A stretch of 64,000 nt of DNA from a virus: IMG/VR virus record IMGVR_UViG_3300043621_000137, positions 1 to 64,000 of that record; one strand, given 5' to 3'. Positions 1 to 64,000 of this stretch are shown in pieces (the first letter of the stretch is position 1; each line of letters begins with the position of its first letter). Under the pieces are notes generated by a model that was not told the origin of the DNA, ran no database searches, and saw only the letters and a program-made list of their open reading frames with translations. Both the position numbers and the translations under genes were made by a program.

Positions 1-1
1 C

Positions 2-160
2 TGCCTGCAGTGGCTGGTCTTCCTGCCTGGCGGCGGGCTGCGGCCGGTGACCGACCGCGAGTGGCTGGCCCTCTCTGACGACGAGCGCGTGCAGCTGACG
101 GCGCAGCGCGAGCGGGTGCGGCGGGCCTGGGCGACGAAAGGACCGACCGATGCCGCGTAG
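2..160 (+). CDS. 3' end of a truncated unknown protein
   Basis: The frame is open from the window edge to a TAG at 158-160 and gives the last 52 residues of a protein that begins outside the window. It ends in an Arg/Gln/Glu-rich, probably helical tail (DDERVQLTAQRERVRR). Its stop lies inside the start of the next gene (ATG at 150), the tight coupling typical of phage early operons. No family is recognised. Confidence 0.5.
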   Translation, partial: CLQWLVFLPGGGLRPVTDREWLALSDDERVQLTAQRERVRRAWATKGPTDAA

Positions 161-452
161 ACGTCAGCGCCGCGGGCCGCCCTCGGGCGGGTACTACCTC
201 GTCACGGAGGAGCCGCCCGCCGGCGGGGAGCGGTTCCTCCTGGCCCCGGAAGGCGTGGTGCTGCCGCCCGGGCCGCAGCCGCCCCCGCCGCCGCCGGGGC
301 CGATGACGCCCGCGCTCCAAGACTTCATCGACCGGGTGATTGTCCCGAACCTGCTCGACCGCCTCTACCGCCAGCAGCGGGAGGCGGCGGCTGAGGCCGT
401 CTCGGCGACGCCAGACGACGAGCCGAGCCAGGGCGACGAGCCCCCGGCATGA
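150..452 (+). CDS. Hypothetical proline-rich small protein
   Basis: This 100-residue protein has a basic N-terminus (MPRRRQRRGPP), a poly-proline stretch around residues 40-50, then a helical segment with FIDRVIVPNLLDRLYRQQ. It overlaps the preceding partial gene and the next gene by 4 nt (ATGA), so all three are probably translated together. The leader GAAAGGACCGACCG before ATG matches the style of leaders at the right end of the window. No function is recognised. Confidence 0.6.
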   Translation: MPRRRQRRGPPSGGYYLVTEEPPAGGERFLLAPEGVVLPPGPQPPPPPPGPMTPALQDFIDRVIVPNLLDRLYRQQREAAAEAVSATPDDEPSQGDEPPA

Positions 453-646
453 CGCCCACCGTCCTGCAGCACGGCGTCGGCTACGACCTCGTCGTCTTCC
501 CGCAGTCCGAGCCGCCGCGCCTGGTGCTCGGCCTCCGCTGCCACACCTGCCAGCGGATCTCGTTCTCCCCGAAGGACGTGCGCGAGCGGTACTGCGGGCG
601 CTGCCACGTCTTCCACGAGGACCCGCGGCTCGACCCTCAGGGCTGA
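449..646 (+). CDS. Small zinc-binding protein with two CxxC motifs
   Basis: The 65-residue product has CHTC near residue 31 and CGRC near residue 49, a spacing that fits one zinc knuckle or ribbon of four cysteines. The rest is a short beta-rich N-terminus (YDLVVFPQSEPPRLVLG). Similar tiny zinc proteins are common in phage early operons, where their roles are mostly unknown. Its start overlaps the stop of the upstream gene, supporting it as a real coupled gene. Confidence 0.65.
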   Translation: MTPTVLQHGVGYDLVVFPQSEPPRLVLGLRCHTCQRISFSPKDVRERYCGRCHVFHEDPRLDPQG

Positions 647-650
647 GGCC

Positions 651-857
651 ATGCCGCAGCAGTACCTCTTCGCCGAGGGCGAGCTAGAGACGCTCGTCTG
701 CCCCTGCGGCAGCCCCGTCGTCGCCTCCGACCCGGTCGTGAACGACGACGGCGACCTCGTGCAGTTTGGCTTCTGCCCCGAGTGCGGTATCGCCCCGCCT
801 GCGCCCGACGAGCCGTGGCGCTGGTGGCTGCCCAAGGCGCTGGGGCGGCGGCACTAG
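651..857 (+). CDS. Small zinc-ribbon protein
   Basis: A 68-residue protein with two cysteine pairs, CPCG near residue 17 and CPECG near residue 42, as in a zinc ribbon. The acidic centre (VVNDDGDLVQFGF) lies between the knuckles. The ATG follows the previous stop by 4 nt, so it is in the same operon. It could bind nucleic acid or a protein partner; the sequence does not say which. Confidence 0.65.
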   Translation: MPQQYLFAEGELETLVCPCGSPVVASDPVVNDDGDLVQFGFCPECGIAPPAPDEPWRWWLPKALGRRH

Positions 858-1120
858 CGCCCCGACCGCCCACTCGGGCGCCCGCGCGGTGGGGCGCGGC
901 CCAGCGCCACGGCGAGCCAACGGCGCGGCGGTCGCCCTGGGATGCTGATCCTGATCTGCCGCGTGACCGCGCCTGCTCGGCTCCGCGGCGCCGACGGCGA
1001 CTGCGCGAGCGCAGCGAGCAAGGGAGCCGAGGCGTGCTACCGTCCCAGCCGTACGATCGTACCGCTAGCTGTACAGGGCCCCGGGATGGTCCCGGTCCCG
1101 CCCGTACGAGGAGCCCGCCC
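858..1120. other. Intergenic region with inverted repeats
   Basis: No convincing gene is seen in this 263-bp stretch. It contains an inverted repeat CTCGGCTCC (976-984) / GGAGCCGAG (1023-1031) separated by 38 nt, and a perfect 12-bp palindrome GTACGATCGTAC at 1051-1062, close upstream of the gene at 1121. It may be a structured leader or a regulator site. Confidence 0.4.
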
Positions 1121-1654
1121 ATGCCTGACCTGCCCCGGATGCGCCCCGGCCGCCGCCTGTTCGCCCGCATTGATCGCTTCGAATGCGCCTGCCCACACTG
1201 CGGCCGGCTGATTTTCGCCGGCATCGACCAGCGCTTCCTGCCCAAGCGGCTGGCCGACGTCTCACGCGCTCGCACCGCCGCCAAGCACCGCCCGCGCGCC
1301 GAGTCGGTCGTGCGCCTCTTCTGGAACCCGTACACCCAGCGGCTGCAGTGCCCCTGGTGCGACCACATCTACACGCTTGGGCTGCTCTTCTACCCGGTCA
1401 CGCGCCAGAACGGCCGCTCGACGCGCCTGCCTGCGCCCGACATCGAGCCCACCCCGGCCGAGGTCGCCGAGATGCGCAGGCTCGGCGGCGGCTGGTGGGT
1501 CAAGGGCGGGCGGAGGTCCTGGCTCGACCACGCCAACCTGCACGTTGAGGCTGAGTGCCGCTGCGTCGCGGGGGGCACCGATCCGACCTGCCTGATCCAC
1601 GGCGCGGCGGTTACCGACGACCGCCCGGAGGGAGGCGAAAGTCCACCCAAATAG
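1121..1654 (+). CDS. Hypothetical protein with multiple CxxC motifs
   Basis: A 177-residue protein. It has CACPHC near residues 24-29, CPWC near residue 77 and CRCVAGGTDPTC near residue 145, which suggests one or two zinc sites. The frame stays open far upstream, but ATG 1121, preceded by an AGGAG-like sequence (ACGAGGAGCC), gives the natural start. It is the last rightward gene before a convergent region. No catalytic motif is visible. Confidence 0.6.
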   Translation: MPDLPRMRPGRRLFARIDRFECACPHCGRLIFAGIDQRFLPKRLADVSRARTAAKHRPRAESVVRLFWNPYTQRLQCPWCDHIYTLGLLFYPVTRQNGRSTRLPAPDIEPTPAEVAEMRRLGGGWWVKGGRRSWLDHANLHVEAECRCVAGGTDPTCLIHGAAVTDDRPEGGESPPK

Positions 1655-1973
1655 GATGAGTCTACAGGGCTCAGATTTATGATCCTCCCGCACACCCCCC
1701 TTTTTTATGTCCAGACGCAAGTAAGCCCTGCGGGGCCAATAGGTTACAAACGGACATGCGCCTGGACATCTGGCCGAACTAGGTCCTGAAGTCGCCAGAA
1801 GTAGTACGAACTGTGGACAGCTGGACAGGACATGTCCAGATTTTTGTCCTCTTATAACTGTATATGTACATAGGGGTTACCCCGCCTAGGGGTATATGGG
1901 GGGGGGGGCCTGTACGGGGTGTTCGTTTTCGGCCACATCCCAGGTTTCGCTTTCTGACCCCGCGACACAGGCC
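1655..1973. other. Convergent intergenic region with CTGGACA boxes
   Basis: No gene is supported here. The stretch is unusually AT-rich near 1850-1880 and G-rich at 1901-1912. It holds repeated boxes of CTGGACA or its complement at 1708-1714 (TGTCCAG), 1762-1768, 1821-1827 and 1833-1839, plus a variant GTGGACA at 1813-1819. They lie between two convergent genes, just beyond the RepA-like gene, and could be replication or partition sites as well as termination structures. Confidence 0.4.
1821..1845 (+). terminator. Probable intrinsic terminator
   Basis: CTGGACA (1821-1827) and TGTCCAG (1833-1839) form a 7-bp stem around a 5-nt loop, followed at once by ATTTTT. This is the form of a rho-independent terminator and lies after the last rightward gene of the left-end group, facing the oppositely oriented RepA-like gene. 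Confidence 0.5.
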
Positions 1974-3023
1974 TCAGTGGAGCGACACGACCAGCCGTCG
2001 GTAGACCCCCCGGCGGACCTTCTGCACCTGGCAGTCGGCGATCAGCGCCGTCAGCGCCCGCTGCACGGTCTTGAGCGTGAGCGGGAGGGCCTCGGCCAGC
2101 GCGGCCAGCTCGGCGAGGGTCACCTCGGCGCCATCGGCGGGGAAGAGCGCGAGGACGCGCGCGGGGCTGCCGGCCTCCTGGTCCGGCACCTGCTCGAAGA
2201 TGCCCTCGGCGTTGCGCGTGAGCAGGAAGGTCTCGGGCGGGGCCAGGTGCGAGAGCCACATGAACGTGTAGTACGGCTCGCCGGTCTCGTCGGGGGAGGC
2301 CAGCACCATCTGCGTGTCGGTGAAGCCGAGCAGCGCGCTGCTGCCCAGGATCTGGTCCTGCGGCCGAGCGTAGCGGTCCTTCTTGTCGGCCTTGAGCTTG
2401 CCGCTGTGGGCCGTCGCCATCAGCGTCAGCTGGCGCTCGCGGATCAGCACGCGGATCTCGTGGCAGGCCACCGCGCAGGTGTCGTAGTCGAGGAGGTTGC
2501 CGCCGAGGAACAGACCCATCGGGTCCACGAAGAGCAGCGCGCGGCGCGGCAGCTTGAGCTTGTCGATGAACTCCCCTAGCCGGGCGGTGCGTTCGAACTT
2601 CTTGCGCAGGCACCGGGGGTCGAACGTCGGGTCATCGGGCATCGAGTAGCACTTGATGTCGGGGAAGCCCGCGCGCTCGAACCACACGCGCCCCCCGCGC
2701 GCCCAGCCCCGATCGGCGTTGATGATCGCGATCTCGGACACCGGGTTTGGCTGGTGCCCGAAGATCAGCGTGCCGTCGCGGAACGCCTTGGCGATCGTCG
2801 CGAGGAGCGCGGTCTTGCCCAGGCCCGCGGCGCCTGACAGAAGCGACACCGAGCCGAAGGGGAGGATGTTCGGGATCAGGTCGACGGGCTCGGCCAGCAC
2901 GACGCGCGGCTCAGTGAGGACCACGCGCGGTTCAGACGCGGCGGCAGCTGGTTTGGGGCGGGCAGTGGGGTCGAGAGGCAGCTCGGGTTGACACGGGGGG
3001 CCCGGTCGTGCATCCTTTGGCAT
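1974..3023 (-). CDS. RepA-like AAA ATPase, probable replicative helicase or initiator
   Basis: The 349-residue protein has a Walker A motif GAAGLGKTA at about residues 64-72 and a Walker B-like LLFVDPMGLF near residue 170, followed by an MATAHSGK segment typical of RecA-fold AAA_25/RepA ATPases. The C-terminal 60 residues look like a winged helix (LTLKTVQRALTALIAD). Such proteins act as helicases or initiators in plasmid and phage replication. ATG 3023 is preferred over an in-frame GTG at 3053 because CAGGACA lies just upstream. It is the only replication-type gene on the minus strand, divergent from the immunity genes. Confidence 0.7.
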   Translation of the reverse strand: MPKDARPGPPCQPELPLDPTARPKPAAAASEPRVVLTEPRVVLAEPVDLIPNILPFGSVSLLSGAAGLGKTALLATIAKAFRDGTLIFGHQPNPVSEIAIINADRGWARGGRVWFERAGFPDIKCYSMPDDPTFDPRCLRKKFERTARLGEFIDKLKLPRRALLFVDPMGLFLGGNLLDYDTCAVACHEIRVLIRERQLTLMATAHSGKLKADKKDRYARPQDQILGSSALLGFTDTQMVLASPDETGEPYYTFMWLSHLAPPETFLLTRNAEGIFEQVPDQEAGSPARVLALFPADGAEVTLAELAALAEALPLTLKTVQRALTALIADCQVQKVRRGVYRRLVVSLH

Positions 3024-3223
3024 TGTTCTGTCCTGACGGTTAGGGGGCGGCACCGGATCCTGTCTGGCTCGGGCAGATCAACCAACGGTGCCGCCCCCGT
3101 GTGTGTACGGGGCTCGTGAACGAAGCGCCTGTTCTATCCTGCCCGCGCGCCCCAGATCAAGATCCTCCCAGCGGTAGGCACACGCGCCGACGCGCCCCCA
3201 AGATACCGGACTGCCACGCCTCT

Positions 3224-3305
3224 GTCATCAGTGCTTGACAGCTTGTCATCAACTCGCTAGGCTGCCGCAGCCCGCCTCGGCGGGGGGAGAGCACAACCTG
3301 ATGAC
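3224..3305. promoter_or_regulatory. Operator-like cluster of GTCATCA boxes
   Basis: GTCATCA occurs at 3224-3230 and 3245-3251, and the inverse TGATGAC at 3299-3305. The same box occurs three times in front of the repressor-like gene near 4.8 kb, which links the two control regions. Confidence 0.45.
3235..3263 (+). promoter_or_regulatory. Putative promoter with operator box in spacer
   Basis: TTGACA at 3235-3240, a 17-bp spacer and TAGGCT at 3258-3263 form a plausible sigma-70-type promoter for the gene at 3342. A GTCATCA box (3245-3251) lies inside the spacer, so a bound repressor would cover the promoter. Confidence 0.45.
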
Positions 3306-3341
3306 AAACACGACGACGACGACGGGCAGGAGCGGACACCG

Positions 3342-3752
3342 ATGATCAACGACTACATCAAGAAGCTGCGGCGCGCAGCTGATGCGCTTGAAGACTTGCT
3401 GGCGAGCGACCCGTTCGATCACCCGAAGATCGCGAACGCGATCGGCCAGCGCGTGGCGCGCAACCTGAATGGGGCGTCGGTGCCGCTCGTGGCGCAGGCC
3501 CCGGCGCAGATCGTCGCACGAGGCGGCGTGCCCAAGGGCTACAAATACCCGCCCGGCGCGCATTGGAAGCAACGCCAGGCGGCGGCACACGCGGGCGCCG
3601 CTGAGGCGGTCGTCACGAACTCCAAGGCCAAGGGCTACAAGTACCCGCGCGGCACGCACTGGACGCAGCGCCCCGAGAACAAAGCGAAGGTGACTCGCAT
3701 CACGAAGCGGGCGAGCAAGGCCAGGCTCACCAAAACGAAAGGACCAGCCTAA
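3342..3752 (+). CDS. Basic protein with duplicated KGYKYP-HW motif
   Basis: A 136-residue, strongly basic protein with an acidic helical N-terminus (residues 1-30). It has two copies of the short motif KGYKYPxGxHWxQR, near residues 65 and 105; the second continues as PENKAKV, and the tail is Lys-rich. HWTQ-PENK-type repeats are seen in small phage proteins of uncertain role, and the basic aromatic pattern suggests DNA binding. It follows the operator-covered promoter and its stop overlaps the next ATG, so it is co-expressed with the RHH-like gene downstream. Confidence 0.6.
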   Translation: MINDYIKKLRRAADALEDLLASDPFDHPKIANAIGQRVARNLNGASVPLVAQAPAQIVARGGVPKGYKYPPGAHWKQRQAAAHAGAAEAVVTNSKAKGYKYPRGTHWTQRPENKAKVTRITKRASKARLTKTKGPA

Positions 3753-4024
3753 TGGGCATCTTCTATCGTCGTCAGCGCCCGGTCAAAGGCGGGCGGGAAG
3801 CCTTGCCGTCCTGCGTGCTCGCCGACATCAAGCGGCACGTCGAGGCCGATGCCATGAAGTACGGCGTCAGCAAGTCGTTCGTCATCAGCGTCATCCTGGC
3901 GAAGGCCTACAAGGTGCGCGAGCAGGAGCCGCTCGAAGAGAAGGACGGACCGAAGGCGCCGATCGTGCCGATCCCCGTGAAGGCGCGCCCCGCCGCGCTC
4001 CGCACCAGTACCACGCGACACTAG
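3752..4024 (+). CDS. Possible ribbon-helix-helix protein
   Basis: A 90-residue protein. Residues 18-50 (LPSCVLADIKRHVEADA, then YGVSKSFVISVILAKAY) resemble the strand-helix-helix pattern of CopG/Arc DNA-binding proteins. A basic N-terminus and Pro/Ala tail flank it. Its start codon overlaps the stop of the upstream gene (TAATG). Placed in the immunity region, it may be an accessory regulator, but this is inferred from fold-like pattern and position only. Confidence 0.5.
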   Translation: MGIFYRRQRPVKGGREALPSCVLADIKRHVEADAMKYGVSKSFVISVILAKAYKVREQEPLEEKDGPKAPIVPIPVKARPAALRTSTTRH

Positions 4025-4114
4025 GCCCGGCCGCCGCGCGCGCCCGTCCTGGCGAGCCTCCGGCTCACCTGTCGGGCCGCTCACCCGTGGCCCCGCAGGT
4101 GCAGGTCGTTCGCG

Positions 4115-4753
4115 TCAGCCAGTTCTTCGAAGAACTCCAGCAGCCGAATGCCGTCCGAGGGGTAGTGCTTCACTATCTGCAGGACGAGCGTCGCCAGATC
4201 CGCCACGCGGAGGTCGACGGGGCGTCCGCTTCTTCGGCGGTGCTCGGCGGCGGCGGCCAGACGGCGTTTGAGCCGGGGCGGCAGCGCTGTCGTGGGATGC
4301 CCGGCGATCGAGTTCCGCGAGCGCGGCGGCGACGCGGGACTCGATGCGCGCTTCCGCGTCGATGCGCGCGTCGATGAGCGCCCGGAGGACGGTCGCGGCG
4401 GCGAGGACGACGGGGTCAGTGTCGAGTCGACCATGAGGAGACGCGGTGGGGTCTCCGAAGACGGGGGCCGCTTCGCGCTCATCCGAGGAGGCTCCTTTCG
4501 CGCCGCCCACGCGCTGCTCCAGCTCCGCGACGAGCGCGCTGAGGGGCATCCCGAGGGCCTGCGCCAGCTGGGCGTAGTAGTCCAGCACAGCGGCGCGGCG
4601 CTTCTCCGCGAGCAGGTAACTCACGGCGCCCTGGGTCACCCCGACCCTGCGCGCAAACTCCCGTTGCGACCAGTGTTGGGCGCGGAGAAACTCACGGAGC
4701 TTGTCCCGGAAGGCCTGCGAGAGGGTGGTGGGCGGTGTGCTCGGTAGTGGCAC
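4115..4753 (-). CDS. XRE-family HTH protein, probable lysogeny repressor
   Basis: The 212-residue protein carries an N-terminal helix-turn-helix: WSQREFARRVGVTQGAVSYLL at about residues 28-48, followed by LAQALGMPLSALVAEL. The remainder is Ala/Arg-rich and low in complexity, with a very basic stretch near residue 165 (RRRRAPPKKR). No S24 protease motif is seen. It is transcribed away from a Cro-like gene, the classic arrangement of a lysogeny switch. The start is GTG 4753, and a good promoter ends only about 10 nt before it, so the mRNA may be leaderless. Confidence 0.65.
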   Translation of the reverse strand: MPLPSTPPTTLSQAFRDKLREFLRAQHWSQREFARRVGVTQGAVSYLLAEKRRAAVLDYYAQLAQALGMPLSALVAELEQRVGGAKGASSDEREAAPVFGDPTASPHGRLDTDPVVLAAATVLRALIDARIDAEARIESRVAAALAELDRRASHDSAAAPAQTPSGRRRRAPPKKRTPRRPPRGGSGDARPADSEALPLGRHSAAGVLRRTG

Positions 4754-4762
4754 GCTGGTCCC

Positions 4763-4791
4763 ACAGTATCACTAGTAGTCATCACCTGCAA
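4763..4791 (-). promoter_or_regulatory. Putative repressor promoter
   Basis: On the minus strand TTGCAG (4791-4786), a 17-bp spacer and TACTGT (4768-4763) form a sigma-70-like promoter. The expected transcription start falls at about 4756, almost on the GTG at 4753. A GTCATCA box (4778-4784) lies in the spacer. Confidence 0.45.
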
Positions 4792-4821
4792 CTCGTCATC
4801 ACCAAACTATTTTTGTCATCA
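4778..4821. promoter_or_regulatory. Three GTCATCA operator-like boxes
   Basis: GTCATCA occurs at 4778-4784, 4795-4801 and 4815-4821, all in the same orientation, spaced 17 and 20 bp. The first two continue as GTCATCACC. They overlap the putative repressor promoter and match boxes at 3.2-3.3 kb. Confidence 0.5.
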
Positions 4822-4933
4822 GATTGTCGCCTCCCGCGCCGTGCTGCCCGCCGTGGGGTGTTCCTGTCAGCCCACCGTTGGTGCAGTGACGGCCCGCTGT
4901 GAGTCCGTAGGGAGAAGTCACCACACAAACCGC

Positions 4934-4963
4934 TTGACAGCCCCGCCGGCGGTTGACTACTGT
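4934..4963 (+). promoter_or_regulatory. Putative promoter for the Cro-like gene
   Basis: TTGACA at 4934-4939, an 18-bp spacer and TACTGT at 4958-4963 precede the Cro-like start (4999) by about 35 bp. The -10 sequence is identical to that proposed for the divergent repressor promoter. No GTCATCA box lies in this promoter itself. Confidence 0.4.
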
Positions 4964-4998
4964 AGCTCCTCGCTCGATAACAAACGCAGCACACAGCC

Positions 4999-5307
4999 AT
5001 GACGAAATCAGTCACCCGACCCGCCCGGCGCAGCCCGCCGCGGAGCCTGCGCGCCTACCTCATCGGGCCGCCCGCCATCGGGCAGCGCGCGCTGGCGGAG
5101 GCGGTCGGCTGCAATCAGTCGATGATTTCGATGCTGGCCCGCGGCACGCGCGCGCCGTCGGCGCGCCTGGCAGTCAAGCTCCACGCGATCACGGGGATCC
5201 CGCTCCGCACGCTGCTCGCGACGCGGATGGACCCGACACCCGCGAAACGCGTACGGGCCAAGGCGCGCGGCGATCCAGCGCGCGGGCCCGCGCACTCATC
5301 TACTTAA
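4999..5307 (+). CDS. Cro-like helix-turn-helix protein
   Basis: A 102-residue protein with a helix-turn-helix at about residues 28-60: IGQRALAEAVGCNQSMISMLA, then RAPSARLAVKLHAITGI. The tail is basic (PAKRVRAKARG). It is divergent from the repressor-like gene across a 245-bp control region and is the first gene of the long rightward operon, so by position it probably plays the Cro role. It could equally be a CII-like activator. Confidence 0.65.
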   Translation: MTKSVTRPARRSPPRSLRAYLIGPPAIGQRALAEAVGCNQSMISMLARGTRAPSARLAVKLHAITGIPLRTLLATRMDPTPAKRVRAKARGDPARGPAHSST

Positions 5308-5333
5308 GTTCTACCCCGTTAGCGGAGGCGACC

Positions 5334-6776
5334 ATGACGATGCCGACCACGCCCCCGACGACGACGACGACGACGCCCACGGTTCCCCTCCTCTGGTTCA
5401 CCGACCGCTCGCGGTTCAAGCTCGGGACGTCCCGCTGTGCGCGGGCGCGCTTCCTCGGCTACCACGCGCACAACAGCTACGGGATCACGCTCAGGAAGCA
5501 CGCGCTGCCGCTGGTGACCGGCATCTTCGTCCATCGCATCCTCGAAGCATATGCATCGGTCCTGAAGCAGGACGACCGGCTGCCCGCGCTCGGCGAGGTC
5601 CGCGAGATCATCGCGAGCCTGGTGACCGAGTACGAAGCCTCCGTCGAGGCGCGCGGCTATCGCGGCATCCTCGGCGGCCCGGACACCGAGGAGACGATCG
5701 CCGAGCAGGCGGCGCTCATCAGCGGCCTGGGCTGGGTGCTGCGGCTGAAGTTCCTGCCCTGGCTGCACCAGGCCTACCAGGTGGTGGCGGTCGAGCAGGA
5801 GCGCCTGCATCTGCTCGACTGCAGCTGCGGGGCCCCCCCGCTCGATGCGGCCGAGCACCTCCGCCGCGGCTGCACGGGCAAGGCCATCATGCTGCGGACC
5901 GACCTGCTGGCGCGGCGGCGCGGCGCCCAGACGCTCGCCTACTTCGAGTGCAAGACGACCGGCTGGGAGAGTGAGGCCTGGGCCGAGCAGTGGGAAACCG
6001 ACGCGCAGCTGGCGCTCGGCACGGTCGACGCCGCGGAGCTCTGGGGCGCCGAGGTCACCGAGCTGTACATCGTCGGCCTGAACAAAGGGCGGCGGATGCG
6101 CGACCGGTATGCGGAGGCGGCCGACGACACGCGCAAGAAGCAGCAGTCGCCGCTCTGCTACGGGTACTGCCGGCCGGGCAATCCGCCGCTGGCGGCCGAG
6201 GACTGGCTCCCGAGCTACGAGTGGGTCACCGACAACGGCGAGGTCAAGCGCGCGAGCCGGGCGCACCGGCGCCGCGGCGTCTGGACGCTCGGCGAGAGCG
6301 AGTGGCCCGTGTGGCGCGCGTATCTGAACAGCAACCCGGGGCTCACGCCGGAGGAGTTCTGGGTCCGCTCGCTCCCGGCCTCGATCCTCGACAAGGTCTG
6401 CTTCATCCTCGGGCCGATGAACCGGCAGGACCAGCAGCTGCAGGGCCTGCTGCGCGGGTTCCTGGGCGAAGAGCGCCGCTGGCAGGAGGCGTGCTGGTCG
6501 CTCTACGACCTGCAGACGCAAGGCCACGGCTGGGCGAGCGAGACCTACCAGAACGCCCTCGATACGCTCATCCCCTGCAGCTGGGCGTGCCGCCCGTTCG
6601 GCAAAGAGCACCAGTGCGAGTTCGTGCCCGTCTGCCACCGTCACCAGGGCTGGGATGACCCGGTCGGCAGTGGCGCCTATCAACCGCGCTTGCCACACCA
6701 CGACCCCGAGCTGCAGCAGGCGCAAGCCCGCGGCCTGCTCGTGGCCGAGGCCGACGCCCCCGACGACGAGGAGTAG
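5334..6776 (+). CDS. Cas4/RecB-like PD-(D/E)XK exonuclease
   Basis: A 480-residue protein starting at ATG 5334 after GGAGGCGACC. The nuclease core shows LRTDLL (Asp, about residue 188) and FECKTTGW (Glu-x-Lys, about residues 205-207), the PD-(D/E)XK pattern. A C-terminal cysteine cluster, CSWAC near residue 417 and CEFVPVC near residue 430, together with an upstream CSCG, suggests a Cas4/AddB-type iron-sulfur domain. Such enzymes process DNA ends for recombination or replication, and a Sak4-like ATPase follows two genes downstream. One copy of the dispersed palindrome lies inside the coding sequence. Confidence 0.7.
   Translation: MTMPTTPPTTTTTTPTVPLLWFTDRSRFKLGTSRCARARFLGYHAHNSYGITLRKHALPLVTGIFVHRILEAYASVLKQDDRLPALGEVREIIASLVTEYEASVEARGYRGILGGPDTEETIAEQAALISGLGWVLRLKFLPWLHQAYQVVAVEQERLHLLDCSCGAPPLDAAEHLRRGCTGKAIMLRTDLLARRRGAQTLAYFECKTTGWESEAWAEQWETDAQLALGTVDAAELWGAEVTELYIVGLNKGRRMRDRYAEAADDTRKKQQSPLCYGYCRPGNPPLAAEDWLPSYEWVTDNGEVKRASRAHRRRGVWTLGESEWPVWRAYLNSNPGLTPEEFWVRSLPASILDKVCFILGPMNRQDQQLQGLLRGFLGEERRWQEACWSLYDLQTQGHGWASETYQNALDTLIPCSWACRPFGKEHQCEFVPVCHRHQGWDDPVGSGAYQPRLPHHDPELQQAQARGLLVAEADAPDDEE
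5544..5557. repeat. Dispersed palindrome copy (GAAGCATATGCATC)
   Basis: Matches the 14-bp consensus GATGCATATGCATC at 13 positions. It lies inside the nuclease gene and encodes EAYA using GCA and TAT codons, which this GC-rich genome otherwise avoids. Confidence 0.55.
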
Positions 6777-6781
6777 CCCCC

Positions 6782-7018
6782 ATGTTGATCGCCCGCAGCA
6801 GCAGCAAGCTAAACAAGAGTGTCCTCTTCGTCGGTCTGACCAAGGAGGAACGCAAACGCCTGGACGCCGGCGAGCCGCTGAGGCTCCCGCCCTGCCGGAT
6901 GCCCGCCACCGAAACGGCGCTGTGGCTCTTCGGCGGACGCGACGAAGACACGCTGATTGATGAACTGGAGCGCGTGCTCGGCGGCGAGGGCATCGAACTG
7001 GCGCTGGTGGTGCGCTGA
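6782..7018 (+). CDS. Hypothetical 78-residue protein
   Basis: A small protein with mixed character: a basic N-terminus, LTKEERKRLDAGEPLRLPP in the first half and an acidic helix (DEDTLIDELERVLGGEG) in the second. It starts 5 nt after the nuclease stop and its own stop overlaps the following GTG start, so it sits firmly in the operon. No domain is recognised. Confidence 0.6.
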   Translation: MLIARSSSKLNKSVLFVGLTKEERKRLDAGEPLRLPPCRMPATETALWLFGGRDEDTLIDELERVLGGEGIELALVVR

Positions 7019-7019
7019 T

Positions 7020-7781
7020 GTGTTCACCACACGCGACGCGCACGCGCTCTATTGCTACGAGCGCCAGCGTTGGCAGCGGCTGCGGGCGCTGGACCACTGG
7101 CACCTGTGGTTTCGCGCCTGGCAGCAGAAACGTGGGCTGCGTTACTGGTACCGGGTCGACTGGCTCGCGAAGCGGCAGGCGCAGCGCGAGCGCATGGCCG
7201 AAGCCCGGCGATGCCGTCCAGGAGGGTATGTGAGCCCGGTCGGCGGCTCACGCCACTACCAGGGTGGCGGCCTGGGCGTCGAGGGCGGCTGGGGCTGCCC
7301 GAGCTGCGGGGCCGACAACGCCGGGCCGATTGCCCAGGGCTGCAGCGTGTGTGGCGCCGGGCGGCCGGGGCGGCACATCGGGACCGAGCCGCCCGTGCCG
7401 CCAGCTGCGCCCCGAGCGGAGCTGCCCGAGACGCCGGAGGGGACACCTGATGACGTGCCGCGCGACACCCCGGCGCTGCGCTGGCTGGCCGAGCACCCCG
7501 AGGCCACGCTGGAGCAGGCCTTCATCGCCGGGTACGTCGAGGGCATGCGGGACATGCGGTATATGAGCCGGCGGCCCACCGACGCGCCCCCCGAGGCCGA
7601 GGCGGCGCTCCCGCCGGAAGCCAAGGTCGCGCGCACCATCGTCGCTGCGCTCACCTACTTCGCCGATCAGGTGCTGCCCGCCGCCTCGGCGGAGGTCGCG
7701 AGCGGCGAGTGGTGCAGCGTGGCGGAAGTCCGGCAGCTCATTCAGCAACTGACGACGACAGGAGAAGTGGCCCATGCCTAA
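7020..7781 (+). CDS. Hypothetical protein with zinc-finger centre
   Basis: A 253-residue protein. GTG 7020, overlapping the upstream TGA, is chosen over an ATG at 6957 that would bury the start inside the previous gene. Residues 1-65 are Trp/Arg-rich (HWHLWFRAWQQKRGL). A CPSCGADN and CSVCGAG pair near residues 92-115 is a zinc ribbon, followed by a proline-rich linker and a helical C-terminus. It overlaps the next gene by 8 nt. The role is unknown; position suggests replication or recombination. Confidence 0.6.
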   Translation: MFTTRDAHALYCYERQRWQRLRALDHWHLWFRAWQQKRGLRYWYRVDWLAKRQAQRERMAEARRCRPGGYVSPVGGSRHYQGGGLGVEGGWGCPSCGADNAGPIAQGCSVCGAGRPGRHIGTEPPVPPAAPRAELPETPEGTPDDVPRDTPALRWLAEHPEATLEQAFIAGYVEGMRDMRYMSRRPTDAPPEAEAALPPEAKVARTIVAALTYFADQVLPAASAEVASGEWCSVAEVRQLIQQLTTTGEVAHA

Positions 7782-9234
7782 CCCCTCGACCACCCCGCGG
7801 CGCATCTTCACCGCGACCCTCATCCTCGGCGTCCCGGGCGCCGGCAAGACCTCGCTCCTCGCGACCTTCGCCCGGTACCTCTGGGAGACCTACCAGAAGG
7901 TGCTGCTCCTCTACAGCTGGGACGGCGGGGCGATCCCGACCGACCTCCAAAAGCTGATGCGCCAGGGGCTGATTCGCTTCTGGCGGGCCAGGACGCGCAG
8001 CGCCGAGGGGCTCGGCATCGAGACGCTGTACCAGGCGACCAAGGGCTACTGGCCGCGCGAGATCGACCCCGAGACGGGGGAGACGTCGCCGGGCGTGGAC
8101 CTGGTGCCGCCGGTCACCACCCTCTACACGATCGCGTGCCGGAAGACTGGCGAGATCCTCGCGACGCTGCCGACGCGCGGGGTGATCACGCCGACCTACT
8201 GCGCCGGCTGCAAGACGCTCCACCCGCAAGCGGAGCTGAACATCGCCGAGACGGTCAAGCGCACGCCCGGCTTCGAGATGGTGGGTGGGGTGGCCTACGA
8301 CGGGCTGACCAGCATGACCAACGAGGTGCTCAGCTTCATGGACCATGCGCGCGGCGCCGGCCAGGTGGGCGGCGAGAAGTCGGCCTTCGGCGGGGTGGTC
8401 GTGAGCGGGAGCATCAAGCTCGGCGGCACCAACCGCGCCGACATCGGCCTGGGGCAGAGCCGGGGTAGGGAGTTCGTGAACAACTCCCTCAGTATCCCCT
8501 ACCTTGTCGAGGGACCTGTCTTCACGGCGCTCGCGATGGAAGCGACCGACGAAGGGGGGCTGCCGATTGTCGGCGCCAAGCTGCCGGGGCGGGCGGCGAC
8601 CGACGAGGCGAGCAGCTGGTTTGGCAACGTCTTCGAGATGGGCAAGACGGCGGACGAGGCGGGCAAGGACCACTTCACCCTGTTCCTGCACCCCTTCACC
8701 GATGCGCAGAACCGCCGGCACCTGCTCAAGACGAGCAGCTCGCCGACCGGGCTCCCGGCCATGCTGATTGATCCGCTCGGCGCCCCGTGGGCGCAGGCGA
8801 ACCTGGGGCGGGTGTTCCAGCTCCTCGATCAGGATCTGCAGCGCGCGCTTGCCGAACACGACATTCCCGGGGCGCCAGGGCTCGGGCAGACGCCGACCCA
8901 CTACGGCGAGACGTTCTCGGTGACCCCCGCAGCGGTGCCGCCGCCAGGGGCGACGCTGCCCGCGCTCACGGCGCCCGTGCCGCCAGCCGCCGTGGTGACC
9001 CCGCCACCGGCGCCGGGGGGTGGGGCCCCGCCAGCCGTCACCGCACGACGACGCGCGCCGCAGACGCCCGCCGTCGCCGTGGTCGAGCCGCCCGCGGCTG
9101 AGCCCGCGTCTGAGCCCGCGTCTGCGTCGACGACTGAGCCCGCGCCGGTGTCGCTGCCAGGGCCGGTCGTGGCCGGCAGCGGGCCGCCTCCGCCGCCCGG
9201 GATGAAGCCCCCCGCGCGCCTCGCGACGAGCTGA
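7774..9234 (+). CDS. Sak4-like RecA-fold ATPase
   Basis: The 486-residue protein begins with a P-loop, GVPGAGKTS at residues 19-27, after a beta strand. A YCAGC motif lies near residue 147 and VGGVAYDGLTS (a possible Walker B region) near residue 170. The last 110 residues are a Pro/Ala-rich disordered tail ending GMKPPARLATS, a layout also seen in phage single-strand annealing ATPases and SSB partners. RecA-like Sak4 proteins act in phage recombination, usually with an SSB and an exonuclease, and a Cas4-like nuclease lies just upstream. Confidence 0.65.
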   Translation: MPNPSTTPRRIFTATLILGVPGAGKTSLLATFARYLWETYQKVLLLYSWDGGAIPTDLQKLMRQGLIRFWRARTRSAEGLGIETLYQATKGYWPREIDPETGETSPGVDLVPPVTTLYTIACRKTGEILATLPTRGVITPTYCAGCKTLHPQAELNIAETVKRTPGFEMVGGVAYDGLTSMTNEVLSFMDHARGAGQVGGEKSAFGGVVVSGSIKLGGTNRADIGLGQSRGREFVNNSLSIPYLVEGPVFTALAMEATDEGGLPIVGAKLPGRAATDEASSWFGNVFEMGKTADEAGKDHFTLFLHPFTDAQNRRHLLKTSSSPTGLPAMLIDPLGAPWAQANLGRVFQLLDQDLQRALAEHDIPGAPGLGQTPTHYGETFSVTPAAVPPPGATLPALTAPVPPAAVVTPPPAPGGGAPPAVTARRRAPQTPAVAVVEPPAAEPASEPASASTTEPAPVSLPGPVVAGSGPPPPPGMKPPARLATS

Positions 9235-9239
9235 CGGCC

Positions 9240-9476
9240 ATGCTGCCCTCGCATCCGATCGCCACGCTGATGTTGGAGGATCTGCGCGCCGCCGCGCGCT
9301 ATTTGGACCAGCTCACCGACGAGCCGCCGCCGCACGATCGCCATGCCGCTCACATCCACGCCGTCCGCCTCTGGGCTGCGGTCGATGCGGTCGAACGGCT
9401 GGTGATCGGCATCGAAGCGCTGCTCGTGCAGGAGCACGCGGAGCGGCGGGAGCGCGAAGTTACGCCGAGGGTGTGA
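9240..9476 (+). CDS. Hypothetical 78-residue helical protein
   Basis: A small, mostly helical protein (LMLEDLRAAARYLDQL, then LWAAVDAVERLVIGIEALL) ending in a charged Glu/Arg-rich tail, which could form a coiled coil. It follows the ATPase by 5 nt. Function unknown. Confidence 0.6.
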   Translation: MLPSHPIATLMLEDLRAAARYLDQLTDEPPPHDRHAAHIHAVRLWAAVDAVERLVIGIEALLVQEHAERREREVTPRV

Positions 9477-9690
9477 CGCGCCGTGCGCGCATTGGCGTGG
9501 CTGCCGGGCGAACCCCTAAGCCCGGATCACCCATTCTCGCTACGGAAGGCCCAGGGACGTGGGGGGATGCGAGATCACCCCCGGGCGACGACGACGGCCA
9601 ACGACGACAACGACCACGACGACGACGCTGCTGATGCCGACGGAATGAGCCGCGGTCTCAGGATTCCCCATCGTCTGTTGGAGGTGCATC
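9477..9690 (+). other. Intergenic stretch with two hairpins
   Basis: This 214-bp stretch can be read as a low-complexity frame but no convincing gene is seen. It holds CCGGGC (9504-9509) / GCCCGG (9520-9525) and a further GGGGG / CCCCC pair near 9560-9582, then a run of ACGACGACG repeats. It may be a partial terminator or leader before the gene at 9691. Confidence 0.35.
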
Positions 9691-10356
9691 GTGGGCAGAA
9701 GTATGCAGGAACTCGCCAGTGAACTGAAAGATGATGTGTTGCCGACCAGCGGCCAGGAACTCGACGATCTCCCGACGTTCGGATCGTTCACCCCGCCGCC
9801 GCCCCCGGGCGCGTACCGCTTCCAGCTGCCGGGGGATCTCTCGGCCATCTGGGATCTGTTCGACACGCCCGAGAAGACGCCGCCGCAGCGCGTGAAAGCG
9901 AGCTTCGATCGCGACCACCCGCTGCTCATCCTGCAGAGCCCGCAGGGGAAATCGAACAACGAGCCGTTCGAGACCCGGCTCACCAACAACGAGCGCAAGC
10001 GCGGCAAGGGCGGCACGGTCACCGCCAGCGACATGGACTACCTGCTGCGCGCGCTCGGCGAGACGCAGAAGCCGACGAGCAACCGCGGGTACATCCAGAC
10101 GGTGCAGAAGTACGCGGGCAAGCAGTTCGGCGCCGACCTGCGCTACAGCTGGCGCTGCAGCAAGGACCGGGACATCCGGGCCCGCGACGGCCAGGGCCAG
10201 GTGCAGGTCATCGAGGGCAAGAAGGGCTGCGGCGAGGCCTACTACCAGGAGGACGTGCCGAAGGACGCGACCGGCGCGGTGCCGTATGAAATCCAGTGTG
10301 GCAACTGCGGCGCCTTGCTGCGGGCGTTCGCCAACCTCGACAACCTGCGGAGCTGA
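9691..10356 (+). CDS. Hypothetical zinc-ribbon protein, possible ssDNA-binding
   Basis: A 221-residue protein. GTG 9691 follows TTGGAGGTGCATC, a clear Shine-Dalgarno, so it is the likely start. The N-terminal half is acidic and Pro-rich with a beta-type core (GAYRFQLPGDL). The C-terminal half has WRCSKDRD, KKGCGE and IQCGNCGALL, giving a zinc ribbon. Position between the Sak4-like ATPase and the helicase suggests an SSB-like partner, but no OB-fold signature is certain. Confidence 0.6.
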   Translation: MGRSMQELASELKDDVLPTSGQELDDLPTFGSFTPPPPPGAYRFQLPGDLSAIWDLFDTPEKTPPQRVKASFDRDHPLLILQSPQGKSNNEPFETRLTNNERKRGKGGTVTASDMDYLLRALGETQKPTSNRGYIQTVQKYAGKQFGADLRYSWRCSKDRDIRARDGQGQVQVIEGKKGCGEAYYQEDVPKDATGAVPYEIQCGNCGALLRAFANLDNLRS

Positions 10357-10361
10357 CGGCC

Positions 10362-10643
10362 ATGAGCGAAGAACAGTTGCCGCTCGATGTTTGCGACCCG
10401 CCGGAGCCGCACGATCGGCTGCTGCAGTTCTTCGCCTACAACCACCTGCCCGAGCCCTTGCAGGAAGCGACCGCGCCCTTCTGGGTGCTCGCGCAGGTGG
10501 TGGTCAACACCATGCCGCTGACCCCGGAGCGGACGGTGTGCCTGCGTAAGTTGCTTGAGGCGAGGGACGCGGCGGTGCGCGCGCGGTTGTGCCAAGCGGA
10601 CGAACCGACGGAAACCAACTACACGGACAAATGGAGCCGATGA
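10362..10643 (+). CDS. Conserved phage small acidic protein
   Basis: A 93-residue acidic protein. LLQFFAYNHLPEPLQEATAP followed by ERTVCLRKLLEARDAAVRA resembles small proteins widespread in phage early operons, which have no assigned role. ATG 10362 lies 3 nt after the upstream stop. Its stop overlaps the next start (ATGATG). Confidence 0.65.
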   Translation: MSEEQLPLDVCDPPEPHDRLLQFFAYNHLPEPLQEATAPFWVLAQVVVNTMPLTPERTVCLRKLLEARDAAVRARLCQADEPTETNYTDKWSR

Positions 10644-10846
10644 TGTCGAAGAAACGTGATCCCGTAATTGCCGTCCTCAAGTACTTCCAGGAGGCCGAGC
10701 TGCCGCTGGCGCACCAGGCGCTGGCGCTGGCGTCGCAGACGCTCAAGGCGCGGGAGTCGAGCCCGCGGCTGGTGACGAAGAAGGCGACGTCCGCGTCCGC
10801 GCCCGCCGGGCCGCCGCGTGTGGCGGCGGGCGACAAGAGCGCGTAG
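10640..10846 (+). CDS. Hypothetical small basic protein
   Basis: About 68 residues, helical at first (DPVIAVLKYFQEAELPLAHQALALA), then basic and Ala/Ser-rich. Two adjacent ATGs (10640 and 10643) are both possible starts and both overlap the preceding stop. It ends just before the leader of the cold-shock gene. No family is recognised. Confidence 0.55.
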   Translation: MMSKKRDPVIAVLKYFQEAELPLAHQALALASQTLKARESSPRLVTKKATSASAPAGPPRVAAGDKSA

Positions 10847-10847
10847 C

Positions 10848-10861
10848 GATGCATATGCAAG
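10848..10861. repeat. Dispersed palindrome copy (GATGCATATGCAAG)
   Basis: Twelve of 14 positions match GATGCATATGCATC. It sits at the start of the leader of the cold-shock gene, directly before a 9-bp hairpin. Confidence 0.55.
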
Positions 10862-10862
10862 T

Positions 10863-10894
10863 GGTCCCCGCTCTCACTCTGGAGGGCGGGGACC
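10863..10894 (+). promoter_or_regulatory. Leader hairpin before cold-shock gene
   Basis: GGTCCCCGC (10863-10871) and GCGGGGACC (10886-10894) form a perfect 9-bp stem with a 14-nt loop. There is no U-run, so a regulatory or processing structure is as likely as a terminator. The GTG start of the cold-shock gene with its strong ribosome site follows at 10921. Confidence 0.45.
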
Positions 10895-10920
10895 TTCAGG
10901 CGACGACGAAGGAGGCGACC

Positions 10921-11202
10921 GTGAGCGGTAAGCAGCAGCAGCAGCACGACGCGCAGCAGGAGAGCCCCACCCCCGAGCGGGCCAAGGGCACCGTCCAACA
11001 CACCTACCCCGAACGCGGGTTCGGCTTCATCCGCTGTACGGAAGGGGCCCGCGACGACCTCGGACAGGACTTCTTCTTTCATGCGACCGGCCTGGACGAC
11101 GGCTTGACGATGGCCGATCTGCTGCCGGGCAGCGTGGTCGACTTCGAGTGTCGCGACGTGCCGCGGGGCAAGCGCGCGGAGCACGTCTCGCTCGCGCGGT
11201 AG
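10921..11202 (+). CDS. Cold-shock domain protein
   Basis: The 93-residue protein has a Gln-rich N-terminus and then a cold-shock domain with RNP1-like RGFGFIRC and RNP2-like DFFFHATGLDD, ending VVDFECRDVPRGKRAEHVSL. These domains bind single-stranded nucleic acid. GTG 10921 is chosen because AAGGAGGCGACC lies just before it; an in-frame ATG at 10849 would place the palindrome and hairpin in coding sequence. In this phage it may act as RNA chaperone or anti-terminator, which is inference. Confidence 0.75.
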   Translation: MSGKQQQQHDAQQESPTPERAKGTVQHTYPERGFGFIRCTEGARDDLGQDFFFHATGLDDGLTMADLLPGSVVDFECRDVPRGKRAEHVSLAR

Positions 11203-11213
11203 GGGAGGGCAGG

Positions 11214-11681
11214 ATGGCGACCGCAGGGCGTTACGCCTCCGAGACCGAGGTGCCGATCGAGCGGAGCAAGCGGCAGATCGAGGTGCTGCTGCAGCAGCAG
11301 GGCGCCCAGGCCTATCACGTCGGCTGGGACAGTGGCCGCGACATCATCGAGTTCGGCTGGCAGGGCAAGCAGATCCGCTTCGTGCTGCGGCGCTACGCGT
11401 TGAAGGACTTTGAGGTGAGCGAGCGCGGCCACTACCGGACGCAGCGCCAGCGCCAGCAGGCCTTCGAGCAGGCCGATCGCTCGCGCTGGCGAGCGCTCTA
11501 CTTGGTGGTCCGCGCCAAGCTCGAAGCGGTCGAGCGCGGCATCGCCGTCTTCGAGGAGGAGTTCATGGCCTTCATCGTGGTGCCGGGGCGCAACCAAACG
11601 GTCGGTGAGATTCTCCTGCCGCGGATCGCCGAGGGGCGCTTCGATGTGGGGCGGGCGCTGCCGGAAGTGACGGAGGGCTGA
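11214..11681 (+). CDS. Conserved hypothetical phage protein
   Basis: A 155-residue protein beginning with the SETEVPIERSKRQIEVLLQQ pattern followed by GWDSGRDIIEFGWQGKQIRF, a combination common to a phage family of unknown role. The middle is rich in Arg/Gln helices and the C-terminus contains FMAFIVVPGRNQTV. ATG 11214 follows GGGAGGGCAGG, a good ribosome site. Confidence 0.65.
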   Translation: MATAGRYASETEVPIERSKRQIEVLLQQQGAQAYHVGWDSGRDIIEFGWQGKQIRFVLRRYALKDFEVSERGHYRTQRQRQQAFEQADRSRWRALYLVVRAKLEAVERGIAVFEEEFMAFIVVPGRNQTVGEILLPRIAEGRFDVGRALPEVTEG

Positions 11682-11683
11682 CC

Positions 11684-13276
11684 ATGCTCCGCCAGCACGC
11701 CCCGGTCGATCCGGCGCTCGCCTTCGGCGGCAGCGCCCCGCCGGCCCCGCCGGTCGTTCACGCACGGCCGCGGGTCGAGGAGCCGCCCCCCGAGCCGGCG
11801 GCGTTCATCCCGGTCGTGCGGAAGACGCCGGGGGACGGTGTCAACGGACGCCGAGAAAACGAGAGCGCCCGTTTTTCAGGAGCGTCCGTTGACAACGCGC
11901 CTCGCACCCCAGAGACCCGCTCGGCGGCCGAGATCCGCGCCGCGCTCCGCCAGCCGTTCTCGGGCCTGTTCGGCGCGGCCGGCAGCGGCAAGACGTTCCT
12001 GACCAAGGCCTGGGCCGAGGAGGAGAAGGGACTCGTGCTGGCCGCCACGACCGGCATCGCCGCCATCAACCTCGGCGGCGAGACCATCAACTCGATCCTC
12101 GGCTACTTCGATACCGCCAGCCTGCAGGAGAGCTACCTCAACGGGTTCCTCAGCGCCAAGCTCGGCAAGCTCTGGAAGTGCGGCGTGCGACGCCTGGTGC
12201 TCGACGAGGTGTCGATGCTGGCCGGCGACCAGCTCGGCTTCCTGGTCAAGGCGATCGAGGAGGTCAACACGCGCGGCTATGTGCTGTCGACCAAGCAGGA
12301 CGCCGACGAGGACACCACCCCGCCGGCGATGGGCCTGACGGTGGTGGGCGACTTCTGCCAGCTCTCGCCGGTCAAGGCCACCTATGCCTTCGAAGCGCCC
12401 GAGTGGGATCGCTTCCAAGCGAGCACCGTGACGCTGACCGAGATTCGCCGGCAGGCCGACCCCGAGTTCATCCAGATGCTGCGCGACGCCCGGGCGGGGC
12501 GAGGGGCCGCGGTGGCGGCCTACTTCGAGAGCCGGGGCGCGATCCACGCCGAGACCGACGACCACTTCGCCGGGCCGACCATCCACGCGAAGAACGAGAG
12601 CGTCGACCGCTACAACGCGCTGCGGTTGTCGCGGCTCGCGGGGGCGGAAGTGACGTTCGGGTCCGATCGCTGGGGCAAGCAGCGCAGCGAGTGGGGGAAT
12701 CCGCTGAAGCCGCCCTCGACCTGGGGCATCCCCGAGACGCTCACGCTGAAGGAAGGCGCGCTCGTGATGATCCTCGCCAACCGCCGCGAGGGCGGGGCGC
12801 TCGCCTATGTGAACGGCGACCTCGGTGTCCTAGAGGCGGTCGGCGACGAGTATGTCGTCGACGCCAAGGGCCGCGAGCGGCGGGTGCGGGGGGCCTACGT
12901 ACGCCTGCAGCGCACCGGCCAGGTCGCGTTTGTGATCCCGGTGACGCGCCGCGTGAAGCTGCCGGCCGATAGCGCGCGGCGGAAAGAGCTGCGCCTGCAG
13001 GGGCACGAGGACCACATCGAGGAGCGGTGGGAGATTGCCGGGGAGATCACCTATCAGCCGTTGAGAGTTGCATATGCATCTACTGTTCACAAGTCGCAAG
13101 GGCTGAGTCTCGACAGCGTCCAGGTCAACGTCAGGGATGCGTTTTTCAAGACGCCCGGCATGGCCTATGTCGCCTTGTCACGAGCGAGAACGGCGGCAGG
13201 GCTGCGGCTGGTCGGGAGCGCGGCGGCGCTCATCGAGCGGTGTACGACCGATCCGCGGCTGGGGGGGTGGCTGTGA
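11684..13276 (+). CDS. PIF1/RecD2-like SF1 helicase
   Basis: The 530-residue protein has a Walker A motif GAAGSGKT (residues 97-104), a DEVSM Walker B, VGDFCQLSPV (motif III) and C-terminal STVHKSQGLSLDSV and YVALSRAR motifs, all diagnostic of SF1B helicases of the PIF1/RecD/Dda type. The first 80 residues are Pro-rich and unstructured. It probably unwinds DNA 5' to 3' in replication or recombination. A dispersed palindrome copy encodes VAYAS just before the HKSQG motif. Confidence 0.85.
   Translation: MLRQHAPVDPALAFGGSAPPAPPVVHARPRVEEPPPEPAAFIPVVRKTPGDGVNGRRENESARFSGASVDNAPRTPETRSAAEIRAALRQPFSGLFGAAGSGKTFLTKAWAEEEKGLVLAATTGIAAINLGGETINSILGYFDTASLQESYLNGFLSAKLGKLWKCGVRRLVLDEVSMLAGDQLGFLVKAIEEVNTRGYVLSTKQDADEDTTPPAMGLTVVGDFCQLSPVKATYAFEAPEWDRFQASTVTLTEIRRQADPEFIQMLRDARAGRGAAVAAYFESRGAIHAETDDHFAGPTIHAKNESVDRYNALRLSRLAGAEVTFGSDRWGKQRSEWGNPLKPPSTWGIPETLTLKEGALVMILANRREGGALAYVNGDLGVLEAVGDEYVVDAKGRERRVRGAYVRLQRTGQVAFVIPVTRRVKLPADSARRKELRLQGHEDHIEERWEIAGEITYQPLRVAYASTVHKSQGLSLDSVQVNVRDAFFKTPGMAYVALSRARTAAGLRLVGSAAALIERCTTDPRLGGWL
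13067..13080. repeat. Dispersed palindrome copy (GTTGCATATGCATC)
   Basis: Thirteen of 14 positions match the consensus. It lies inside the helicase gene and encodes AYAS with rare GCA/TAT/GCA codons. Confidence 0.55.
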
Positions 13277-13878
13277 GTGCGACTGAGGTGATCGTACGCA
13301 AGTTCCTGTGCTCCGGCGACCGCCTCTTCCTCAATCCGTTCGAGGAGGATCTCGGGCGGCGGATCGGTGAGGCACGCTTCGCCACCAATCGGCAGAACGG
13401 CTGCCGCCCGGCCGTCATCCAAGACCTCGACGCGGTTTGCGCTAACGACCGTTTCGGGGGCATGGCCGAAGTTGCGGTCGCGCGCTGGTTGAACGTCTGG
13501 CCGATGACGCAGTTCACCGAGTACCTCTACTACAACCTGAAGCTGCCCGGGGGCGACCTCATTGCCGTGCAGTGGAACGACCAGCGCAAAGCCGCCGTGC
13601 TCGACCAGGCGCGCGAGGTGCGGCGCGGGCAGAAGCACAAAGAGGCACCTGACTTGTACATCGTACTGACTGGAGGGATCACCAATAGTGGCCGGTCCCT
13701 GTTCGAGTTCGTCGGGTGGACGACGCACGCCGAGCTGCTCGTCTCGCCGGTAGAGACGCTGAAGCACTATGGCCCGCGCTGGGTCCAATGCGATCTGCAC
13801 GAGCGCCTCGACGTCCTGACGTGTGCGCGGGGCCAGGGAGTCGGGCGCGGTCGTGGAACCAGCGAGACAACGACGTGA
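13273..13878 (+). CDS. Hypothetical protein, possibly nuclease-like
   Basis: A 201-residue protein. GTG 13273 overlaps the helicase stop (GTGA) and suits operon coupling. The sequence FGGMAEVAVARWLNVWP, then LKLPGGDLIAVQW and APDLYIVLTGG with FEFVGWTT, has the spacing of E, D and strand elements found in some PD-(D/E)XK folds, though the catalytic Lys is not clear. The C-terminus is Gly/Arg-rich. The assignment remains tentative. Confidence 0.5.
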   Translation: MSATEVIVRKFLCSGDRLFLNPFEEDLGRRIGEARFATNRQNGCRPAVIQDLDAVCANDRFGGMAEVAVARWLNVWPMTQFTEYLYYNLKLPGGDLIAVQWNDQRKAAVLDQAREVRRGQKHKEAPDLYIVLTGGITNSGRSLFEFVGWTTHAELLVSPVETLKHYGPRWVQCDLHERLDVLTCARGQGVGRGRGTSETTT

Positions 13879-13881
13879 CCG

Positions 13882-14466
13882 ATGGCGGCCGCCCCCCTCG
13901 CCCCACTCGCGCTCTCCCGCACCTGCGCCCTCCAGGACTTCCCGGGCTGCCTCTCGGTCGCGACCTGGCAGCAGTGCCTGGCCGACGAGGCCTGGGCGCA
14001 GTGGACGGCCGCCGAGCACCTGCGGACGCGGCACGGCGGCCTGGTCGTGAACTACTCGGGCGTCGACTTCCGCGCGCCGGGGCCGACGGCCAGCGCCTGG
14101 CACTACGCCGAGACGCCGGCCGCCCGGAACGGCGACGGCGCGGGGGAGGGGCCCGTGCCGGCGGTCTACGGGCTGTGCGTGCTCGATCGCATCGCGGCGC
14201 CGGTCGCGTTCCTGACGCAGGCCGGAGCGCTGCTCGGGCCGCACGGGCTGCTGTTTTTGACGTTCGCCTACTGGGATGCGGAAGGGGAGGACACCGCCGC
14301 CGGCCACGACGAGCGGCGGCGGATCTACTCGGCGCACAGCGTGGTGCGGCTGATTCGCGAGGCGCGGCGGCTCGGGTTCGAGAACTTCGGCGGGACCGAG
14401 TGGACGTACCACGGGAACCTGCTGGAGGACCACTCGTTGGCCTCGCTGGTGATGGTGCGGCGATAG
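13882..14466 (+). CDS. Class I SAM-dependent methyltransferase-like protein
   Basis: A 194-residue protein. The segment VYGLCVLDRIAAPVAFLTQA, then LLGPHGLLFLTFAYWDAEGED, resembles the strand 4-5 region of class I methyltransferases, followed by SAHSVVRLIREARRLGFENF as in the C-terminal sheet. The glycine-rich SAM loop is weak or missing in the N-terminal half, so it may be divergent or non-catalytic. DNA modification is possible, but the substrate cannot be read from the sequence. Confidence 0.5.
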   Translation: MAAAPLAPLALSRTCALQDFPGCLSVATWQQCLADEAWAQWTAAEHLRTRHGGLVVNYSGVDFRAPGPTASAWHYAETPAARNGDGAGEGPVPAVYGLCVLDRIAAPVAFLTQAGALLGPHGLLFLTFAYWDAEGEDTAAGHDERRRIYSAHSVVRLIREARRLGFENFGGTEWTYHGNLLEDHSLASLVMVRR

Positions 14467-14556
14467 GACTGTGGCAGGGCACGGCAGGGCCTGGCGCGGC
14501 AGGGTCTGGCTGGGGTTCGGTTCGGCAGGGTGTGGTGTGGTGAGGTGAGGTGATTT
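14467..14556 (+). repeat. Direct repeats of CGGCAGGG between genes
   Basis: CGGCAGGG occurs three times (ACGGCAGGG, GCGGCAGGG, TTCGGCAGGG), spaced by about 17-35 bp, followed by GTGTGGTGTGGTGAGGTGAGGTG. The stretch is strikingly purine/G-biased on this strand. It could be a protein-binding array or an unstable simple-sequence region. Confidence 0.4.
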
Positions 14557-14664
14557 ATGGCAATGGAGATCGAGATCGGGACGCGGCTGATGACCGCGAT
14601 CGCCGCGGTGCTGATTGGCCTGCTGGTCGAGCGGTGGTGGAACTACGCGAGTCGGCGGCGGTAG
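14557..14664 (+). CDS. 35-residue single-pass membrane protein
   Basis: ATG 14557 to TAG 14664. The product has one hydrophobic segment, LMTAIAAVLIGLLV, after an acidic N-terminus (MAMEIEIGT), and ends in WWNYASRRR, which suggests an inner-membrane anchor with a cytoplasmic basic tail. The upstream GTGAGGTGAGGTGATTT could serve as ribosome site. Small size and lack of homology signals keep confidence moderate. Confidence 0.45.
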   Translation: MAMEIEIGTRLMTAIAAVLIGLLVERWWNYASRRR

Positions 14665-14668
14665 ACAG

Positions 14669-14696
14669 TTGAGGGTGTGCCGTGCTAGCCTATGCT
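14669..14696 (+). promoter_or_regulatory. Putative promoter before RHH gene
   Basis: TTGAGG (14669-14674), a 16-bp spacer and TATGCT (14691-14696). The ATG of the next gene is at 14699, so transcription would begin almost at the start codon and the mRNA could be leaderless. Confidence 0.4.
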
Positions 14697-14698
14697 GC

Positions 14699-14902
14699 AT
14701 GAACACACCACATAAGCGGAAACGACAACTGAACGTGTACGTCAACGAAGAGTCCAGGGCGATTCTCACGGCGCTCCTGGCGCGGGACGGCGTCCCGTTT
14801 AGCGCCCAGATCGACCGGGCGCTCAAGCTCTGGGCCAAAGAGAAGGGCATCGAGGTGACACATGGCGCAGGACACGACACTCCCGAAGGAACGCAGCGAT
14901 GA
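14699..14902 (+). CDS. CopG/Arc-type ribbon-helix-helix protein
   Basis: A 67-residue protein: basic N-terminus, strand QLNVYV, helix EESRAILTALLARDG, then VPFSAQIDRALKLWAKEKGI, the typical RHH pattern. It lies immediately before the excisionase-like and integrase genes and overlaps the former by 41 nt. It could regulate the integration genes. No ribosome site is visible, in line with a leaderless start. Confidence 0.65.
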   Translation: MNTPHKRKRQLNVYVNEESRAILTALLARDGVPFSAQIDRALKLWAKEKGIEVTHGAGHDTPEGTQR

Positions 14903-15149
14903 CGGCGACCGCTGGTTCGATCTCGAAGAGCTCGCCAAGTACAGCAGCCTGTCGGTGCGAACGCTACAGCGCTGGATCAAGGATCCGGAGCGCCCGCTCC
15001 CACACCACCAGGTGCAACCAGCGGGGAAGGGCCGCGGGCGCACCGTCGTCAGCCGGCACGCGTTCGATGCCTGGATGGAGCAGTTCGCCGTCAAGGCGCC
15101 AGAGGTCGGCGACGCCGACTGGGTGCGCCGCGGATTCAAGAAGCAGTAG
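14862..15149 (+). CDS. Excisionase-like HTH protein
   Basis: A 95-residue protein with an HTH_17/MerR-like domain: WFDLEELAKYSSLSVRTLQR at about residues 18-37 followed by WIKDPERPLPHH and a wing (GRGRTVVSRHAFDAWMEQF). Proteins of this form next to an integrase usually act as recombination directionality factors. It lies 9 nt before the integrase and overlaps the RHH gene. Confidence 0.7.
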   Translation: MAQDTTLPKERSDDGDRWFDLEELAKYSSLSVRTLQRWIKDPERPLPHHQVQPAGKGRGRTVVSRHAFDAWMEQFAVKAPEVGDADWVRRGFKKQ

Positions 15150-15158
15150 GGGGGTGTC

Positions 15159-16451
15159 GTGAGCGCGCCGCGGGTACCCGGGATCACGCTCCGCTTCGAT
15201 CCGAAGCGCGCCGCGACCGGCCTGGGCTGGGGCGTGTTCGTCGACATCCGGCTGAACGGCAAGCGGCACAGCCCGTCGAAGTTCTTCGCGACCGAAGAGG
15301 CGGCCGAACAAGCATATGCAAGTGCGGTGACGACGGTCGCCGAGCTGCGGGCCGACGCGGCGCGGGAGGCGGCGCTGGACACAGCGCTCGCAATCCCGCC
15401 GCTCCCTCGGGCGCCGAAGGGCACACTGCTCTTCGAGACCCTCGCGCTGCGCTGGCTGGAGGAGGCCTGCAAGCCGCCGCAGAAGACCGCCGCGACCTAC
15501 ATGAACTACAAGGGGCTGCTCCAGCGTCACCTACTCCCGATCATGCGGACCTGGCCGGTCAGCGACGAGGTGCTCTCGAAGAAGCGGTTGAAGGACGTCC
15601 TGAAGATCGACCTGCACGCCAAGCGCGTCAGCCTCTCGACGCGCGTCGCGTGCCAGCGTTGCCTCAGCGCGCTGTTCACCTGGGCGCTCTCAGAGCTGCC
15701 GCCCAAGCAGCTGCAGATCAACCCGGCGCTCAAGCTCGGGAGCCGGCTGCTGCGCCAGGCCGACGAGATCGACGTGCGCCTGCGTCAGGAGCCCAACCCG
15801 ATGACGCGCGTGCAGGTCGAGGCGTTCCTGGCGTGGCAGCGGACCGAGCGCCCCGAGCTGTATGAGTTCTTCCTGTGGCTCGCCGACGAGGGCTCGCGTG
15901 TCGGTGAGGTCAGCGCGCTACAGTGGGCGCACGTCGATCTGGCGCGCGGCAAGGCGCACATCCTCAAGTCCTTCTCGGCCGCGCAACGGAAGTTCGAGCG
16001 GCAACAGGGCGATGAGGACGGCTGCGGCGAGAAGGATACCAAGACGCACCGCAGCGACCAGTACGTCGATCTGAGCGACCGGGTCGTCGAGACGCTGACC
16101 GCGCTGAAGTCGGCGAACCTCGAACGGTGGATGCAGCGCGGGCGCTACGGCAAGCAGGCGACGCACGTCTTCCTGAACGGCGACCTCCAGCCACGCCGCC
16201 CCGACAAGTCCGTCTACAAGGCGTTCCGCGGCGCGTGCCACGCGCTGGATCTCAAGGGCCAGACCGGCAAGCCGTTCACGATCCATTGCCTGCGCGACAC
16301 CTTCGCGACGCTCGCGATCTTGGAGGGCAAGCTGGATCTCGGCTGGGTCGCGATGATGCTCGGCCACGCGACCGAGGAGACGCTCAAGGCGCACTACTAC
16401 AAGTGGGTGCGGCTGGTCGCGGACAACCCGCTGGCGGGGGTCAAGCGGTGA
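15159..16451 (+). CDS. int: Tyrosine-family integrase
   Basis: The 430-residue protein starts at GTG 15159 after GGGGTGTC. It has an N-terminal arm-binding region, a core-binding SAM-like domain (about 90-190) and a catalytic domain with Arg247 (EGSRVGE), HCLRD (His376, Arg379), LGHATEET (His403) and the nucleophile in HYYKW (Tyr413 or Tyr414). The usual HxLRH motif reads HCLRD. A tRNA gene lies 12 bp past its stop on the other strand, the normal position of attP. A dispersed palindrome copy lies near codon 52. Confidence 0.9.
   Translation: MSAPRVPGITLRFDPKRAATGLGWGVFVDIRLNGKRHSPSKFFATEEAAEQAYASAVTTVAELRADAAREAALDTALAIPPLPRAPKGTLLFETLALRWLEEACKPPQKTAATYMNYKGLLQRHLLPIMRTWPVSDEVLSKKRLKDVLKIDLHAKRVSLSTRVACQRCLSALFTWALSELPPKQLQINPALKLGSRLLRQADEIDVRLRQEPNPMTRVQVEAFLAWQRTERPELYEFFLWLADEGSRVGEVSALQWAHVDLARGKAHILKSFSAAQRKFERQQGDEDGCGEKDTKTHRSDQYVDLSDRVVETLTALKSANLERWMQRGRYGKQATHVFLNGDLQPRRPDKSVYKAFRGACHALDLKGQTGKPFTIHCLRDTFATLAILEGKLDLGWVAMMLGHATEETLKAHYYKWVRLVADNPLAGVKR
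15309..15322. repeat. Dispersed palindrome copy, integrase gene
   Basis: Contains the exact core GCATATGCA (15312-15320), encoding AYAS. The extension GCATATGCAAGTG is shared with the copy at 10851. Confidence 0.5.
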
Positions 16452-16463
16452 CGATGCGGAGGC

Positions 16464-16540
16464 TGGAGCCGACGGTCGGAATCGAACCGACAACCCCCGC
16501 ATTACGAATGCGGTGCTCTACCTGTTTGAGCTACGTCGGC
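16464..16540 (-). tRNA. tRNA-Thr(CGT), probable attP site
   Basis: The minus strand folds into a full cloverleaf: acceptor GCCGACG/CGTCGGC, D stem GCTC/GAGC, anticodon stem CCGCA/TGCGG with loop TTCGTAA (anticodon CGT), and T stem GTCGG/CCGAC with TTCGATT loop. Position 73 is T and CCA is encoded (16464-16466). The CGT anticodon reads ACG (Thr). It lies 12 bp beyond the integrase stop. Either the phage carries a working tRNA, or this is a whole host-derived tRNA kept as the attachment site; both can be true. Confidence 0.85.
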
Positions 16541-16754
16541 CTGCGTGTGGCCCGATCTTCCAACTCGGTTCCAACTTCCCAACTGGAAACCGCTAACTCC
16601 TTGCTTATCAATGACTTACAAAATCGCCCAGATCATTACGAAAAGGCCGGCCGATCTCCACTTTTGCTGGCCTTTTTGACGAAACCGCCCCCGCTGTCCC
16701 TTCCTGCCTGTTCCTGGCACGACATGCTAACAGCCCATTGGAAGGGAGGCCGCG
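16541..16754. promoter_or_regulatory. Probable attP arm region
   Basis: This 214-bp stretch is the most AT-rich part near the integrase and holds no gene. CCAACT occurs at 16560-16565, 16571-16576 and 16579-16584, and CTAACT follows near 16593: short direct repeats of the kind used as integrase arm-type sites. A terminator-like hairpin lies at 16641-16676. Confidence 0.45.
16641..16676. terminator. Bidirectional terminator-like hairpin
   Basis: AAAAGGCC (16641-16648) pairs with GGCCTTTT (16669-16676) around a 20-nt loop, giving A-tract and T-tract on opposite sides. It could end integrase transcription on one strand and tRNA-side readthrough on the other. Confidence 0.5.
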
Positions 16755-17036
16755 ATGGCCCGCATCGAGGATCTCCGGAAGCTCGACGACACGCCGATCG
16801 AGCGCCAGGTGGAAGCCCTGGACGAGCCCTGCCGCACGCTGCTCGACACCATCGAGGAGCTGCTCGCAAGCGACGATCACCTCTGGGCCTACGGCACCCT
16901 CACCGGGATCCGCGAGACGGTGCGGACGACGCGCCGCGTCAGCCTCGGCCAAGAGCGCGCGATCAAGCACATCGCGCAGCGCGGGTATGCCGATGCGCGG
17001 CGGCGGTACGAGGGCTATCGGGGGCGGGGGCGCTGA
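16755..17036 (+). CDS. Hypothetical 93-residue helical protein
   Basis: Starts at ATG 16755 after GGAAGGGAGGCCGCG, a strong ribosome site. The sequence is helical throughout (IERQVEALDEPCRTLLDTIEELLASDD), with a basic Arg/Gly tail. It opens a new rightward group after the attP region. No function is recognised. Confidence 0.6.
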   Translation: MARIEDLRKLDDTPIERQVEALDEPCRTLLDTIEELLASDDHLWAYGTLTGIRETVRTTRRVSLGQERAIKHIAQRGYADARRRYEGYRGRGR

Positions 17037-17182
17037 TGGCGCGCGCCACGAAGAAGACGCCGGAGGCGCCTGAAGCGCCGCCCCCGCTCGTCTGCGCCTT
17101 CGGCACCCCGTGGCTCGATCACTTCAAGCCGCCCGTCGGCACCGGCCAGGGCTGCCCGCACTGCGACGGCTACCGGTGCTGA
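17036..17182 (+). CDS. 48-residue protein with CPHC motif
   Basis: ATG 17036 overlaps the preceding TGA. The product has a basic N-terminus, a VCAFGTPWLDHFKPP core and a C-terminal CPHCDGYRC. Three or four cysteines suggest a zinc or metal site. The gene is small but tightly coupled on both sides. Confidence 0.5.
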   Translation: MARATKKTPEAPEAPPPLVCAFGTPWLDHFKPPVGTGQGCPHCDGYRC

Positions 17183-17183
17183 G

Positions 17184-17657
17184 ATGACGCTCACCATCAT
17201 CTCGGGCGGACAGACTGGGGCGGACCGCACGGCGCTGGAGGTGGCGCGCGAGCTCGGGCTGCCGACCGGCGGGTGGGCGCCGCACGGCTGGCGCACCGAC
17301 GCGGGCGCCGACCCGTCGCTGGCGGACTTCGGGCTGCGGGAGTGTGCCCTGCACAACTACCGCGTACGCACCCGCTGGAATGTCCGCGACGCCACGGCGA
17401 CCGTGTGGTTCGGGCACATCGACACGCCCGGCGCGAGCTGCACGATCCGCGCCTGCCTCGACTACGACCGGATCCATCGCTGCAACCCCGACGCGGACGG
17501 CCTCGTCGCGTGGCTCGTCGAGCACCAGCCCCTGATCCTCAACGTCGCGGGCAACCGGCGGCGCACGAACCCCGGCATCGTCCAGCAGGTGCGCGACGTG
17601 CTGGCGCCCGCGCTCGCCCGCTACGTCGCGCTGGAGCAGGCGGGACGCTCATGCTGA
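17184..17657 (+). CDS. cpYpsA-type SLOG (putative molybdenum carrier) protein
   Basis: A 157-residue protein starting IISGGQTGADRTALEVAREL, then GGWAPHGWRTDAGADP, the signature of the cpYpsA/putative molybdenum-carrier branch of the SLOG Rossmann-like superfamily. ILNVAGNRRRTNPGI near residue 115 is the second conserved glycine region. Known SLOG proteins bind nucleotides or nucleotide-derived ligands. Here the gene overlaps the start of the UDG-polymerase by 7 nt, which hints at a nucleotide-related role, an inference from position. Confidence 0.7.
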   Translation: MTLTIISGGQTGADRTALEVARELGLPTGGWAPHGWRTDAGADPSLADFGLRECALHNYRVRTRWNVRDATATVWFGHIDTPGASCTIRACLDYDRIHRCNPDADGLVAWLVEHQPLILNVAGNRRRTNPGIVQQVRDVLAPALARYVALEQAGRSC

Positions 17658-20600
17658 CCAAGCCTGCCGGCTGCCAGGGCTGCGCGCTACAAGAGAAGGG
17701 CCAGGGCTTCGCGCCGGCCGACGGCCCGGCCGGCAGCTGGCTCCTGCTCGTCGGCGAGGCGCTCGGCTACACCGAGGCGCTGACCGGCCGGCCGTTCATG
17801 GGCGACGCGGGCGGGATGCTGCAGCGCCTGCTCAACCTGCTCGGCTGGTCGCGGGACGCGATCCGCATCCACAACACGATCTCATGCTTCCCTGGTGACA
17901 CGATCGTCGAGGCGGCTGGAGTCCAGCGTGGGTATCGGCGTTGGTATGAAGGGGACGTCGTAACGATCGAAACGCGGGCGGGCGTTCTCACCGGTACCCC
18001 GAATCACCCAGTACTGACCCAGCAGGGCTGGATCGCGCTGGGCGAGCTGCACGGCGGTGACTATCTGGTCCGCGGTGCCCTCAGCCAGGGGATGCAGCGG
18101 AGTGATCCACACGTAGAGTACCGACCAGCCCCGTTCGCGCAGGTGTACGAGGCGTTGGCGATGGCGGGGGTCACTCGACGGGTGGTTGGCCGCACAGTGG
18201 ACTTCCACGGCGACGGGGGCAACGGCGATGTCGATGTTGTAGCCCTCCACCGGGTACTGCACGCGAGCACCGTCGATCCGAGCGACGAGTTGGCGGAAGA
18301 GCTCGTTCTCGACGCGCCCGACCGCCCACCCGTAGCACTCCTGGCTGATCGCGCGTCGTTCGACACGGTGGCGGATCTGCTCCGCGCTCTGGACGAGCCC
18401 ACGCGCCGCCTCGTGGGCGGACGTTACGAGGGCCGCACGGCCCTCCACATCGAGGCGCTGCCAGCGGCTAGCCTGCGCGTCGGAGCGATTGCGGAGCTTG
18501 ACCCCGGCGGCGAGCAACGTCGCGCGCAAACGCGCTTGACCTACGCCCCGCTCGACCGCGAGCGCCGCCACGCTCTCCCCCGCCCGATAGCGGCGGATCA
18601 GGTCATCAAGATCAAACGCACGCGCTACTCGGGCCACGTCTACAACCTCCAGACGACGTCGGCACAGTACCTCGCCAACGGCTTCATCGTCCATAACTGC
18701 CATCCGCCTGGCGACTGGTTCGACGAGCGCGCGCCGTGGTACTACCGCGCGATGGCCCATTGCCCGTACCTCGAAGCGACGCTGGCCGAGCGGCACCCGG
18801 TCGTCGTGCCGATGGGCCTGACCGCGATCCGGCGCGTGCTGCACCTCGAACACAAGAAGAAGGTGCGCGTGCAGGACTTTCATGGGAGTGTGCTCCGCGA
18901 CCCGACCGATCGCTTCTGGGTGGTACCGACGTATCACCCGAGCTTCCTGCAGCGCGGGGCGACCAACCTGATCGGCACGGTGCTCTGGGACCTGAAGCGG
19001 GCGGAGCAGGCGCGGGAGAGCGGCCGGCCGGCGAGTACGCACACGCTGGTGATCGACCCGCCGGTCGCCTGGTTCAAGCAGTGGGTCGATCAGGTCATCG
19101 CCGCCCGCACGCAGGACCCGGGCGCCTACCCGCTCAGCAGCGACATCGAAACGCCCGACAAGGCCGGCGGCCAGGACGAGGGCGAGATCACCGCCGACGA
19201 TGTGAGCTACCAGCTCCTGCGGCATAACCTCGCGTGCCACCCGGACGAGGGCGTGACCGTGCCGCACGCGGGCCCGTACCTCGACGAGCTGAAGCGGCTG
19301 TACGCCTCGCCCGGATGCATATGGATGTGGAACCGGGAGTACGACTTCGCGCGCCAGGTCCACGCGGGCCTGCTGCGGGAGGAGGACTCGGGCAAGGTCG
19401 TCGACCTGATGTGGCTCGCGCACTTTCTGCAGAGCGACCTGCCGCGGGGCCTGGGGTTCTGGGCGCCGTTTTATAGCGACTACGGCCCGTGGAAGCACAC
19501 CGCGTCGGACGAGCCGGCGAAGTACGGCGCGGTCGACGGCTTGCAGACGCACCGAGTCGGGTTCGGCGTGGTCGGGGATCTCGTGCAGCAGGGGCAGTAC
19601 TCGATGGCGCTGCGCCACACGCACACGCTGCTGAGCGAGGTGCTGCGGCCGGCGCAGCTGGTGGGGCTGAAGGTCGACCGCGCGCGGCTGATCGTGTTCA
19701 AGGACGAGCTGGCCGAGAAGGCGCGGGCGCGGCTCCAGGCGCTCCAGGCGGCCGTGCCCGAGGCGCTGCAGCCGCTCACGCCGAAGCCGGGGATGACGCG
19801 CCGGCCGGCCGCCTCGGTGCTGCATGTGAAGGCGACCGCGTTCACCCAGAAGGGCACCCTGCGGAAGGGCAAGCCCACCGCTGAGATCAAACAGGAGCTC
19901 TATGCCAAAGCCGTCGTCGTCGAACAGCTCGTCCTCCGGGAAGTCCTCGTCTGCCGTGATTGCGGCGCTGTTGAAGTGCAGCGACGACATCGATGCGCTG
20001 ATCCTGCCACTGCAGCTCGTGCGGCTCACGCTCCTCGACTTGATGTCGACGTTGCGACGGTCCGCCGCTGGTTCTGGCAGGAGCCCTTCAACCCCGACTC
20101 CGTCCCCCAGGTCCTCGCCTACCTCAAGTACCGCAAGCACACGCCCGGGCGGGCGAAGAAGAGCCAGAGCGACGCCTCCACCAACCGCGAAACCCTCGAA
20201 CGGCTGAGCCGCACGACCCAGGATCCGTTCTACCAGGCGCTGCTCGACTACCGCGCCATCGGCAAGGTGAAGGGGACGTATGTGGAAGGGACCGAGAGAA
20301 GGCTGGACAGCGAGGATCGCCTGCACCCAGTGCCGACGTTCAAGCCGAGCACGATGAGGCTCTCGTACGTGAATCCAAATATTACGAACGTCGTCGCCGA
20401 CAAAGGCGGTTCGGCAGGGCTGGCGGCCGGCTTCCGGAGCTGCATTGTCGCGTCGCCCGGGTGCCGGCTCCTGGAGGTGGATTTTTCGGCCATCGAAGCC
20501 GTCGAGACCGGCTGGTGCGCGCGCGATGCGGAGTACTACCGGCTAGCGAAGCTCGGCGTCCACGCCGCGCTCGTCACCCATGCGATCGGTCAGCCCTACG

Positions 20601-21457
20601 ATCCGCAGGCGAGCGACGCGGAGCTGCGCGCGCTCTTCACGGCGGTGAAGAAGCGCCACCCGCAGGTCTATGAGCCGGCCAAGCGCTACATCCACGGGCG
20701 GAGCTACGGCCTGACGGTCGCCGGGATGGTGCTGCAGTTCCCGCATCTGTTTCCGACCCAGGCGAGCGCCGAGAAGTTCGCGCGGGTGTTCGAGAAGATG
20801 GCGCCGGGCGTGGCGGCCTGGCAGACCGCGACGCAGGTGAAGGCGAGCCGCCAGCACTACCTGGGTGGGGAAGATCACCCGTTCAAGTACAAGCACTGGT
20901 TCTGGAGCGTGTACAGCTACAAGCGGCTGACGGCCACGCAGTACTACCGGCTGGTGAAGAAGTACGCCGGGACGGGGGAGCCCCCGTGCGTGCAGATCAA
21001 CGGGCAGTGGTTCCGGGTGAGCCTGGGGGAGGATGGGAAGCGGGTGCTCGCGTTCTACCCGCAGAGCATTGCGTCGGGCATTCTGAAGGAAGCGATGCTG
21101 CGGCTCTTCGCCGACCGAGAGTCGCCGAGCTACCTCGGCGAGGTCTACTTCGGCAAGACGCCGCTCCGCGCCCCGATCCACGACTCGCTGCTCCTGGAGA
21201 TTCCCGACCGGGCCTGGGACCGGACGGTCGAGATCGTGTGTCGGGAGATGCAGCGCCCGGTCATCGAGCAGCCGCTGCCGGCCAGCTGGGGGCGGGGCGA
21301 CGGGGCGTGCGTGGCGATCGGCGTCGCGGCGAAGGCGGGGCACGACTGGGCGGCGATGGAAGAAATCGCCGTGCCGGGGTACGAGAGCGAGTGGGCGGCC
21401 GAAGCGGTGGAGCACGACGATGCAGAAGATTGGGCGCATCTCCAACGCGTTATCTAA
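17651..21457 (+). CDS. Family-4 UDG / family A DNA polymerase fusion, intein-containing
   Basis: The 1268-residue precursor contains an intein at residues 79-349. Removing it joins HNTIS to CHPPGDW, restoring a family-4 uracil-DNA glycosylase domain: Cys8 and Cys11, VGEALGYTE (residues 34-42), Cys350 and Cys371 (the four Fe-S ligands), and YHPSF. A DEDD exonuclease follows (Asp498 in SSDIETP; YGAVDG at 625), then a family A polymerase: motif A EVDFSAIE (Asp944), O-helix-like KRYIHGRSYG, and motif C HDS (1177-1179) in place of the usual HDE. A CxxC...HxC insert (CRDCG at 768) may bind zinc. It starts at ATG 17651, overlapping the SLOG gene. Confidence 0.85.
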   Translation: MLTKPAGCQGCALQEKGQGFAPADGPAGSWLLLVGEALGYTEALTGRPFMGDAGGMLQRLLNLLGWSRDAIRIHNTISCFPGDTIVEAAGVQRGYRRWYEGDVVTIETRAGVLTGTPNHPVLTQQGWIALGELHGGDYLVRGALSQGMQRSDPHVEYRPAPFAQVYEALAMAGVTRRVVGRTVDFHGDGGNGDVDVVALHRVLHASTVDPSDELAEELVLDAPDRPPVALLADRASFDTVADLLRALDEPTRRLVGGRYEGRTALHIEALPAASLRVGAIAELDPGGEQRRAQTRLTYAPLDRERRHALPRPIAADQVIKIKRTRYSGHVYNLQTTSAQYLANGFIVHNCHPPGDWFDERAPWYYRAMAHCPYLEATLAERHPVVVPMGLTAIRRVLHLEHKKKVRVQDFHGSVLRDPTDRFWVVPTYHPSFLQRGATNLIGTVLWDLKRAEQARESGRPASTHTLVIDPPVAWFKQWVDQVIAARTQDPGAYPLSSDIETPDKAGGQDEGEITADDVSYQLLRHNLACHPDEGVTVPHAGPYLDELKRLYASPGCIWMWNREYDFARQVHAGLLREEDSGKVVDLMWLAHFLQSDLPRGLGFWAPFYSDYGPWKHTASDEPAKYGAVDGLQTHRVGFGVVGDLVQQGQYSMALRHTHTLLSEVLRPAQLVGLKVDRARLIVFKDELAEKARARLQALQAAVPEALQPLTPKPGMTRRPAASVLHVKATAFTQKGTLRKGKPTAEIKQELYAKAVVVEQLVLREVLVCRDCGAVEVQRRHRCADPATAARAAHAPRLDVDVATVRRWFWQEPFNPDSVPQVLAYLKYRKHTPGRAKKSQSDASTNRETLERLSRTTQDPFYQALLDYRAIGKVKGTYVEGTERRLDSEDRLHPVPTFKPSTMRLSYVNPNITNVVADKGGSAGLAAGFRSCIVASPGCRLLEVDFSAIEAVETGWCARDAEYYRLAKLGVHAALVTHAIGQPYDPQASDAELRALFTAVKKRHPQVYEPAKRYIHGRSYGLTVAGMVLQFPHLFPTQASAEKFARVFEKMAPGVAAWQTATQVKASRQHYLGGEDHPFKYKHWFWSVYSYKRLTATQYYRLVKKYAGTGEPPCVQINGQWFRVSLGEDGKRVLAFYPQSIASGILKEAMLRLFADRESPSYLGEVYFGKTPLRAPIHDSLLLEIPDRAWDRTVEIVCREMQRPVIEQPLPASWGRGDGACVAIGVAAKAGHDWAAMEEIAVPGYESEWAAEAVEHDDAEDWAHLQRVI
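17882..18694 (-). CDS. Putative antisense homing endonuclease (HTH + Vsr/DUF559-like)
   Basis: On the strand opposite the intein, ATG 18694 opens a 270-residue frame ending with TGA at 17884-17882, the complement of extein Ser78 (TCA). Residues 30-72 form a helix-turn-helix: DLIRRYRAGESVAALAVERG, then VGQARLRATLLAAGV. Residues 120-232 look like a PD-(D/E)XK/Vsr-type core: VENELF (Glu131), GYNIDIAV (Asp155), VAVEVHCA (Glu164, His166), HRQRLVHLRERGWSVLYVWI, and a C-terminal helix. This HTH-plus-nuclease design is known for phage homing endonucleases of the Vsr-like group. Codons of the two strands are in exact antiparallel register. A further ATG at 18703 lies just outside the intein. No expression evidence exists. 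Confidence 0.7.
   Translation of the reverse strand: MDDEAVGEVLCRRRLEVVDVARVARAFDLDDLIRRYRAGESVAALAVERGVGQARLRATLLAAGVKLRNRSDAQASRWQRLDVEGRAALVTSAHEAARGLVQSAEQIRHRVERRAISQECYGWAVGRVENELFRQLVARIDGARVQYPVEGYNIDIAVAPVAVEVHCAANHPSSDPRHRQRLVHLRERGWSVLYVWITPLHPLAEGTADQIVTAVQLAQRDPALLGQYWVIRGTGENARPRFDRYDVPFIPTPIPTLDSSRLDDRVTREA
17885..18697 (+). mobile_element. Intein in the UDG domain (271 residues)
   Basis: The first residue is Cys (TGC 17885-17887) in CFPGDTIVE (block A). Block B reads GTPNHPVLTQQGW. The C-terminal splice region VYNLQTTSAQ, then LANGFIVHN, is block F/G, followed by Cys as the +1 extein residue (18698). About 60 N-terminal and 50 C-terminal residues make up the splicing domain; the middle (about 160 residues) has no LAGLIDADG or HNH motif on this strand. 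The insertion is at a conserved Fe-S cysteine, so an unspliced product should lack glycosylase. The middle is accounted for by an antisense gene. Confidence 0.9.
19314..19327. repeat. Dispersed palindrome copy (GATGCATATGGATG)
   Basis: Twelve of 14 positions match the consensus. It lies inside the exonuclease part of the polymerase gene, encoding GCIWMW. Confidence 0.4.
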
Positions 21458-21656
21458 GTGGCGCGTCGGGGTGCGCGACTGGGGGCCGCGCACCTGGACC
21501 CGCCTCCGGCAGGCGTGCTGCCCCCACGCCCATCTCTACCGGGTGACGGAAGGCGGCATGCGGTACTTCCGCTGCTGCGCGTGCGGCTATCAGGTCCCCC
21601 AGCTCCGGCGCAGCCCGGAGGAGCGCGCCCAGCTGCGTGCGCGGTGGCCGCGATGA
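21420..21656 (+). CDS. Small zinc-ribbon protein
   Basis: A 78-residue protein that begins 38 nt before the polymerase stop in another frame. CCPHAHLYRV and FRCCACGYQVPQL supply a zinc ribbon with paired cysteines. The flanks are basic. It overlaps the next start by 4 nt. The role is unknown; it may be a replication accessory factor by position. Confidence 0.55.
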   Translation: MQKIGRISNALSKWRVGVRDWGPRTWTRLRQACCPHAHLYRVTEGGMRYFRCCACGYQVPQLRRSPEERAQLRARWPR

Positions 21657-21904
21657 CGCCCGCCTGCTGCGCGTGCCTGCACTGGAAGCATCGCTACGAC
21701 GACCAGTACGGCCGCGGCCGTGGGACCTGCTGGCACGAGGTGCCGTGTGTGATGACGCACGAGGACGACGACTGCGAGGCCTTTGTCGATCGGCTGGCGA
21801 ACCGGGCGGAGTTCGAGGCCAGCCACGCGCGTGCTGCGCGTGATGCGCGTGATGCATATGCAACTATGCTAGGATGCTTGGATGGCAAGCAACGCACACA
21901 TTGA
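21653..21904 (+). CDS. Cysteine-rich small protein
   Basis: An 83-residue protein from ATG 21653 (ATGA overlap with the previous stop). CCACLHWKHR, CWHEVPC and DDDCEAF provide five to six cysteines and two histidines near the N-terminus, a probable metal site, followed by an Ala/Arg helix. Near the C-terminus a dispersed palindrome copy encodes DAYAT. The coding sequence overlaps the next gene by 23 nt. Confidence 0.55.
   Translation: MTPACCACLHWKHRYDDQYGRGRGTCWHEVPCVMTHEDDDCEAFVDRLANRAEFEASHARAARDARDAYATMLGCLDGKQRTH
21851..21864. repeat. Dispersed palindrome copy (GATGCATATGCAAC)
   Basis: Twelve of 14 positions match; it is followed immediately by TATGCT (21865-21870) and an ATG at 21882, so it sits where a promoter or regulator site would act on the next gene. 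Confidence 0.55.
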
Positions 21905-22124
21905 TACGGTCCTGAAGGAACTGGTGGAAACAGCCAACTATCTGCGCGAGACCGGCCGCCTGATGCGGGCGGCGGTCGATCACCTGATCGCAGTCGAGGA
22001 GCACTTCGAGAAGAGCAACCGCTACCTGATCCTGGTGGCTGAGCACGCCGACAAGGCGATCAACGCGGCACTGCGGGCGCAGGAGCGGGCCGAGGACGCT
22101 AGCGGGGACGCCGGTGGCCAGTAA
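21882..22124 (+). CDS. Hypothetical 80-residue helical protein
   Basis: The whole protein is predicted helical by pattern, with hydrophobic heptads (TVLKELVETANYLRETGRLM, then VDHLIAVEEHFEKSNRYLIL), consistent with a coiled coil. It may have its own promoter element (TATGCT at 21865). It overlaps the next gene (GTG 22114) by 11 nt. No function is recognised. Confidence 0.55.
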   Translation: MASNAHIDTVLKELVETANYLRETGRLMRAAVDHLIAVEEHFEKSNRYLILVAEHADKAINAALRAQERAEDASGDAGGQ

Positions 22125-22302
22125 GCCGAAGGGCCGCCCCTACTCGATGGCCTACACCGCGGCCGGGACGCCGCGGCGGTATCTGCTCAGCGGCATCCCG
22201 GCGTCGCTGTGGATCTCGTTCAGCGCGCGCGCCAAGCGCGAGCACATCGCCAAGCGGCAGGTGATCCTGCAGCTGGTGGAGGACTGGACCCGCCGGGCCT
22301 AG
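22114..22302 (+). CDS. Small RHH-like DNA-binding candidate
   Basis: A 62-residue basic protein from GTG 22114. The C-terminal half, YLLSGIPASLWISFSARAKR then KRQVILQLVEDWTRR, resembles a strand-helix-helix unit. It is the last gene of the rightward operon. Its TAG (22300-22302) overlaps the stop of the leftward operon's last gene, so the two operons converge without a gap. Confidence 0.55.
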   Translation: MASKPKGRPYSMAYTAAGTPRRYLLSGIPASLWISFSARAKREHIAKRQVILQLVEDWTRRA

Positions 22303-22481
22303 CGCGACATGACGTTCGGTAGGTTGCCCGCGAAGCGCGAGAGCAGGTAGAGGACGACCACGATCAGGGCGAGCACCTGGAGGGCGGTCGCCCAGTAGGG
22401 CGGCATCGGGATCTTCGTGGTGATGAGGTAGATGAGGAAGCCGATGAGCGCGATGACGAGGACGAGGATGACCAGATCCAT
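22299..22481 (-). CDS. Holin-like membrane protein
   Basis: A 60-residue protein with two hydrophobic helices: residues 2-22 (LVILVLVIALIGFLIYLI) and 32-50 (TALQVLALIVVVLYLL), joined by TTKIPMPPYW. The IPMPPYW turn is typical of a family of small two-helix phage membrane proteins often labelled holins. It is the last gene of the late operon, next to the lytic transglycosylase protein, which fits a lysis or membrane-ejection role. No separate endolysin gene is seen in this window. Confidence 0.6.
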   Translation of the reverse strand: MDLVILVLVIALIGFLIYLITTKIPMPPYWATALQVLALIVVVLYLLSRFAGNLPNVMSR

Positions 22482-22488
22482 ATGCGTC
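22475..22488. repeat. Dispersed palindrome copy (GATCCATATGCGTC)
   Basis: Twelve of 14 positions match. It spans the ATG of the holin-like gene (minus strand start within CATATG), so binding here could affect its translation or transcription. Confidence 0.4.
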
Positions 22489-22498
22489 TCCTTCTGAG

Positions 22499-25495
22499 CT
22501 AACTGCCGGGGCGGGGAAGAAAACTCGCGCCGAGCCAGTGCTGCGGGCGGCCCGGTGCGGTGGGTGAATCGTCCTCGCCCCCGCCCGCCAGCTGCGAGGC
22601 CGCCGCCGCGCCGCCGAGGAGCGCCGGCGGCAGGAACGACATCAGCGAGAAGCCCTGCTGGCGGATGCGCGCCTTCATCTGGGGGGAGAGGCGGGCGATC
22701 CAGGCAGGCTCGTGGACAGTGGCGTCGACTTCACCCATCGTCTGGTACGGTTCGACGACCGCCCAGGGATTGCCCGCGTAACCGATATTGAGGGTACCGG
22801 CTGCGCGCTCCGCCTCCCGCTGACTCATGTTCTGGTAGGACGCCAGGCCCCGCTGCCCAGATCGGTCGATGACCCGATAGCGCGTCACCGGCCCTGGGGC
22901 CTTGCCGGGGACCGGGACGGTGCCCTGCTCGACCTGGCCGCCGAAGGGCTTGAGCAGCTTGTTCAGGCGCGCCGGGAGGAGCTGGTCGTAGAAGGACGTC
23001 ATGCCCTCGCCGCCGACCTGGAGGTCGAGGCCGGAGAGCGTCGGGAGGTACGGGTCGCCGTCGCGCGCGGCGGATCGCCGCGTCGCCTCGTGGCTCTCGT
23101 TGAGTAGCTCGTCGATGCGCTCCTGGGCCGCCTCCTCCGACTTGAACCATTCCAGGGCGCCGTCGTAGGTGTGGAGCGGCTCCCCATTGGGATCGTAGAT
23201 GTGAAAGTACTCGGGGGTCGTCTCGTGACCGACGCTCCACTGATCGCGCTCCCACTTCCTCCCTGCTTCGTGGCGCTGGATCTGCTCGGTGAGTTTCGCC
23301 GCTGGCCCCTCGCCGATGTGCTCAGCGATCTCCTCCGGCTCGACACCCTCATCGATCACCCGCGCGCCGTCATGATCGTAGGCCAGCAGCCGTCGCTCGA
23401 CGGGGTCGTACTCGATCTTGCTGACCTGCTTGGCCAGGTCGTACCGCTCATTCTGCGTGCCGCCGCTCGTGAAGCCGAGCCAGGACAGGTCGCGGCGGTG
23501 GGCGACGTCGAGGAGCTGCTGCTTGAGGGCCAGATCGGGCCAGGTCTCCTTGAAGGGGGCGTCGGGGATGCCCTTGGGCGATTCGAGCGCGCGGAGCTGC
23601 GTGTTGAGGTGGTTGTACTGGTCGGAGGCACGGTCAAACTCCGCATTGGCGACCTGCGACGCCCGCTGCGCGGCGCGGGCCTCGGGCGTCGCAGCGGCCC
23701 TGTCGCGTGCGGTTCGCCACGCCTCGATGGGGTCTGATTCCCACCCACCTCCAGAGGGCGCCCGGTACGCCTGGGTCGCCTCGTCGAAACTCTTCAGATG
23801 CTGCCACTCGGGCGGCAGGTACTGGGGCAGGTGCTCGCGCTGCCGATTGATGTGCGCCTGGGTCGCGGCGTCGCGGGCGACGGCCTTCTCATGGAGCGCG
23901 GCGTCGGCTGCCGCCAGCTGAGGGCGCAGCTCCGCCGCTCGGGCCTGCATCTCGGGCGTGACCTGCGCGTAGCCCGACCGCTTGCCCGCCTGGTGCCAGT
24001 CGGACTGGATCTCTTCGAGGAAGCGCCCGCGCTCGCCAGGATCGTGCGGGTAGTTGGTAAACCCACGCGACTGCCCGTACAGCGCCGCCTCGTCGTGCGA
24101 GATGAGGCCCTGACTCACCGCGCGCTGCGGTGCCCCCGAGGCCAGGTGCTCGGGGCGCGTCACCCCGGCGACGTCTTGAATGATCTGCTCGATTTCGGGG
24201 AGCGAGCGCATCCCCTCGATTGGGAGCGCCCGCTCGGTGGTGCGCGCGTGGGCAAGGATGTTGGGCTGATCGAAGTGGCCGGAGCGGTACTGCGCGTTCG
24301 GCAGCGCATTGATCTGCTGCTGGAGGCGATTGAACTTCTCGACGAGTTCGGGGGGATGTGGCGCAAACCGATCCTCGCCGCGCGCCTGATGGAACGCGGC
24401 GATCTCGGCATCGACCGCATCCCGCTGGGCGACGAGCTTCTGCATGCCCGCCTCATCCGCGCCCGCTAGCTGCGTGAGCGACTCGCGGTAGTTCTCGCCG
24501 CCGGGGAGGGTGTAGCTCTGGTACTTCGGGGCGGCCGTACCCGACTCGGCAATCGCCCGCGCTTCATCCTCGCGCGCCACCGTCCGCGTCGACCCGTCGG
24601 AATACTGCACCACCCACTGATTGCCCCGTTGTTCCACCGGCAGCGCGCCCCCGAGCACCGTCCGCGTGATCTCGGGCGGCGGGTGCGCCTCCAGATGCTG
24701 CGCCAGCTCCTCCTTCGAGATGAGCTGGTTCCCCTTGCGGGTGATCAGGTCGGGCAGGTTGCGGTAGGCGACCTCCTCCTGGCTCGCGCCCGACTTCAGG
24801 AGCGAGGCGAGCTTGTTCGGATGGATGCCCTTCTTGCCGACTTGCTCAGCGACCCGATCGACGCGCGAGAAGAAGCCCGGCGGCAGCACGGCGGCCAGGT
24901 GCGCGGCGGCCCCACCGACAAACGGCGCGGCGGCCTTGAGCGCCGGGCCGATGGGCAGGTCGAGATTCGTCGCGATGCCGAGCGGCGTCGAGTTTTGGAC
25001 GCCCTGGTCGATGAGCTGGTGGGGGATCCAGTCGTTGGGCGCGTTGAGGATGTCACCGACCACCGCGGGGATGCCCGCCCGGGCCATCGCCTCACGCGCC
25101 GGGGCGTTGCGCTCATCGAGGGCCTGGTGACCCAGCTGAGCGAGCGCCTCGGTCGAGGGGGCCGTCTCCCAAAGCGGGGCGTAGTCCTCCTTGAACTGGT
25201 GCGCGATCCCCTGCACGGGTGCTGAGCCAAGGATGCGCTTGACGGGGTCGATGACCGACGAGTTGATGAACGCCTGGGTCTGCTGCCCGCGCTTCGCCCG
25301 CCAGGCTTCCATCCCGGCGTCGAACGTCTTCGCGCGCGCCTGCTGCTCGGGCGTGGCGGCGGGCAGCTTCGCGTTGACCCAGTCGCGGGCGCGCGTGATC
25401 TTGTCGGTGACCGCGTCGACCTCGTCGTCGACGCCGACAAGCTCCATGAGCCGGCGCCAGAAGGAGGGAGGGGTGGGATCGTCGGCGGCAGCCAT
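22499..25495 (-). CDS. Large internal virion / polyvalent-type protein
   Basis: A 998-residue protein. The middle has RFLEEIQSDWHQ followed by AGKRSGYAQ, and later FKETWPDLALKQQLLDVA with DLSWLGFTSGG, sequence blocks characteristic of large phage polyvalent or ejected proteins. The N-terminus is helical (domain of tail or ejection type); the C-terminus contains a hydrophobic stretch (LMSFLPPALLGGAAAASQLA). Such proteins are carried in the virion and injected with the DNA. No catalytic function is assigned. Confidence 0.6.
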   Translation of the reverse strand: MAAADDPTPPSFWRRLMELVGVDDEVDAVTDKITRARDWVNAKLPAATPEQQARAKTFDAGMEAWRAKRGQQTQAFINSSVIDPVKRILGSAPVQGIAHQFKEDYAPLWETAPSTEALAQLGHQALDERNAPAREAMARAGIPAVVGDILNAPNDWIPHQLIDQGVQNSTPLGIATNLDLPIGPALKAAAPFVGGAAAHLAAVLPPGFFSRVDRVAEQVGKKGIHPNKLASLLKSGASQEEVAYRNLPDLITRKGNQLISKEELAQHLEAHPPPEITRTVLGGALPVEQRGNQWVVQYSDGSTRTVAREDEARAIAESGTAAPKYQSYTLPGGENYRESLTQLAGADEAGMQKLVAQRDAVDAEIAAFHQARGEDRFAPHPPELVEKFNRLQQQINALPNAQYRSGHFDQPNILAHARTTERALPIEGMRSLPEIEQIIQDVAGVTRPEHLASGAPQRAVSQGLISHDEAALYGQSRGFTNYPHDPGERGRFLEEIQSDWHQAGKRSGYAQVTPEMQARAAELRPQLAAADAALHEKAVARDAATQAHINRQREHLPQYLPPEWQHLKSFDEATQAYRAPSGGGWESDPIEAWRTARDRAAATPEARAAQRASQVANAEFDRASDQYNHLNTQLRALESPKGIPDAPFKETWPDLALKQQLLDVAHRRDLSWLGFTSGGTQNERYDLAKQVSKIEYDPVERRLLAYDHDGARVIDEGVEPEEIAEHIGEGPAAKLTEQIQRHEAGRKWERDQWSVGHETTPEYFHIYDPNGEPLHTYDGALEWFKSEEAAQERIDELLNESHEATRRSAARDGDPYLPTLSGLDLQVGGEGMTSFYDQLLPARLNKLLKPFGGQVEQGTVPVPGKAPGPVTRYRVIDRSGQRGLASYQNMSQREAERAAGTLNIGYAGNPWAVVEPYQTMGEVDATVHEPAWIARLSPQMKARIRQQGFSLMSFLPPALLGGAAAASQLAGGGEDDSPTAPGRPQHWLGASFLPRPGS

Positions 25496-25504
25496 GTCTG
25501 AGGC

Positions 25505-27982
25505 CTAGCGACGGGGCGTGGTCGCCCGAGCGGGCGGCATCGGCGGCGGAGGCGGTGGGGCGTGCTTGTCGTCCTTCAGGAGCGCGTGCGCCTGCTGCAG
25601 CCACTGCGCGGCGGCCGGCGTGCCGCCGGGGATGGTCAGCCCCTGGGTGAGCAGCCGCACGCCGGTCGGGTGGTTCATCAAGATCGCCATCGCGCCTGTC
25701 CCCAGCGTCTCCCCGACCCCCCACACGGGATTCTTCGCGGCCAAGAACACCTGCCCCACCGCGTGCGCGAAGGTGCCCGACCCCGAGGGGTTCGGGTGCT
25801 CGGCGAGCATCCGCCCCAGCCGGAAGAAATTGTCGAGGTCGGCAATGTGCTGCGGGCTGTAGAGGAGCTGCTTGGTCTGGTCGCCGAGCGCGTTCCACTT
25901 GTTCGCGACCGCAGCGGCCTTCTTGTAGCCGCCTTCTTCGGTCGCCGTCGTCAGCAAGTTCTGGAGGTACCCCCGGCCGAGCTTCCGCATCTCGGGCTGG
26001 CCGACTTCCTTGGCGAGCTTTGTGAGGTACTCGATGTTGACGTCGTCGGCGCGGGTGGCGAGGTCGAAGCCGCGCATCGGCTCGGCGCCACGGGTCTGCA
26101 CCTCGTGCGCGGTACCCGAGAACTTGGTCCGCAGGTCGTCGACCATGTGCTTGAGTGCGGTCTCCCGTCGGCCCTTCTGCAGGCCGGCGAGGATGGCCGG
26201 GTCGGCCTGCGTCGCCGCGTGGTCGACCGCGTCCTGGAGCACCCGGACGCCCTGGGCCGCGATCCCCTGGCTGCGGTTGCGGAGGCCGCCGCTCGCATCG
26301 GCGAGCCCCTTGAGCGCGCCCAGGTCTTTCTCCAGGGCGAGGAGCTCGTGGTAGTCGCCGCCGCCCATGATCCGGCGGAGCGCGGGGAGGGCAGGCGAGG
26401 CCTCTTGGACCGCGATCGTCGCCCCCTCCAGCTCCTTGAGGAGCGGACGCAGCGCCTGGCGGATCGGCCCCATCGCGACCGGCGCCTGCATCGTGGTCAT
26501 GATCGGCGCGCCGGTGTGGGTGCTGATCTGGCCGGTCGTCACCTGTTGGGCCGGCAGCCCCGCGACGGCCTGCTCGGCGGCGTCGTAGCCGACACTCGCC
26601 TCGCGCCCCAGGGTGCCGACGCGGGTATCGAGCGCCTGACCGACGGACTTACCCGCTTGCGAGGGCGTCAGGGGGACGGGATGGATCTTGTCGGCAAGGT
26701 CCTCCCCCAGCGCGGTCAGTCGCTTGCCGCGGAGGTACTCGACCGCCTGGCGCACGGGCGCGCCGAGGAGGGAGTTTTCGGCCCCGACCTGGAGCCGCTT
26801 CATAAACAGGTTGGCGGTGGACGTCGCCAGGTCGATGGGGATGCCGTGGGCGCGCCCGAAGTCGACCGCTGCCTGCCCGACCGCCGGGAGCTTCGAGGCG
26901 AAGAGCGCGCGCCCGGCCTCCCCGAGGACGGGGATACTCCCCGCAATGCCCGCCGCCCAGCCGGGGTCTTGGCCCTGCGCCTTGGCGATGCCCGCCGCGC
27001 CGGCTCCTTCAATCGCCGCGCGGGGGAGGAGGCGTGCGGCCGTCTTGCCGACGATGGGCGCCAGGCGCGGGGCGGTAGCGGCCGTTACGCCGCGCGCCAG
27101 GCCGGCGACCTTGCTCGCCGGGACCAGCGCTTCGGCCACCTGCTCGCCGAACTTGCCGACCTTCTGGGCCGTGTCGCTCGGCGCGAGGACCTGGTCCGCC
27201 TGGCGGAAGGCCTCGGCTGAGAGCCCCGGGCGCCCGTAGAGCGCGTCGACGGCGCTGCTGACGCCCGGGATCTTATGCACGAGGCCCCCGAGGTTGGCCG
27301 CCGTCTGCCCCGCCCCCTTGGCCGCCCCGAGGGCGAGATCCTCGCCCGTCGCCAAGAGCGCCGAGGGGCTGTACCACGGGGGCGCCGAGGGCGTCGCCGG
27401 GGTGGTGGGGGTCGTGCGCTGCTTGAGCTCCTCGGCGGTCGGGACGTGAATGTCGCCGGGGCGCTCCGGGCGCCGCCCCGGCGGGTCCGGCCGGGACGTG
27501 GCCCCTGGCGCCGCCGCCCCCCGCTCGCGCGCCTCCACCCGCTGCCGGAAGTCGGCGAGCGCCTCCTTCACGTACTGAGCGGTCACCGGCCCGTGCTGCG
27601 CCAGGTCGGGGCCGCCGTGGTAGTAGCCGAAGATGGCCGCCGGGTTCGGGTCGTGGTCGCTGGCCTCCCGGATGTTGCGGATGCCTGCCTCGATGTTCTG
27701 GAAGGGGTCGGCCGGGTCGAGGTTGTACGCCTTGGCGGTCGCCGGCATGAGCTGAAAGAAGCCGACCGCGTGGCCCCCGGGCGTCGGCGCGCCGGTCGTG
27801 ATCGATCCGTCGGCCGCCTGATGGACGCCCCGCGACTCGCGGTCGAGGATCGTGAAGGCCAGCTCCGGGTCGACCTGGTACTTCTTCGCCGTCTCGCGCA
27901 CGTAGTCGCGCAGCGTCGACGGCTGGGTGGCCTGCGGCGGTGGCGGTGGGGGCGGCGCGGCGGCCGAGGCCTGGGGGTCCAT
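25505..27982 (-). CDS. Internal virion protein with lytic transglycosylase domain
   Basis: An 825-residue protein. ATG 27982 follows the upstream TAG by one base. After a poly-Pro stretch the N-terminal domain (about 25-150) has the SLT pattern: FTILDRESRG (catalytic Glu), AVGFFQLMPATAKAYNL and IFGYYHGGPDL. The remainder is long and helical, Ala-rich, with a GVGETLGTGAMAILM segment near the C-terminus. Short-tailed phages carry such proteins in the virion to open the peptidoglycan during DNA entry, as in T7 gp16. Confidence 0.75.
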   Translation of the reverse strand: MDPQASAAAPPPPPPPQATQPSTLRDYVRETAKKYQVDPELAFTILDRESRGVHQAADGSITTGAPTPGGHAVGFFQLMPATAKAYNLDPADPFQNIEAGIRNIREASDHDPNPAAIFGYYHGGPDLAQHGPVTAQYVKEALADFRQRVEARERGAAAPGATSRPDPPGRRPERPGDIHVPTAEELKQRTTPTTPATPSAPPWYSPSALLATGEDLALGAAKGAGQTAANLGGLVHKIPGVSSAVDALYGRPGLSAEAFRQADQVLAPSDTAQKVGKFGEQVAEALVPASKVAGLARGVTAATAPRLAPIVGKTAARLLPRAAIEGAGAAGIAKAQGQDPGWAAGIAGSIPVLGEAGRALFASKLPAVGQAAVDFGRAHGIPIDLATSTANLFMKRLQVGAENSLLGAPVRQAVEYLRGKRLTALGEDLADKIHPVPLTPSQAGKSVGQALDTRVGTLGREASVGYDAAEQAVAGLPAQQVTTGQISTHTGAPIMTTMQAPVAMGPIRQALRPLLKELEGATIAVQEASPALPALRRIMGGGDYHELLALEKDLGALKGLADASGGLRNRSQGIAAQGVRVLQDAVDHAATQADPAILAGLQKGRRETALKHMVDDLRTKFSGTAHEVQTRGAEPMRGFDLATRADDVNIEYLTKLAKEVGQPEMRKLGRGYLQNLLTTATEEGGYKKAAAVANKWNALGDQTKQLLYSPQHIADLDNFFRLGRMLAEHPNPSGSGTFAHAVGQVFLAAKNPVWGVGETLGTGAMAILMNHPTGVRLLTQGLTIPGGTPAAAQWLQQAHALLKDDKHAPPPPPPMPPARATTPRR

Positions 27983-27983
27983 G

Positions 27984-29876
27984 CTACGGCCTCTTGATGC
28001 GGTAGGTGCCGTCGGGGAGCTTCTCGTACTCCGAGTCGAGCGAGACACCCCCGGTCACGGGTTTGCCGCCACCGCCAGCCGCCGGCGGCGGGGTGACCGG
28101 GGCTTTCACGCCGCCGCCGAAGATGAAGCCGGGGTCGATCCCGTGCGCGTTGGCCCGATCCTCGATGCGCCCCCGCTCGTTGTCGTTCCAGCCCTTCATG
28201 TTCTCCAGGAACTGGCGCGAGGTTTCGACCATCGCGGCCATATCCTCGACCGGGACGCCCGCCCCGCCCGCCTTGAGCTTCTCCCAGCCGCCTTCGAGCC
28301 GTTGGATGAGCCCGAGCCCCTCGGCGGTCCGCGCGTACTCGCTTTCGCGGACGACGGAGGTCGGGTCGAGCATCTTCTGGAAGGTGATGAGGATGTCCTG
28401 CGCGCCGCCGATGCGGTCGCCTTCCTGGAAGCGCTTCAGTCCGGTTTGCATGAGGGTGAACTGCCGCGCCATCTCGCGGAGCGGCTGCTGGAGGCGCAGC
28501 CACTTCGTGTTGAGGACTTCGATGAGCTGCGACGTGGCCTGCGCCGTGAGCGGGGCGTCGTGGAGCGCTTCGGCTCGCGCGAGGGCGACCTCGGCTGCTT
28601 GGAGCGCCTGCCGATGGCGCAGTTCCTCGTTGACGCGCGCCACCTGGACGGGCGCGATCCGGCGCATCGTCTCCCGGGGATCCTCACCCTGCTTGCCGTA
28701 CATCTCGTAGGCGACGCTGTCCCGGTTCCCCACGGTGCCGCCCGCGAGCGGGCCCAGGCTCGGGATCGAGTTGACGACCTTGCCGGTCTGCGCGTCGTAG
28801 AGATCCTGCACCCAGGTGCCATCCGGGAGCGGCCGGCTGTTGCCCTCCCGCAAGGTCGCCGCCGCGCCCGCACGCGTGCGCATCTGCGCCTCGGCCCACA
28901 TCCGCAGGCCGTCGGCCTGGGGATTGGGGCTGCCCTGCGCCTCGGCGACCCGGATCCAGCTCTGCTGCTCCCCCTCGTCCGCGCCGGCCGACCGCGCCAC
29001 GGCCTCCTGCCGCGCGAGGTCGCTCGACGACGGGAAGATCGGGCGCAGGGTCGTCCGCTGCGGGGGCACGGGGACACCCCGCCCGACCTGGCCGGTCGTG
29101 GCGCCCGATTGCCCGTCGGCGATGAGGCCGGGGGGACGGGGCGGCGCGGCGGACACCGGCAGCGGCGGCCCCGCGGGCGGCTGGGGCGGCGGCATGAACG
29201 AGACGCCCGACGACGGTGGCCCCCCCGTGGGCGCCGCCGCGCCTGGGGCTTGGGCCTGGGCCTCCGGCGGCGGCGCGAAGGAGGCACGCGGATCCGCCCC
29301 GAACGCGGACGGCGCGCCTGGGATGGGCGCCCCGCCTGGCCCGGGGAAGGCCGGCATCGGCGGCCGCGCGGGGGGCGGCGTCCCGAAGGTGGCGCCGGGC
29401 GGCGGGCCACCGAGCACCGAGGGGGGCTGGGGCGGCGGCGCGCTGGGCTGAGGCGTGCCGGGCTGGGTCGTCGGCGCGGGCGTCGCCGGCGTGACCGGCC
29501 CGCCCTCGACCGCACTGGTCGACGGCTGCGCGAGCGACCCAGTCGCGGGGGCGGCGACCGAGCCGGCGGGCGTCGGGATCGACGGGGTCGCGGGCGGGGT
29601 GCCCCCACGCGCGTCACCCGGCCGCTGCTGCGCCCGCCGAATGATGTCCAGGTAGGGCGTCTGCTCGATCTCGCCCATCCAGCCGGCGAGGCCCCCCTTG
29701 CGTTTGCGGGGGTTCGCCAAGTCGAGGATGCCGGCGCCCGCGTAGGCCTGCATCTCCTCGTCGTCTGAGTTGAGCAGCGCCTGGAAGGCGCGCCCCTGCC
29801 GGTCGGCGGCCTTCTCGGCCTCGTCCCGCTTCTGTTTCTCGATCTCGTAGTGTCGATCGGCGTAGCCGGTGAGCAC
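27984..29876 (-). CDS. Pro/Gly-rich virion protein with disturbed start
   Basis: The coding frame runs to TAG 27986-27984. It begins with a helical charged section (ADRHYEIEKQKRDEAEKAAD), has a long Pro/Gly/Ala-rich middle, and a helical C-terminal half. No ATG exists in frame near the natural N-terminus: the reading frame GWLEGVLTGYAD is open straight after the HNH gene, and the first plausible start is GTG 29876. An HNH gene sits where the start codon should be. It is probably an ejection or tail protein by its position. Confidence 0.5.
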   Translation of the reverse strand: MLTGYADRHYEIEKQKRDEAEKAADRQGRAFQALLNSDDEEMQAYAGAGILDLANPRKRKGGLAGWMGEIEQTPYLDIIRRAQQRPGDARGGTPPATPSIPTPAGSVAAPATGSLAQPSTSAVEGGPVTPATPAPTTQPGTPQPSAPPPQPPSVLGGPPPGATFGTPPPARPPMPAFPGPGGAPIPGAPSAFGADPRASFAPPPEAQAQAPGAAAPTGGPPSSGVSFMPPPQPPAGPPLPVSAAPPRPPGLIADGQSGATTGQVGRGVPVPPQRTTLRPIFPSSSDLARQEAVARSAGADEGEQQSWIRVAEAQGSPNPQADGLRMWAEAQMRTRAGAAATLREGNSRPLPDGTWVQDLYDAQTGKVVNSIPSLGPLAGGTVGNRDSVAYEMYGKQGEDPRETMRRIAPVQVARVNEELRHRQALQAAEVALARAEALHDAPLTAQATSQLIEVLNTKWLRLQQPLREMARQFTLMQTGLKRFQEGDRIGGAQDILITFQKMLDPTSVVRESEYARTAEGLGLIQRLEGGWEKLKAGGAGVPVEDMAAMVETSRQFLENMKGWNDNERGRIEDRANAHGIDPGFIFGGGVKAPVTPPPAAGGGGKPVTGGVSLDSEYEKLPDGTYRIKRP

Positions 29877-29898
29877 GCCCTCAAGCCATCCGATATGG

Positions 29899-30357
29899 CT
29901 ACCCGCCCTTCTGTTCGTGTGCAGCCTGATCCACAGGAGGTTGCCGAGGCACGACCCAAACGTAGCGCGGTTCACGTCCCTTGCGCCTCGCCCAGGTGTC
30001 GCGCATCCAGTACGGCGCCTGCCGTCGATGTTTCGGGCGCGGCCGCGTGTTGGCGTGCTGTTCCTTCGGCGTCGCCCAGCGGACGTTCCCCGGCTCGTAG
30101 TCTCCCGCGTTGTTGATGCGATCGAGCGTGTGCTGAGGAGAGGGTCGACGCCCCACGTCGGCGAGAAACGCCACGTAGGAGGCCTGCCAGCGCGCGCAGA
30201 CCGTGATACCCCGCCCCCCGTAGTTGTGGTAGTCCTTCGCCGCCGGATTGCGGCAACGGCGCCGCATGTTCTTCCAGCAGGTGTACTCAGGCGGGCGTGG
30301 GGCCCCACGGGACACCCCACGCAGATCGCCATGCGGTTCTCGCTGCTCCCATCCCAT
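29899..30357 (-). CDS. HNH homing endonuclease
   Basis: A 152-residue protein of the HNH type: YTCWKNMRRRCRNP, YHNYGGRGITVCARW, HTLDRINNAGDYEPGNVRW (the D-R-I and N core), and WATPKEQHANTR. The C-terminus is basic. Its ATG uses a strong ribosome site (GGGAGGCGGGCG) that directly follows the upstream gene, and it ends 23 nt before the first possible start of the downstream gene. It is free-standing, with no intron core visible. It looks like a mobile insertion at the start codon of a tail gene. Confidence 0.75.
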   Translation of the reverse strand: MGWEQREPHGDLRGVSRGAPRPPEYTCWKNMRRRCRNPAAKDYHNYGGRGITVCARWQASYVAFLADVGRRPSPQHTLDRINNAGDYEPGNVRWATPKEQHANTRPRPKHRRQAPYWMRDTWARRKGREPRYVWVVPRQPPVDQAAHEQKGG

Positions 30358-30369
30358 CGCCCGCCTCCC

Positions 30370-32073
30370 TCAGTACTGGCCCAGGCCGAAGTCGACCGGC
30401 GGGCGATACGACGCGGCCGGCTTGCGCACCCCGGTGCGGAAGTCGACGCCCAGGTTGCCCGGCGTCGAGAAGGGGAGCTGGCCCGCGCCAGGCGTCGGGG
30501 CGGGCGGCGGCTGGAGCGTCCCGCCCTGCGGCGCGGTTGGGGCCGGAGCCGGGGACGGCGGTCCCTGGACCCGACCGTTGTCTTGCGTCGTGCCGGTCGT
30601 CGGCTTCGCGCCCTTCTTGAACGCCACCTCGCCCACGTCGCGCGCCAGGCCCCCGATCGCCGCGCCGGTCTCGCCGCCTTCCTTGCGGGCGTACGTGCGG
30701 TTGGCCGCCCCCTGGGTGAGCAGGTTGCCGTAGACGTTCCCCGCGTTGCCGAGCATGGCAGTCCCCTGCCCGAGCGCGTTGTTGCCGAGGCTCGCGAGCT
30801 GCTCAGCGGCGTAGGGCTGCACGCCGGTCGTCAAGCCCGCGATCTTGCTCGCGCGGTCCCGGTTGAGGTCGGTCGCCGCCAGGTCGCGCGCCGCGCCGCG
30901 GATGCCCTGCTGGTTGAGGTTGCGCTCGGCGCCGCGGTAGACCCCCGTGAGCTGCGCCGTCGGCCCGGCGACCGCCTGGGCCATCGCCGCGCGGTTGCCG
31001 CCGAGCAGCGTCTGGTAGTAGGCCGCCGGGTCGGCCAGGTAGTTCTGCCCCTGGCGGGCGAGTGACCCACCCAGCTGGCCCATCTGGCCGGCGGCGCCTT
31101 GGGCGCCCCCGAGGGCGGCCAGCTCCTCGGGCGAGCGCTTTTGCGCCATCTTGGTCGCTTGTTGGCCGGCGAGCATGCCGCCGACGACCCCGCCGCCCTG
31201 CGCGATGAGGGGGCCGTACTTCTCCCAGAAGCCGGGGGGCTGGTCGCCGGGGGGCTGCTGTTGCTGCTGCTGCCCGCCGGTCTGGCCGCCGGTCGGCGCC
31301 GCGCCGCCGCGACCCCAGCCCAGGCCGGTCGACGGCGAGCCCCCCGGGTAGGTCGGCTGCGCGCTGCCGCCCTGCTGTGAGGCCGCTAGGCCGCCCTGCA
31401 CGGCGCCAGTCAGCAGGCTCCGCCAGTCGACGCCCGGCGCGCTCGCCTGCCCCTGGGGCGCGACCACGCGCTGCCCCGACGAGGCGAAGTTGTTGCCCGA
31501 GGGCGCGCGCCCGTTGAACTGCTTGCCCAGATAGTTGCTGAACACGTTGCCCCCTTGTGCCGCCAGTCCCCCGGGGACGCCAGCCTGCTGCAGCCCCTTG
31601 CTGGCGTACTGGCTGCCGACGTTCAGCGCGACGTTCTTGCCGATCTGCTGAGCCGCCTGCTTGACCCCGCCCGCCCCGCCGGTCGTCCCGATCCCGGAGA
31701 GCGCCCCTGACCCGCCCGCCTGGAGCGAGTTCTTGAGCCCCTGGCCGGTCGCCAGGCTCGTCCCCGTCCCGGTGGCGAAGTTGGTCGCCGCGCCCTTGGC
31801 GACGCCCTTGGCGACCTCCTTCAACCCGACCTTGGTCGCCCCGCTGGCCACCGCCCCGCCCGCCCCGGGGACGGGGATGGCCCCCAGGCCGCCGCCAAGG
31901 AGCGCGCCCTTCCAGCCGCCGCCATCGAGCGCGCCGCTGAGCGCCCCGGCGCCGGCGCCGAGCGCGAGGAGCGAGGCGCCGCCGGTGAAGGGCGCGGCGA
32001 CGAGCGGCGCCGCCTTCAGCGCGATCTTGCCGACCTGCTTCCACCGCTTGCCGGAGATGCCGAGAAAGCCCAT
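30370..32073 (-). CDS. Gly/Ala-rich virion protein, probable ejection or tail protein
   Basis: A 567-residue, Gly/Ala/Gln-rich protein. The first 120 residues are hydrophobic glycine-zipper-like (AGAGALSGALDGGGWKGALL). The centre has Gln-rich low complexity (TGGQQQQQQPPGD) and the rest helices such as MAQAVAGPTAQLTGVYRG. This composition fits proteins injected into the envelope by podoviruses. Starts at ATG 32073. Confidence 0.55.
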   Translation of the reverse strand: MGFLGISGKRWKQVGKIALKAAPLVAAPFTGGASLLALGAGAGALSGALDGGGWKGALLGGGLGAIPVPGAGGAVASGATKVGLKEVAKGVAKGAATNFATGTGTSLATGQGLKNSLQAGGSGALSGIGTTGGAGGVKQAAQQIGKNVALNVGSQYASKGLQQAGVPGGLAAQGGNVFSNYLGKQFNGRAPSGNNFASSGQRVVAPQGQASAPGVDWRSLLTGAVQGGLAASQQGGSAQPTYPGGSPSTGLGWGRGGAAPTGGQTGGQQQQQQPPGDQPPGFWEKYGPLIAQGGGVVGGMLAGQQATKMAQKRSPEELAALGGAQGAAGQMGQLGGSLARQGQNYLADPAAYYQTLLGGNRAAMAQAVAGPTAQLTGVYRGAERNLNQQGIRGAARDLAATDLNRDRASKIAGLTTGVQPYAAEQLASLGNNALGQGTAMLGNAGNVYGNLLTQGAANRTYARKEGGETGAAIGGLARDVGEVAFKKGAKPTTGTTQDNGRVQGPPSPAPAPTAPQGGTLQPPPAPTPGAGQLPFSTPGNLGVDFRTGVRKPAASYRPPVDFGLGQY

Positions 32074-32131
32074 GGTCGCTTACCCTCGCGTCAGATCATC
32101 GGCCGTCGGGCCGGGTTGACAAGATCCCCCC

Positions 32132-33616
32132 TCAGCGCCGCCGCGTGGTCGCGCGGTACACCGCGGGGAGCGCGCCCCCGGCCGGATCGGCCGAGCTCGG
32201 GAAGCCCGGATTGTGGCAGTCCATCCGGTCCTCCCAGTACTTGTTGTGCCCGAGGTACCACTTGCCGTCGCTAAACTGCCCGACGCTGCTCGCCTGCCCC
32301 ACCCAGTAGCTCAGATCGCCAATGCCCCCGGGGAGACCGCATTCGGCGATGGCGATGGGGTTGAAGTGGTTGTAGCTCGCTTCCACATCGATCGCGATCT
32401 GCGCCGGGTCCGCACTCATCGCCACGATCGGATCCCCGGGCGCGGTCCCGGACCCCGTGAGCTTCGCCGCGGCCTGCTGCGCGACCGCGAGCGCTTCCCC
32501 TACGGCGCGGCGCAGCGCGGCGACGTCGTCCTGGGTCGCCGCCGTCGCGGCGAGATCGGCGAGCGTCGCCTGGGTCGCTTGGAGCTGCGTCGTGTGATCG
32601 GCGGCCTGGTCCCACAAGAGGCGCACCGACTGCTGCGCGCGCCAGTCGGCGATGCCATCGACGTGCGGGTAGCGGCGGCCTGGCGTGTGAGGCGTGGGCT
32701 CCACGCGCACGGGGATGATCGTGCCGCCGCCACCGCCTCCACCCCCACCGCCCCCGCCACCGCCGGGGCCGGGGGGCGGGTCGATGATGGGCCCGGCGGG
32801 CACGCCCGCGACCGTGACGGTGAGCGCGGTCATATCGCCGGCCTGCTCGCCGATCGTCGCGGCCCAGACGACGCGGAAGCTGTTGTTGGTGAGCGCGCGG
32901 AAGGACGGCCAGGCATCCACGCCCGCCGCGACATACGGGCCGTAGAGCGGCGTCGTCGCCCCGATGGGGTGGACGACCAGGCCCGAGATCGACGAGTAGT
33001 AGCCGAGCCACCAGGCCCCGTTGATCGGGAAGGCGACCGGGAAGTAGACGTCGCCCGGGAGCGTGACCGGGGTGGGCAGGCCAATGACCGAGAGCACCAG
33101 GCCGACCGAATCCTTCCAGAGCGCGCGGTGCTTGCCGAGCAGACACAGGTCGTAGGCGTGGTTCGGGGTGAGCGTCCACTGTGTGCCGTTCAGCTCGCGC
33201 ACCTTGGAGGGGCCGGTCGCGTTGTAGTCGGGTTTGAAGCCGATCTCGGCCTCCGGCCCCATGCCGAGGAGGCCCGCGACGGTCGAGCGGAAGCCGGTCG
33301 TGGAGTTGAGCCGGCGATAGGGCGAGGTCGCGTGCCCCCACCACCAGGCCGCGTGCCCCCCGCCGGCGAAGCCGAAGTTGGCCGCCGAGGGGGTGGCGGG
33401 GTTCAGGCGCGCGGTCGCGCCGGTCGAGACGTTGTAGGTGCTCGCGGTCCACTCGTCGCCGGGCAGCGGGTCGACGCCCGAGGCGAAGGCGATCGTGTCG
33501 TCGTCGATCCAGCCCAGGTTCCCGCCGGCCGGGACGATGACGGCGTTGTTCAGGTTGAGAGCGTAGCCGCCGACCCCGTGGCTGTAGCTGCCGACGCTGT
33601 TGATGGTGGGCGGCAT
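32132..33616 (-). CDS. Tail fibre or spike-like protein with poly-Gly hinge
   Basis: A 494-residue protein. The first 275 residues show beta-propeller-like repeats (GGNLGWIDDDTIAFASG, GGGHAAWWWGHA). A hinge of about 15 consecutive glycines, with prolines in front, separates it from a helical coiled-coil-like segment (TTQLQATQATLADLAATAAT) and a C-terminal domain with several Trp residues. Modular beta head, hinge and coiled coil suggest a receptor-binding or tail-spike component. Confidence 0.5.
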   Translation of the reverse strand: MPPTINSVGSYSHGVGGYALNLNNAVIVPAGGNLGWIDDDTIAFASGVDPLPGDEWTASTYNVSTGATARLNPATPSAANFGFAGGGHAAWWWGHATSPYRRLNSTTGFRSTVAGLLGMGPEAEIGFKPDYNATGPSKVRELNGTQWTLTPNHAYDLCLLGKHRALWKDSVGLVLSVIGLPTPVTLPGDVYFPVAFPINGAWWLGYYSSISGLVVHPIGATTPLYGPYVAAGVDAWPSFRALTNNSFRVVWAATIGEQAGDMTALTVTVAGVPAGPIIDPPPGPGGGGGGGGGGGGGGTIIPVRVEPTPHTPGRRYPHVDGIADWRAQQSVRLLWDQAADHTTQLQATQATLADLAATAATQDDVAALRRAVGEALAVAQQAAAKLTGSGTAPGDPIVAMSADPAQIAIDVEASYNHFNPIAIAECGLPGGIGDLSYWVGQASSVGQFSDGKWYLGHNKYWEDRMDCHNPGFPSSADPAGGALPAVYRATTRRR

Positions 33617-33622
33617 CGGGGG

Positions 33623-36600
33623 TTAGGCGGGCGCCTCGGCCGCGGCGCCGCCGCTGGCTTGCGCGGCGAGCACCGCATGGGTCATCGGACGGCTCGGGTC
33701 GAGGTCGTCGTTGCCGAAGGGTTGGACGGTGATCGCGCGGGCCGCGCCCCAGGGCTGAATGACGATCGTCGTCTCGTCGCGATAGAGCCAGAAGGGCGCC
33801 GCGCTCGTGAGCACGTACTTGATCAGCACACCCTTGCCGGCCTGGAAGCCGTTCAGGAAGCGGCGCTGCTTCTGGCCGCCGGTCGAGGGAATTGCATATG
33901 CATGTGTCGTCGTGTCGCCGACCTGGTTGTGCTGCACGTAGGTCGTGAGCGTGACGTCGGCGGTGGACTTCAAGGTGATGTGGCCGTAGAGCGGATAGAA
34001 CCAGCCGGGCAGGCCGTGGTTGGTTTCTTGGGTCTCCCAGCGGTCGAGCGCGAACGGCTCCTCGTCAAAGAGCGGCTCGGCCGAGTAGAGCCGGCCGGGA
34101 TGACTGTCGACGGGGAAGAGGCGCCACACGCGGCCGAGCGCCTGTTGGTTGAGCGCCAGCTGCACGACCTTCCGGCCGTTCGTGTTCACCGTGAGCGTCT
34201 CGACGACCGTGCCGTCGACTTCGACCTGGACCTGCTTGTCGACCCCGTAGGTGTCGCATTCGAAGATCACCGCCTTGAGCCACTTGTCGGCGCGCGTGCC
34301 GAGGATCGAGAAGTTCTGGTTCCAGTTGGTCTGCTCGGAGGGCTCGGGTTGGAGCTGCCAGCGGTGCGTGTAGAGGAGGCCCGGCGCCTCGTCGATCGCG
34401 ACGAAGCGGAAGACGTGGCCGCGGCCCCAGGGCAGCGTCAGATGCACGGTCTGCCGGCCGGTGGTCTGGACGCGCCAGAAGGGCTCGCTCGTCGCCGGAT
34501 GGGCCAGGCGGACGCCGTCGACGTAGACCTCGATGCGCTTCTCGGCGCCCGCCGTGTCGCAGTAGAGATCGAGCCCCGTGTAGTACTGGTCCCACTGGTT
34601 TTCGAAGTGGATGTCCCAGGCGGCGATCCGCGGCGGCTCCTGGACGTAGATCCAGTCGGCGCGGTAGAGGATCCAGGTGACGCAGTCGAGCGCCTCGGGG
34701 CGCAAGCGCACGAGGTTGGCCGGGACGGCGGGCCAGGAGAACTTGATCTTGTGCCGGTTCGCGGCGGTGACCGTGAGCGTGTCGACCAAGGACCGCGTGC
34801 CGTCGAAGTCGCGCTCGACGAGCACCGTCTTGGTCTGCCCGCCGGTGTCGCAGTCGAGGGTGACGCCGGTGAGCCAGACTTCGTCGGGCGAGTTGAGGTC
34901 GTCCCAGTTGGTGACGCGCTTGTTGGTGATGTCGGGCTGGAGCGTGATCGCATAGCCGAGCTGATAGAGCGTGGGCGGCGTGCCGGCGGTCGCCCAGCGG
35001 AGCTCGCAGGCGATCGAGTGCGCCTTCTGCGGGCTCGGCCCGAACGGATCGAGGATGAAGCGCTGCCGCCCGGCGACACCGGTCGTGACCGGGATCGGGA
35101 GATCGATATGCGTCTCCTCGTTCAGGTACACCTGGACGTCGATCTGGGTGCCCGCCGGATCGGCGTCGAGGAAGAGGTCGCCGAAGAGCTTCTCTTCGCG
35201 CCGTTCGCCCGAGGCCGAGCCCGTGCGGATCGTGCAGGCGATCGCCGCCCCATCGTCGCTGGTCCCGCTGTGGCTGTAGCTCACGCCGGTGCCCAGGCCG
35301 CCCATGAGGAGGACGTCCTCGTCGACGCCCTGGAGCACAGCGGGCGCTTTGCCGAAGCGGTAGTGCCGCCAGAACTTCTGCAGGATGGAGAAGACGAGCA
35401 CCTGGCGCACACCCGAGGTGTCCTGGTACTGGAAGTAGAGATCGTTCTCCCACACGGTGAGGCGCAGCGCGGCCGTCTGCGTCTTGTCGATCGGCTGATA
35501 GCCGTTGACGGCGGTGCCGTAGAAGAGCGGGTTGATCTTTTCGCTGAGCCAGTCCTCGGGCCCGCCGTCGGTCGCAAAGACGCCATCCTCGGCAACGAAG
35601 AAGATCAGGCCGCCCGGCCCGGTGCAGAACGACCAGCGGCCGAGCAGCCCGCGCGTGCAGAGGGACGGCGCGGCGGTCACGCCCTGCCCGCCCGAGAGGT
35701 TCGGGTAGAGGAAGTACATCCGCGCGCGGCTGAAGACGAACGCCTGGTGGCCGGCGATGCCGCCGTTGAGCAATTCTTCGGAGGGCGCGCACACTTCGAC
35801 GTTACCGGTCGCCGACCAGTGATCGGGCTGGCCGGCGACGCAGTAGTAGGCGTGCCCGGGGCGGTACGGATCGCCGCAGGCGAAGAGCATCCCCTCGACC
35901 GGGCCCCAGAGCGCTGAGACCGGCTGCGCGAGCACCGTGTCGCCGTCCTCGGTGACGGTGGGCACCGGCTGGTAGTGATCGGACGGGAGCGTGCCCGCGC
36001 CGACAATCTCGGCGTCGCTGAACTCATCGGTAAAGGGCCCGCCGTCGGCCGCGTTCTCCCCGCAAAAGTACCAGTCGTCGATGAGCGAGCCGCCCCGCCG
36101 GTAGATGCGTTGGCGCACGGCCGCGTCGCCGTAGGCCGGCGGGGTGACGATGACGCGGCGGCGCGCCGGATCGATCACGGCCGTCTCGGGGGCGAGCGGG
36201 TCGACGCGCAGGTCGATCTGTTCGTCCGAGCCATTCGACTCGGCCCCCGTGCGCGGATCGTAGTGGGTGACCCGGTAGTCGTAGGGCTGGGCGCCCGGTT
36301 CAGAAGTATCGGGGCCCCAGCCGCCGGTCAGGTACACGCCGTCAACGCCGATCGCGAGCGGGTCGGCGTAGTCGTCGACGGTGCGGACGTAGATGATCAG
36401 GCCGGTGACCGTCGCCCAGTTGCGCCCTGCGGTGGAGCCGATGCGCTGGAAGTCGCCGCGCCGGAAGGGCGCGCCGGTGAGGCCGTAGGTGTACCACTGC
36501 TGCGAGGCCAGGCCGATCTGGAAGGAGCGCGCGCGGCCGGGGTCCGATTGCTCGCGACCGGCCTGCCAGCTGGGGCGGGTGTCGTCGTAGCGGCGCGTCT

Positions 36601-37675
36601 CGCTGTCCTTGTCGCGGAGCGCGTGGATGCGCGCGTCCTCGGCCGCATCGATCTGCGCGCGGACCGCCTGGACGAACTCCACGTAGTCGTTCGGGCGGAA
36701 GGCTTTCACGTAGGCGTCGCTGTTCTTGCCGGCGTCGTCCTTGACCCCCGGGAGCACCAGCGGATCGAACAGCTCGCTGACGACGACGTACAGGCGAATC
36801 TCGGCGAGCTTGTCCGGGTGCGACGTCTTCAGCGAGAGGCGAATGAGGTCGTCGTCGCTCGCGTCGTGGACCGCCCCGCCGTCGATGTCGGTGAGGTGGG
36901 TCAGATCGAGATCGAGCGGCAGGCCCCACCAGGAGTCGTAGCCCCCTTTCACGACCGGGGCCGGATCGTCGAACGGCACGACGACGGTGGCCGGGGCGGT
37001 GACGCAGTAGATCCCTTCGCCGCCAAACGTCGGGCTGAAATCCGGGACGGGCGCCGCGGGCACCCCGGTCACCGTGCCGGCGCCATCGTGACCGGGCGCG
37101 GGCGTCCAGGCCGAGGCCTGGGTGCCGTCGGAGGGGTCGCACTGGGCGATCGCGCGCGAGCACTCGGACGCCAGGTGCGTCGCGGCCGGGGTGGCCGGGG
37201 CCGGCAGCCCAATCGGGAGCGCCAGGCCGTCGGCGCGCACCTTCGCCATCTTGCTCGCGTCGCCGACAAACATCCAGGGGACGCCCGAGAGCGGCGGGCG
37301 GTGGGGGAGGAGCGCGAGCGGCTGGCCGCTGTAGCCGGAGGAGACGGGGGCGGTCGCCCCGCTGAGCCCCCGATGAAGCGCGCTACCGACGCCCCAGAAG
37401 CGCGTGTCGGGGCCGCCCGGGTCATGGAGCTTGCGAATCGAGTGACAGATCGTTTCCCCGCCGTGGGTCGCGACGACCGTCTGGCCCGGGCGGGCGGTCG
37501 CTTCGCCTTCCGACTGGTGCCAGAGGTTGGTGTGGCGCGCCCAGCCCTCCATCGCATCGAGCGAGTCCTTGAGGTTGAGCGTACCCGAGCCGAAGCGCAC
37601 GCGGTGGTTCTCGAACGCGCCCTCGAACTGGCTGTTCGTGACGTTCTGCGCGCGGCGGCTGATCTGTTCGGCCAT
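33623..37675 (-). CDS. Large tail protein (1350 residues)
   Basis: The largest structural protein, 1350 residues, beta-rich. It includes a LDLDLTHLTDIDGG region, a RRVIVTPPAYGDAAVRQRIY region as seen in short-tail tube or hub proteins, and three related C-terminal units with the form WDIHFENQWDQYYTGL, WNQNFSILGTRADKWLKAVI and WDDLNSPDEVWLTGVTL, each followed by an EVYVDG or VEVDG strand. These suggest repeated beta-sandwich modules. It probably builds the tail tube, nozzle or fibre. A dispersed palindrome copy lies inside it. Confidence 0.6.
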   Translation of the reverse strand: MAEQISRRAQNVTNSQFEGAFENHRVRFGSGTLNLKDSLDAMEGWARHTNLWHQSEGEATARPGQTVVATHGGETICHSIRKLHDPGGPDTRFWGVGSALHRGLSGATAPVSSGYSGQPLALLPHRPPLSGVPWMFVGDASKMAKVRADGLALPIGLPAPATPAATHLASECSRAIAQCDPSDGTQASAWTPAPGHDGAGTVTGVPAAPVPDFSPTFGGEGIYCVTAPATVVVPFDDPAPVVKGGYDSWWGLPLDLDLTHLTDIDGGAVHDASDDDLIRLSLKTSHPDKLAEIRLYVVVSELFDPLVLPGVKDDAGKNSDAYVKAFRPNDYVEFVQAVRAQIDAAEDARIHALRDKDSETRRYDDTRPSWQAGREQSDPGRARSFQIGLASQQWYTYGLTGAPFRRGDFQRIGSTAGRNWATVTGLIIYVRTVDDYADPLAIGVDGVYLTGGWGPDTSEPGAQPYDYRVTHYDPRTGAESNGSDEQIDLRVDPLAPETAVIDPARRRVIVTPPAYGDAAVRQRIYRRGGSLIDDWYFCGENAADGGPFTDEFSDAEIVGAGTLPSDHYQPVPTVTEDGDTVLAQPVSALWGPVEGMLFACGDPYRPGHAYYCVAGQPDHWSATGNVEVCAPSEELLNGGIAGHQAFVFSRARMYFLYPNLSGGQGVTAAPSLCTRGLLGRWSFCTGPGGLIFFVAEDGVFATDGGPEDWLSEKINPLFYGTAVNGYQPIDKTQTAALRLTVWENDLYFQYQDTSGVRQVLVFSILQKFWRHYRFGKAPAVLQGVDEDVLLMGGLGTGVSYSHSGTSDDGAAIACTIRTGSASGERREEKLFGDLFLDADPAGTQIDVQVYLNEETHIDLPIPVTTGVAGRQRFILDPFGPSPQKAHSIACELRWATAGTPPTLYQLGYAITLQPDITNKRVTNWDDLNSPDEVWLTGVTLDCDTGGQTKTVLVERDFDGTRSLVDTLTVTAANRHKIKFSWPAVPANLVRLRPEALDCVTWILYRADWIYVQEPPRIAAWDIHFENQWDQYYTGLDLYCDTAGAEKRIEVYVDGVRLAHPATSEPFWRVQTTGRQTVHLTLPWGRGHVFRFVAIDEAPGLLYTHRWQLQPEPSEQTNWNQNFSILGTRADKWLKAVIFECDTYGVDKQVQVEVDGTVVETLTVNTNGRKVVQLALNQQALGRVWRLFPVDSHPGRLYSAEPLFDEEPFALDRWETQETNHGLPGWFYPLYGHITLKSTADVTLTTYVQHNQVGDTTTHAYAIPSTGGQKQRRFLNGFQAGKGVLIKYVLTSAAPFWLYRDETTIVIQPWGAARAITVQPFGNDDLDPSRPMTHAVLAAQASGGAAAEAPA
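33891..33904. repeat. Dispersed palindrome copy in the large tail gene
   Basis: Contains the exact core GCATATGCA (33894-33902). On the coding (minus) strand it reads THAYAI with GCA/TAT codons. Confidence 0.5.
35101..35114. repeat. Degenerate palindrome copy (GATCGATATGCGTC)
   Basis: Eleven of 14 positions match the consensus. ATATGCGTCTCC is shared with the copy at 22475. It is a weaker member of the set, inside the large tail gene. Confidence 0.3.
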
Positions 37676-37766
37676 CGGGAGGCGTCCTCCTGCTCGTCCC
37701 GCACCGACGCGCCGACCCCGGAGTCGATGGACTCACGAGGCCCGGCGCGTCCCGCGAGGCGTGTGC

Positions 37767-38282
37767 CTACACCTTGGGCGTCGGCTTACCGCTGTCGGGC
37801 AGCGTGTTGTCCGGCTTGCCCGGTCGTCCGCCCGGCAGCGTGTGGTCCGGATGACCCCCGCCGCCTGGCAGGGAATGGTCGGGATGGCCGCCACCACCTG
37901 GCAGCGTGTGGTCAGGATGGCCCATGTCGCCCGGCAGCGTGTGGTCGGGCACCAGAATCAGCCCGAGGCACGCGAGCCACTTCACGATGTATTTCCGGCC
38001 CGGGACAATCGGCAACTGTGCCGCGTACGGCGGCAAACTGTTGTCGGGCTTCTCGGTCGGGTCGAACGGGAACACCGGGAGCTGGACCGCTTGCCCTGGG
38101 GGCGGCAGGTAGATCGGCTGCGACGGATGCCCGCCGCCGCCATACGAGGGCAACTGCCCCGCATTGGGCGGCGGCGGCAGGTAAATCGGCGGCGACGGAT
38201 ACGGGCCGCCGCCCGGGAGCGTGTTATCGACCCCCTGGCCCCCATCCAAGAACGTGATCAGCGCAAGACGTTGTGATGCCAT
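37767..38282 (-). CDS. Low-complexity protein with HPDHTLPGGGG repeats
   Basis: A 171-residue protein. ATG 38282 gives MASQRLALITFLDGG. Two PSPPIYLPPP-type units lie at residues 29-62. Residues 111-165 hold four to five tandem copies of an 11-residue unit (HPDHTLPGGGG), ending in PDNTLPDSGKP. The DNA repeat is visible between about 37790 and 37960. The LP(P/G) repeats are unusual and could form an extended fibre. It lies between the large tail protein and the connector genes. Confidence 0.55.
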   Translation of the reverse strand: MASQRLALITFLDGGQGVDNTLPGGGPYPSPPIYLPPPPNAGQLPSYGGGGHPSQPIYLPPPGQAVQLPVFPFDPTEKPDNSLPPYAAQLPIVPGRKYIVKWLACLGLILVPDHTLPGDMGHPDHTLPGGGGHPDHSLPGGGGHPDHTLPGGRPGKPDNTLPDSGKPTPKV

Positions 38283-38367
38283 GCTTCCTCCTCGGGTAAC
38301 GGATTGTTGATTGACGGACTCGCTAGCACTCGACTCGCCACATCCACACATCGGGTGTGCCTTCCTT

Positions 38368-39009
38368 TCACGCAAAGCCGCCCAGCAGGATGCTGGCGGC
38401 GGTCTCGGTGAGCTGGTACCGCCGCTCGGCGTACTGGGCCCGCTCGTCATCGAGCAGCCGGCCGACCTTGCGGAGCAGCGTGCCGAGCGCGGCGTACTTG
38501 AGCGCCGAGGCGAACTCGGGCGCGAGCGGCAGCGGAGCGGCGACCCCGCCGACCGCGGGCGCGACGTTCGGGGGTTTGGCGATGTACAGCAGTTCGATCG
38601 TGCCCGCCACGTGCGGCGTCGGGACCAGGCGCAGGGTGAGGGTCGGCCCATCGAGATCGGCGTAGCCGAGCGGCAGGCCGGGGGCGGTCTCCCAGCCCGG
38701 GACGGCCAGGTCGCCCTCGAAGGCGTCGACCGGGCCGAGCGGCGTACGCGTGTCGTCGTCGGCGCGCCAGACCAGGTGGGCGGTCGCCAGCCAGTCGGGG
38801 GGCAGATCGATCTGCGTGGTGGCGGCCGGGACGGCGATCTCGACCCGCGTCACGGTTTGGTGCGTGTCGCGGACGAGCGCGCGGACGCCGGCGTTGATCG
38901 CGTCGAGCACCTCGCCCCGCGTCCAGATGAGCGACGGGAAGCTGTCGCCGCCGTCGGGCGGTTCGATGAGCACGTACTGGAGCTCTTCCAACAGCTCGCG
39001 GTCAGTCAT
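38368..39009 (-). CDS. Head-tail connector-like protein
   Basis: A 213-residue protein, helical at the start (ELLEELQYVL, WTRGEVLDAINAGVRALV), with a beta middle (RVEIAVPAATTQIDLP) and a helical end (FASALKYAALGTLLRKVGRLL). This helix-sheet-helix order matches phage adaptor proteins of the P22 gp4/DUF6682 kind, which join portal and tail. It overlaps the next upstream gene by 8 nt and a second connector-like protein lies there. Confidence 0.6.
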   Translation of the reverse strand: MTDRELLEELQYVLIEPPDGGDSFPSLIWTRGEVLDAINAGVRALVRDTHQTVTRVEIAVPAATTQIDLPPDWLATAHLVWRADDDTRTPLGPVDAFEGDLAVPGWETAPGLPLGYADLDGPTLTLRLVPTPHVAGTIELLYIAKPPNVAPAVGGVAAPLPLAPEFASALKYAALGTLLRKVGRLLDDERAQYAERRYQLTETAASILLGGFA

Positions 39010-39733
39010 TGGCGGTCTCCGCCTGGTCGTGCCGACTGAACTGCGCGACCACGCCCTGCAGCTGGTTCGGCGCGCCGGTCGAGGGTTGGAGATCGCGCCG
39101 GCGATCGAGCCCGGCCCAGCGACGGTACTGCTGGTTGGTCTTGAGTAGCGCGTTCTCGTCGGCCGCCGCCTGGAGGAACGCCTCGAAGTACGGCCGGGTC
39201 GCCCGCCAGCGATCGCCCGCTTCCTTGTAGGCGGCGACGTGGAGCGCCATGTCGGCGATGACGTCGATGATCTCCTCGCCGAGGTCGACCCGGTCCAGCG
39301 GGTCCACCAGCACCGGCGTCGCCATGACGCCGTCGCAGACGAGCGCGGCGGGCGCGACGGTGGGGAAGGCCGGCCAGATGGCGATCTGGGTGAGTGAGAC
39401 GGGCGCCCAGAGCTGCGGCACGGCGGCGGTGTCCAGACGCCACTGCGGCGCGGCGAGATCGAGTTCGAGGATCGAGGTCGGGTGGAGCGGGGCGCCCGCG
39501 GCGGTGGTCACCCGCATCGCGTAGGTGAGCAGGCCCGGGAGCGTGATCTCCGGCGTGCCGGCGGTGGCGGAGAGGAACACCCGCGTGCGCCAGCGGCCGG
39601 TCAGCAGGTTCCACTCGCGGAGCGCTTCGTTCAACGCGAGGCGCGCTTCTTCGGCCGTCCAGAAGACGACCGTGTCCCAGCGCTGGATCATCCGCAGCTG
39701 GAGGCCCGCGAGGGTGGTGTGGGTGTAGGGCAC
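39002..39733 (-). CDS. Second connector-like protein
   Basis: A 243-residue protein: TLAGLQLRMIQRWDTVVFWT and EARLALNEALREWNLLTGRW are N-terminal helices like those of the neighbouring 213-residue protein, followed by a beta-sandwich-like middle (PEITLPGLLTYAMRV) and C-terminal helices (IIDVIADMALHVAAYKEAGD). It probably forms part of the same head-tail junction. Its stop overlaps the start of the downstream gene. Confidence 0.55.
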   Translation of the reverse strand: MPYTHTTLAGLQLRMIQRWDTVVFWTAEEARLALNEALREWNLLTGRWRTRVFLSATAGTPEITLPGLLTYAMRVTTAAGAPLHPTSILELDLAAPQWRLDTAAVPQLWAPVSLTQIAIWPAFPTVAPAALVCDGVMATPVLVDPLDRVDLGEEIIDVIADMALHVAAYKEAGDRWRATRPYFEAFLQAAADENALLKTNQQYRRWAGLDRRRDLQPSTGAPNQLQGVVAQFSRHDQAETAND

Positions 39734-39752
39734 GGGGGCTCGGGCTCCAGTG

Positions 39753-41108
39753 TTACGGCAGGGGGCGGGCGGGGCAAGATCCCCCGGCGGCGGCGTCGTC
39801 GACCGGGAACGCCCCCGTGATGCAGACCAGCGGGCGGAGGAAGACCTCGACGACCAGCTGCGTGGCGCGCGCGCGACCCGGGACCTGCGTGAAGGCCTCG
39901 ACCGCCGCCTGCGTGAGGCGCGCCGAGACGGCGGGCGCCGGGAGGAAGACGTCGACGGCCAGCTGGGTGAGCCGGACCGGGATCGCGTCGACCGGGGTGA
40001 GCAGTTCGAGGAGCGCCTGGGTGACGGCCGTCGACGTCGCCCGCGTCAGCAGTTCCGTGACCGCTTGCGTGACGCGCGTGTCGGGCGGCGGGGGGATCAG
40101 CTGCAGGATCTCGATGACCGCCTGGGTGACGCGCGCGGCCGGGAGGACCGGGCGGCTGAGGGTTTCGCTGACGGCCTGCGTGACGCGCGCGACGGCGGGC
40201 GTGGAGACGACCGCCACCAGGAACTCGACTTCGAGTTCCCAGGGCGAGGTACTCCGGCTGCCCGAGACGCCGAGCAGCCGGTAGTAGCGGTAGGCGGTCG
40301 CGTTGCTCTCGCCGCCGCCGAAGCAGGTGACAAACGGGCCCAGCGCGACCGTGTTGCCGAGGGTGACGACGGCGCTGAGGTCCGTCCACGCGCTGCCGTC
40401 GGGACTGCCTTGGAGTTTCCAGTCGCCCTGCGCGAGCGTCCGATCCAACCAGAAGCGTGCCTGCTGCACCACGACGGGGGTGCCGAGATCGAACCGCACC
40501 CAGTGCCCCGCGACGGCGACCGCGTCCCAAAACAGCTCACTCAGGGCGAAGGATCCATTCACCAGGGTCGCGGGCGTCCCCGGCGTCCCGAACCAGCTGA
40601 TGCCGCTACTGGTGACGGTGATCGCGCCCGTGCGGTTGCCACTGCCGAGCGGATTGAGGTACGAGGTCGTGCCCGCCTCGTCGACCTTGAACGCGATCTC
40701 GTAGATCCACGGGCTGGTGCTGGCCGCCCCGCTGACTTGGAACAGGCGGTAGAAGACGTAGCCGGTGGTGTTGCCGGCGAGGGAGGTGAGCGTCTGGGTC
40801 GCAACCCCGCCGAGCGTGAACGAGCCGCCGATGTCGGTCCAGGTCGTGCGGTCGTGGCTGCCCTGCCACTTCCAGGTGCCGTGGGCGGCCGTGTTCTGCT
40901 GGTACCACGTGGCCTCGTCGATGACCTTCTTCGACGGGAACCAGAACTCCAGGACGTTGCCGGTCGCGGTGTTGAAGAACCACGCATTCGTCGTCGTGTT
41001 GCCGTCGAGGCAGGCGGTCAACGTGCCCGCGTAGGACACGGCCGACGTGACGAGCACCAGCGTCCGGCGGTCGCCCGACCCGCACGGATTGGTGTAGGAG
41101 GTCGCCAT
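39753..41108 (-). CDS. Tail adhesin with two F5/8C-like domains and RVTQAV repeats
   Basis: A 451-residue protein. Residues 15-150 and 155-300 look like two discoidin (F5/8 type C)-like modules: GTWKWQGSHDRTTWTDIGG and GDWKLQGSPDGSAWTDLS are corresponding motifs, each followed by YRLFQVSG or YRLLGVSG. From about residue 305 a repeat R(V/L/A)TQAxxExL occurs about seven times. Such folds bind carbohydrate, so host-surface recognition is the likely role. Confidence 0.6.
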   Translation of the reverse strand: MATSYTNPCGSGDRRTLVLVTSAVSYAGTLTACLDGNTTTNAWFFNTATGNVLEFWFPSKKVIDEATWYQQNTAAHGTWKWQGSHDRTTWTDIGGSFTLGGVATQTLTSLAGNTTGYVFYRLFQVSGAASTSPWIYEIAFKVDEAGTTSYLNPLGSGNRTGAITVTSSGISWFGTPGTPATLVNGSFALSELFWDAVAVAGHWVRFDLGTPVVVQQARFWLDRTLAQGDWKLQGSPDGSAWTDLSAVVTLGNTVALGPFVTCFGGGESNATAYRYYRLLGVSGSRSTSPWELEVEFLVAVVSTPAVARVTQAVSETLSRPVLPAARVTQAVIEILQLIPPPPDTRVTQAVTELLTRATSTAVTQALLELLTPVDAIPVRLTQLAVDVFLPAPAVSARLTQAAVEAFTQVPGRARATQLVVEVFLRPLVCITGAFPVDDAAAGGSCPARPLP

Positions 41109-41123
41109 CGGCAGGCTCGCCGA

Positions 41124-42176
41124 TCAGGCGGTACGCTTGTAGCCGAACTCGGCCGCGTTGAAGTCGGCTTCGGTCCACGCCGCGCCGGTGCCTGGGTTGG
41201 TGGCGGCGACGGCCAGGCCGTAGGCGTAGGTCGTGCCAGGCGCGATCGCCGCGCCCGGGTAGTCGATGCCGCTGTGGCGGATGACGGGCGCGACCGTGCA
41301 GGTGCCCGCGTCCATCTTCTTCAGGTTGAGGCACTGCTGGACGCCGTAGATGGTCGCGCCCGGGACCGGGGCGTCCTGGGTCACGAAGGTGTCGGTCGCG
41401 TTGACGGTGGACGTCGAGACGTAGGTGGTGTCGTCGTCGGGGGCGGCGTCATTCACCGCATCCCAGTTGGCGCCCGCAAGCGGCGTCCAGCCCGTGGTGG
41501 CGCCCGCGGCGGTCGGCAAGCGCGCGTCGACGCGGCAGTCGCCCAGGAAGTCGTTCCAGGGGGCGCTCCCGGATCGGTCGCACACATACAGATCATCGAA
41601 GTCCAGCGTGAGCGCCCCGCCCACGATGCCCGCCGGGTTACACCCCAGCGCGAGCGCGGTCCACGCGCTGTTGGCGGTCTGTCGTGTGTTGCCACTGAAG
41701 GTCAGCACGCCCACCCCGTTGACGCGCACGTCGAGGGTGCCCACGCTAGGATCGATCAGTCCCCGGAACTCCACGTAGCTCATCGTCGCAGTCGAGAGCG
41801 GGCTCGCGGAGGTGGCGACGGCCGTCCCGCCCCGCAACGCCGACAGCGTCAGGTCTTGATTCAGGCGCAACGCGACTTGCACGGTCGCCCCCTCCTGGAT
41901 CGTCAGGAAGGTCACCGCGGCGGAGCCGGGGGCCGCGCTGGGTTTACACGCCACGCCAACGACGAACCCCGCGCCCGTGGGGGCCAGCCCCTTCTGCACG
42001 TAGCACCCGCTCGCCCCACCCGTGAATGCCGACTGCACGCAGCGATAGCCGCCCGAGCCACGCCGACCGAAGGCGCCAATCGTGTTGCTCCCGGAGACCG
42101 CGGACAGGCTCGTCCACTTGTCCGCGAGATCGGCGGTCGCGTAGTGATCGAACGAGTCCATGAAGAGGAGCGCCAT
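41124..42176 (-). CDS. LamG/concanavalin-like tail protein, copy A
   Basis: A 350-residue beta-rich protein starting MALLFMDSFDHYATADLADK. Later parts include LTLDFDDLYVCDRSG, WNDFLGDCRVDARLP and DTTYVSTST, ending TGAAWTEADFNAAEFGYK. The pattern matches LamG-like phage proteins. It is a tandem paralogue of the following gene, 1 nt away, with the same start, middle and end motifs. Confidence 0.6.
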   Translation of the reverse strand: MALLFMDSFDHYATADLADKWTSLSAVSGSNTIGAFGRRGSGGYRCVQSAFTGGASGCYVQKGLAPTGAGFVVGVACKPSAAPGSAAVTFLTIQEGATVQVALRLNQDLTLSALRGGTAVATSASPLSTATMSYVEFRGLIDPSVGTLDVRVNGVGVLTFSGNTRQTANSAWTALALGCNPAGIVGGALTLDFDDLYVCDRSGSAPWNDFLGDCRVDARLPTAAGATTGWTPLAGANWDAVNDAAPDDDTTYVSTSTVNATDTFVTQDAPVPGATIYGVQQCLNLKKMDAGTCTVAPVIRHSGIDYPGAAIAPGTTYAYGLAVAATNPGTGAAWTEADFNAAEFGYKRTA

Positions 42177-42177
42177 C

Positions 42178-43320
42178 TCAGGTCACCTTCAGGAGGCCCC
42201 ACTGCCCCGCGTTGATCTCGGCGGCCGTCCACGCCGCCCCGGTCGCCGGGTTCACGTCGTAGGGCTGGGTGAGATAGCGGTCGTAAGCGGTCGTCGCGAC
42301 GCCCTGGGTCGGCCCGTCGTACTGGACGCCACCCTGGCCGACGACCGGCTTGACCGTGACCGTCCCGTCGGCCTCCTTGCGGAGCAGCAGGTTGGCGTGG
42401 ACGGCGAGGACGGTCGCGCCCGCCGGGATGTCTTCGAACTGGTGACAGTCCCGGGTACCCGGCGCGGTCGCGTGGACGTAGGTCGCGTCGCCATCGGGCG
42501 CGGGTTTGTCGTTCACCTGATCCCAGTTGGGGGTCGCGTCGACCGGCGTCCAGTCGGCGGCGAGCCCGGGACCGTTCGGGAAGATCGTCTTGATGATGCC
42601 GTCGCCGAGGAAGTCGCGCACCTCGGCCCCCCCGCCCCCAAGATCAGCCAGGTAGAGATCGGACATCCGCATGACCAAAAACGGCGCCGTGGTCGACGCG
42701 ACGGTGAAGAGCTTCACGCTGTTCCAGGTGCCGAAGTTGGCGACGTCGCTCACCCGCGTGTCGCCCGTGTAGGTCAGGACCGGGATCGTGTTGAGGCGGA
42801 TCTCGAAGAACCCGGCCGTGTCATCGATCCGCCACTTGAACTCCAGGTACGCCCAGGCCCCGCTCTGCAGCCCTTCGATGCTATTGCCGAGGTTGACATC
42901 GCCCCCGATGCTGATGCCGCGCCGGTAGAGGGTGAAGGTGCCGTCGGGGTGGAGTTGCACGCGGAGATGAAAGGGCCCGGCGCCGATGCCCGAGCCCAGG
43001 CCCGACTCCTGGATCACGAGGAGGCCAAAGGCGGTGAGCTGCGCCTCGGGGCTGCCGATCCGCGTCAGATCGTCGACTTTGATCGCGAACCCGCAGACCC
43101 CGCCCGTCTGGGGCGTCCACAGCCCCGTGCGCGTGGCGAAGGGCGCGATCCCGAGATAGCCGCTCCCGCCGGTGTTATTCGTCGAGACGCGCTTCAGGCA
43201 GGGGCCGGTCCGGCCTTCCGAGACGATCGACCAGGTGACGGCGGCGTCGCTGCGCGTGGTGTACTTGGCCGCGAGGTCGGCGGTGCCGTAGTGCGCCATC
43301 CCGTCCATGAAGAGCAGCAT
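42178..43320 (-). CDS. LamG/concanavalin-like tail protein, copy B
   Basis: A 380-residue protein beginning MLLFMDGMAHYGTADLAAKY, a clear match to the start of copy A; DLYLADLGGGGAEVRDFLGD and TGAAWTAAEINAGQWGLLKV match the middle and end. ATG 43320 is preferred over an upstream ATG that adds a low-complexity basic extension. The paralogues differ widely in the central region, as expected when receptor-facing loops diverge. Confidence 0.6.
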   Translation of the reverse strand: MLLFMDGMAHYGTADLAAKYTTRSDAAVTWSIVSEGRTGPCLKRVSTNNTGGSGYLGIAPFATRTGLWTPQTGGVCGFAIKVDDLTRIGSPEAQLTAFGLLVIQESGLGSGIGAGPFHLRVQLHPDGTFTLYRRGISIGGDVNLGNSIEGLQSGAWAYLEFKWRIDDTAGFFEIRLNTIPVLTYTGDTRVSDVANFGTWNSVKLFTVASTTAPFLVMRMSDLYLADLGGGGAEVRDFLGDGIIKTIFPNGPGLAADWTPVDATPNWDQVNDKPAPDGDATYVHATAPGTRDCHQFEDIPAGATVLAVHANLLLRKEADGTVTVKPVVGQGGVQYDGPTQGVATTAYDRYLTQPYDVNPATGAAWTAAEINAGQWGLLKVT

Positions 43321-43342
43321 CGCCGGTCGCGCCTCTCGCCCC

Positions 43343-43597
43343 TCAGCGGGTCCGACCGGGTTTGGTCGTGGCGGGCGGCGTCGCCGGGACTTGGACGGCC
43401 TCCGGCCAGATGCTGTTGGCGACATCCTGCACCAGCTGCGGCCGGCTGGAGACGTCGTCCCCCGGGGTCAGCACGTACCGGAGAAAGGTGCGGGAGATTT
43501 CGACGCCGTCTTCGTCGACGACGGTGTCTTCCCGGACCTGCATCCGCAGGTCTTCGAGGATCTCGATCGAGCCGACGACGATCGTTTTGGTCAGCAT
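43343..43597 (-). CDS. Conserved small phage tail-region protein
   Basis: An 84-residue protein: MLTKTIVVGSIEILEDLRMQ then VREDTVVDEDGVEISRTFLR and VLTPGDD. Small proteins of this pattern are frequent next to phage tail-fibre genes, with no assigned function. Its ATG overlaps the stop of the tail-fibre gene upstream. Confidence 0.6.
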   Translation of the reverse strand: MLTKTIVVGSIEILEDLRMQVREDTVVDEDGVEISRTFLRYVLTPGDDVSSRPQLVQDVANSIWPEAVQVPATPPATTKPGRTR

Positions 43598-44916
43598 TAG
43601 GTGTTCGTCCTGTAGGTCATGGAGCCGCGGAAGCTCGTGCCCGGTGTGACGTACGTCGTGTCGATGGGGCCATCGTGGCCGAGCGCGCTCGCCGCATTCT
43701 TGTACACGAGGTAGGCCTGGGCGGCGCTCGGTTGGAAGTGCAGCTTGACGTCGATCACGTTGCCCGTAATCACCCAGTAGTCGAGTTTCCCCACCCCGTA
43801 CGAGCCGGGTTCGTTCACATAGGGCAAGCCGGCCAGGAGGATGTCGCCGGTCGACCAGGTCGCCGCCTGGATTTCCACGAAGAACGTCACGAACACCAGA
43901 TTGCCGAGGCGGGTGTACGTCCCGTCTTGCGTGGTGTAGCCGCTCCCCGCGCCGCCCGCCAGACTCACGAGCGTGGGGATCCAGGTGCCTTCTTCGTAGT
44001 GGTCGAGGAGTAGGGGGTTGGAGGAGGTGAGCGGGCAATACACTCCGCCGCTGTGTGTGGTGTAGCGCACCGGAAACGTGACGCCCCCGAACGTGGACTC
44101 CACCTGGATCGCTTGCGTCTTGACGACCGACGCATCGGTCAAGGCCTCAAGAAAGAGGTCGCCCCCGGATTGCAGGAAGCGCCAGGTGCGGCTGTCGACC
44201 ACGCCCGCCGCGTCCTGCAGGAGGAGGACGCTCTGGTTGCCAATCGACGCGACGCCCCCACGAGCGGCGACCGCTCCGGCCCCGACGACATCCCCGGTGA
44301 CATCCAGGTCACTCTGGAGGGTCGCCGTGCCGACGACCGTCAGCCCTTGCTGCAACCCAGCGTCGCCCCGGACGACGAGCGCCCCTTCGAGGTCTGTCAG
44401 GCCCGCCACCTGCAGGAGCGTCAGGGCGGCCAGGTTGTTGACGTCGAGCCGCGCGTCGAGGATCTGGCGCTGCGTGAACGTGTTCACCTGGTCCGTCCAG
44501 GCGGCGTGCACGAGCGCGTCCGATCCCCCCGGTTCATGGGTCGCGTGGTGCGGCTCGGGCAGCGCGGCGGCCAGCGGGTCGACGCCAATCGCCCCGGTCA
44601 CGCCGGTGATCCGCACCACGCCCAGGCCTGAGCCGTAGAGATCGCCCAGCTTGAGGGGCGAGCTGCCAAACGGACCGAGGGTCAGCCGGCCGACGCCGCC
44701 TGGCCCGAGGGTGATCCCCGGGCCCCCGGGCGTGCTGCTGACGACGACCGGGCTGGTGTTGAAGACGTCGGCCTGGAGATCGATCTGCTGGAAGGCCAGG
44801 CCGGCGACCGAGGCGCGATCCGGCACGGCCGCCCCCTCGCGGTGGATCGCGTCGAGGAAGTTGACCGACTGGCCCGCCCGGGTGTTGATGCTGACGGCGA
44901 AGGCGAGATAGGCCAT
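43597..44916 (-). CDS. Tail fibre protein
   Basis: A 439-residue protein. Gly-rich N-terminus (PGITLGPGGVGRLTLGPFG), a linker with EPHHATHEPGGSDAL (HATHEPGG is common in fibres), a repetitive middle with LEGALVVRGDAGLQQGLTVV, and a C-terminal domain YEEGTWIPTLVSLAGG with YTTQDGTYTRLGNLVFVTF, a well-known fibre tip motif. It is a receptor-binding candidate. Confidence 0.65.
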   Translation of the reverse strand: MAYLAFAVSINTRAGQSVNFLDAIHREGAAVPDRASVAGLAFQQIDLQADVFNTSPVVVSSTPGGPGITLGPGGVGRLTLGPFGSSPLKLGDLYGSGLGVVRITGVTGAIGVDPLAAALPEPHHATHEPGGSDALVHAAWTDQVNTFTQRQILDARLDVNNLAALTLLQVAGLTDLEGALVVRGDAGLQQGLTVVGTATLQSDLDVTGDVVGAGAVAARGGVASIGNQSVLLLQDAAGVVDSRTWRFLQSGGDLFLEALTDASVVKTQAIQVESTFGGVTFPVRYTTHSGGVYCPLTSSNPLLLDHYEEGTWIPTLVSLAGGAGSGYTTQDGTYTRLGNLVFVTFFVEIQAATWSTGDILLAGLPYVNEPGSYGVGKLDYWVITGNVIDVKLHFQPSAAQAYLVYKNAASALGHDGPIDTTYVTPGTSFRGSMTYRTNT

Positions 44917-45221
44917 TAGAACGGCACTCCCAAGACCGAGAGCGTCGCGCCGGCGCCGATCGCGTAGAAGTCCGAGAGCTTCACCGGCCCGGTGTCAAAC
45001 GGGCCGATGGGGACGACCGCGCCGACCGCCAGCTGCGTGCCCGTGCCGAGCGTGACGGTGGGGTCGCCGCCGATCGCCGCCGAGGCGCCCGTCGCCTGGA
45101 ACAGCAGCTGGCGGAACGGGACGTTGTGGTCCGCGCGGACCACGCCCGTCCCGTCCCCGAGCGCGTCGCTCACGCGCTTGGCGGTCCCGGCCAGCGGCAG
45201 GGAGTAGGAGTTGGCGGCCAT
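44916..45221 (-). CDS. Hypothetical small tail-region protein
   Basis: A 101-residue protein with Gly/Val-rich beta character (VTLGTGTQLAVGAVVPIGPF). The section PFDTGPVKLSDFYAIGAGATL resembles the GPFGSSPLKLGDLYGSGLG stretch of the adjacent fibre, suggesting a shared fold or a duplicated module. Its stop overlaps the fibre start. Confidence 0.5.
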   Translation of the reverse strand: MAANSYSLPLAGTAKRVSDALGDGTGVVRADHNVPFRQLLFQATGASAAIGGDPTVTLGTGTQLAVGAVVPIGPFDTGPVKLSDFYAIGAGATLSVLGVPF

Positions 45222-45235
45222 CCGAACCTCCGGGG

Positions 45236-45529
45236 TTAGCGCTCGTCGATCGTGCCGGGCCGGCGGTCCTGGAGCGTCGGCGGCGGCGGCGGCTGCTCGG
45301 CTGGCTGGTAGCGGTTCGGGAGCGACGGCAGGCCGGAGACCGAGTTTTCCGTCTCCTGGCCGCTGGTGAGGGTCGGCACCGGGTCGTTCGTCCAGATCGG
45401 CTGCAGCGCGTTCGGGCTGTCGATGGTGATGAGCGGCTCGGTCCCGCTCGACGTCACGCCGTCGCCACCGAGATCGGCGGACGACGTGGGCATCACGGGG
45501 TTGTCCCAGAAGGTTTTCAGATCAGCCAT
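45236..45529 (-). CDS. Hypothetical Pro/Thr-rich small protein
   Basis: A 97-residue protein with a short helical start (MADLKTFWDNP), Thr/Ser/Pro-rich middle and a poly-Pro near the end (EQPPPPPTLQDRR). It is probably disordered. It is preserved between structural genes, so a minor virion protein is likely. Confidence 0.5.
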   Translation of the reverse strand: MADLKTFWDNPVMPTSSADLGGDGVTSSGTEPLITIDSPNALQPIWTNDPVPTLTSGQETENSVSGLPSLPNRYQPAEQPPPPPTLQDRRPGTIDER

Positions 45530-45547
45530 GGGGGTCTCCTGCTAAGG

Positions 45548-46264
45548 CTACGCACATGCACATGCATCGGTCGCGCGCGGGTCGCCGGTCGACGCGCCGC
45601 ACGCCTCGGGCCAGCTGTCCCAGAGGTCGTCGGGGTACTGTTCGTCGTCGCGGAGCGAGAGCATCTGCACGCCGTACTTGAACTCGGCCGCTTTCGTTTG
45701 CGCGAGTCCCGCGTTGAAGTACGGGTTCGGCCGCTCGCCGGTGCCCGGCCAGAGCGCCGCTTGCGCGAGCGCCCCGGTGACGAGCACCTCGGCCCCGTCG
45801 CCGAGGACGCCGCTGAAGGTCTCGCCGTCGGTCAGCCGATCGCCCTGGCGGTGGTAGACCGCCGTGAGGGTCACCGGGCTGCCCGCCGGATACAGGCGAT
45901 AGCGCGCCTGGCCGACGGTCGGCGGCGTCGTCGAGGGCGAGGTCGCGATGAGCTGGGTGGGCGGACCCGTCGCACTGAGCGAGGGGTCCGCCGCCAGCAG
46001 CGTGTCAATCGAGCCCGTGAAGGGCAGCCGCACCTGGCGGGCTTGATCAACCACGACCTTGAAGCTCGCGAAGTCGGGCGGCAGCACGATCGCCGTGTCG
46101 CCGGGGAGCGTCGTGATCGACAGCTCCCCGCGCATGAAGCCCCAGCGGCGCGCCGCGAGGAGTTGCTTCCAGGCGGTCTGGACCCACTCGCGCGCGAGGA
46201 ACGTCGGGGCGGACGGGCAGTAGAGCCGCACCGTCCGCCACGCGAAGCCGAAGTCTTCCGCCAT
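45548..46264 (-). CDS. Head-tail connector / adaptor-like protein
   Basis: A 238-residue protein. It starts with helices WRTVRLYCPSAPTFLAREWV and VQTAWKQLLAARRWGF, followed by a beta section (LSITTLPGDTAIVLPPDFAS) and a C-terminal helical part with QTKAAEFKYGVQML. The layout recalls phage adaptors such as gp4/gp11-type. The last residues DACACA are encoded by DNA matching the dispersed palindrome. Confidence 0.5.
   Translation of the reverse strand: MAEDFGFAWRTVRLYCPSAPTFLAREWVQTAWKQLLAARRWGFMRGELSITTLPGDTAIVLPPDFASFKVVVDQARQVRLPFTGSIDTLLAADPSLSATGPPTQLIATSPSTTPPTVGQARYRLYPAGSPVTLTAVYHRQGDRLTDGETFSGVLGDGAEVLVTGALAQAALWPGTGERPNPYFNAGLAQTKAAEFKYGVQMLSLRDDEQYPDDLWDSWPEACGASTGDPRATDACACA
45555..45568. 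repeat. Dispersed palindrome copy (CATGCACATGCATC)
   Basis: Twelve of 14 positions match. It lies in the last codons of the connector-like gene, encoding DACA on the minus strand. Confidence 0.4.
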
Positions 46265-46280
46265 CGGGGGTGACGATCGG

Positions 46281-46598
46281 CTAGGTGCCGATCACCTCGA
46301 TGGGCGCGCTGAAGGTCGAGAGGTTCACGCCGCCCGCGACCTCCACGAACCCGGCGGCCCCGTCCACATACCACATCATCTTGCCCGTGGTCGGGTTGTA
46401 GAGGGACAGGCGGACGCCGCCCGCCGCGTCGAGCGCCTGGCCGCCGAGGATCACGATGATCTTCCCGAGCCCGAAGGTCGCCGCGCTGACCGGCTCGCCC
46501 CCGCTCACGTAGGGGTTCGGGCCGGTCCAGCGGGCGACCCGGCGGAGGAAGCTGCTCGACGCATCGAAGTAGTTGCCGACACTGCGATCAAGTGGCAT
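46281..46598 (-). CDS. Hypothetical small structural protein
   Basis: A 105-residue protein starting MPLDRSVGNYFDAS. Mid region FGLGKIIVILGGQALDAAGG and a beta C-terminus (MMWYVDGAAGFVEVAGG). It lies next to the decoration-like protein and the capsid gene, so a head accessory role is likely, but unproven. Confidence 0.5.
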   Translation of the reverse strand: MPLDRSVGNYFDASSSFLRRVARWTGPNPYVSGGEPVSAATFGLGKIIVILGGQALDAAGGVRLSLYNPTTGKMMWYVDGAAGFVEVAGGVNLSTFSAPIEVIGT

Positions 46599-46609
46599 GG
46601 TCGGCCTCC

Positions 46610-47179
46610 TTAGAAGTTCTCGGTGCTGATGTCGAGGTCGCAGAGCACCTTCTGGTTGCCAGTGCCGCCGGTCACATCGGTCACCTTCGGCGACGAGATC
46701 GTCCCGAGCGCGGCCGTGCTGGGCGCCGTGCCCGCCGCGACGAGCACCGCCAGATCGGTCGCCCCGCCGACGAGCATGTCGGCGCCGGCGACCGCGGCGG
46801 TCACGTTCGCGTCCGAGGCACGCACCAGGCACGGCCCCCCGAGCTGGATGCAGGTGTAGTTGCCGCGGGTCGCCACGTTGTTGATGACGCCGGCCAGCTG
46901 GTTGAGCAGGGCGCCGCCGGCGGTCGTGACCTTGTAGGTGCCGCGGTCGGACCAGTAGACCGGCTGGCCGGCCTTGGGCGCGGCGGCCGCGGCCGCGTCC
47001 ACCTGCACGATCTGGAAGCGGCGCGTGCGCGGGGGCGTGGCGGGCGTCGCGCGACTCTGCGGGTACTGCTGCGTGAACCGGGCGCCGAGGGTGCCGGGCT
47101 CCATCAGGGTCGCGGCGTTCTCGGCGAGCGGGTCGCCGCTCTGGATGTAGACGGCGTTTTGTTCGTAGACGCTGGGCAT
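46610..47179 (-). CDS. Probable head decoration protein
   Basis: A 189-residue protein, beta-rich, with FQIVQVDAAAAAAPKAGQPV, YWSDRGTYKVTTAGG and YTCIQLGGPCLVRA, similar in character to lambda D-like capsid decoration proteins. It follows the major capsid gene in the operon, separated by a leader with an imperfect palindrome copy and the ribosome site AGAAGGAG. It may be another head protein. Confidence 0.5.
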   Translation of the reverse strand: MPSVYEQNAVYIQSGDPLAENAATLMEPGTLGARFTQQYPQSRATPATPPRTRRFQIVQVDAAAAAAPKAGQPVYWSDRGTYKVTTAGGALLNQLAGVINNVATRGNYTCIQLGGPCLVRASDANVTAAVAGADMLVGGATDLAVLVAAGTAPSTAALGTISSPKVTDVTGGTGNQKVLCDLDISTENF

Positions 47180-47202
47180 GATGAACTCCTTCTCTGCTGT
47201 TG

Positions 47203-47216
47203 ATGCCTATGCATCT
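47203..47216. repeat. Dispersed palindrome copy (GATGCCTATGCATC)
   Basis: Thirteen of 14 positions match. It lies between the capsid gene stop (47227) and the next gene start (47179), in non-coding DNA; on the transcribed strand it reads GATGCATAGGCATC. Confidence 0.55.
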
Positions 47217-47226
47217 AGCCCAGCGG

Positions 47227-48279
47227 CTAGCTGCCGATCCCCGAGATCACGCGCGAGAGCCGGAGGGCTTTCACGGTGAGGTTGCCGGCGAACAGGATCT
47301 GCCCGGCGACCTGGTTGTCCTGCCGCGCGCCCTTGAAGCCGGTGAAGCCGAACGCGAACTTCCGGCTCTGCGCGATGTAGAGGCGGATGTAGGCGTCGTC
47401 ACCCTGGGGGCCGAAGTTCAGCCACCAGAAGGTTTCGTTCGGCGCGTAGTAGCTGCCGAGGTCCACGTCGTTCACGCCGTCGGCCCCGGGGCAGTACTGG
47501 CTCATCGTGATCGTGGCCTTGTCGAACTTCATGCCCGGCCAGTTGATCTCGGGCTGGGTCGTGTCCACGATCTGGTGGGGCAGGAAGTTCTCCGCGATGT
47601 AGCCCATGCAGCGGTTGGTCGTGATGCCGATGGTGGGCGCTTCGTTCCCAATGATGCAGCTGAAGTAGCTATGCCGCAGCACGCGGTAGGAGATGGGTGC
47701 GCCGCCCAGGTCTTGGGCGATGAGGCCGGCGGGCGGGTCGAGCGCGGGGCTGACGTCGGTGCGCGTCTGGCCGCCGTAGGAGGGGAAGATGTTCCCGGCC
47801 CAGCTAGCCGTCGTGCCGTTATTGAGCGCCTCTTCGAGCCCGTTCATCTCCATCGAGCGATCGTCGCCGGCCAGGGCCTGGCCGTGGTGGAAGGCGGCGA
47901 TTTCGAGGATCGCGCTCATCGTGAGCGAGGCCTGCGCCATGTCGGTGCGGATCACGCTGAAGGCCGCGCGCGGGCCCGCCAGCTCGACTTCCAGGTCTTC
48001 GAGGAACTCGGTGATGCCGACCTGGTAGTAGCGCGGGCCGAAGAGCAGGCCCGTGCGGGTCTGCCGGCGGGTGATGTCGAACGAGCTGCCCTTCTTGTAC
48101 GCGCCGCCCTTCATCGGCTTGTACATGAAGTTCTCTTGAATCTGCGGCCCGATCCACTTGCGGTTGAATCGGGACTTCGCCATCGCGATGAACGGGCCGG
48201 CTTTGAAATAGCCGTCGACCACCCCAGGCTCGATCTCCTTGGTGACGGTCGTGTTGACTTCGTCGAGCTGAATTGCCAC
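47227..48279 (-). CDS. Major capsid protein
   Basis: A 350-residue protein. The order scaffold-like gene, this gene, decoration gene fits the head block. Features such as VDGYFKAGPFIAMAKSRF, QENFMYKPMKGGAYKKG, YYQVGITEFLEDLEVEL and NIFPSYGGQTRTDVS suggest a HK97-fold capsid protein of podovirus type, with a 350-residue length that is usual. No classic protease site is seen. A conserved QYCPGADGVNDVDLG loop follows. Confidence 0.7.
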   Translation of the reverse strand: MAIQLDEVNTTVTKEIEPGVVDGYFKAGPFIAMAKSRFNRKWIGPQIQENFMYKPMKGGAYKKGSSFDITRRQTRTGLLFGPRYYQVGITEFLEDLEVELAGPRAAFSVIRTDMAQASLTMSAILEIAAFHHGQALAGDDRSMEMNGLEEALNNGTTASWAGNIFPSYGGQTRTDVSPALDPPAGLIAQDLGGAPISYRVLRHSYFSCIIGNEAPTIGITTNRCMGYIAENFLPHQIVDTTQPEINWPGMKFDKATITMSQYCPGADGVNDVDLGSYYAPNETFWWLNFGPQGDDAYIRLYIAQSRKFAFGFTGFKGARQDNQVAGQILFAGNLTVKALRLSRVISGIGS

Positions 48280-48355
48280 GGGAGCCTCCTAAGTGCGGAT
48301 GCGCTCGACGAGGTCGACAGCGCGCCTGCGCGCCATGCGTGCGGTCTGCCGCACG

Positions 48356-49144
48356 CTAGCCCTGCTTGGCCGAGACCAGCCGCTCGTACTCCGCGACCGC
48401 CGAGTCCAGCGTGTGGACGGCGGGCCCCTCTTTGGTCTGGAGCACATCGAGCGGCGAGGACTCTTGCCGCAGCGGGAACGGATGGCTGCTGCTGGTTTGC
48501 TTGAGGCGATCGCCCAGGCGCTTGTCGACTTCGTCGTTGATCCGCTTGTCCTCTGCCTCTTGTTGTTTCTTCTGGATCCGCTCGCCGTAGCGTTCGAGAT
48601 ACGCGTCCTGCAGCGAGTAGACCCGCCCGGGTTGGCCGTAGACGGGTTTGCCGAGTTTCGGGTTGGCGACCAGCTCGGTCATGTCGAGTGGTTCGTTGAA
48701 GAGGTGCGAGTGCCGCGCGCCTTGCGTCGCCAGGAACGCACTGACCGCGATGTAGTCGCGGCCCGCCTCGTTGACCGCGTCATTGGCGATCCGGCGGATG
48801 TCGTCCTGGGTCAGCGCGAGGTTGCCGCCGGCGGCCGGCGCGGCCGGGTGGGCGGGCGCGGGGGCCGGATCGCCCTGCCCCGGCCGCCCGTCGAGCACCG
48901 CCTTGTTCTCGGCGTACCAGCCATCGAGCCGCGTGTAGTACTCGTTCAGCACTTGTTCCTTTTCCCGAATCCCGTCCATCGAGCGGCTGTAGTCGCTGCG
49001 GGCGAGCGCGCCGTCGCCGAGCAAGGTGACGGCCTCTTTGGCCTCCGCGGCGTTGAAGATCGCCTTCGCCTGTGCCTGCTGCTCCGCGGGGAGCTTGGCG
49101 AGCACGCCAGCGAGGAATGATTGGCCCGACTCGAAGGCACCCAT
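48356..49144 (-). CDS. Probable capsid scaffold protein
   Basis: A 262-residue, charged, helical protein placed immediately upstream of the capsid gene: LPAEQQAQAKAIFNAAEAKE, EKEQVLNEYYTRLDGWYAEN and YGERIQKKQQEAEDKRINDE are long amphipathic helices, with a Pro/Ala-rich linker after residue 90. Length, charge, coiled-coil content and gene order fit an internal scaffold that assembles the prohead. Confidence 0.65.
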   Translation of the reverse strand: MGAFESGQSFLAGVLAKLPAEQQAQAKAIFNAAEAKEAVTLLGDGALARSDYSRSMDGIREKEQVLNEYYTRLDGWYAENKAVLDGRPGQGDPAPAPAHPAAPAAGGNLALTQDDIRRIANDAVNEAGRDYIAVSAFLATQGARHSHLFNEPLDMTELVANPKLGKPVYGQPGRVYSLQDAYLERYGERIQKKQQEAEDKRINDEVDKRLGDRLKQTSSSHPFPLRQESSPLDVLQTKEGPAVHTLDSAVAEYERLVSAKQG

Positions 49145-49318
49145 CGTTCGTTCTCCTTCCCCGGTTGAGGCAAGAGCCCGCGCGGCCCTCCGCCGGGATG
49201 GCGGGCGAGGCGACGCGAGGAAAGCTCCTCTCGTTCAGGGCGTGGTGGTCGTCGTGGTCGTCGGCGGGGTCGTCGGAGGCGTCGTCGTCGGCAGCCGCGA
49301 GCGCGGGCGGCGCGTCGG

Positions 49319-49726
49319 CTAAATCTGGGCCATCAGGGGCGACGGTTTGCTGGGGGCCGCCGGGTCGAGCGGCACCGCGCGCGGCGGCTGCAGGTCGAAG
49401 GTCAGCGTGTTGCTCTCCTGGCCGTCGGGGTTCCGCACGAGGCACGCGAGCGTGTCCGGGCCCTGCCAGAGCGGCATGTGCATGCCGGTGACGAGCTCCC
49501 CCTCGGAGAAGTAGGCGGTCGGCTCGTCCTGCCCCGCAAACACGATGACGGCGTTCGCGTCGAACCCGGCCCCGAGCACCCGCAGCGAGAAGGACGGGTC
49601 GCCGACGGCGGCCGAGGCCGGGGCGAGCGCCATGACGACAGGCGCGAGCGGCCCGTCGGCGTTCCGGGCCACGGGGGTGAGGGGATGCGCGTGGACGACG
49701 GGCGTGGGCATTCTCTCGTAGGCCAT
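49319..49726 (-). CDS. IPT/TIG-like beta protein, copy A
   Basis: A 135-residue protein with an immunoglobulin-like IPT/TIG pattern: VGDPSFSLRVLGAGFDANAV, IVFAGQDEPT, and RNPDGQESNTLTFDLQ. It shares almost the same order of motifs with the 203-residue protein at 54256, so the two are paralogues. Such domains in phages are often decoration or adhesion modules exposed on the capsid. Confidence 0.6.
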   Translation of the reverse strand: MAYERMPTPVVHAHPLTPVARNADGPLAPVVMALAPASAAVGDPSFSLRVLGAGFDANAVIVFAGQDEPTAYFSEGELVTGMHMPLWQGPDTLACLVRNPDGQESNTLTFDLQPPRAVPLDPAAPSKPSPLMAQI

Positions 49727-49739
49727 GTGTCAGGTCTCC

Positions 49740-50165
49740 TTACACGGTGCCCGGGCCGGCGATGCCGCGGTCCATGCCCCCGCCGGGGAAGGCCGACCCG
49801 GCGGCCGTCGGGGACGCCGCGCCCGCGCCGGCGCCCATGAGCCCAGCGAGATACTGCTGCACCATGTCCTTGATGAGCGAGAGCTGCGGGCCCTGGTCGG
49901 GGGTAATCTGCGCCCAGCTGTCGATCAGATCCGACATCGCCTGCGCCGATTGCGTGATGCCGGTCAGGACTTCGGGCGGCATCCCTTGGCTCGGAATCCC
50001 GCCGCCCCCGCCCGGACCGCCGGGCCCGGGGCCCGCGATGCCGCGCATGGAAAAGCCGGAGCCGGCGTCCCCCATCGGGGTGGGCGAGGGCGGCGGGGAA
50101 TCAAGCGCGGGCGCCCCAGGCGACGGGCCCAGGCCGGGGAAGCCGCCGCCGCTTGGAAAAGGCAT
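49740..50165 (-). CDS. Hypothetical Gly/Pro-rich protein
   Basis: A 141-residue protein with low-complexity Gly/Pro N- and C-termini (IAGPGPGGPGGGGGIPSQ) and a helical middle (VLTGITQSAQAMSDLIDSWA). Position between head genes suggests a minor virion or assembly protein. Its start lies directly at the stop of the upstream gene. Confidence 0.5.
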   Translation of the reverse strand: MPFPSGGGFPGLGPSPGAPALDSPPPSPTPMGDAGSGFSMRGIAGPGPGGPGGGGGIPSQGMPPEVLTGITQSAQAMSDLIDSWAQITPDQGPQLSLIKDMVQQYLAGLMGAGAGAASPTAAGSAFPGGGMDRGIAGPGTV

Positions 50166-50497
50166 TAGCGTCTCCCTCCGCGCATCGTGCGCGAGAACGT
50201 GCGTTTCGCCATGACCGCCGGCTTGGCGAGGTCAGCGTCACTGCCCATCGGGCCCTCGGCCGAGACCATCGGCTTGGCGGCGAGTGTGGGCGCCGCCGCG
50301 ATCGGCGCCGCCTGGCCGAGGCCGCCAGGGGCGCCCGCCAGCGACTTGGCCGCCAGCGCCGCCCCCGCCATCCCGCCAGGCGGCGCCCCCGGGGCCGCGG
50401 GCTTCGCCGCCATCCCCGGGAGGCCGATCGCCCCGCCGACCTTGGCGACGCCGGGGACCTTCCCGAGCGCCCCGCCGATCGCGCCCATGATGCCCAT
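50165..50497 (-). CDS. Hypothetical Ala/Gly/Pro-rich protein
   Basis: A 110-residue protein made almost wholly of Ala, Gly, Pro and Lys with a basic C-terminus (MAKRTFSRTMRGGRR). The coding strength is supported by ATGA-type overlaps on both sides. Probably disordered; a packaged or assembly protein is possible. Confidence 0.45.
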   Translation of the reverse strand: MGIMGAIGGALGKVPGVAKVGGAIGLPGMAAKPAAPGAPPGGMAGAALAAKSLAGAPGGLGQAAPIAAAPTLAAKPMVSAEGPMGSDADLAKPAVMAKRTFSRTMRGGRR

Positions 50498-50664
50498 TAG
50501 CGCCTCCCGCGGCCCGTGAGCGACCGCCCGCCGCGCATCGGCTTGGTCGCGGTCGTCCGCTTGTTGAAGTCCTGCGCGGCCATCGACCCCTTTTGGAGCG
50601 ACGGGTCGGCGTTCTTGCTGAAGACGACCGCGCGCTCGGGGCTCGGCGCCTTGCTGACCGTCAT
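50497..50664 (-). CDS. Small basic protein
   Basis: A 55-residue protein from ATG 50664: charged N-terminus (MTVSKAPSPERAVVFSKN), then basic tail (KRTTATKPMRGGRSLTGRGR). The tail MRGGR-like ending recurs in the neighbouring 110-residue protein (TMRGGRR). It could bind DNA or RNA. Evidence for translation is limited to coupling with its neighbour. Confidence 0.45.
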   Translation of the reverse strand: MTVSKAPSPERAVVFSKNADPSLQKGSMAAQDFNKRTTATKPMRGGRSLTGRGRR

Positions 50665-50672
50665 CCGCGCGC

Positions 50673-50861
50673 TCACCGGCCGCCGCCGCTCATCGAGCGG
50701 CCTCCAGGGTTCATGAGCTTCTTCTGCGCGGGGGCCACGCGGCCGGTTTTGCGCTTGCCCTTGCGCCCGAACGACTGCTTGCTGAAGCTCGGCGCGGCGT
50801 GCGCGTCTGGGACGTCGGCGTCGCGCGGGCCGGATTTCTTCTGGAAGGGGACAAAGGGCAT
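50673..50861 (-). CDS. Small basic protein
   Basis: A 62-residue protein rich in Lys/Arg/Ser (SFSKQSFGRKGKRKTGRVAP), beginning MPFVPFQKKSGPRDADV. One of four consecutive tiny basic proteins between the lipoprotein gene and the head proteins. The role is unknown; virion DNA condensation is a speculation from charge only. Confidence 0.45.
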   Translation of the reverse strand: MPFVPFQKKSGPRDADVPDAHAAPSFSKQSFGRKGKRKTGRVAPAQKKLMNPGGRSMSGGGR

Positions 50862-50870
50862 GGTTGGCTC

Positions 50871-51047
50871 CTAGCGCTTCAGGCCCGTCGACGGCACCGT
50901 CACCGGCGACGGCGAGAGCTTGGGCGGGGGCGGCGGGCCACCCCGCGTGGCGCTCGGGCCCGGGCTCGGGACGCGTGGGGCGGCCGGCGCGCTCGATCGC
51001 TTGGCGCTCACCCGCGCGATCATCTGCTCGAAGGATTCTTTGCTCAT
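50871..51047 (-). CDS. Small Pro/Ser-rich basic protein
   Basis: A 58-residue protein from ATG 51047: helical start (MSKESFEQMIARVSAKRSSA), then Pro-rich basic tail (PPPPPKLSPSPVT). It starts within the stop of the gene upstream (ATGA overlap at 51044-51047). Confidence 0.45.
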   Translation of the reverse strand: MSKESFEQMIARVSAKRSSAPAAPRVPSPGPSATRGGPPPPPKLSPSPVTVPSTGLKR

Positions 51048-51211
51048 CGCTTCGACAGGCTCCGGGGCGCGGACGCGGACACGCCATGCCACTTCTTCCC
51101 GAGTGCGGGCTTCTTGTTCGCGGTGGCGTAGAAGATCGACTCGCCCTTGCCGGGGCCGTACTCGGTCTGCATCGATCGCAGCACTTTGGTGCCCGAGGGG
51201 GTGAGCGGCAT
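51044..51211 (-). CDS. Conserved small phage protein, YG-KGExxFYA type
   Basis: A 55-residue frame from ATG 51211 to TGA 51046-51044. The sequence LTPSGTKVLRSMQTEYGPGK followed by GESIFYATANKKPALGKKW matches a common pattern of tiny phage proteins located near portal and head genes. It is coupled to the next gene by ATGA overlap. No function is assigned in the family as I know it. Confidence 0.55.
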   Translation of the reverse strand: MPLTPSGTKVLRSMQTEYGPGKGESIFYATANKKPALGKKWHGVSASAPRSLSKR

Positions 51212-51357
51212 GGCTGAGCGTTAGGCTCCGATGAGAATGCGGGGGCGTCAAGATCCCCCTCGGCGGCGGGGTGGGGTGGACGCGCCACGTGACGCCAGCA
51301 CGGCAGGCAGGGCAGCCCGCCGCTCCCAGGCCGGCGCCCGCGCGGGCGCGTCCACGT

Positions 51358-51813
51358 CTAGCGGCGGTAGGTGCCGCTGGCCTCGGCGTTGAGCGCGAAG
51401 CCCTGCGAGAAGCCGTCGCGGAAGAGCCGGCCGTCGACGTAAATCTGCACCTGGAGCGTGCTGGTCGAGGTCTGGCCGATGGCGGAGGCTTCGATGTAGA
51501 GGAACACGGTCGGGTCGGGGACTTTCATCGACGCGAAGTAGGGCACGCCGCCCGTGTAGAGGGTCGTGCCGTTGACCGCATCGGTGTGGCGGACGATGAC
51601 CTGGCTGCCGCCGGCCAGGCTCGCCCCGAGCACGCGGAACTCGACCTGGCTCGTGACCGGGGTCGGGGTCGGGGTGGGCGTGGGGGTCGGCGTGACGAGC
51701 GTCGTCGGGCCGGTCGGCCCGCTATTGTTCCCGGTGTAGATGCGCGTGCAGCTCCCGGCGGCGAGGAGCCCGGTCGAGAGCAGGAGTGTGGCGGCGAACC
51801 AGCGGCGTCGCAT
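51358..51813 (-). CDS. Putative outer-membrane lipoprotein with Pro-Thr linker
   Basis: A 151-residue protein: basic N-terminus (MRRRW), hydrophobic signal segment (FAATLLLSTGLLAAG) and a lipobox ending at Cys22 (AGSC). A linker of repeated TPTPTP units (residues 36-53) follows, then a beta domain with QVEFRVLGASLAGGS and LQVQIYVDGRLFRDG. It lies in the late operon between portal and head genes. Phage lipoproteins may alter the host surface, for example in superinfection exclusion; this is inference. Confidence 0.65.
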   Translation of the reverse strand: MRRRWFAATLLLSTGLLAAGSCTRIYTGNNSGPTGPTTLVTPTPTPTPTPTPVTSQVEFRVLGASLAGGSQVIVRHTDAVNGTTLYTGGVPYFASMKVPDPTVFLYIEASAIGQTSTSTLQVQIYVDGRLFRDGFSQGFALNAEASGTYRR

Positions 51814-51858
51814 GCGGGGCCTCCCTGGATGGGCGTACGGGTTATCGGGCGATCGGCG

Positions 51859-54012
51859 CTACTTCTTCGACTCGGTAATCGTCTGGCGTCCCCCCGGCTC
51901 GTCGTCTTTCGTTTCGGCCGACGGCGGCGCCTGCCCCGAGGCTTTCCGGCCGGCGGGGTTGACCGTTTGCCCGATGCCGAGCGACGACTGGGCCTGGAGC
52001 CGTTCGGTGACCGTGACCGGCACGCGCACTTCGAGGATCTGGCCGGAGGCCTGGTCCATCGTGAAGGTGCGCTGGGTCGACGGGTCGGTGTACTGCGGCA
52101 GGCCCATCGCGCCGGTCGCCATCACGCCGAGCGCGCCGGGGGTTTGCTGCACCTGCGCGAGGATCTGCTGGAAGACGTCGGCCGGCGGCGGCGAGAGCGG
52201 CGGCAGGGGGATCGCCGGCGGCGCGCCGACGTTGGGCGTCTCCAGCGTCTCGTGCAGCGACCAGAAGTCGTAGTAGCCCATCCGCGCCAGCTGCACGCGC
52301 ATCATCTTCCGCTCGGTCGCATCCATCGCGAGGACGCTGTTCGGCTGCACGATAAACACAAACTGCTTGTGCATGAACTGCGCGCGCTGGTCGCGGGTCG
52401 TGAGCTGGCCATCGAGCTCGGGCGTGTAGCCGGGCGCGCCGGGGCGGAGCGAGGGGACGAACTGCTCGGGGTCGAAGTCGAACTCGTTGAGCATCTGCCC
52501 GCCCTGGCCGAGGACTTGGACGCGCTTCGATTGGGAGAGGAACTGGAAGTAGTTGATCTTGACCATCTCGCTGAAGTCGCGCAGGAAGAGTTCGACCTGG
52601 CGGGCCTCGGAGCGGATCTCGGGCGTGAGCGCTTCGTAGTACTTCTGGATCGTGTCGGCACTGGGCATCTGGCGGAGTTGCAGGAGCGCTTGCAGGTTGG
52701 CCGTGCCCGAGAGGTCGGCGAACTTCTGCGTGAGCTTCTCCCACAGCTCGATGCCCATCTGGATGATCTGGGGGGCCGGGCCGTCTTCCTTCTTCCACGG
52801 GTCGCCAAAGCCCGGCATGACCTTCACGCGCTTGCCGGGGCGCCGCGGGTCCATCAGCTTCATCGTCGCTTCGCTGACCGCGGTGCGGTTGTAGGTGATG
52901 TCGGGGTTGGTCCACTGGCGCATCGCCAGGCGCACGTCCTGCATCGTGTCGTTGATGGCGTCCTGGAGGGGGAGCAGGTCGTTGAAGAGTGGCACGCCGA
53001 GGAACTGCCAGGGCACGCTCCACAATTTCAACCGGCAGAACGGGAACATCCCGTGCCAATAGGTGTTCGGCCCGTCGTAGATGATCGTGTCCTCGGTCGC
53101 GACGATCAGGCGCCCGCGGGGGTAGAGCGGCTGCTGCGGCTGCGCGAGGTACGCCCAGTTGGCCCCGGGCGTGCCCATCGCGATCGGCTTGGTGGTCAGG
53201 TTGCGCGTGCGGTCGCGGAAGTAGGCGCGGTAGATCACGATCGATCCGGCGCGCGCCCGGCGACTGGTCGCGGCCGACCCCGGCCAGGCGATGGAATCCA
53301 GCGGGTCGGCCGGCGAGATGAGCCGCGAGAGCCCGGTGCGGAAGCGGCCCATCACCTGGCCGAGGAGCGTGTCGGGCGAGGCGTGGAAGAGATGCGCCTT
53401 CGTCGGGTACATGCCGCGCAGCACGTTGACCGTATGCTCTTCGCGGAAGCAGGCGCCTTCCCAGAGCTGCGACGATCGGCCGAAGGACGGGCGGAGCGGC
53501 AGGGTATCCCGCGGGTCGCGCGCGGTCAGCTGATGCGCGCCGCCGAGGGGGGCGTGCGGATCCCAGTCGATGACCAGATCGCCCGTGCCGCCAGCGAGCG
53601 AGTACTTCACGCAGTCGCCGAGATCGAGGTCCATCATGGTCGTCATCCACTCGGCCAGGAGGTACTGGTTGAGCATGTTGGCCTGGACCTGGTACTCGGG
53701 ATTGGTCTTCCAGCCGGCGACCGGCTTGAGGTCGGTGATGGCCGAGACGTGGGCCTGCATGGCCTTGCGCGTCTCGTTGATCACGACCTGCGGCAGGTAC
53801 TTGTGCTTGCAGGCGTCGGCCGAGAGCTGGTTGCCGACGATGTAGTCCTGCGCCTTGCCGATGAGATCGTAGGACGGGTCCTGGCGGTTGATGAGGTCGC
53901 CCTCTTGGACCCACTCGCGCAGCCAGCCGAGGACGCGCGGGTCGCCGTGCTGGAGCTGCTCGGCGGAGGTCCGCGGGAGGCTGAGGACGCCACTGGGAGA
54001 GAAGTCGGCCAT
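51859..54012 (-). CDS. Portal protein
   Basis: A 717-residue protein located after the terminase genes. Features: AQDYIVGNQLSADACKHKYL, RGRLIVATEDTIIYDGPN, LQDAINDTMQDVRLAMRQWT and a long helical C-terminal half (SADTIQKYYEALTPEIRSEA). Size and order match podovirus portals of about 700 residues, which form the dodecameric DNA gate. The C-terminus is unstructured (SAETKDDEPGG). The ATG at 54012 is preceded by a palindrome copy containing the stop of the upstream gene. Confidence 0.75.
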   Translation of the reverse strand: MADFSPSGVLSLPRTSAEQLQHGDPRVLGWLREWVQEGDLINRQDPSYDLIGKAQDYIVGNQLSADACKHKYLPQVVINETRKAMQAHVSAITDLKPVAGWKTNPEYQVQANMLNQYLLAEWMTTMMDLDLGDCVKYSLAGGTGDLVIDWDPHAPLGGAHQLTARDPRDTLPLRPSFGRSSQLWEGACFREEHTVNVLRGMYPTKAHLFHASPDTLLGQVMGRFRTGLSRLISPADPLDSIAWPGSAATSRRARAGSIVIYRAYFRDRTRNLTTKPIAMGTPGANWAYLAQPQQPLYPRGRLIVATEDTIIYDGPNTYWHGMFPFCRLKLWSVPWQFLGVPLFNDLLPLQDAINDTMQDVRLAMRQWTNPDITYNRTAVSEATMKLMDPRRPGKRVKVMPGFGDPWKKEDGPAPQIIQMGIELWEKLTQKFADLSGTANLQALLQLRQMPSADTIQKYYEALTPEIRSEARQVELFLRDFSEMVKINYFQFLSQSKRVQVLGQGGQMLNEFDFDPEQFVPSLRPGAPGYTPELDGQLTTRDQRAQFMHKQFVFIVQPNSVLAMDATERKMMRVQLARMGYYDFWSLHETLETPNVGAPPAIPLPPLSPPPADVFQQILAQVQQTPGALGVMATGAMGLPQYTDPSTQRTFTMDQASGQILEVRVPVTVTERLQAQSSLGIGQTVNPAGRKASGQAPPSAETKDDEPGGRQTITESKK

Positions 54013-54013
54013 A

Positions 54014-54027
54014 GATGCCTATGTATC
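54014..54027. repeat. Dispersed palindrome copy (GATGCCTATGTATC)
   Basis: Twelve of 14 positions match. On the transcribed strand it reads GATACATAGGCATC and includes the TAG stop of the 75-residue gene, just ahead of the portal ATG. Confidence 0.5.
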
Positions 54028-54246
54028 CTTGTCGGGGCCGCCGAGGATCTCGAAGCCCTCGACCTCGTTGATCCAGAAGTGCAGCGTCTGCCCGTTGTCG
54101 AAGTGCAGGAAGACCTCGGCGTCCGGGGAGGCCGCGTCGCGCGCGTAGTCGCGGTCGTGCTGGGTGACGTCGACCAGGCGCGCGCCGATGAAGCCGCCGA
54201 GCAGCTCGCGGATGTTTTTGACGATCTCGGGGTCGCGGTCAGCCAT
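54019..54246 (-). CDS. Hypothetical 75-residue acidic protein
   Basis: An acidic protein: DPEIVKNIRELLGGFIGARL helix, then VFLHFDNGQTLHFWINEVEG, a beta-rich half. It ends GGPDKDT followed by the TAG inside a palindrome copy. It lies between the IPT-like gene and the portal gene. Unknown function. Confidence 0.55.
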   Translation of the reverse strand: MADRDPEIVKNIRELLGGFIGARLVDVTQHDRDYARDAASPDAEVFLHFDNGQTLHFWINEVEGFEILGGPDKDT

Positions 54247-54250
54247 CAGG

Positions 54251-54264
54251 GATACCTATGCATC
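54251..54264. repeat. Dispersed palindrome copy (GATACCTATGCATC)
   Basis: Twelve of 14 positions match. On the transcribed strand it reads GATGCATAGGTATC and contains the TAG stop of the IPT-like gene, ahead of the next ATG (54246). Confidence 0.5.
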
Positions 54265-54867
54265 CCTTCTCGGGCGCCCGCGCTTGGCGTGGGGGGCCTC
54301 GGGCACGTCGGGCGCCTGCTGCGCCTCGTACCCCTCGTACCCCTCGGGCGCCTGCGGCGCCGCGTCACCCTGGGGCGTCGCGACCGGGTCGAGGCGCATG
54401 CCCGCCTCGGTCAGCGCGAACGTGAGCGTGTTGCTCAGTCCGCCCAGGCCGTTCCGCACCTGGATCGGGATCGGCATCGCGACCGACGCGGTCGCCAGGT
54501 TGACCTCGGTCGTGACCTCGGTCGCCGACACCACGGTGGTCGGTTCGGCGCCGCCGTTCCAGAGGATGACCGCGTTCGGGACGAAGCCCTCGCCGGTCAC
54601 ACGGAGCGTGAAGCTCGGGTCGCCGAGCGCGGCGGTCATCGGGTCGAGCGCGGTGAGCAGGGGCGGCGGGCCCCCCGCCGCGTCGGCCGGCACCGGATCG
54701 GGCAGCGGTTGCCAGTGCGTGGGCGCGATCACCTGCGCGTCGCCGGCGACCCAGCTCTGGTGCTCGGGGCTCCAGCGGGCGACGAGCTGCCGGCCGCCCG
54801 GCGCCACGGAGACGAGGAGGTCCTGCGCGTCGGTGGGGGCGGTGTCGATTCGTTGCCAGTCAGCCAT
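54256..54867 (-). CDS. IPT/TIG-like beta protein, copy B
   Basis: A 203-residue protein from ATG 54867. Residues 1-65 form a WQRIDTAPTD...LVARWSPEHQSWVAGD domain (a DUF551-like pattern), followed by an IPT/TIG-like domain: LGDPSFTLRVTGEGFVPNAV, ILWNGGAEPTTVVSATEVTT and GLGGLSNTLTFAL. The C-terminus is basic (AKRGRPRRDA). It is the paralogue of the 135-residue protein at 49319 and probably a decoration or adhesion module. Confidence 0.6.
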   Translation of the reverse strand: MADWQRIDTAPTDAQDLLVSVAPGGRQLVARWSPEHQSWVAGDAQVIAPTHWQPLPDPVPADAAGGPPPLLTALDPMTAALGDPSFTLRVTGEGFVPNAVILWNGGAEPTTVVSATEVTTEVNLATASVAMPIPIQVRNGLGGLSNTLTFALTEAGMRLDPVATPQGDAAPQAPEGYEGYEAQQAPDVPEAPHAKRGRPRRDA

Positions 54868-54877
54868 GTTCGGTCTC

Positions 54878-55363
54878 CTATCGGATGAGCGCATCGAGCG
54901 CGGAGGGGGTGGCGTCGCTGACGCCGGGGCCGTACTCGGCCGCCTCGGCGACGCCCGTGCCTTTGCGGAGCTGGGCGCCATGCTTTTTGACGAACGCCGG
55001 GTCGGGCGCTTCGCCGCCGTGCCAGGTCGGGTGGAGCGCGTGGACGTCGCGGTTCGAACGGTCGTTGCTGTAGTGGCGCCAGACGAGCGGCTGGCCTTCG
55101 CCGTTGCGGTACTGCTGCTCGCTTTCGCGCTCGACCTGGCGGAGCTTGGCGAGCGAGTCGATCGTGACGCGGGTGTTTTGCCCATCGCGAGCCTCAAACC
55201 GCTGAAAGGGTTCGTACGCATCCATCCGACCGACCTGCGGGATCCAGGCGGCGGGGCGGTCGCAATGGAGCGGGGCGCCCTTCATCGCGCCGATGTCGAT
55301 CGGCACGTTCACATCGAGGAGCACCTCGCCGCAGACCTGACACCAGAAGTCATGAAGACTCAG
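54878..55363 (-). CDS. Zinc-finger protein with missing normal start
   Basis: An open frame of about 160 codons encodes HDFWCQVCGEVLLDVNVPID, then APLHCDRPA (a Cys-Cys...His-Cys zinc site), WIPQVGRMDAYEPFQRFEAR and a helical charged section with RQVERESEQQYRNGEGQPLV. The zinc site is at the very N-terminus, and no ATG, GTG or TTG lies in frame before it: only CTG at 55363 or CTT. An HNH gene ends at 55360, so this gene's start seems displaced. The family (regulator-like zinc-finger phage protein) is common near terminase genes. Confidence 0.45.
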   Translation of the reverse strand: MSLHDFWCQVCGEVLLDVNVPIDIGAMKGAPLHCDRPAAWIPQVGRMDAYEPFQRFEARDGQNTRVTIDSLAKLRQVERESEQQYRNGEGQPLVWRHYSNDRSNRDVHALHPTWHGGEAPDPAFVKKHGAQLRKGTGVAEAAEYGPGVSDATPSALDALIR

Positions 55364-55875
55364 ACAGCTACCCTCTCGATCTCCTCGGCGAGCGCCAGCT
55401 CGTGCGGGCAATAGCCTCGGTTCCCTCGCGCGCAGTTGCAGTTGAAGCAGAGCACCCGGAAGCCGGGCGGGAAGTTCATGCGGATCAGCCACGCGTAGAG
55501 GTTCTGCCCCACCCGATCCCCGCCGACACGCACCCCGCTGTCCCGGCGGCGATCGTCGAGATGATCGAGCGTCAGGAACTCCAGCGTCTCCTCCCGGCAG
55601 CAGGTGCAGCACGGGGTGTTCCCGCTGTAGGCCCGCAGACAGCGCAGGCGCGTCTGCCAGCACTTCTCGCGCATCGCCTCGATGCGCGTCGCGCGGTGCT
55701 TGGCGTACTGCTGCCGCACCGTGTCGCGGCACTTCGCGAGGTAGGCCACGTCCGTTCGCCGCCGGTGCTCCATGCGGAGGCGCGTGTCCTCCATCACCTT
55801 TGCGCGCTGCGCCGGGGTGAGACGCTCGTAGCGCCGCTTCTCCCGCGCCAGCTTTTCCGGGGAACTCGTCGCCAT
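55360..55875 (-). CDS. HNH endonuclease of Cys-rich type
   Basis: A 171-residue protein from ATG 55875 (TGATG overlap). The first 90 residues are basic and helical (LAREKRRYERLTPAQRAKVM). The nuclease half has NTPCCTCCREETLEFLTLDH (CxxC plus the His-Asp core), FRVLCFNCNCARGNRG (second CxNCN) and CPH, the HNH/recombination endonuclease VII-like pattern. It lies in front of a zinc-finger gene that lacks its own start codon, so it is probably a mobile insertion. Confidence 0.75.
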   Translation of the reverse strand: MATSSPEKLAREKRRYERLTPAQRAKVMEDTRLRMEHRRRTDVAYLAKCRDTVRQQYAKHRATRIEAMREKCWQTRLRCLRAYSGNTPCCTCCREETLEFLTLDHLDDRRRDSGVRVGGDRVGQNLYAWLIRMNFPPGFRVLCFNCNCARGNRGYCPHELALAEEIERVAV

Positions 55876-55970
55876 CAGCGGCCTCCCCGCTCGGCCCACA
55901 GCCGCGTGGCGACATACCCCAGCCAGGCGCACAGGAGCGCGACGATCAGAAGCACGGTCCAGTCCACCAT
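55875..55970 (-). CDS. 31-residue single-pass membrane peptide
   Basis: From ATG 55970, preceded by GGGAGGCTAGCG. The peptide has one hydrophobic helix (VLLIVALLCAWLGYVATRL) and a basic C-terminus (WAERGGR). It could be a small membrane or lysis-accessory peptide; being so short, only the good ribosome site and operon coupling support it. Confidence 0.4.
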   Translation of the reverse strand: MVDWTVLLIVALLCAWLGYVATRLWAERGGR

Positions 55971-55972
55971 CG

Positions 55973-56368
55973 CTAGCCTCCCTTGTAGAAGAGTTCCTCT
56001 TCCACCCGCGCGACCACCGCGCGCATCTCGGCCTCGACCGTCCGCCCGCGCTTGCCGGCGCGGTGCTGGAGCTCGGCCAGCTGCCCGGGCGTGAATGGGA
56101 TCCGGATGTCGCCGATGTGCAGCGCGGCGAGCCGTTCGACGGCCGTGAGGATCGACGCGGCGGTCGGGCGTGAGCCCAAGCCGAGGGCGGTGGCGATCTG
56201 GTCGCACTCGACCGGCGTGAGCGTCAGCCCGGGCGTCGGCCAGGGGGTCAGGATCTGCATCCGCACGTCGGCGAGCAGCCCCTCCAGCGTCTCAACCGAC
56301 GCCAGGCGCTCGCCCGGCGACCGGAGGGACGCGCGCGCAGACGCGGGCTCAGGCGCGGGTGCGGTCAT
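55973..56368 (-). CDS. Hypothetical protein after large terminase
   Basis: A 131-residue protein from ATG 56368, overlapping the end of the large terminase gene by 20 nt. It has a helical section with VETLEGLLADVRMQILTPWP, CDQIATALGLGSRPTAASIL and a C-terminal helix (VEAEMRAVVARVEEELFY). It may be a terminase or portal accessory. No family is named. Confidence 0.5.
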   Translation of the reverse strand: MTAPAPEPASARASLRSPGERLASVETLEGLLADVRMQILTPWPTPGLTLTPVECDQIATALGLGSRPTAASILTAVERLAALHIGDIRIPFTPGQLAELQHRAGKRGRTVEAEMRAVVARVEEELFYKGG

Positions 56369-58640
56369 CGAAGTAGATCCCGGCCGTCTCGTCGCTGAGC
56401 TGGTAGTACTCGTCAGGGCTGGCGCGTTCTTCATGGTCAGGCTCCAGGTCGTCGGCCTCGTCGATCGTGGCCGGGCTGTTGCGGTAATCGGGGCGCACGA
56501 TCTGCTGCTCCTTGGCGAGCGCGTCAAAGGCCACCTTGCGACGGCGCCGTTCGGCGACCGGCTCGACTTCGCCGCCGGCCATGCGCCAGGCGACGTAGTG
56601 GCCGATGGCGGCGGCCATGACCCCATCGTCGTGCTGGCCGCGGGCGGCCTCGGCTTCGCCGATGGTCGTCGCGGTGATGAAGTGCCGGAGCTCGCCGCGG
56701 GTGATGGGGCTGTTCAGGATGAAGTCAGGCTGGGACGTGACCGGGTCGATCGCGGTCACCGCGCCGTAGAAGCTCGCCAGGAGCAACGGGCGCGTCCGCG
56801 GGCTAGTCAGCCAGCCGATGCGGGTGGAGTACCGCCGGGCCGGCGAGGCCGCATCGGCATACTCCCAGACGTAGAAGTGACTGTAGCCCAGGTGGAGCTG
56901 CAAGGTGTCCTGGGTCGCCAGCCCGTGGTTGTTGGTTTCGATCGCCGCGAGCGCCTCGATCTGGTCGGCGTCCTGGTAGTAGCGGCCGACCGCGTCACAG
57001 ACAAACGCCAAGGCCTTCGGGTCAAGCACGTTGGTCACATACTGGGCGACCTGCTCGGCCGGCTCCTCGATCGTCGGCTGGCGGATGACATCGATCACGC
57101 TGTAGTCCTGGCCCAGGCCGTCGCTCACATCGACGCCGAGGATGTAGCGGCGGGGCCCGCGGGTGCGCGGGTACTCCCAGATGGCGAGCACGCCCTGGCG
57201 GAGGTTCGGGAGCGCCGCCAGCTGCGGGGGCGTCAGCCGGCGGAAGCCATAGCCCGGCGGCACCGGCTCGGTCTCGTGCGCGATGGGCGAGCTTTTCGGT
57301 GAGAGGTGCGGCGCGAGCGGCGGCACCACGCGCTTGGCCTGGAGATCCGCCGAGGGCGTCGACGGGTCGCGGCGCAGCTGCGCGATCTCAATCGCCGGCT
57401 CGACCGCCCAGACGTCGAGCAGCTTCCGGCTGCCGGCCTGGTCGATCGCTTCGAGCTGTTCGAGCGTGAACACCGACCGGCCCGCGTACTGGAAGCACTC
57501 CAGGTCGTCGGCCGGGTATTCCTTCAGGAACTTGTAGAGCTGGCCCTTGCTCTCGTAGAAGCCGCGGGTCTTCTCGTACCAGTAGCACTGGTCGCGGGTG
57601 AGCGTGACCGTCCGGCCGGCGAACCACTTGGGGCTGTCGCGCGCGCACTTCTCGGCGTGCGCGGTCGTCGAGACTTTCGGCGTCCAGTCGACCGGGGCGG
57701 GCAGGCTGTACTTCTCGGGCTCGGCGCACCAGGGGATGAAGATATTGCGGAAGCGGCCCTCGCCCGCCCCCGAGGCCAGCCAGTGCTTGTGCCACCAGTC
57801 GCCGGCAAACTCGGCGGTCGCTTCGTAGAGGACGAGCGTGTCGGAGGCGTAGGGGATGGCAGGCAGGAGCGCCGTGTCGAGCTGCTCGGGGTTCTCCCAG
57901 GTTGGGAGCTCCGAGATGTGGACGACCGAGTAGGTCTGGCCGCGGCCGATCGAGCCCTTGCTGCCTTCGGCGCCCGAGACGGTCTGGAGCGCACCGCGGG
58001 TCGACTTGCCCCAGGCGGTTTTCAGAAACGATTGGTTGGCGAGGGAGAGCTCGCGGTTCTTGTTGAAGTAGACCTTCCCGGGCTTGAGAAACCAGGGCAG
58101 CTGGTCGTAGATCCGCACGACCATGCGGAACAGGTAGCCGGCCTGGTCCTCGACGTCTGCGCCGCTGAGCGCGCGGATGTGCGCGCGGGTGACCAGGCGA
58201 TGGGCGACCAGGGCCTCGCTGAACGTCGAGACGCCCAGCTGGCGCGCCTTGAGGATGTTCAGGAGCAGCCCGTCAGGGGAGCCCGCGGCCTGGTTGGCCT
58301 GTTCGATCCGGCCGAGCTGATCGAGCACCAGCTGCTGCGACTCCCAGAAGGGGGAGAGCCGCCGCAGCCCGTGGCCTTCCATGTCGATCCAGCAGAAGCG
58401 CTCGGCGAAGTAGGGGAAGTCGAACATCACCCGCAGGCGGCTCGCGCCGATGAAGTCCTGCTCCTCCTCGACGAGCGCGCGGGTGGGCGTGCCGTGCTCG
58501 TCGGCCGCGGCCATGACCTGGGCGGTGAGCGCGGCGCTGTCCCGCACGGAGTACCACGGGATCTGGCGGTTCGGGAACAGGTGCCCGAACTGGCGGGTCG
58601 CGACCGCCGCGCGCGCCGCAATCACGTCGGGGTGGTACAT
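56349..58640 (-). CDS. terL: Terminase large subunit
   Basis: A 763-residue protein. ATPase motifs: Walker A KARQLGVST (residues 131-139), Walker B-like SVVHISE near residue 238 with the acid pair, and a coupling region (YEATAEF). Nuclease-like RuvC-fold motif: YILGVDVSDGLGQDYSVIDV near residue 500 (Asp) and further acids (KALAFVCDAVGRY). The extended N-terminus (FPYFAERFCWIDMEG) and size are usual for large terminases of podoviruses. It packages DNA into proheads together with the small subunit encoded just upstream. Confidence 0.85.
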   Translation of the reverse strand: MYHPDVIAARAAVATRQFGHLFPNRQIPWYSVRDSAALTAQVMAAADEHGTPTRALVEEEQDFIGASRLRVMFDFPYFAERFCWIDMEGHGLRRLSPFWESQQLVLDQLGRIEQANQAAGSPDGLLLNILKARQLGVSTFSEALVAHRLVTRAHIRALSGADVEDQAGYLFRMVVRIYDQLPWFLKPGKVYFNKNRELSLANQSFLKTAWGKSTRGALQTVSGAEGSKGSIGRGQTYSVVHISELPTWENPEQLDTALLPAIPYASDTLVLYEATAEFAGDWWHKHWLASGAGEGRFRNIFIPWCAEPEKYSLPAPVDWTPKVSTTAHAEKCARDSPKWFAGRTVTLTRDQCYWYEKTRGFYESKGQLYKFLKEYPADDLECFQYAGRSVFTLEQLEAIDQAGSRKLLDVWAVEPAIEIAQLRRDPSTPSADLQAKRVVPPLAPHLSPKSSPIAHETEPVPPGYGFRRLTPPQLAALPNLRQGVLAIWEYPRTRGPRRYILGVDVSDGLGQDYSVIDVIRQPTIEEPAEQVAQYVTNVLDPKALAFVCDAVGRYYQDADQIEALAAIETNNHGLATQDTLQLHLGYSHFYVWEYADAASPARRYSTRIGWLTSPRTRPLLLASFYGAVTAIDPVTSQPDFILNSPITRGELRHFITATTIGEAEAARGQHDDGVMAAAIGHYVAWRMAGGEVEPVAERRRRKVAFDALAKEQQIVRPDYRNSPATIDEADDLEPDHEERASPDEYYQLSDETAGIYFDDRTRA

Positions 58641-58643
58641 GGC

Positions 58644-59495
58644 TCAGGGCTCAGTCGACGTGGCGCGCGGGGCCTCGGGCCGGGGCGGGGCCGGGGGCAC
58701 CCGCGGGGGTGGCGCGTCGCGCGCGTCGTCGTCAAACGGCAGGTCCGGCTCCTCCTCGGTCGACTCCTCGTCGTCGGCGGCGGCGGGGAGGTCCGCCGGC
58801 GGCGTCTCCCGCTCGACGTCCACATCACGGTGCCGCGGGCCCCCGAAGAGCAGGTCGCCGACCGCCTGCTGCAGCGTTTCGAGCGAGCCGGGCGCAGTGG
58901 CGCCGAGCGTGGTCTGGGCCAGGTTGTTCTGCTGCACGATGAGCCCGCCTTTCTTTTCGAGCAGGTGGCCGAGTTCGAGCGCCAGCTTTTGCCGATCCAG
59001 CTCGGGCTCGGTGAGCACATACCCGCGGCCCCCGCAGGCGGCACAGGCCCCGGCCGCCCCGGCCGCCCCGGCGCAGGTCGGGCAGACCACTCGCTGGGGC
59101 GCCGCGCGGGTCATCACGTCGTCGACCACCGCCGGGAGCTTGCCCGCGATGAGGTGGGTGCTCTCGATGTGCGAGCGGGCGACCGCGGCCTTCCGGTAGG
59201 CCGCAAACAGATCCGCCACCGTGAGGCCGACCGTCCGGCAGAGGCGCGCCAGGCCCCACTGCGCGTACCGCGGGTCGAGGAGCAAGGTCGTCATGCGCTC
59301 GACCTCACTGCCGCTCCCGGCGACCGCGAGGGCATCGGCCAGCTTCTCGCGGCCCCCGAGCGCCTGGGCAAACAGCTCAATCGCCTCGCTATTGAGCACC
59401 GATTCGACCTCGGTGAGCACGGCGGGCTCGACGCGCGACGCCGCCGGGACCAGCGCACTGGTCGCGGTCGCGGGGCGTCCGCGGGGCCGGCTCAC
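58644..59495 (-). CDS. Probable terminase small subunit
   Basis: A 283-residue protein located directly before the large terminase. The N-terminal half is helical with LLDPRYAQWGLARLCRTVGL, TVADLFAAYRKAAVARSHIE; a DnaJ-type zinc centre (CPTCAGAAGAAG, CAACGGRGY) follows, then a helical part (LALELGHLLEKKGGLIVQQN) and an acidic C-terminal tail. Position and the DNA-binding look fit the small subunit. The zinc centre is uncommon in such proteins. Confidence 0.6.
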   Translation of the reverse strand: MSRPRGRPATATSALVPAASRVEPAVLTEVESVLNSEAIELFAQALGGREKLADALAVAGSGSEVERMTTLLLDPRYAQWGLARLCRTVGLTVADLFAAYRKAAVARSHIESTHLIAGKLPAVVDDVMTRAAPQRVVCPTCAGAAGAAGACAACGGRGYVLTEPELDRQKLALELGHLLEKKGGLIVQQNNLAQTTLGATAPGSLETLQQAVGDLLFGGPRHRDVDVERETPPADLPAAADDEESTEEEPDLPFDDDARDAPPPRVPPAPPRPEAPRATSTEP

Positions 59496-59665
59496 TTGAT
59501 CACCTGGGCGCCGAGGAGCGTGTAGGCCAGCCGGCCGTCGGGCGGCCGCACGACCCCCGAGGGGGCCCGCGGGGGAATGGCCGCGGGGGGCTGCGGCTTG
59601 GCGAGTCGGTCGCGCTCACTGGTCGAGGGCGGCGCCCCCGACCGCGGGGTCTCGCGCTTCACCAT
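59492..59665 (-). CDS. Small Pro/Arg-rich protein
   Basis: A 57-residue protein from ATG 59665, with basic, proline-rich sequence (PPSTSERDRLAKPQPPAAIP) and a short C-terminal strand (RLAYTLLGAQVIK). It overlaps both neighbours by 4-7 nt, as expected in this operon. Function unknown. Confidence 0.45.
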   Translation of the reverse strand: MVKRETPRSGAPPSTSERDRLAKPQPPAAIPPRAPSGVVRPPDGRLAYTLLGAQVIK

Positions 59666-60021
59666 GCGCGACTCGCCCGCAGGCGCTCCAGGTCGGCCTC
59701 GCGCGCCACCAGGCGGCTGTGTAGGTCGACCGTCTTCTCGTCGGCCAGGTGAATCGCCACCTCCTCGTCGTCGGGGGTGTGGCCGGTGTCCTGCTCGGTC
59801 CGGGCGATGTAGGCGTCGGCCAGCTGCCCGTCGATCGGGTCGAAGTGGTCGACGCCCGTGTCGGCGTAGACGACCCGGCGTTCGGGGGCCGGGGCGACGG
59901 GGGCGACATGGTCGACCAGGCGAGCGAGCAGCCCGTTCTGCGCGTGCAGCGCCTCGACCATCGCGTGGAGGTCGCGGGTGACCTTGCGGAGGACGAGGGC
60001 AGCGGCCAGGCGGCGGAACAT
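59659..60021 (-). CDS. First gene of the late operon, hypothetical
   Basis: A 120-residue protein from ATG 60021. Helical start (RRLAAALVLRKVTRDLHAMVE), middle with VYADTGVDHFDPIDGQLADA and a charged helical C-terminus (KTVDLHSRLVAREADLERL) that could form a coiled coil. No good ribosome site is visible before the ATG. It precedes the terminase genes, so an accessory packaging role is possible. Confidence 0.5.
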   Translation of the reverse strand: MFRRLAAALVLRKVTRDLHAMVEALHAQNGLLARLVDHVAPVAPAPERRVVYADTGVDHFDPIDGQLADAYIARTEQDTGHTPDDEEVAIHLADEKTVDLHSRLVAREADLERLRASRAW

Positions 60022-60278
60022 GCTCGCGTGCGAGGATGCGACGAGGCCCGCGGGAAAGTCTAGATCCCCCGGCCCGAGGCGGGGCGGGGTGACCGGGGCG
60101 GTCACCGGGCCAGGGGGCCCGTGCCCCCGATCCCCATGCCCCCGATCTGGGCCGGCCGGACACGCCCGCCCCACGCCCCGCTCGATTTCGCCGATTTTTC
60201 AAAAATTTATCTGAGGTCGGGCGCGTGCGCGCGCGCTCCCCCCTCCCCTAGCCTCCCGGACAATGCACCCTGCCTGCA

Positions 60279-60333
60279 CGCTGGCGCGCTGCCCGTACCG
60301 CGCTGGCGCGCTGGCCTAGCCGCTGGCGCGCTG
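60279..60333. repeat. Iteron-like repeats of CGCTGGCGCGCTG
   Basis: Identical 13-bp copies at 60279-60291, 60301-60313 and 60321-60333, that is 22 and 20 bp apart (about two helical turns). Truncated forms follow (GCGCGCTGGCG near 60342). The same core recurs at 63049-63061, with a variant (CGCTAGCGCGCTG) at 63410-63422. Confidence 0.5.
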
Positions 60334-60597
60334 CTCACCTTGCGCGCTGGCGGGTAGGGCTGGCGACTGGCGCGCACGTCGGCAAGGGCGGATCGGGGGC
60401 TCAGTTGGAAGGTTACGCGGCACGGCTGGCCCGTGGACGGGCTAACCGCTGGCCCTAGCACGGGTTAGCGGATCGGACTACATGATCCCCAAGTAGGCAG
60501 TCTTCCAACCGGGAGCACCCGCAGCGGGGCAAGGCTAGCCGCTAGCGGGCAAGATGTGACGATTATGTGACAAGCTAGTGTATGCTGTCTTTAGATG

Positions 60598-60626
60598 TTG
60601 ACAGCTACTAGGCGCTTGCCTCATAG
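60598..60626 (+). promoter_or_regulatory. Putative promoter for the DUF932-like gene
   Basis: TTGACA (60598-60603), a 17-bp spacer and TCATAG (60621-60626), a weak -10. A TATGCT hexamer lies upstream at 60581, the same hexamer seen before the genes at 14699 and 21882. The GC hairpin follows at once, so the transcript would begin near a stem-loop leader. Confidence 0.35.
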
Positions 60627-60634
60627 TTGACATT

Positions 60635-60653
60635 CCCCCGCATGGTGCGGGGG
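60635..60653 (+). promoter_or_regulatory. GC-rich leader hairpin
   Basis: CCCCCGCA (60635-60642) pairs with TGCGGGGG (60646-60653) around a TGG loop, an 8-bp stem. No U-run follows. It lies 70 bp before the DUF932-like start and could control translation or stop stray transcription. Confidence 0.4.
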
Positions 60654-60725
60654 CGGCGGCGATTCTCTAGGGGCTGAGCCCCCCTGCTATCCGCGCCACA
60701 CACAACCGAAAGGCACGATCGCATC

Positions 60726-61823
60726 ATGGGAAACATCTCGACTGCACAATCCGAGTACTACCGTCGTCCAGCCGACCAGCGCATGGAGTCACCTGAAGCG
60801 CTGGTACAGGCAGCCATCGATCGCAAGGCCAACTGTCGCGAGATGAACTACAACGCCAAAGACCTGCAAGTGATCCCGCAAGACGGCGGGATCGGCCGTG
60901 TGGCGCTGGCCAGCCCGCGCGGCCAAGCCGAGCTGACGCCGTGGTCACATGGCCAGCTGTGCAAGCTCGTGGGCGCGCCAGCGGCGTATGTGCGGTCATT
61001 GCCGTCCGACGTCGCCGCGAGCGCGCTGAACTACGGGCTACAGTCCACCTTGACGGGCACGACAGCGGTAGTCCTGGCGCAACGGGCACTCGAGACCGGC
61101 AACGTCACGGCGCGAGCCATCACAAGCGACACGTACGGCCGTCTGTGGGATGCCGACTATTACTCGCCTGTCGTCGATACGCTGTGCGCGCAAGGCTGGA
61201 ACACTCCGCCGACGTGGGATGGCAAGCCAGCGGGGGCGTACCTCAGTGACCGGGACAGTTTCGTGCTCCTCGTGAACGGCGGATCGATCGTCAACGATCC
61301 GAGCGCGCGCGACGACAACGGGCCGATGTACCGGGGAGTCATGCTGCGGAATTCCGAGGTCGGGCTGACCTCGGTGTGGCTCGATGAGGTCATGTTCCGC
61401 TTCGTGTGCGGAAACCACATGCTCTGGGGCGCGGTCTACGGCGCGCAATACAAGCGGCGGCATGTCGGATCGGCGGTCCTGCGGGACACCTTGCGTGAAG
61501 TCGGGCAACTGGTACGGCGAGTGGTGAACCGTCCCGCCAGTGCCGACGAAAGCCTGATCAAGTCGCTGATCTCGCTGGAGCTAGCCAGCACGGAGCAAGG
61601 CTTGATCGATGAACTCCGCAAGATGGGCGCGACCGTGAGCGATGCGACAGCCGCGTACAAGGCCGCCGTCCAGACCGAGAACGCAAGCCCGCGTAGCTTC
61701 TGGGGTATCGCACAGGGGTTGACGCGCGTGTCACAGGACAGCGGATATCAGGACGACAGGCTAACCCTTGACCACCTGGCAGCGACGGTGCTAGCGCGCG
61801 GCCGTGCCCGGGTGGCAGCGTAG
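60726..61823 (+). CDS. DUF932-like protein
   Basis: A 365-residue protein. RAITSDTYGRLWDADYYSPV and SVWLDEVMFRFVCGNHMLWG match the DUF932 pattern of plasmid- and phage-borne proteins (a conserved R-VCGN motif), followed by helical IKSLISLELASTEQGLIDEL. DUF932 proteins lack a settled function; some act with DNA maintenance or anti-restriction. It starts at ATG 60726 behind a long leader and is the first gene of the rightward operon. Confidence 0.65.
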   Translation: MGNISTAQSEYYRRPADQRMESPEALVQAAIDRKANCREMNYNAKDLQVIPQDGGIGRVALASPRGQAELTPWSHGQLCKLVGAPAAYVRSLPSDVAASALNYGLQSTLTGTTAVVLAQRALETGNVTARAITSDTYGRLWDADYYSPVVDTLCAQGWNTPPTWDGKPAGAYLSDRDSFVLLVNGGSIVNDPSARDDNGPMYRGVMLRNSEVGLTSVWLDEVMFRFVCGNHMLWGAVYGAQYKRRHVGSAVLRDTLREVGQLVRRVVNRPASADESLIKSLISLELASTEQGLIDELRKMGATVSDATAAYKAAVQTENASPRSFWGIAQGLTRVSQDSGYQDDRLTLDHLAATVLARGRARVAA

Positions 61824-61840
61824 CAAGCGGAGCAGCGGAG

Positions 61841-61865
61841 CGCGCTAGGGGCTGGCCCTAGCGCG
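61841..61865 (+). terminator. Hairpin after the DUF932-like gene
   Basis: CGCGCTAGGG (61841-61850) and CCCTAGCGCG (61856-61865) form a perfect 10-bp stem with a 5-nt loop (GCTGG). Only two Ts follow, so it may act as a weak terminator or as an mRNA-processing or stabilising hairpin. Confidence 0.45.
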
Positions 61866-61953
61866 TTCCAGCGTTGCAACCTGCTATTGGGTGACCGCTG
61901 GCAGATTGGAACGCTCCCGTTCCCCCCTACCGACCGACAGAGGATACCGACCG

Positions 61954-62496
61954 ATGACGACGACGATCACAACGTATGAACCGTTCCCCGAGCTGGCCCC
62001 ACGCACGGCTAGCGAGACTCCGGAGCAGTACGGCCTACGCGCGCTACTCTTTTGCACAGCACAGCGACAGACCGTAACCGTTGACGACGACGGGCTGCAG
62101 CTGGCCGATCACTACTACGGCGTTGCCGTCGGAGGTCGCGACCTATCGCCCGCAGCGGCGGAAAAGCTGGCAGGCATCCGCGAGATGATCCAAGCGGCCA
62201 TCGCGCGCCGTGCGGCAAGCGACAGCGCGCGGCTGGCCACGCTAGCGGCTAGCGCGGCGTCGACGCCTGCAGGCGAGGACAAGCCCAATCTTGGCCCGAT
62301 GGCTCCGCTCTCGCCTGTGCCCGTGGCTCCCGTGGCTCCCACGGCGGTACAGCCTGTGCCCGTGGCTGTGCCTGTGCCTGTGCCCGTGCCTGTCACGGGT
62401 CCCGCAGCCATTCCCGCGCGCTACACGGCGATCAGCCCGGCAATCGCGGCACGCGCGACGGTACCGCAGGTACCGGCGGATCGGTGGGGGTTTTGA
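61954..62496 (+). CDS. Hypothetical protein with VP-repeat linker
   Basis: A 180-residue protein from ATG 61954 after ACCGACCG. The N-terminal half is acidic to helical (LRALLFCTAQRQTVTVDDDG, EKLAGIREMIQAAIARRAAS). Then comes a long stretch of Val-Pro repeats (PVPVAVPVPVPVPV), a stiff extended linker. The end is VPADRWGF. Its stop overlaps the next start (TGATG). Confidence 0.55.
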   Translation: MTTTITTYEPFPELAPRTASETPEQYGLRALLFCTAQRQTVTVDDDGLQLADHYYGVAVGGRDLSPAAAEKLAGIREMIQAAIARRAASDSARLATLAASAASTPAGEDKPNLGPMAPLSPVPVAPVAPTAVQPVPVAVPVPVPVPVTGPAAIPARYTAISPAIAARATVPQVPADRWGF

Positions 62497-62747
62497 TGAC
62501 GACGAACACTCGCATCTACACGGTAAACCGGCCGTACGTGCTCACGTTCGCCGCAACCGGGCAGGCGTACCCGCTGACTAGCGAAGACGCGCAACGGCTG
62601 ATCGAGGAGTACCCCGCGATCACGGCCACGCGGTACCGCGTGGTCCTGCAGGGCCATAACAGCGCGCGCGCCAGTGACCGGACGACGATCACGCCTGCCA
62701 CGCGTGGCGGGGGACCTGCCTTCGTGATTGACCGGGGGCAGGCCTAA
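62496..62747 (+). CDS. Hypothetical 83-residue protein
   Basis: Begins MTTNTRIYTVNRPYVLTFAA, with a beta-like core and ATRYRVVLQGHNSARASDRT. ATG 62496 overlaps the upstream stop; the alternative GTG 62484 lies 12 nt earlier. Its stop overlaps the next ATG. No domain is recognised. Confidence 0.5.
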   Translation: MTTNTRIYTVNRPYVLTFAATGQAYPLTSEDAQRLIEEYPAITATRYRVVLQGHNSARASDRTTITPATRGGGPAFVIDRGQA

Positions 62748-62941
62748 TGGATCCGAACGCAAACCTCCGAGAACAAGACGCGCTCACCCGCAGCCGTACC
62801 GATCTGGCCCGGCTGCGAGACCTACGACAGGCGCTCGCCGGCTGGCTGGCCGCTGGCGGCGTTGCGCCCGATTGGGGCAGCTACCTGTACGCCACGGACG
62901 CGTACCGCCGGTGGGCACGGCGGTACGACGTGACGCGCTAG
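62747..62941 (+). CDS. Hypothetical 64-residue protein
   Basis: A helical protein (SRTDLARLRDLRQALAGWLA), followed by a WGSYLYATDAYRRWARR aromatic-basic tail. ATG overlaps the previous stop (TAATG). Its stop is embedded in a GCGCTAGCGCGCTAG repeat of the kind found throughout the right end. Confidence 0.55.
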   Translation: MDPNANLREQDALTRSRTDLARLRDLRQALAGWLAAGGVAPDWGSYLYATDAYRRWARRYDVTR

Positions 62942-63032
62942 CGCGCTAGACGGTGAGTCAGGCGGGGAACCGTTCCCCGTCCGTAACCCGCAAGGCCCGG
63001 TGACAAGCCCGGGCACGGCAAGCAAGGCGCGC

Positions 63033-63061
63033 GCGTGGCCGAGTACCACGCTGGCGCGCTG
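63033..63061 (+). repeat. Intergenic hairpin repeat, copy 1
   Basis: GCGTGG (63033-63038) pairs with CCACGC (63046-63051) around CCGAGTA; then CGCTGGCGCGCTG (63049-63061). It precedes the gene at 63115 by about 55 bp and matches a second copy at 63389. Confidence 0.45.
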
Positions 63062-63114
63062 AGTCCGGGGAGAGACGATAACCGACCGACACAGGACCGA
63101 GGAGCAACCGAGCC

Positions 63115-63375
63115 ATGACCGACCAGACACCGACCGCACCGATCGCCCGATGGATCGCTCTCACAGAACCGTACGAACTGCTAGACCGCCCGCTCTGGTG
63201 GCAGCTGGCGGGACGACAGGAAATCGCGAGCGGGTACGGCCGACGTCTCACGTCCAGCCGCAAGGTACGCATCTTGGCGACAGGCCGTGAGTACCGCGTC
63301 TACGTGACCTGCTACAGCAATGCGGGGACCGCATGGATCCGCAAGGGCGGACAGACGTACATCGTCCGGGATTAG
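63115..63375 (+). CDS. Hypothetical 86-residue protein
   Basis: Starts MTDQTPTAPIARWIALTEPY after ACCGAGGAGCAACCGAGCC. A basic beta-rich section (SSRKVRILATGREYRVYVTC) forms the C-terminal half, suggesting a small RNA- or DNA-binding fold. The leader is nearly the same as that of the next gene. Confidence 0.5.
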   Translation: MTDQTPTAPIARWIALTEPYELLDRPLWWQLAGRQEIASGYGRRLTSSRKVRILATGREYRVYVTCYSNAGTAWIRKGGQTYIVRD

Positions 63376-63388
63376 GCAAGGCCACGGC

Positions 63389-63422
63389 GCTAGCGTGGCC
63401 TGAGTACCACGCTAGCGCGCTG
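63389..63422 (+). repeat. Intergenic hairpin repeat, copy 2
   Basis: GCTAGCGTGG (63389-63398) and CCACGCTAGC (63407-63416) form a perfect 10-bp stem with loop CCTGAGTA; the 3' side continues into GCGCGCTG. It follows the stop of the gene at 63375 and precedes the next gene by about 65 bp. Confidence 0.5.
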
Positions 63423-63487
63423 CAGGGGCGAACAACCCGACACAAACGACCGAACAACCAACCAACAGGACACAGGAGCAACCGAGC

Positions 63488-64000
63488 ATGACCGACACGA
63501 CGACGACTGACACGACACCGACCGAACCGACCGAACCGATGACACTCACGGCAGAGGACATTACCGCCATGCGTGCCGCTACGAGCTGGGCCGTACGCCT
63601 GGACGGCGGGATCGCTACCCTCCGGCTCACCAAGCGACTGCCCGAGCGGACGCGCGACGGGTTTACCGCGCGTACCAGTAGCGAGCCAGAACGCACGATC
63701 ACCGGGACGGCTCCCACCATCGTCAAGGCGTGGTTCTCCGAGGCGTACTTGGAGGGCAACTTCGCCGCGCTGCGGCAGCTGGTACGAGCGGGCGACCAAC
63801 TCCGCTGGTACGCGGATCAGGGCGCGGAAAACAGCTATCTGCGCGCGGCCGTGATTCCGCCCGGGGCGCTGCAGGACAGCCACTACCACGCGGGCGGGTA
63901 CGACCGGCTGTACTGCGACAGCCTGTGTGTGGATGTCGTCCGCAAGGGCAAGCGGATTATCGAGCGGATGACGATCACCTTCAGCCTGTGCCCGCAGAAC
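63488..64000 (+). CDS. Thr-rich protein, 3' end cut by window
   Basis: ATG 63488, after CACAGGAGCAACCGAGC, opens 171 codons to the edge with no stop. The start is Thr-rich (MTDTTTTDTTPTEPTEP), then ITAMRAATSWAVRLDGGIAT and KAWFSEAYLEGNFAALRQLV, and near the edge YHAGGYDRLYCDSLCVDVVR. The leader repeats that of the gene at 63115. The rest of the protein lies outside the window. No domain is recognised. Confidence 0.55.
   Translation, partial: MTDTTTTDTTPTEPTEPMTLTAEDITAMRAATSWAVRLDGGIATLRLTKRLPERTRDGFTARTSSEPERTITGTAPTIVKAWFSEAYLEGNFAALRQLVRAGDQLRWYADQGAENSYLRAAVIPPGALQDSHYHAGGYDRLYCDSLCVDVVRKGKRIIERMTITFSLCPQN

Follow-up and report, generated by a model that had tools for sequence, protein, structure and literature searches.

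Can one stretch of phage DNA be read on one strand as a self-splicing intein and on the other, codon for codon, as the endonuclease that moves it? The question arises from a preliminary description of 64,000 nucleotides (the window) of a 69,814-base virus record, which proposed, from the letters alone, a homing-endonuclease-like gene nested antisense within an intein. Since an integrase gene is present (Phage_integrase, 1.9e-12), the virus is suggested to be a temperate phage. The reading we favor, at a probability of about 0.83, is a homing intein whose endonuclease is encoded by a separate gene lying antisense to it, codon for codon. The original observation holds, and the evidence supports a real antisense nuclease: the predicted protein is conserved, under purifying selection, confidently folded in a structure model, and related by profile to PDB entry 3r3p.

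The intein and its host gene

The sense strand carries the following features.

17651-21457, plus strand: intein-containing gene for a UDG and DNA polymerase A protein (Pfam UDG 5.5e-15, DNA_pol_A 1.4e-23)
17885-18697, plus strand: intein of 271 codons, Cys1 to His270-Asn271, then Cys+1 (PF14890, 7.8e-10; model; intein-less alleles)
17996-18019, plus strand: splice block B, TPNHPVLT, codons 38-45 (sequence and alignment A7)
18635-18655, plus strand: splice block F, HVYNLQT, codons 251-257 (its antisense holds the nuclease start codon and Shine-Dalgarno)
18683-18697, plus strand: splice block G, FIVHN (not covered by the antisense ORF; ordinary sense-type substitution pattern)

The host gene reads as a single unbroken sense frame across the intein, which follows directly on the extein Ser codon TCA (17882-17884), and the insertion point, 17884/18698, lies in the UDG motif. 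The intein borders first given were confirmed, with a match to Pfam Intein_splicing (PF14890) of 39.2 bits against a cut-off of 35.8, and the sequence features of a class 1 intein are present in the window and in alignment A7 (Cys1, TPNHPVLT, HVYNLQT, FIVHN, and Cys+1). In the AlphaFold model, the splicing domain is folded (codons 1-68 and 232-271) and residues 123-231 are disordered; the top Foldseek matches of the model are solved inteins (prob 1.00, E 2e-3), in support of a HINT fold. The sense frame holds splicing blocks and a linker, without an endonuclease, and its product would be an intein that removes itself by splicing.

The antisense gene and its start

Opposite the intein, the minus strand carries the 270-residue, codon-aligned frame from ATG 18694 to TGA 17882 as it was first described, within a longer frame open from 20326 to 17882 (814 aa). 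Under local codon usage at 67% GC, a stop-free antisense frame has P = 0.26; openness was thus rejected as evidence for an antisense gene in the window, and only relatives are informative. The gene that they help to define, and the parts of its product, are as follows.

17882-18637, minus strand: nuclease gene, GTG 18637 to TGA 17882, 251 residues (conservation, codon-position test, model)
18646-18650, minus strand: Shine-Dalgarno GGAGG, 8 nt upstream of GTG 18637 (synonymous codon choice in relatives)
18503-18610, minus strand: helix-turn-helix (HTH) region, residues ~10-45 (PF19575; helices in the model)
18107-18316, minus strand: Vsr/DUF559-like nuclease core, residues ~108-177 (PF18741; PDB 3r3p and 3hrl profile matches; model)
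18308-18310, minus strand: conserved Glu, E110 counted from the GTG (129 in the longer frame), at least 90% conserved
18230-18232, minus strand: invariant Asp, D136 (155 in the longer frame), from the alignment
18203-18205, minus strand: conserved Glu, E145 (164 in the longer frame), antisense of the Phe in the sense motif DFHGDG

The ATG at 18694, at first taken as the gene start, was rejected: the 19 residues upstream of the GTG are not conserved, and stops occur there in several relatives. For this reason, and because GGAGG lies 8 nt upstream, the functional start is very probably the internal GTG 18637. Stops often interrupt this frame in relatives upstream of the block F His codon, where the conserved protein begins with ATG or GTG (mostly ATG), the reverse complements of CAT and CAC; opposite the Leu-Gln/Glu codons of block F stands GGAGG or GAGG. 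Of 36 Leu codons, 26 are CTC, against an expectation of 9.3 from extein usage (z = 6.8), and of 29 His codons, 24 are CAT, against 10.3 (z = 5.7); the z values are indicative only because the loci are related. On this codon evidence, the synonymous codons of block F are chosen for the ATG and Shine-Dalgarno of the nuclease gene. Since the block F His is absent in some members (e.g., L035, L041, L043, and L044), the nuclease must start elsewhere in these.

The nuclease stop at 17882-17884 is the antisense of the extein Ser codon; relatives have their stop within the intein, at a distance of 3-72 bp from its border. Because the stops vary in this way and the model predicts disorder for the last ~30 nuclease residues, opposite intein codons 1-31, the near-match of both frame ends with the intein borders is in part a matter of chance. 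The preliminary description had placed both ends 3 bp from the borders, and these coordinates are right; the argument drawn from the coincidence has to be corrected. A scan of 17600-19400 for promoters and terminators recognized none.

The antisense product as a nuclease

Profile searches and a structure model bear on the proposed N-terminal HTH and C-terminal Vsr/DUF559-like core. Pfam matches of the minus frame, all under the curated cut-offs, are to MTES_1575 REase (2.5e-4), HTH_58 (4e-3), and DUF559 (0.02); across members, HTH families match in many and MTES_1575 in nine, and in PHROGs no nuclease family was found for the minus frame. When the nuclease profile was compared with the PDB, it matched over the nuclease core to 3r3p ("mobile intron protein," E = 3.4e-5), which we take to be I-Bth0305I, and to 3hrl (5.1e-5). 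AlphaFold, given an alignment of the window with IMG/VR rows, predicts the HTH and nuclease core confidently (mean pLDDT 82.1), with disorder after about residue 220. The modeled core runs helix-strand-strand-strand-helix-strand and carries the conserved E, D, and E; its Foldseek match to 1vsr is weak (prob 0.77, E = 0.27).

Of the core residues first named, Asp155 (D136) is invariant and Glu164 (E145) conserved, but the conserved upstream glutamate is Glu129 (E110) rather than Glu131, and His166 of the ExH motif is not invariant. In the alignment of 20 antisense products (A1, too diverse for pattern search), N134, D136, V144, E145, and R162 are invariant and E110 nearly so, in numbering from the GTG. 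Read in antisense, the conserved sense motif DFHGDG...DVDV mirrors the active site of the nuclease, and the antisense of block B falls in the last strand region of the nuclease.

Which strand is under selection

The register sets sense codon position 1 opposite antisense position 3 (wobble) and vice versa, which allows selection on the two strands to be told apart. In pooled related pairs, where pairs within groups are not independent, substitutions at positions 1/2/3 run 0.24/0.18/0.50 in the exteins and 0.08/0.05/0.34 in the final 20 codons of the intein, which the antisense ORF does not cover; in mid-intein they run 0.38/0.13/0.23, inverted relative to the exteins. The position-1 excess in mid-intein is significant in 8 of 11 separate pairs (p 0.03 to 4e-5). 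Selection on both frames could be compared, as had been proposed: mid-intein pN/pS in the 11 pairs is 0.15-0.63 for the antisense frame and 0.79-1.24 for the sense frame, and in the N-terminal splice region, the sense value is 0.04-0.53. Around block B all three codon positions are slow (0.12/0.05/0.21 for codons 31-45). For the window itself, comparison with L002, divergent and the closest useful one, gives a modest signal (p = 0.03, antisense pN/pS 0.63). Across related inteins from many phage genera, the antisense frame is conserved, in mid-intein better than the sense frame. In relatives of low GC content (42-50%), 7-21 antisense stops would be expected and there are none (P down to 1.7e-12). 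The outcome named beforehand as refuting, a broken or unconserved antisense frame among related inteins, was thus not what the comparison showed.

Judged by these patterns, both frames are under purifying selection, the splice blocks in sense and the middle in antisense. Splice-block codons are double-coded, as first supposed, and mirroring of sense-intein conservation is refuted by the codon-position test. Such a locus offers a clear natural case of two folded proteins overlapping in antisense, with opposing selection measurable by codon position.

Relatives and their distribution

A tblastn search with the minus frame reached 118 phage records, the best match (138 bits, 6e-35) spanning residues 33-270; most sense-frame matches align at the N-terminal third only. 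Among loci from annotated records and IMG/VR contigs, the nuclease profile lies opposite an intein in 66 of 66, including those retrieved by nuclease-specific patterns, and also in most of a further set. Carriers include phages of Gordonia, Mycobacterium, Salmonella, Klebsiella, Pseudomonas, Vibrio, and others, and the module occurs in genes for MuF, UDG, terminase, and dCMP deaminase. Among genome contigs, a Gordonia-type profile gave nothing that was confirmed, and a Pseudomonas-type profile gave one prophage (L067), in which the nuclease profile again lies opposite an intein in the same antisense arrangement. A second intein-like region near a MuF intein (L006:1314-1910) has no antisense nuclease match and serves as an internal control.

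In Acinetobacter Obolenskvirus phages (L090:455-1348 and L094:2830-3723), a relative of the nuclease is free-standing, with many stops on the opposite strand. It converges on an intein-less MuF gene, overlapping the last bases of that gene, and possibly represents a state before the intein arrived or after its loss, in which the nuclease guards the same target.

Annotation of the antisense strand is sparse. In Salmonella phage PK2 (L088:1402-2211), the antisense ORF is annotated as hypothetical protein XRA40007.1, and the vB_StyS-sam record has a shorter annotated ORF on that strand; none of the records examined names a nuclease there.

Mobility and the proposed mechanism

Empty alleles join exactly at the insertion site. 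The joined flanks from Gordonia phage Affeca give a continuous, insert-free match in many Gordonia phages (91-95% identity among the matches listed), and those of the Salmonella phage insertion are likewise continuous without the insert in Salmonella phages (84-87%). For the window's own gene, IMG/VR contigs carry intein-less relatives at 64-83% protein identity, with uninterrupted junctions of the HNTISCHPP type. Between the window and IMG/VR contig 3300011444_000014, the intein shows 0 differences in 813 positions, and differences start 15 bp before it and 6 bp after it; an identical intein with diverged flanks is suggestive of recent transfer, in genomes that are mosaic and hold other identical blocks. 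Over positions 16745-23008 of the window, the two records share 94.7% identity, with identical and diverged blocks alternating as a recombination mosaic. By its pattern of presence and absence, the intein and nuclease pair behaves as a mobile element.

On the sense strand, the host protein would be made with an intein that splices itself out; on the antisense strand, the start codon and Shine-Dalgarno in block F would give rise to a free nuclease with an HTH and a Vsr-like core. This enzyme probably cleaves alleles that lack the intein, at the insertion point within the UDG motif (17884/18698 in the window), and repair of the cut allele would copy in the whole element. We infer splicing, antisense transcription and translation, cleavage, and homing, with cleavage and homing drawn from the presence and absence alleles.

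Other readings of the antisense frame

An unlikely alternative is that the antisense protein is made but serves something other than homing, for example, as a regulator of the host gene or as a nuclease against competing phages. Its HTH would suit DNA binding, cleavage is itself putative, and phage homing-type nucleases can harm competitors too; against such a role stand the strict association with the intein at polymorphic sites, the occurrence in several unrelated host genes, the exact empty alleles, and the profile relation to 3r3p, a mobile intron protein. Less probable again is that the window holds a decaying remnant of a once active antisense endonuclease. Homing elements do decay once fixed, and both the GTG start, in place of ATG, and the weak selection signal in the comparison with L002 would fit decay, but E110, D136, E145, R162, and the Shine-Dalgarno are intact, the model is confident, and the identical intein recurs in a second virus with diverged flanks. 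That the frame is a by-product, held open by GC-rich codon usage and conserved as the mirror image of the intein in codon-aligned antisense translation, would accord with a frame open to 20326 in a GC-rich window and with P = 0.26 for openness, but is very improbable given the inverted mid-intein substitution pattern, the absence of antisense stops at 42-50% GC, the confident nuclease fold with its nuclease profile matches, and the existence of a free-standing homologous gene.

Relation to known systems

As a homing intein with an antisense endonuclease gene, the element can be set beside several known arrangements. Canonical bifunctional inteins, with in-frame LAGLIDADG or HNH enzymes, likewise combine a splicing domain with an endonuclease and are sporadically present at conserved motifs of essential genes with exact empty alleles; their nuclease is in the sense frame, whereas here it is a separate, Vsr-like antisense gene in codon register. 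Mini-inteins share a sense product of splicing blocks and linker only but have no endonuclease in the element, whereas here the linker DNA is the antisense coding strand of a selected nuclease and not a relic. With I-Bth0305I and other Vsr-like homing endonucleases, the antisense product has in common a sequence relation of the nuclease core (the 3r3p profile match of 3.4e-5) and an association with phage-gene inteins. Work by Dassa in 2009 and Taylor in 2011 reportedly described "fractured genes," in which the nuclease gene lies between two split-intein halves. There, gene and intein are split in two, whereas here an unbroken intein is overlapped by the nuclease gene in antisense; a split-intein reading of the window does not fit the one continuous sense frame, 17651-21457.

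Two further systems place an endonuclease out of the host frame. The ShiLan domain (PMC11855218), an HNH hidden out of frame in a phage methylase, is alike in that a phage gene holds an in-frame insertion with an endonuclease in a second reading frame; it lies on the same strand and has neither a splicing domain nor a recognizable ribosome binding site, and a ShiLan-type reading does not fit the antisense strand, the Vsr-like nuclease, and the splicing domain seen here. I-DsqI (PMC9548176) is encoded antisense to its host gene within a self-splicing element, and its cleavage has been shown, but the element is a group I RNA intron in rDNA, the enzyme is of the His-Cys kind, and there is no protein-coding overlap with a splicing protein.

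The searchable literature, to which a 2025 preprint on actinophage inteins does not belong, yielded no description of antisense endonucleases in inteins. That preprint, on their "non-canonical architecture" (Gosselin 2025, bioRxiv 10.1101/2025.01.02.630785), is cited in PMC11855218 for overlapping reading frames and may already describe the antisense arrangement, for example, in Gordonia MuF inteins; for this reason, the odds that the arrangement is undescribed are about even. We give the same even chance to the broader proposal of an undescribed, widespread class of phage inteins, with an antisense codon-register endonuclease over nearly the whole intein, the ribosome binding site and start in block F, one stretch selected for both splicing and cutting, and movement among at least four kinds of host gene.

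If the homing reading is true, inteins have a further way to carry an endonuclease: instead of fusing it in frame or losing it, they encode it antisense as a free enzyme, and the splicing fold does not have to make room for it. Phage "mini-inteins" thought to be endonuclease-free may hold one on the opposite strand that gene callers overlook. Because the target sites are predictable (MuF, UDG, and terminase motifs), homing could be tested directly in cultured phages of Gordonia and Salmonella.

Several variants were seen among the relatives. Rhodococcus phage REQ3 (L091:2342-3007) has a short antisense nuclease without an HTH, and residue 1 of its intein is apparently Ala, not Cys. Two longer inteins (L036:3932-5098 and L038:2092-3255) have antisense nucleases with about three HTH-like repeats, which suggests that HTH copy number sets target recognition. 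The profile of phrog_15127 ("head protein") appears to cover the intein of this kind together with the MuF head protein and therefore matches any gene with this intein, such as dCMP deaminase and terminases. One gene carries two such inteins (L039:2981-3778 and L039:3920-4714), with an antisense nuclease in each.
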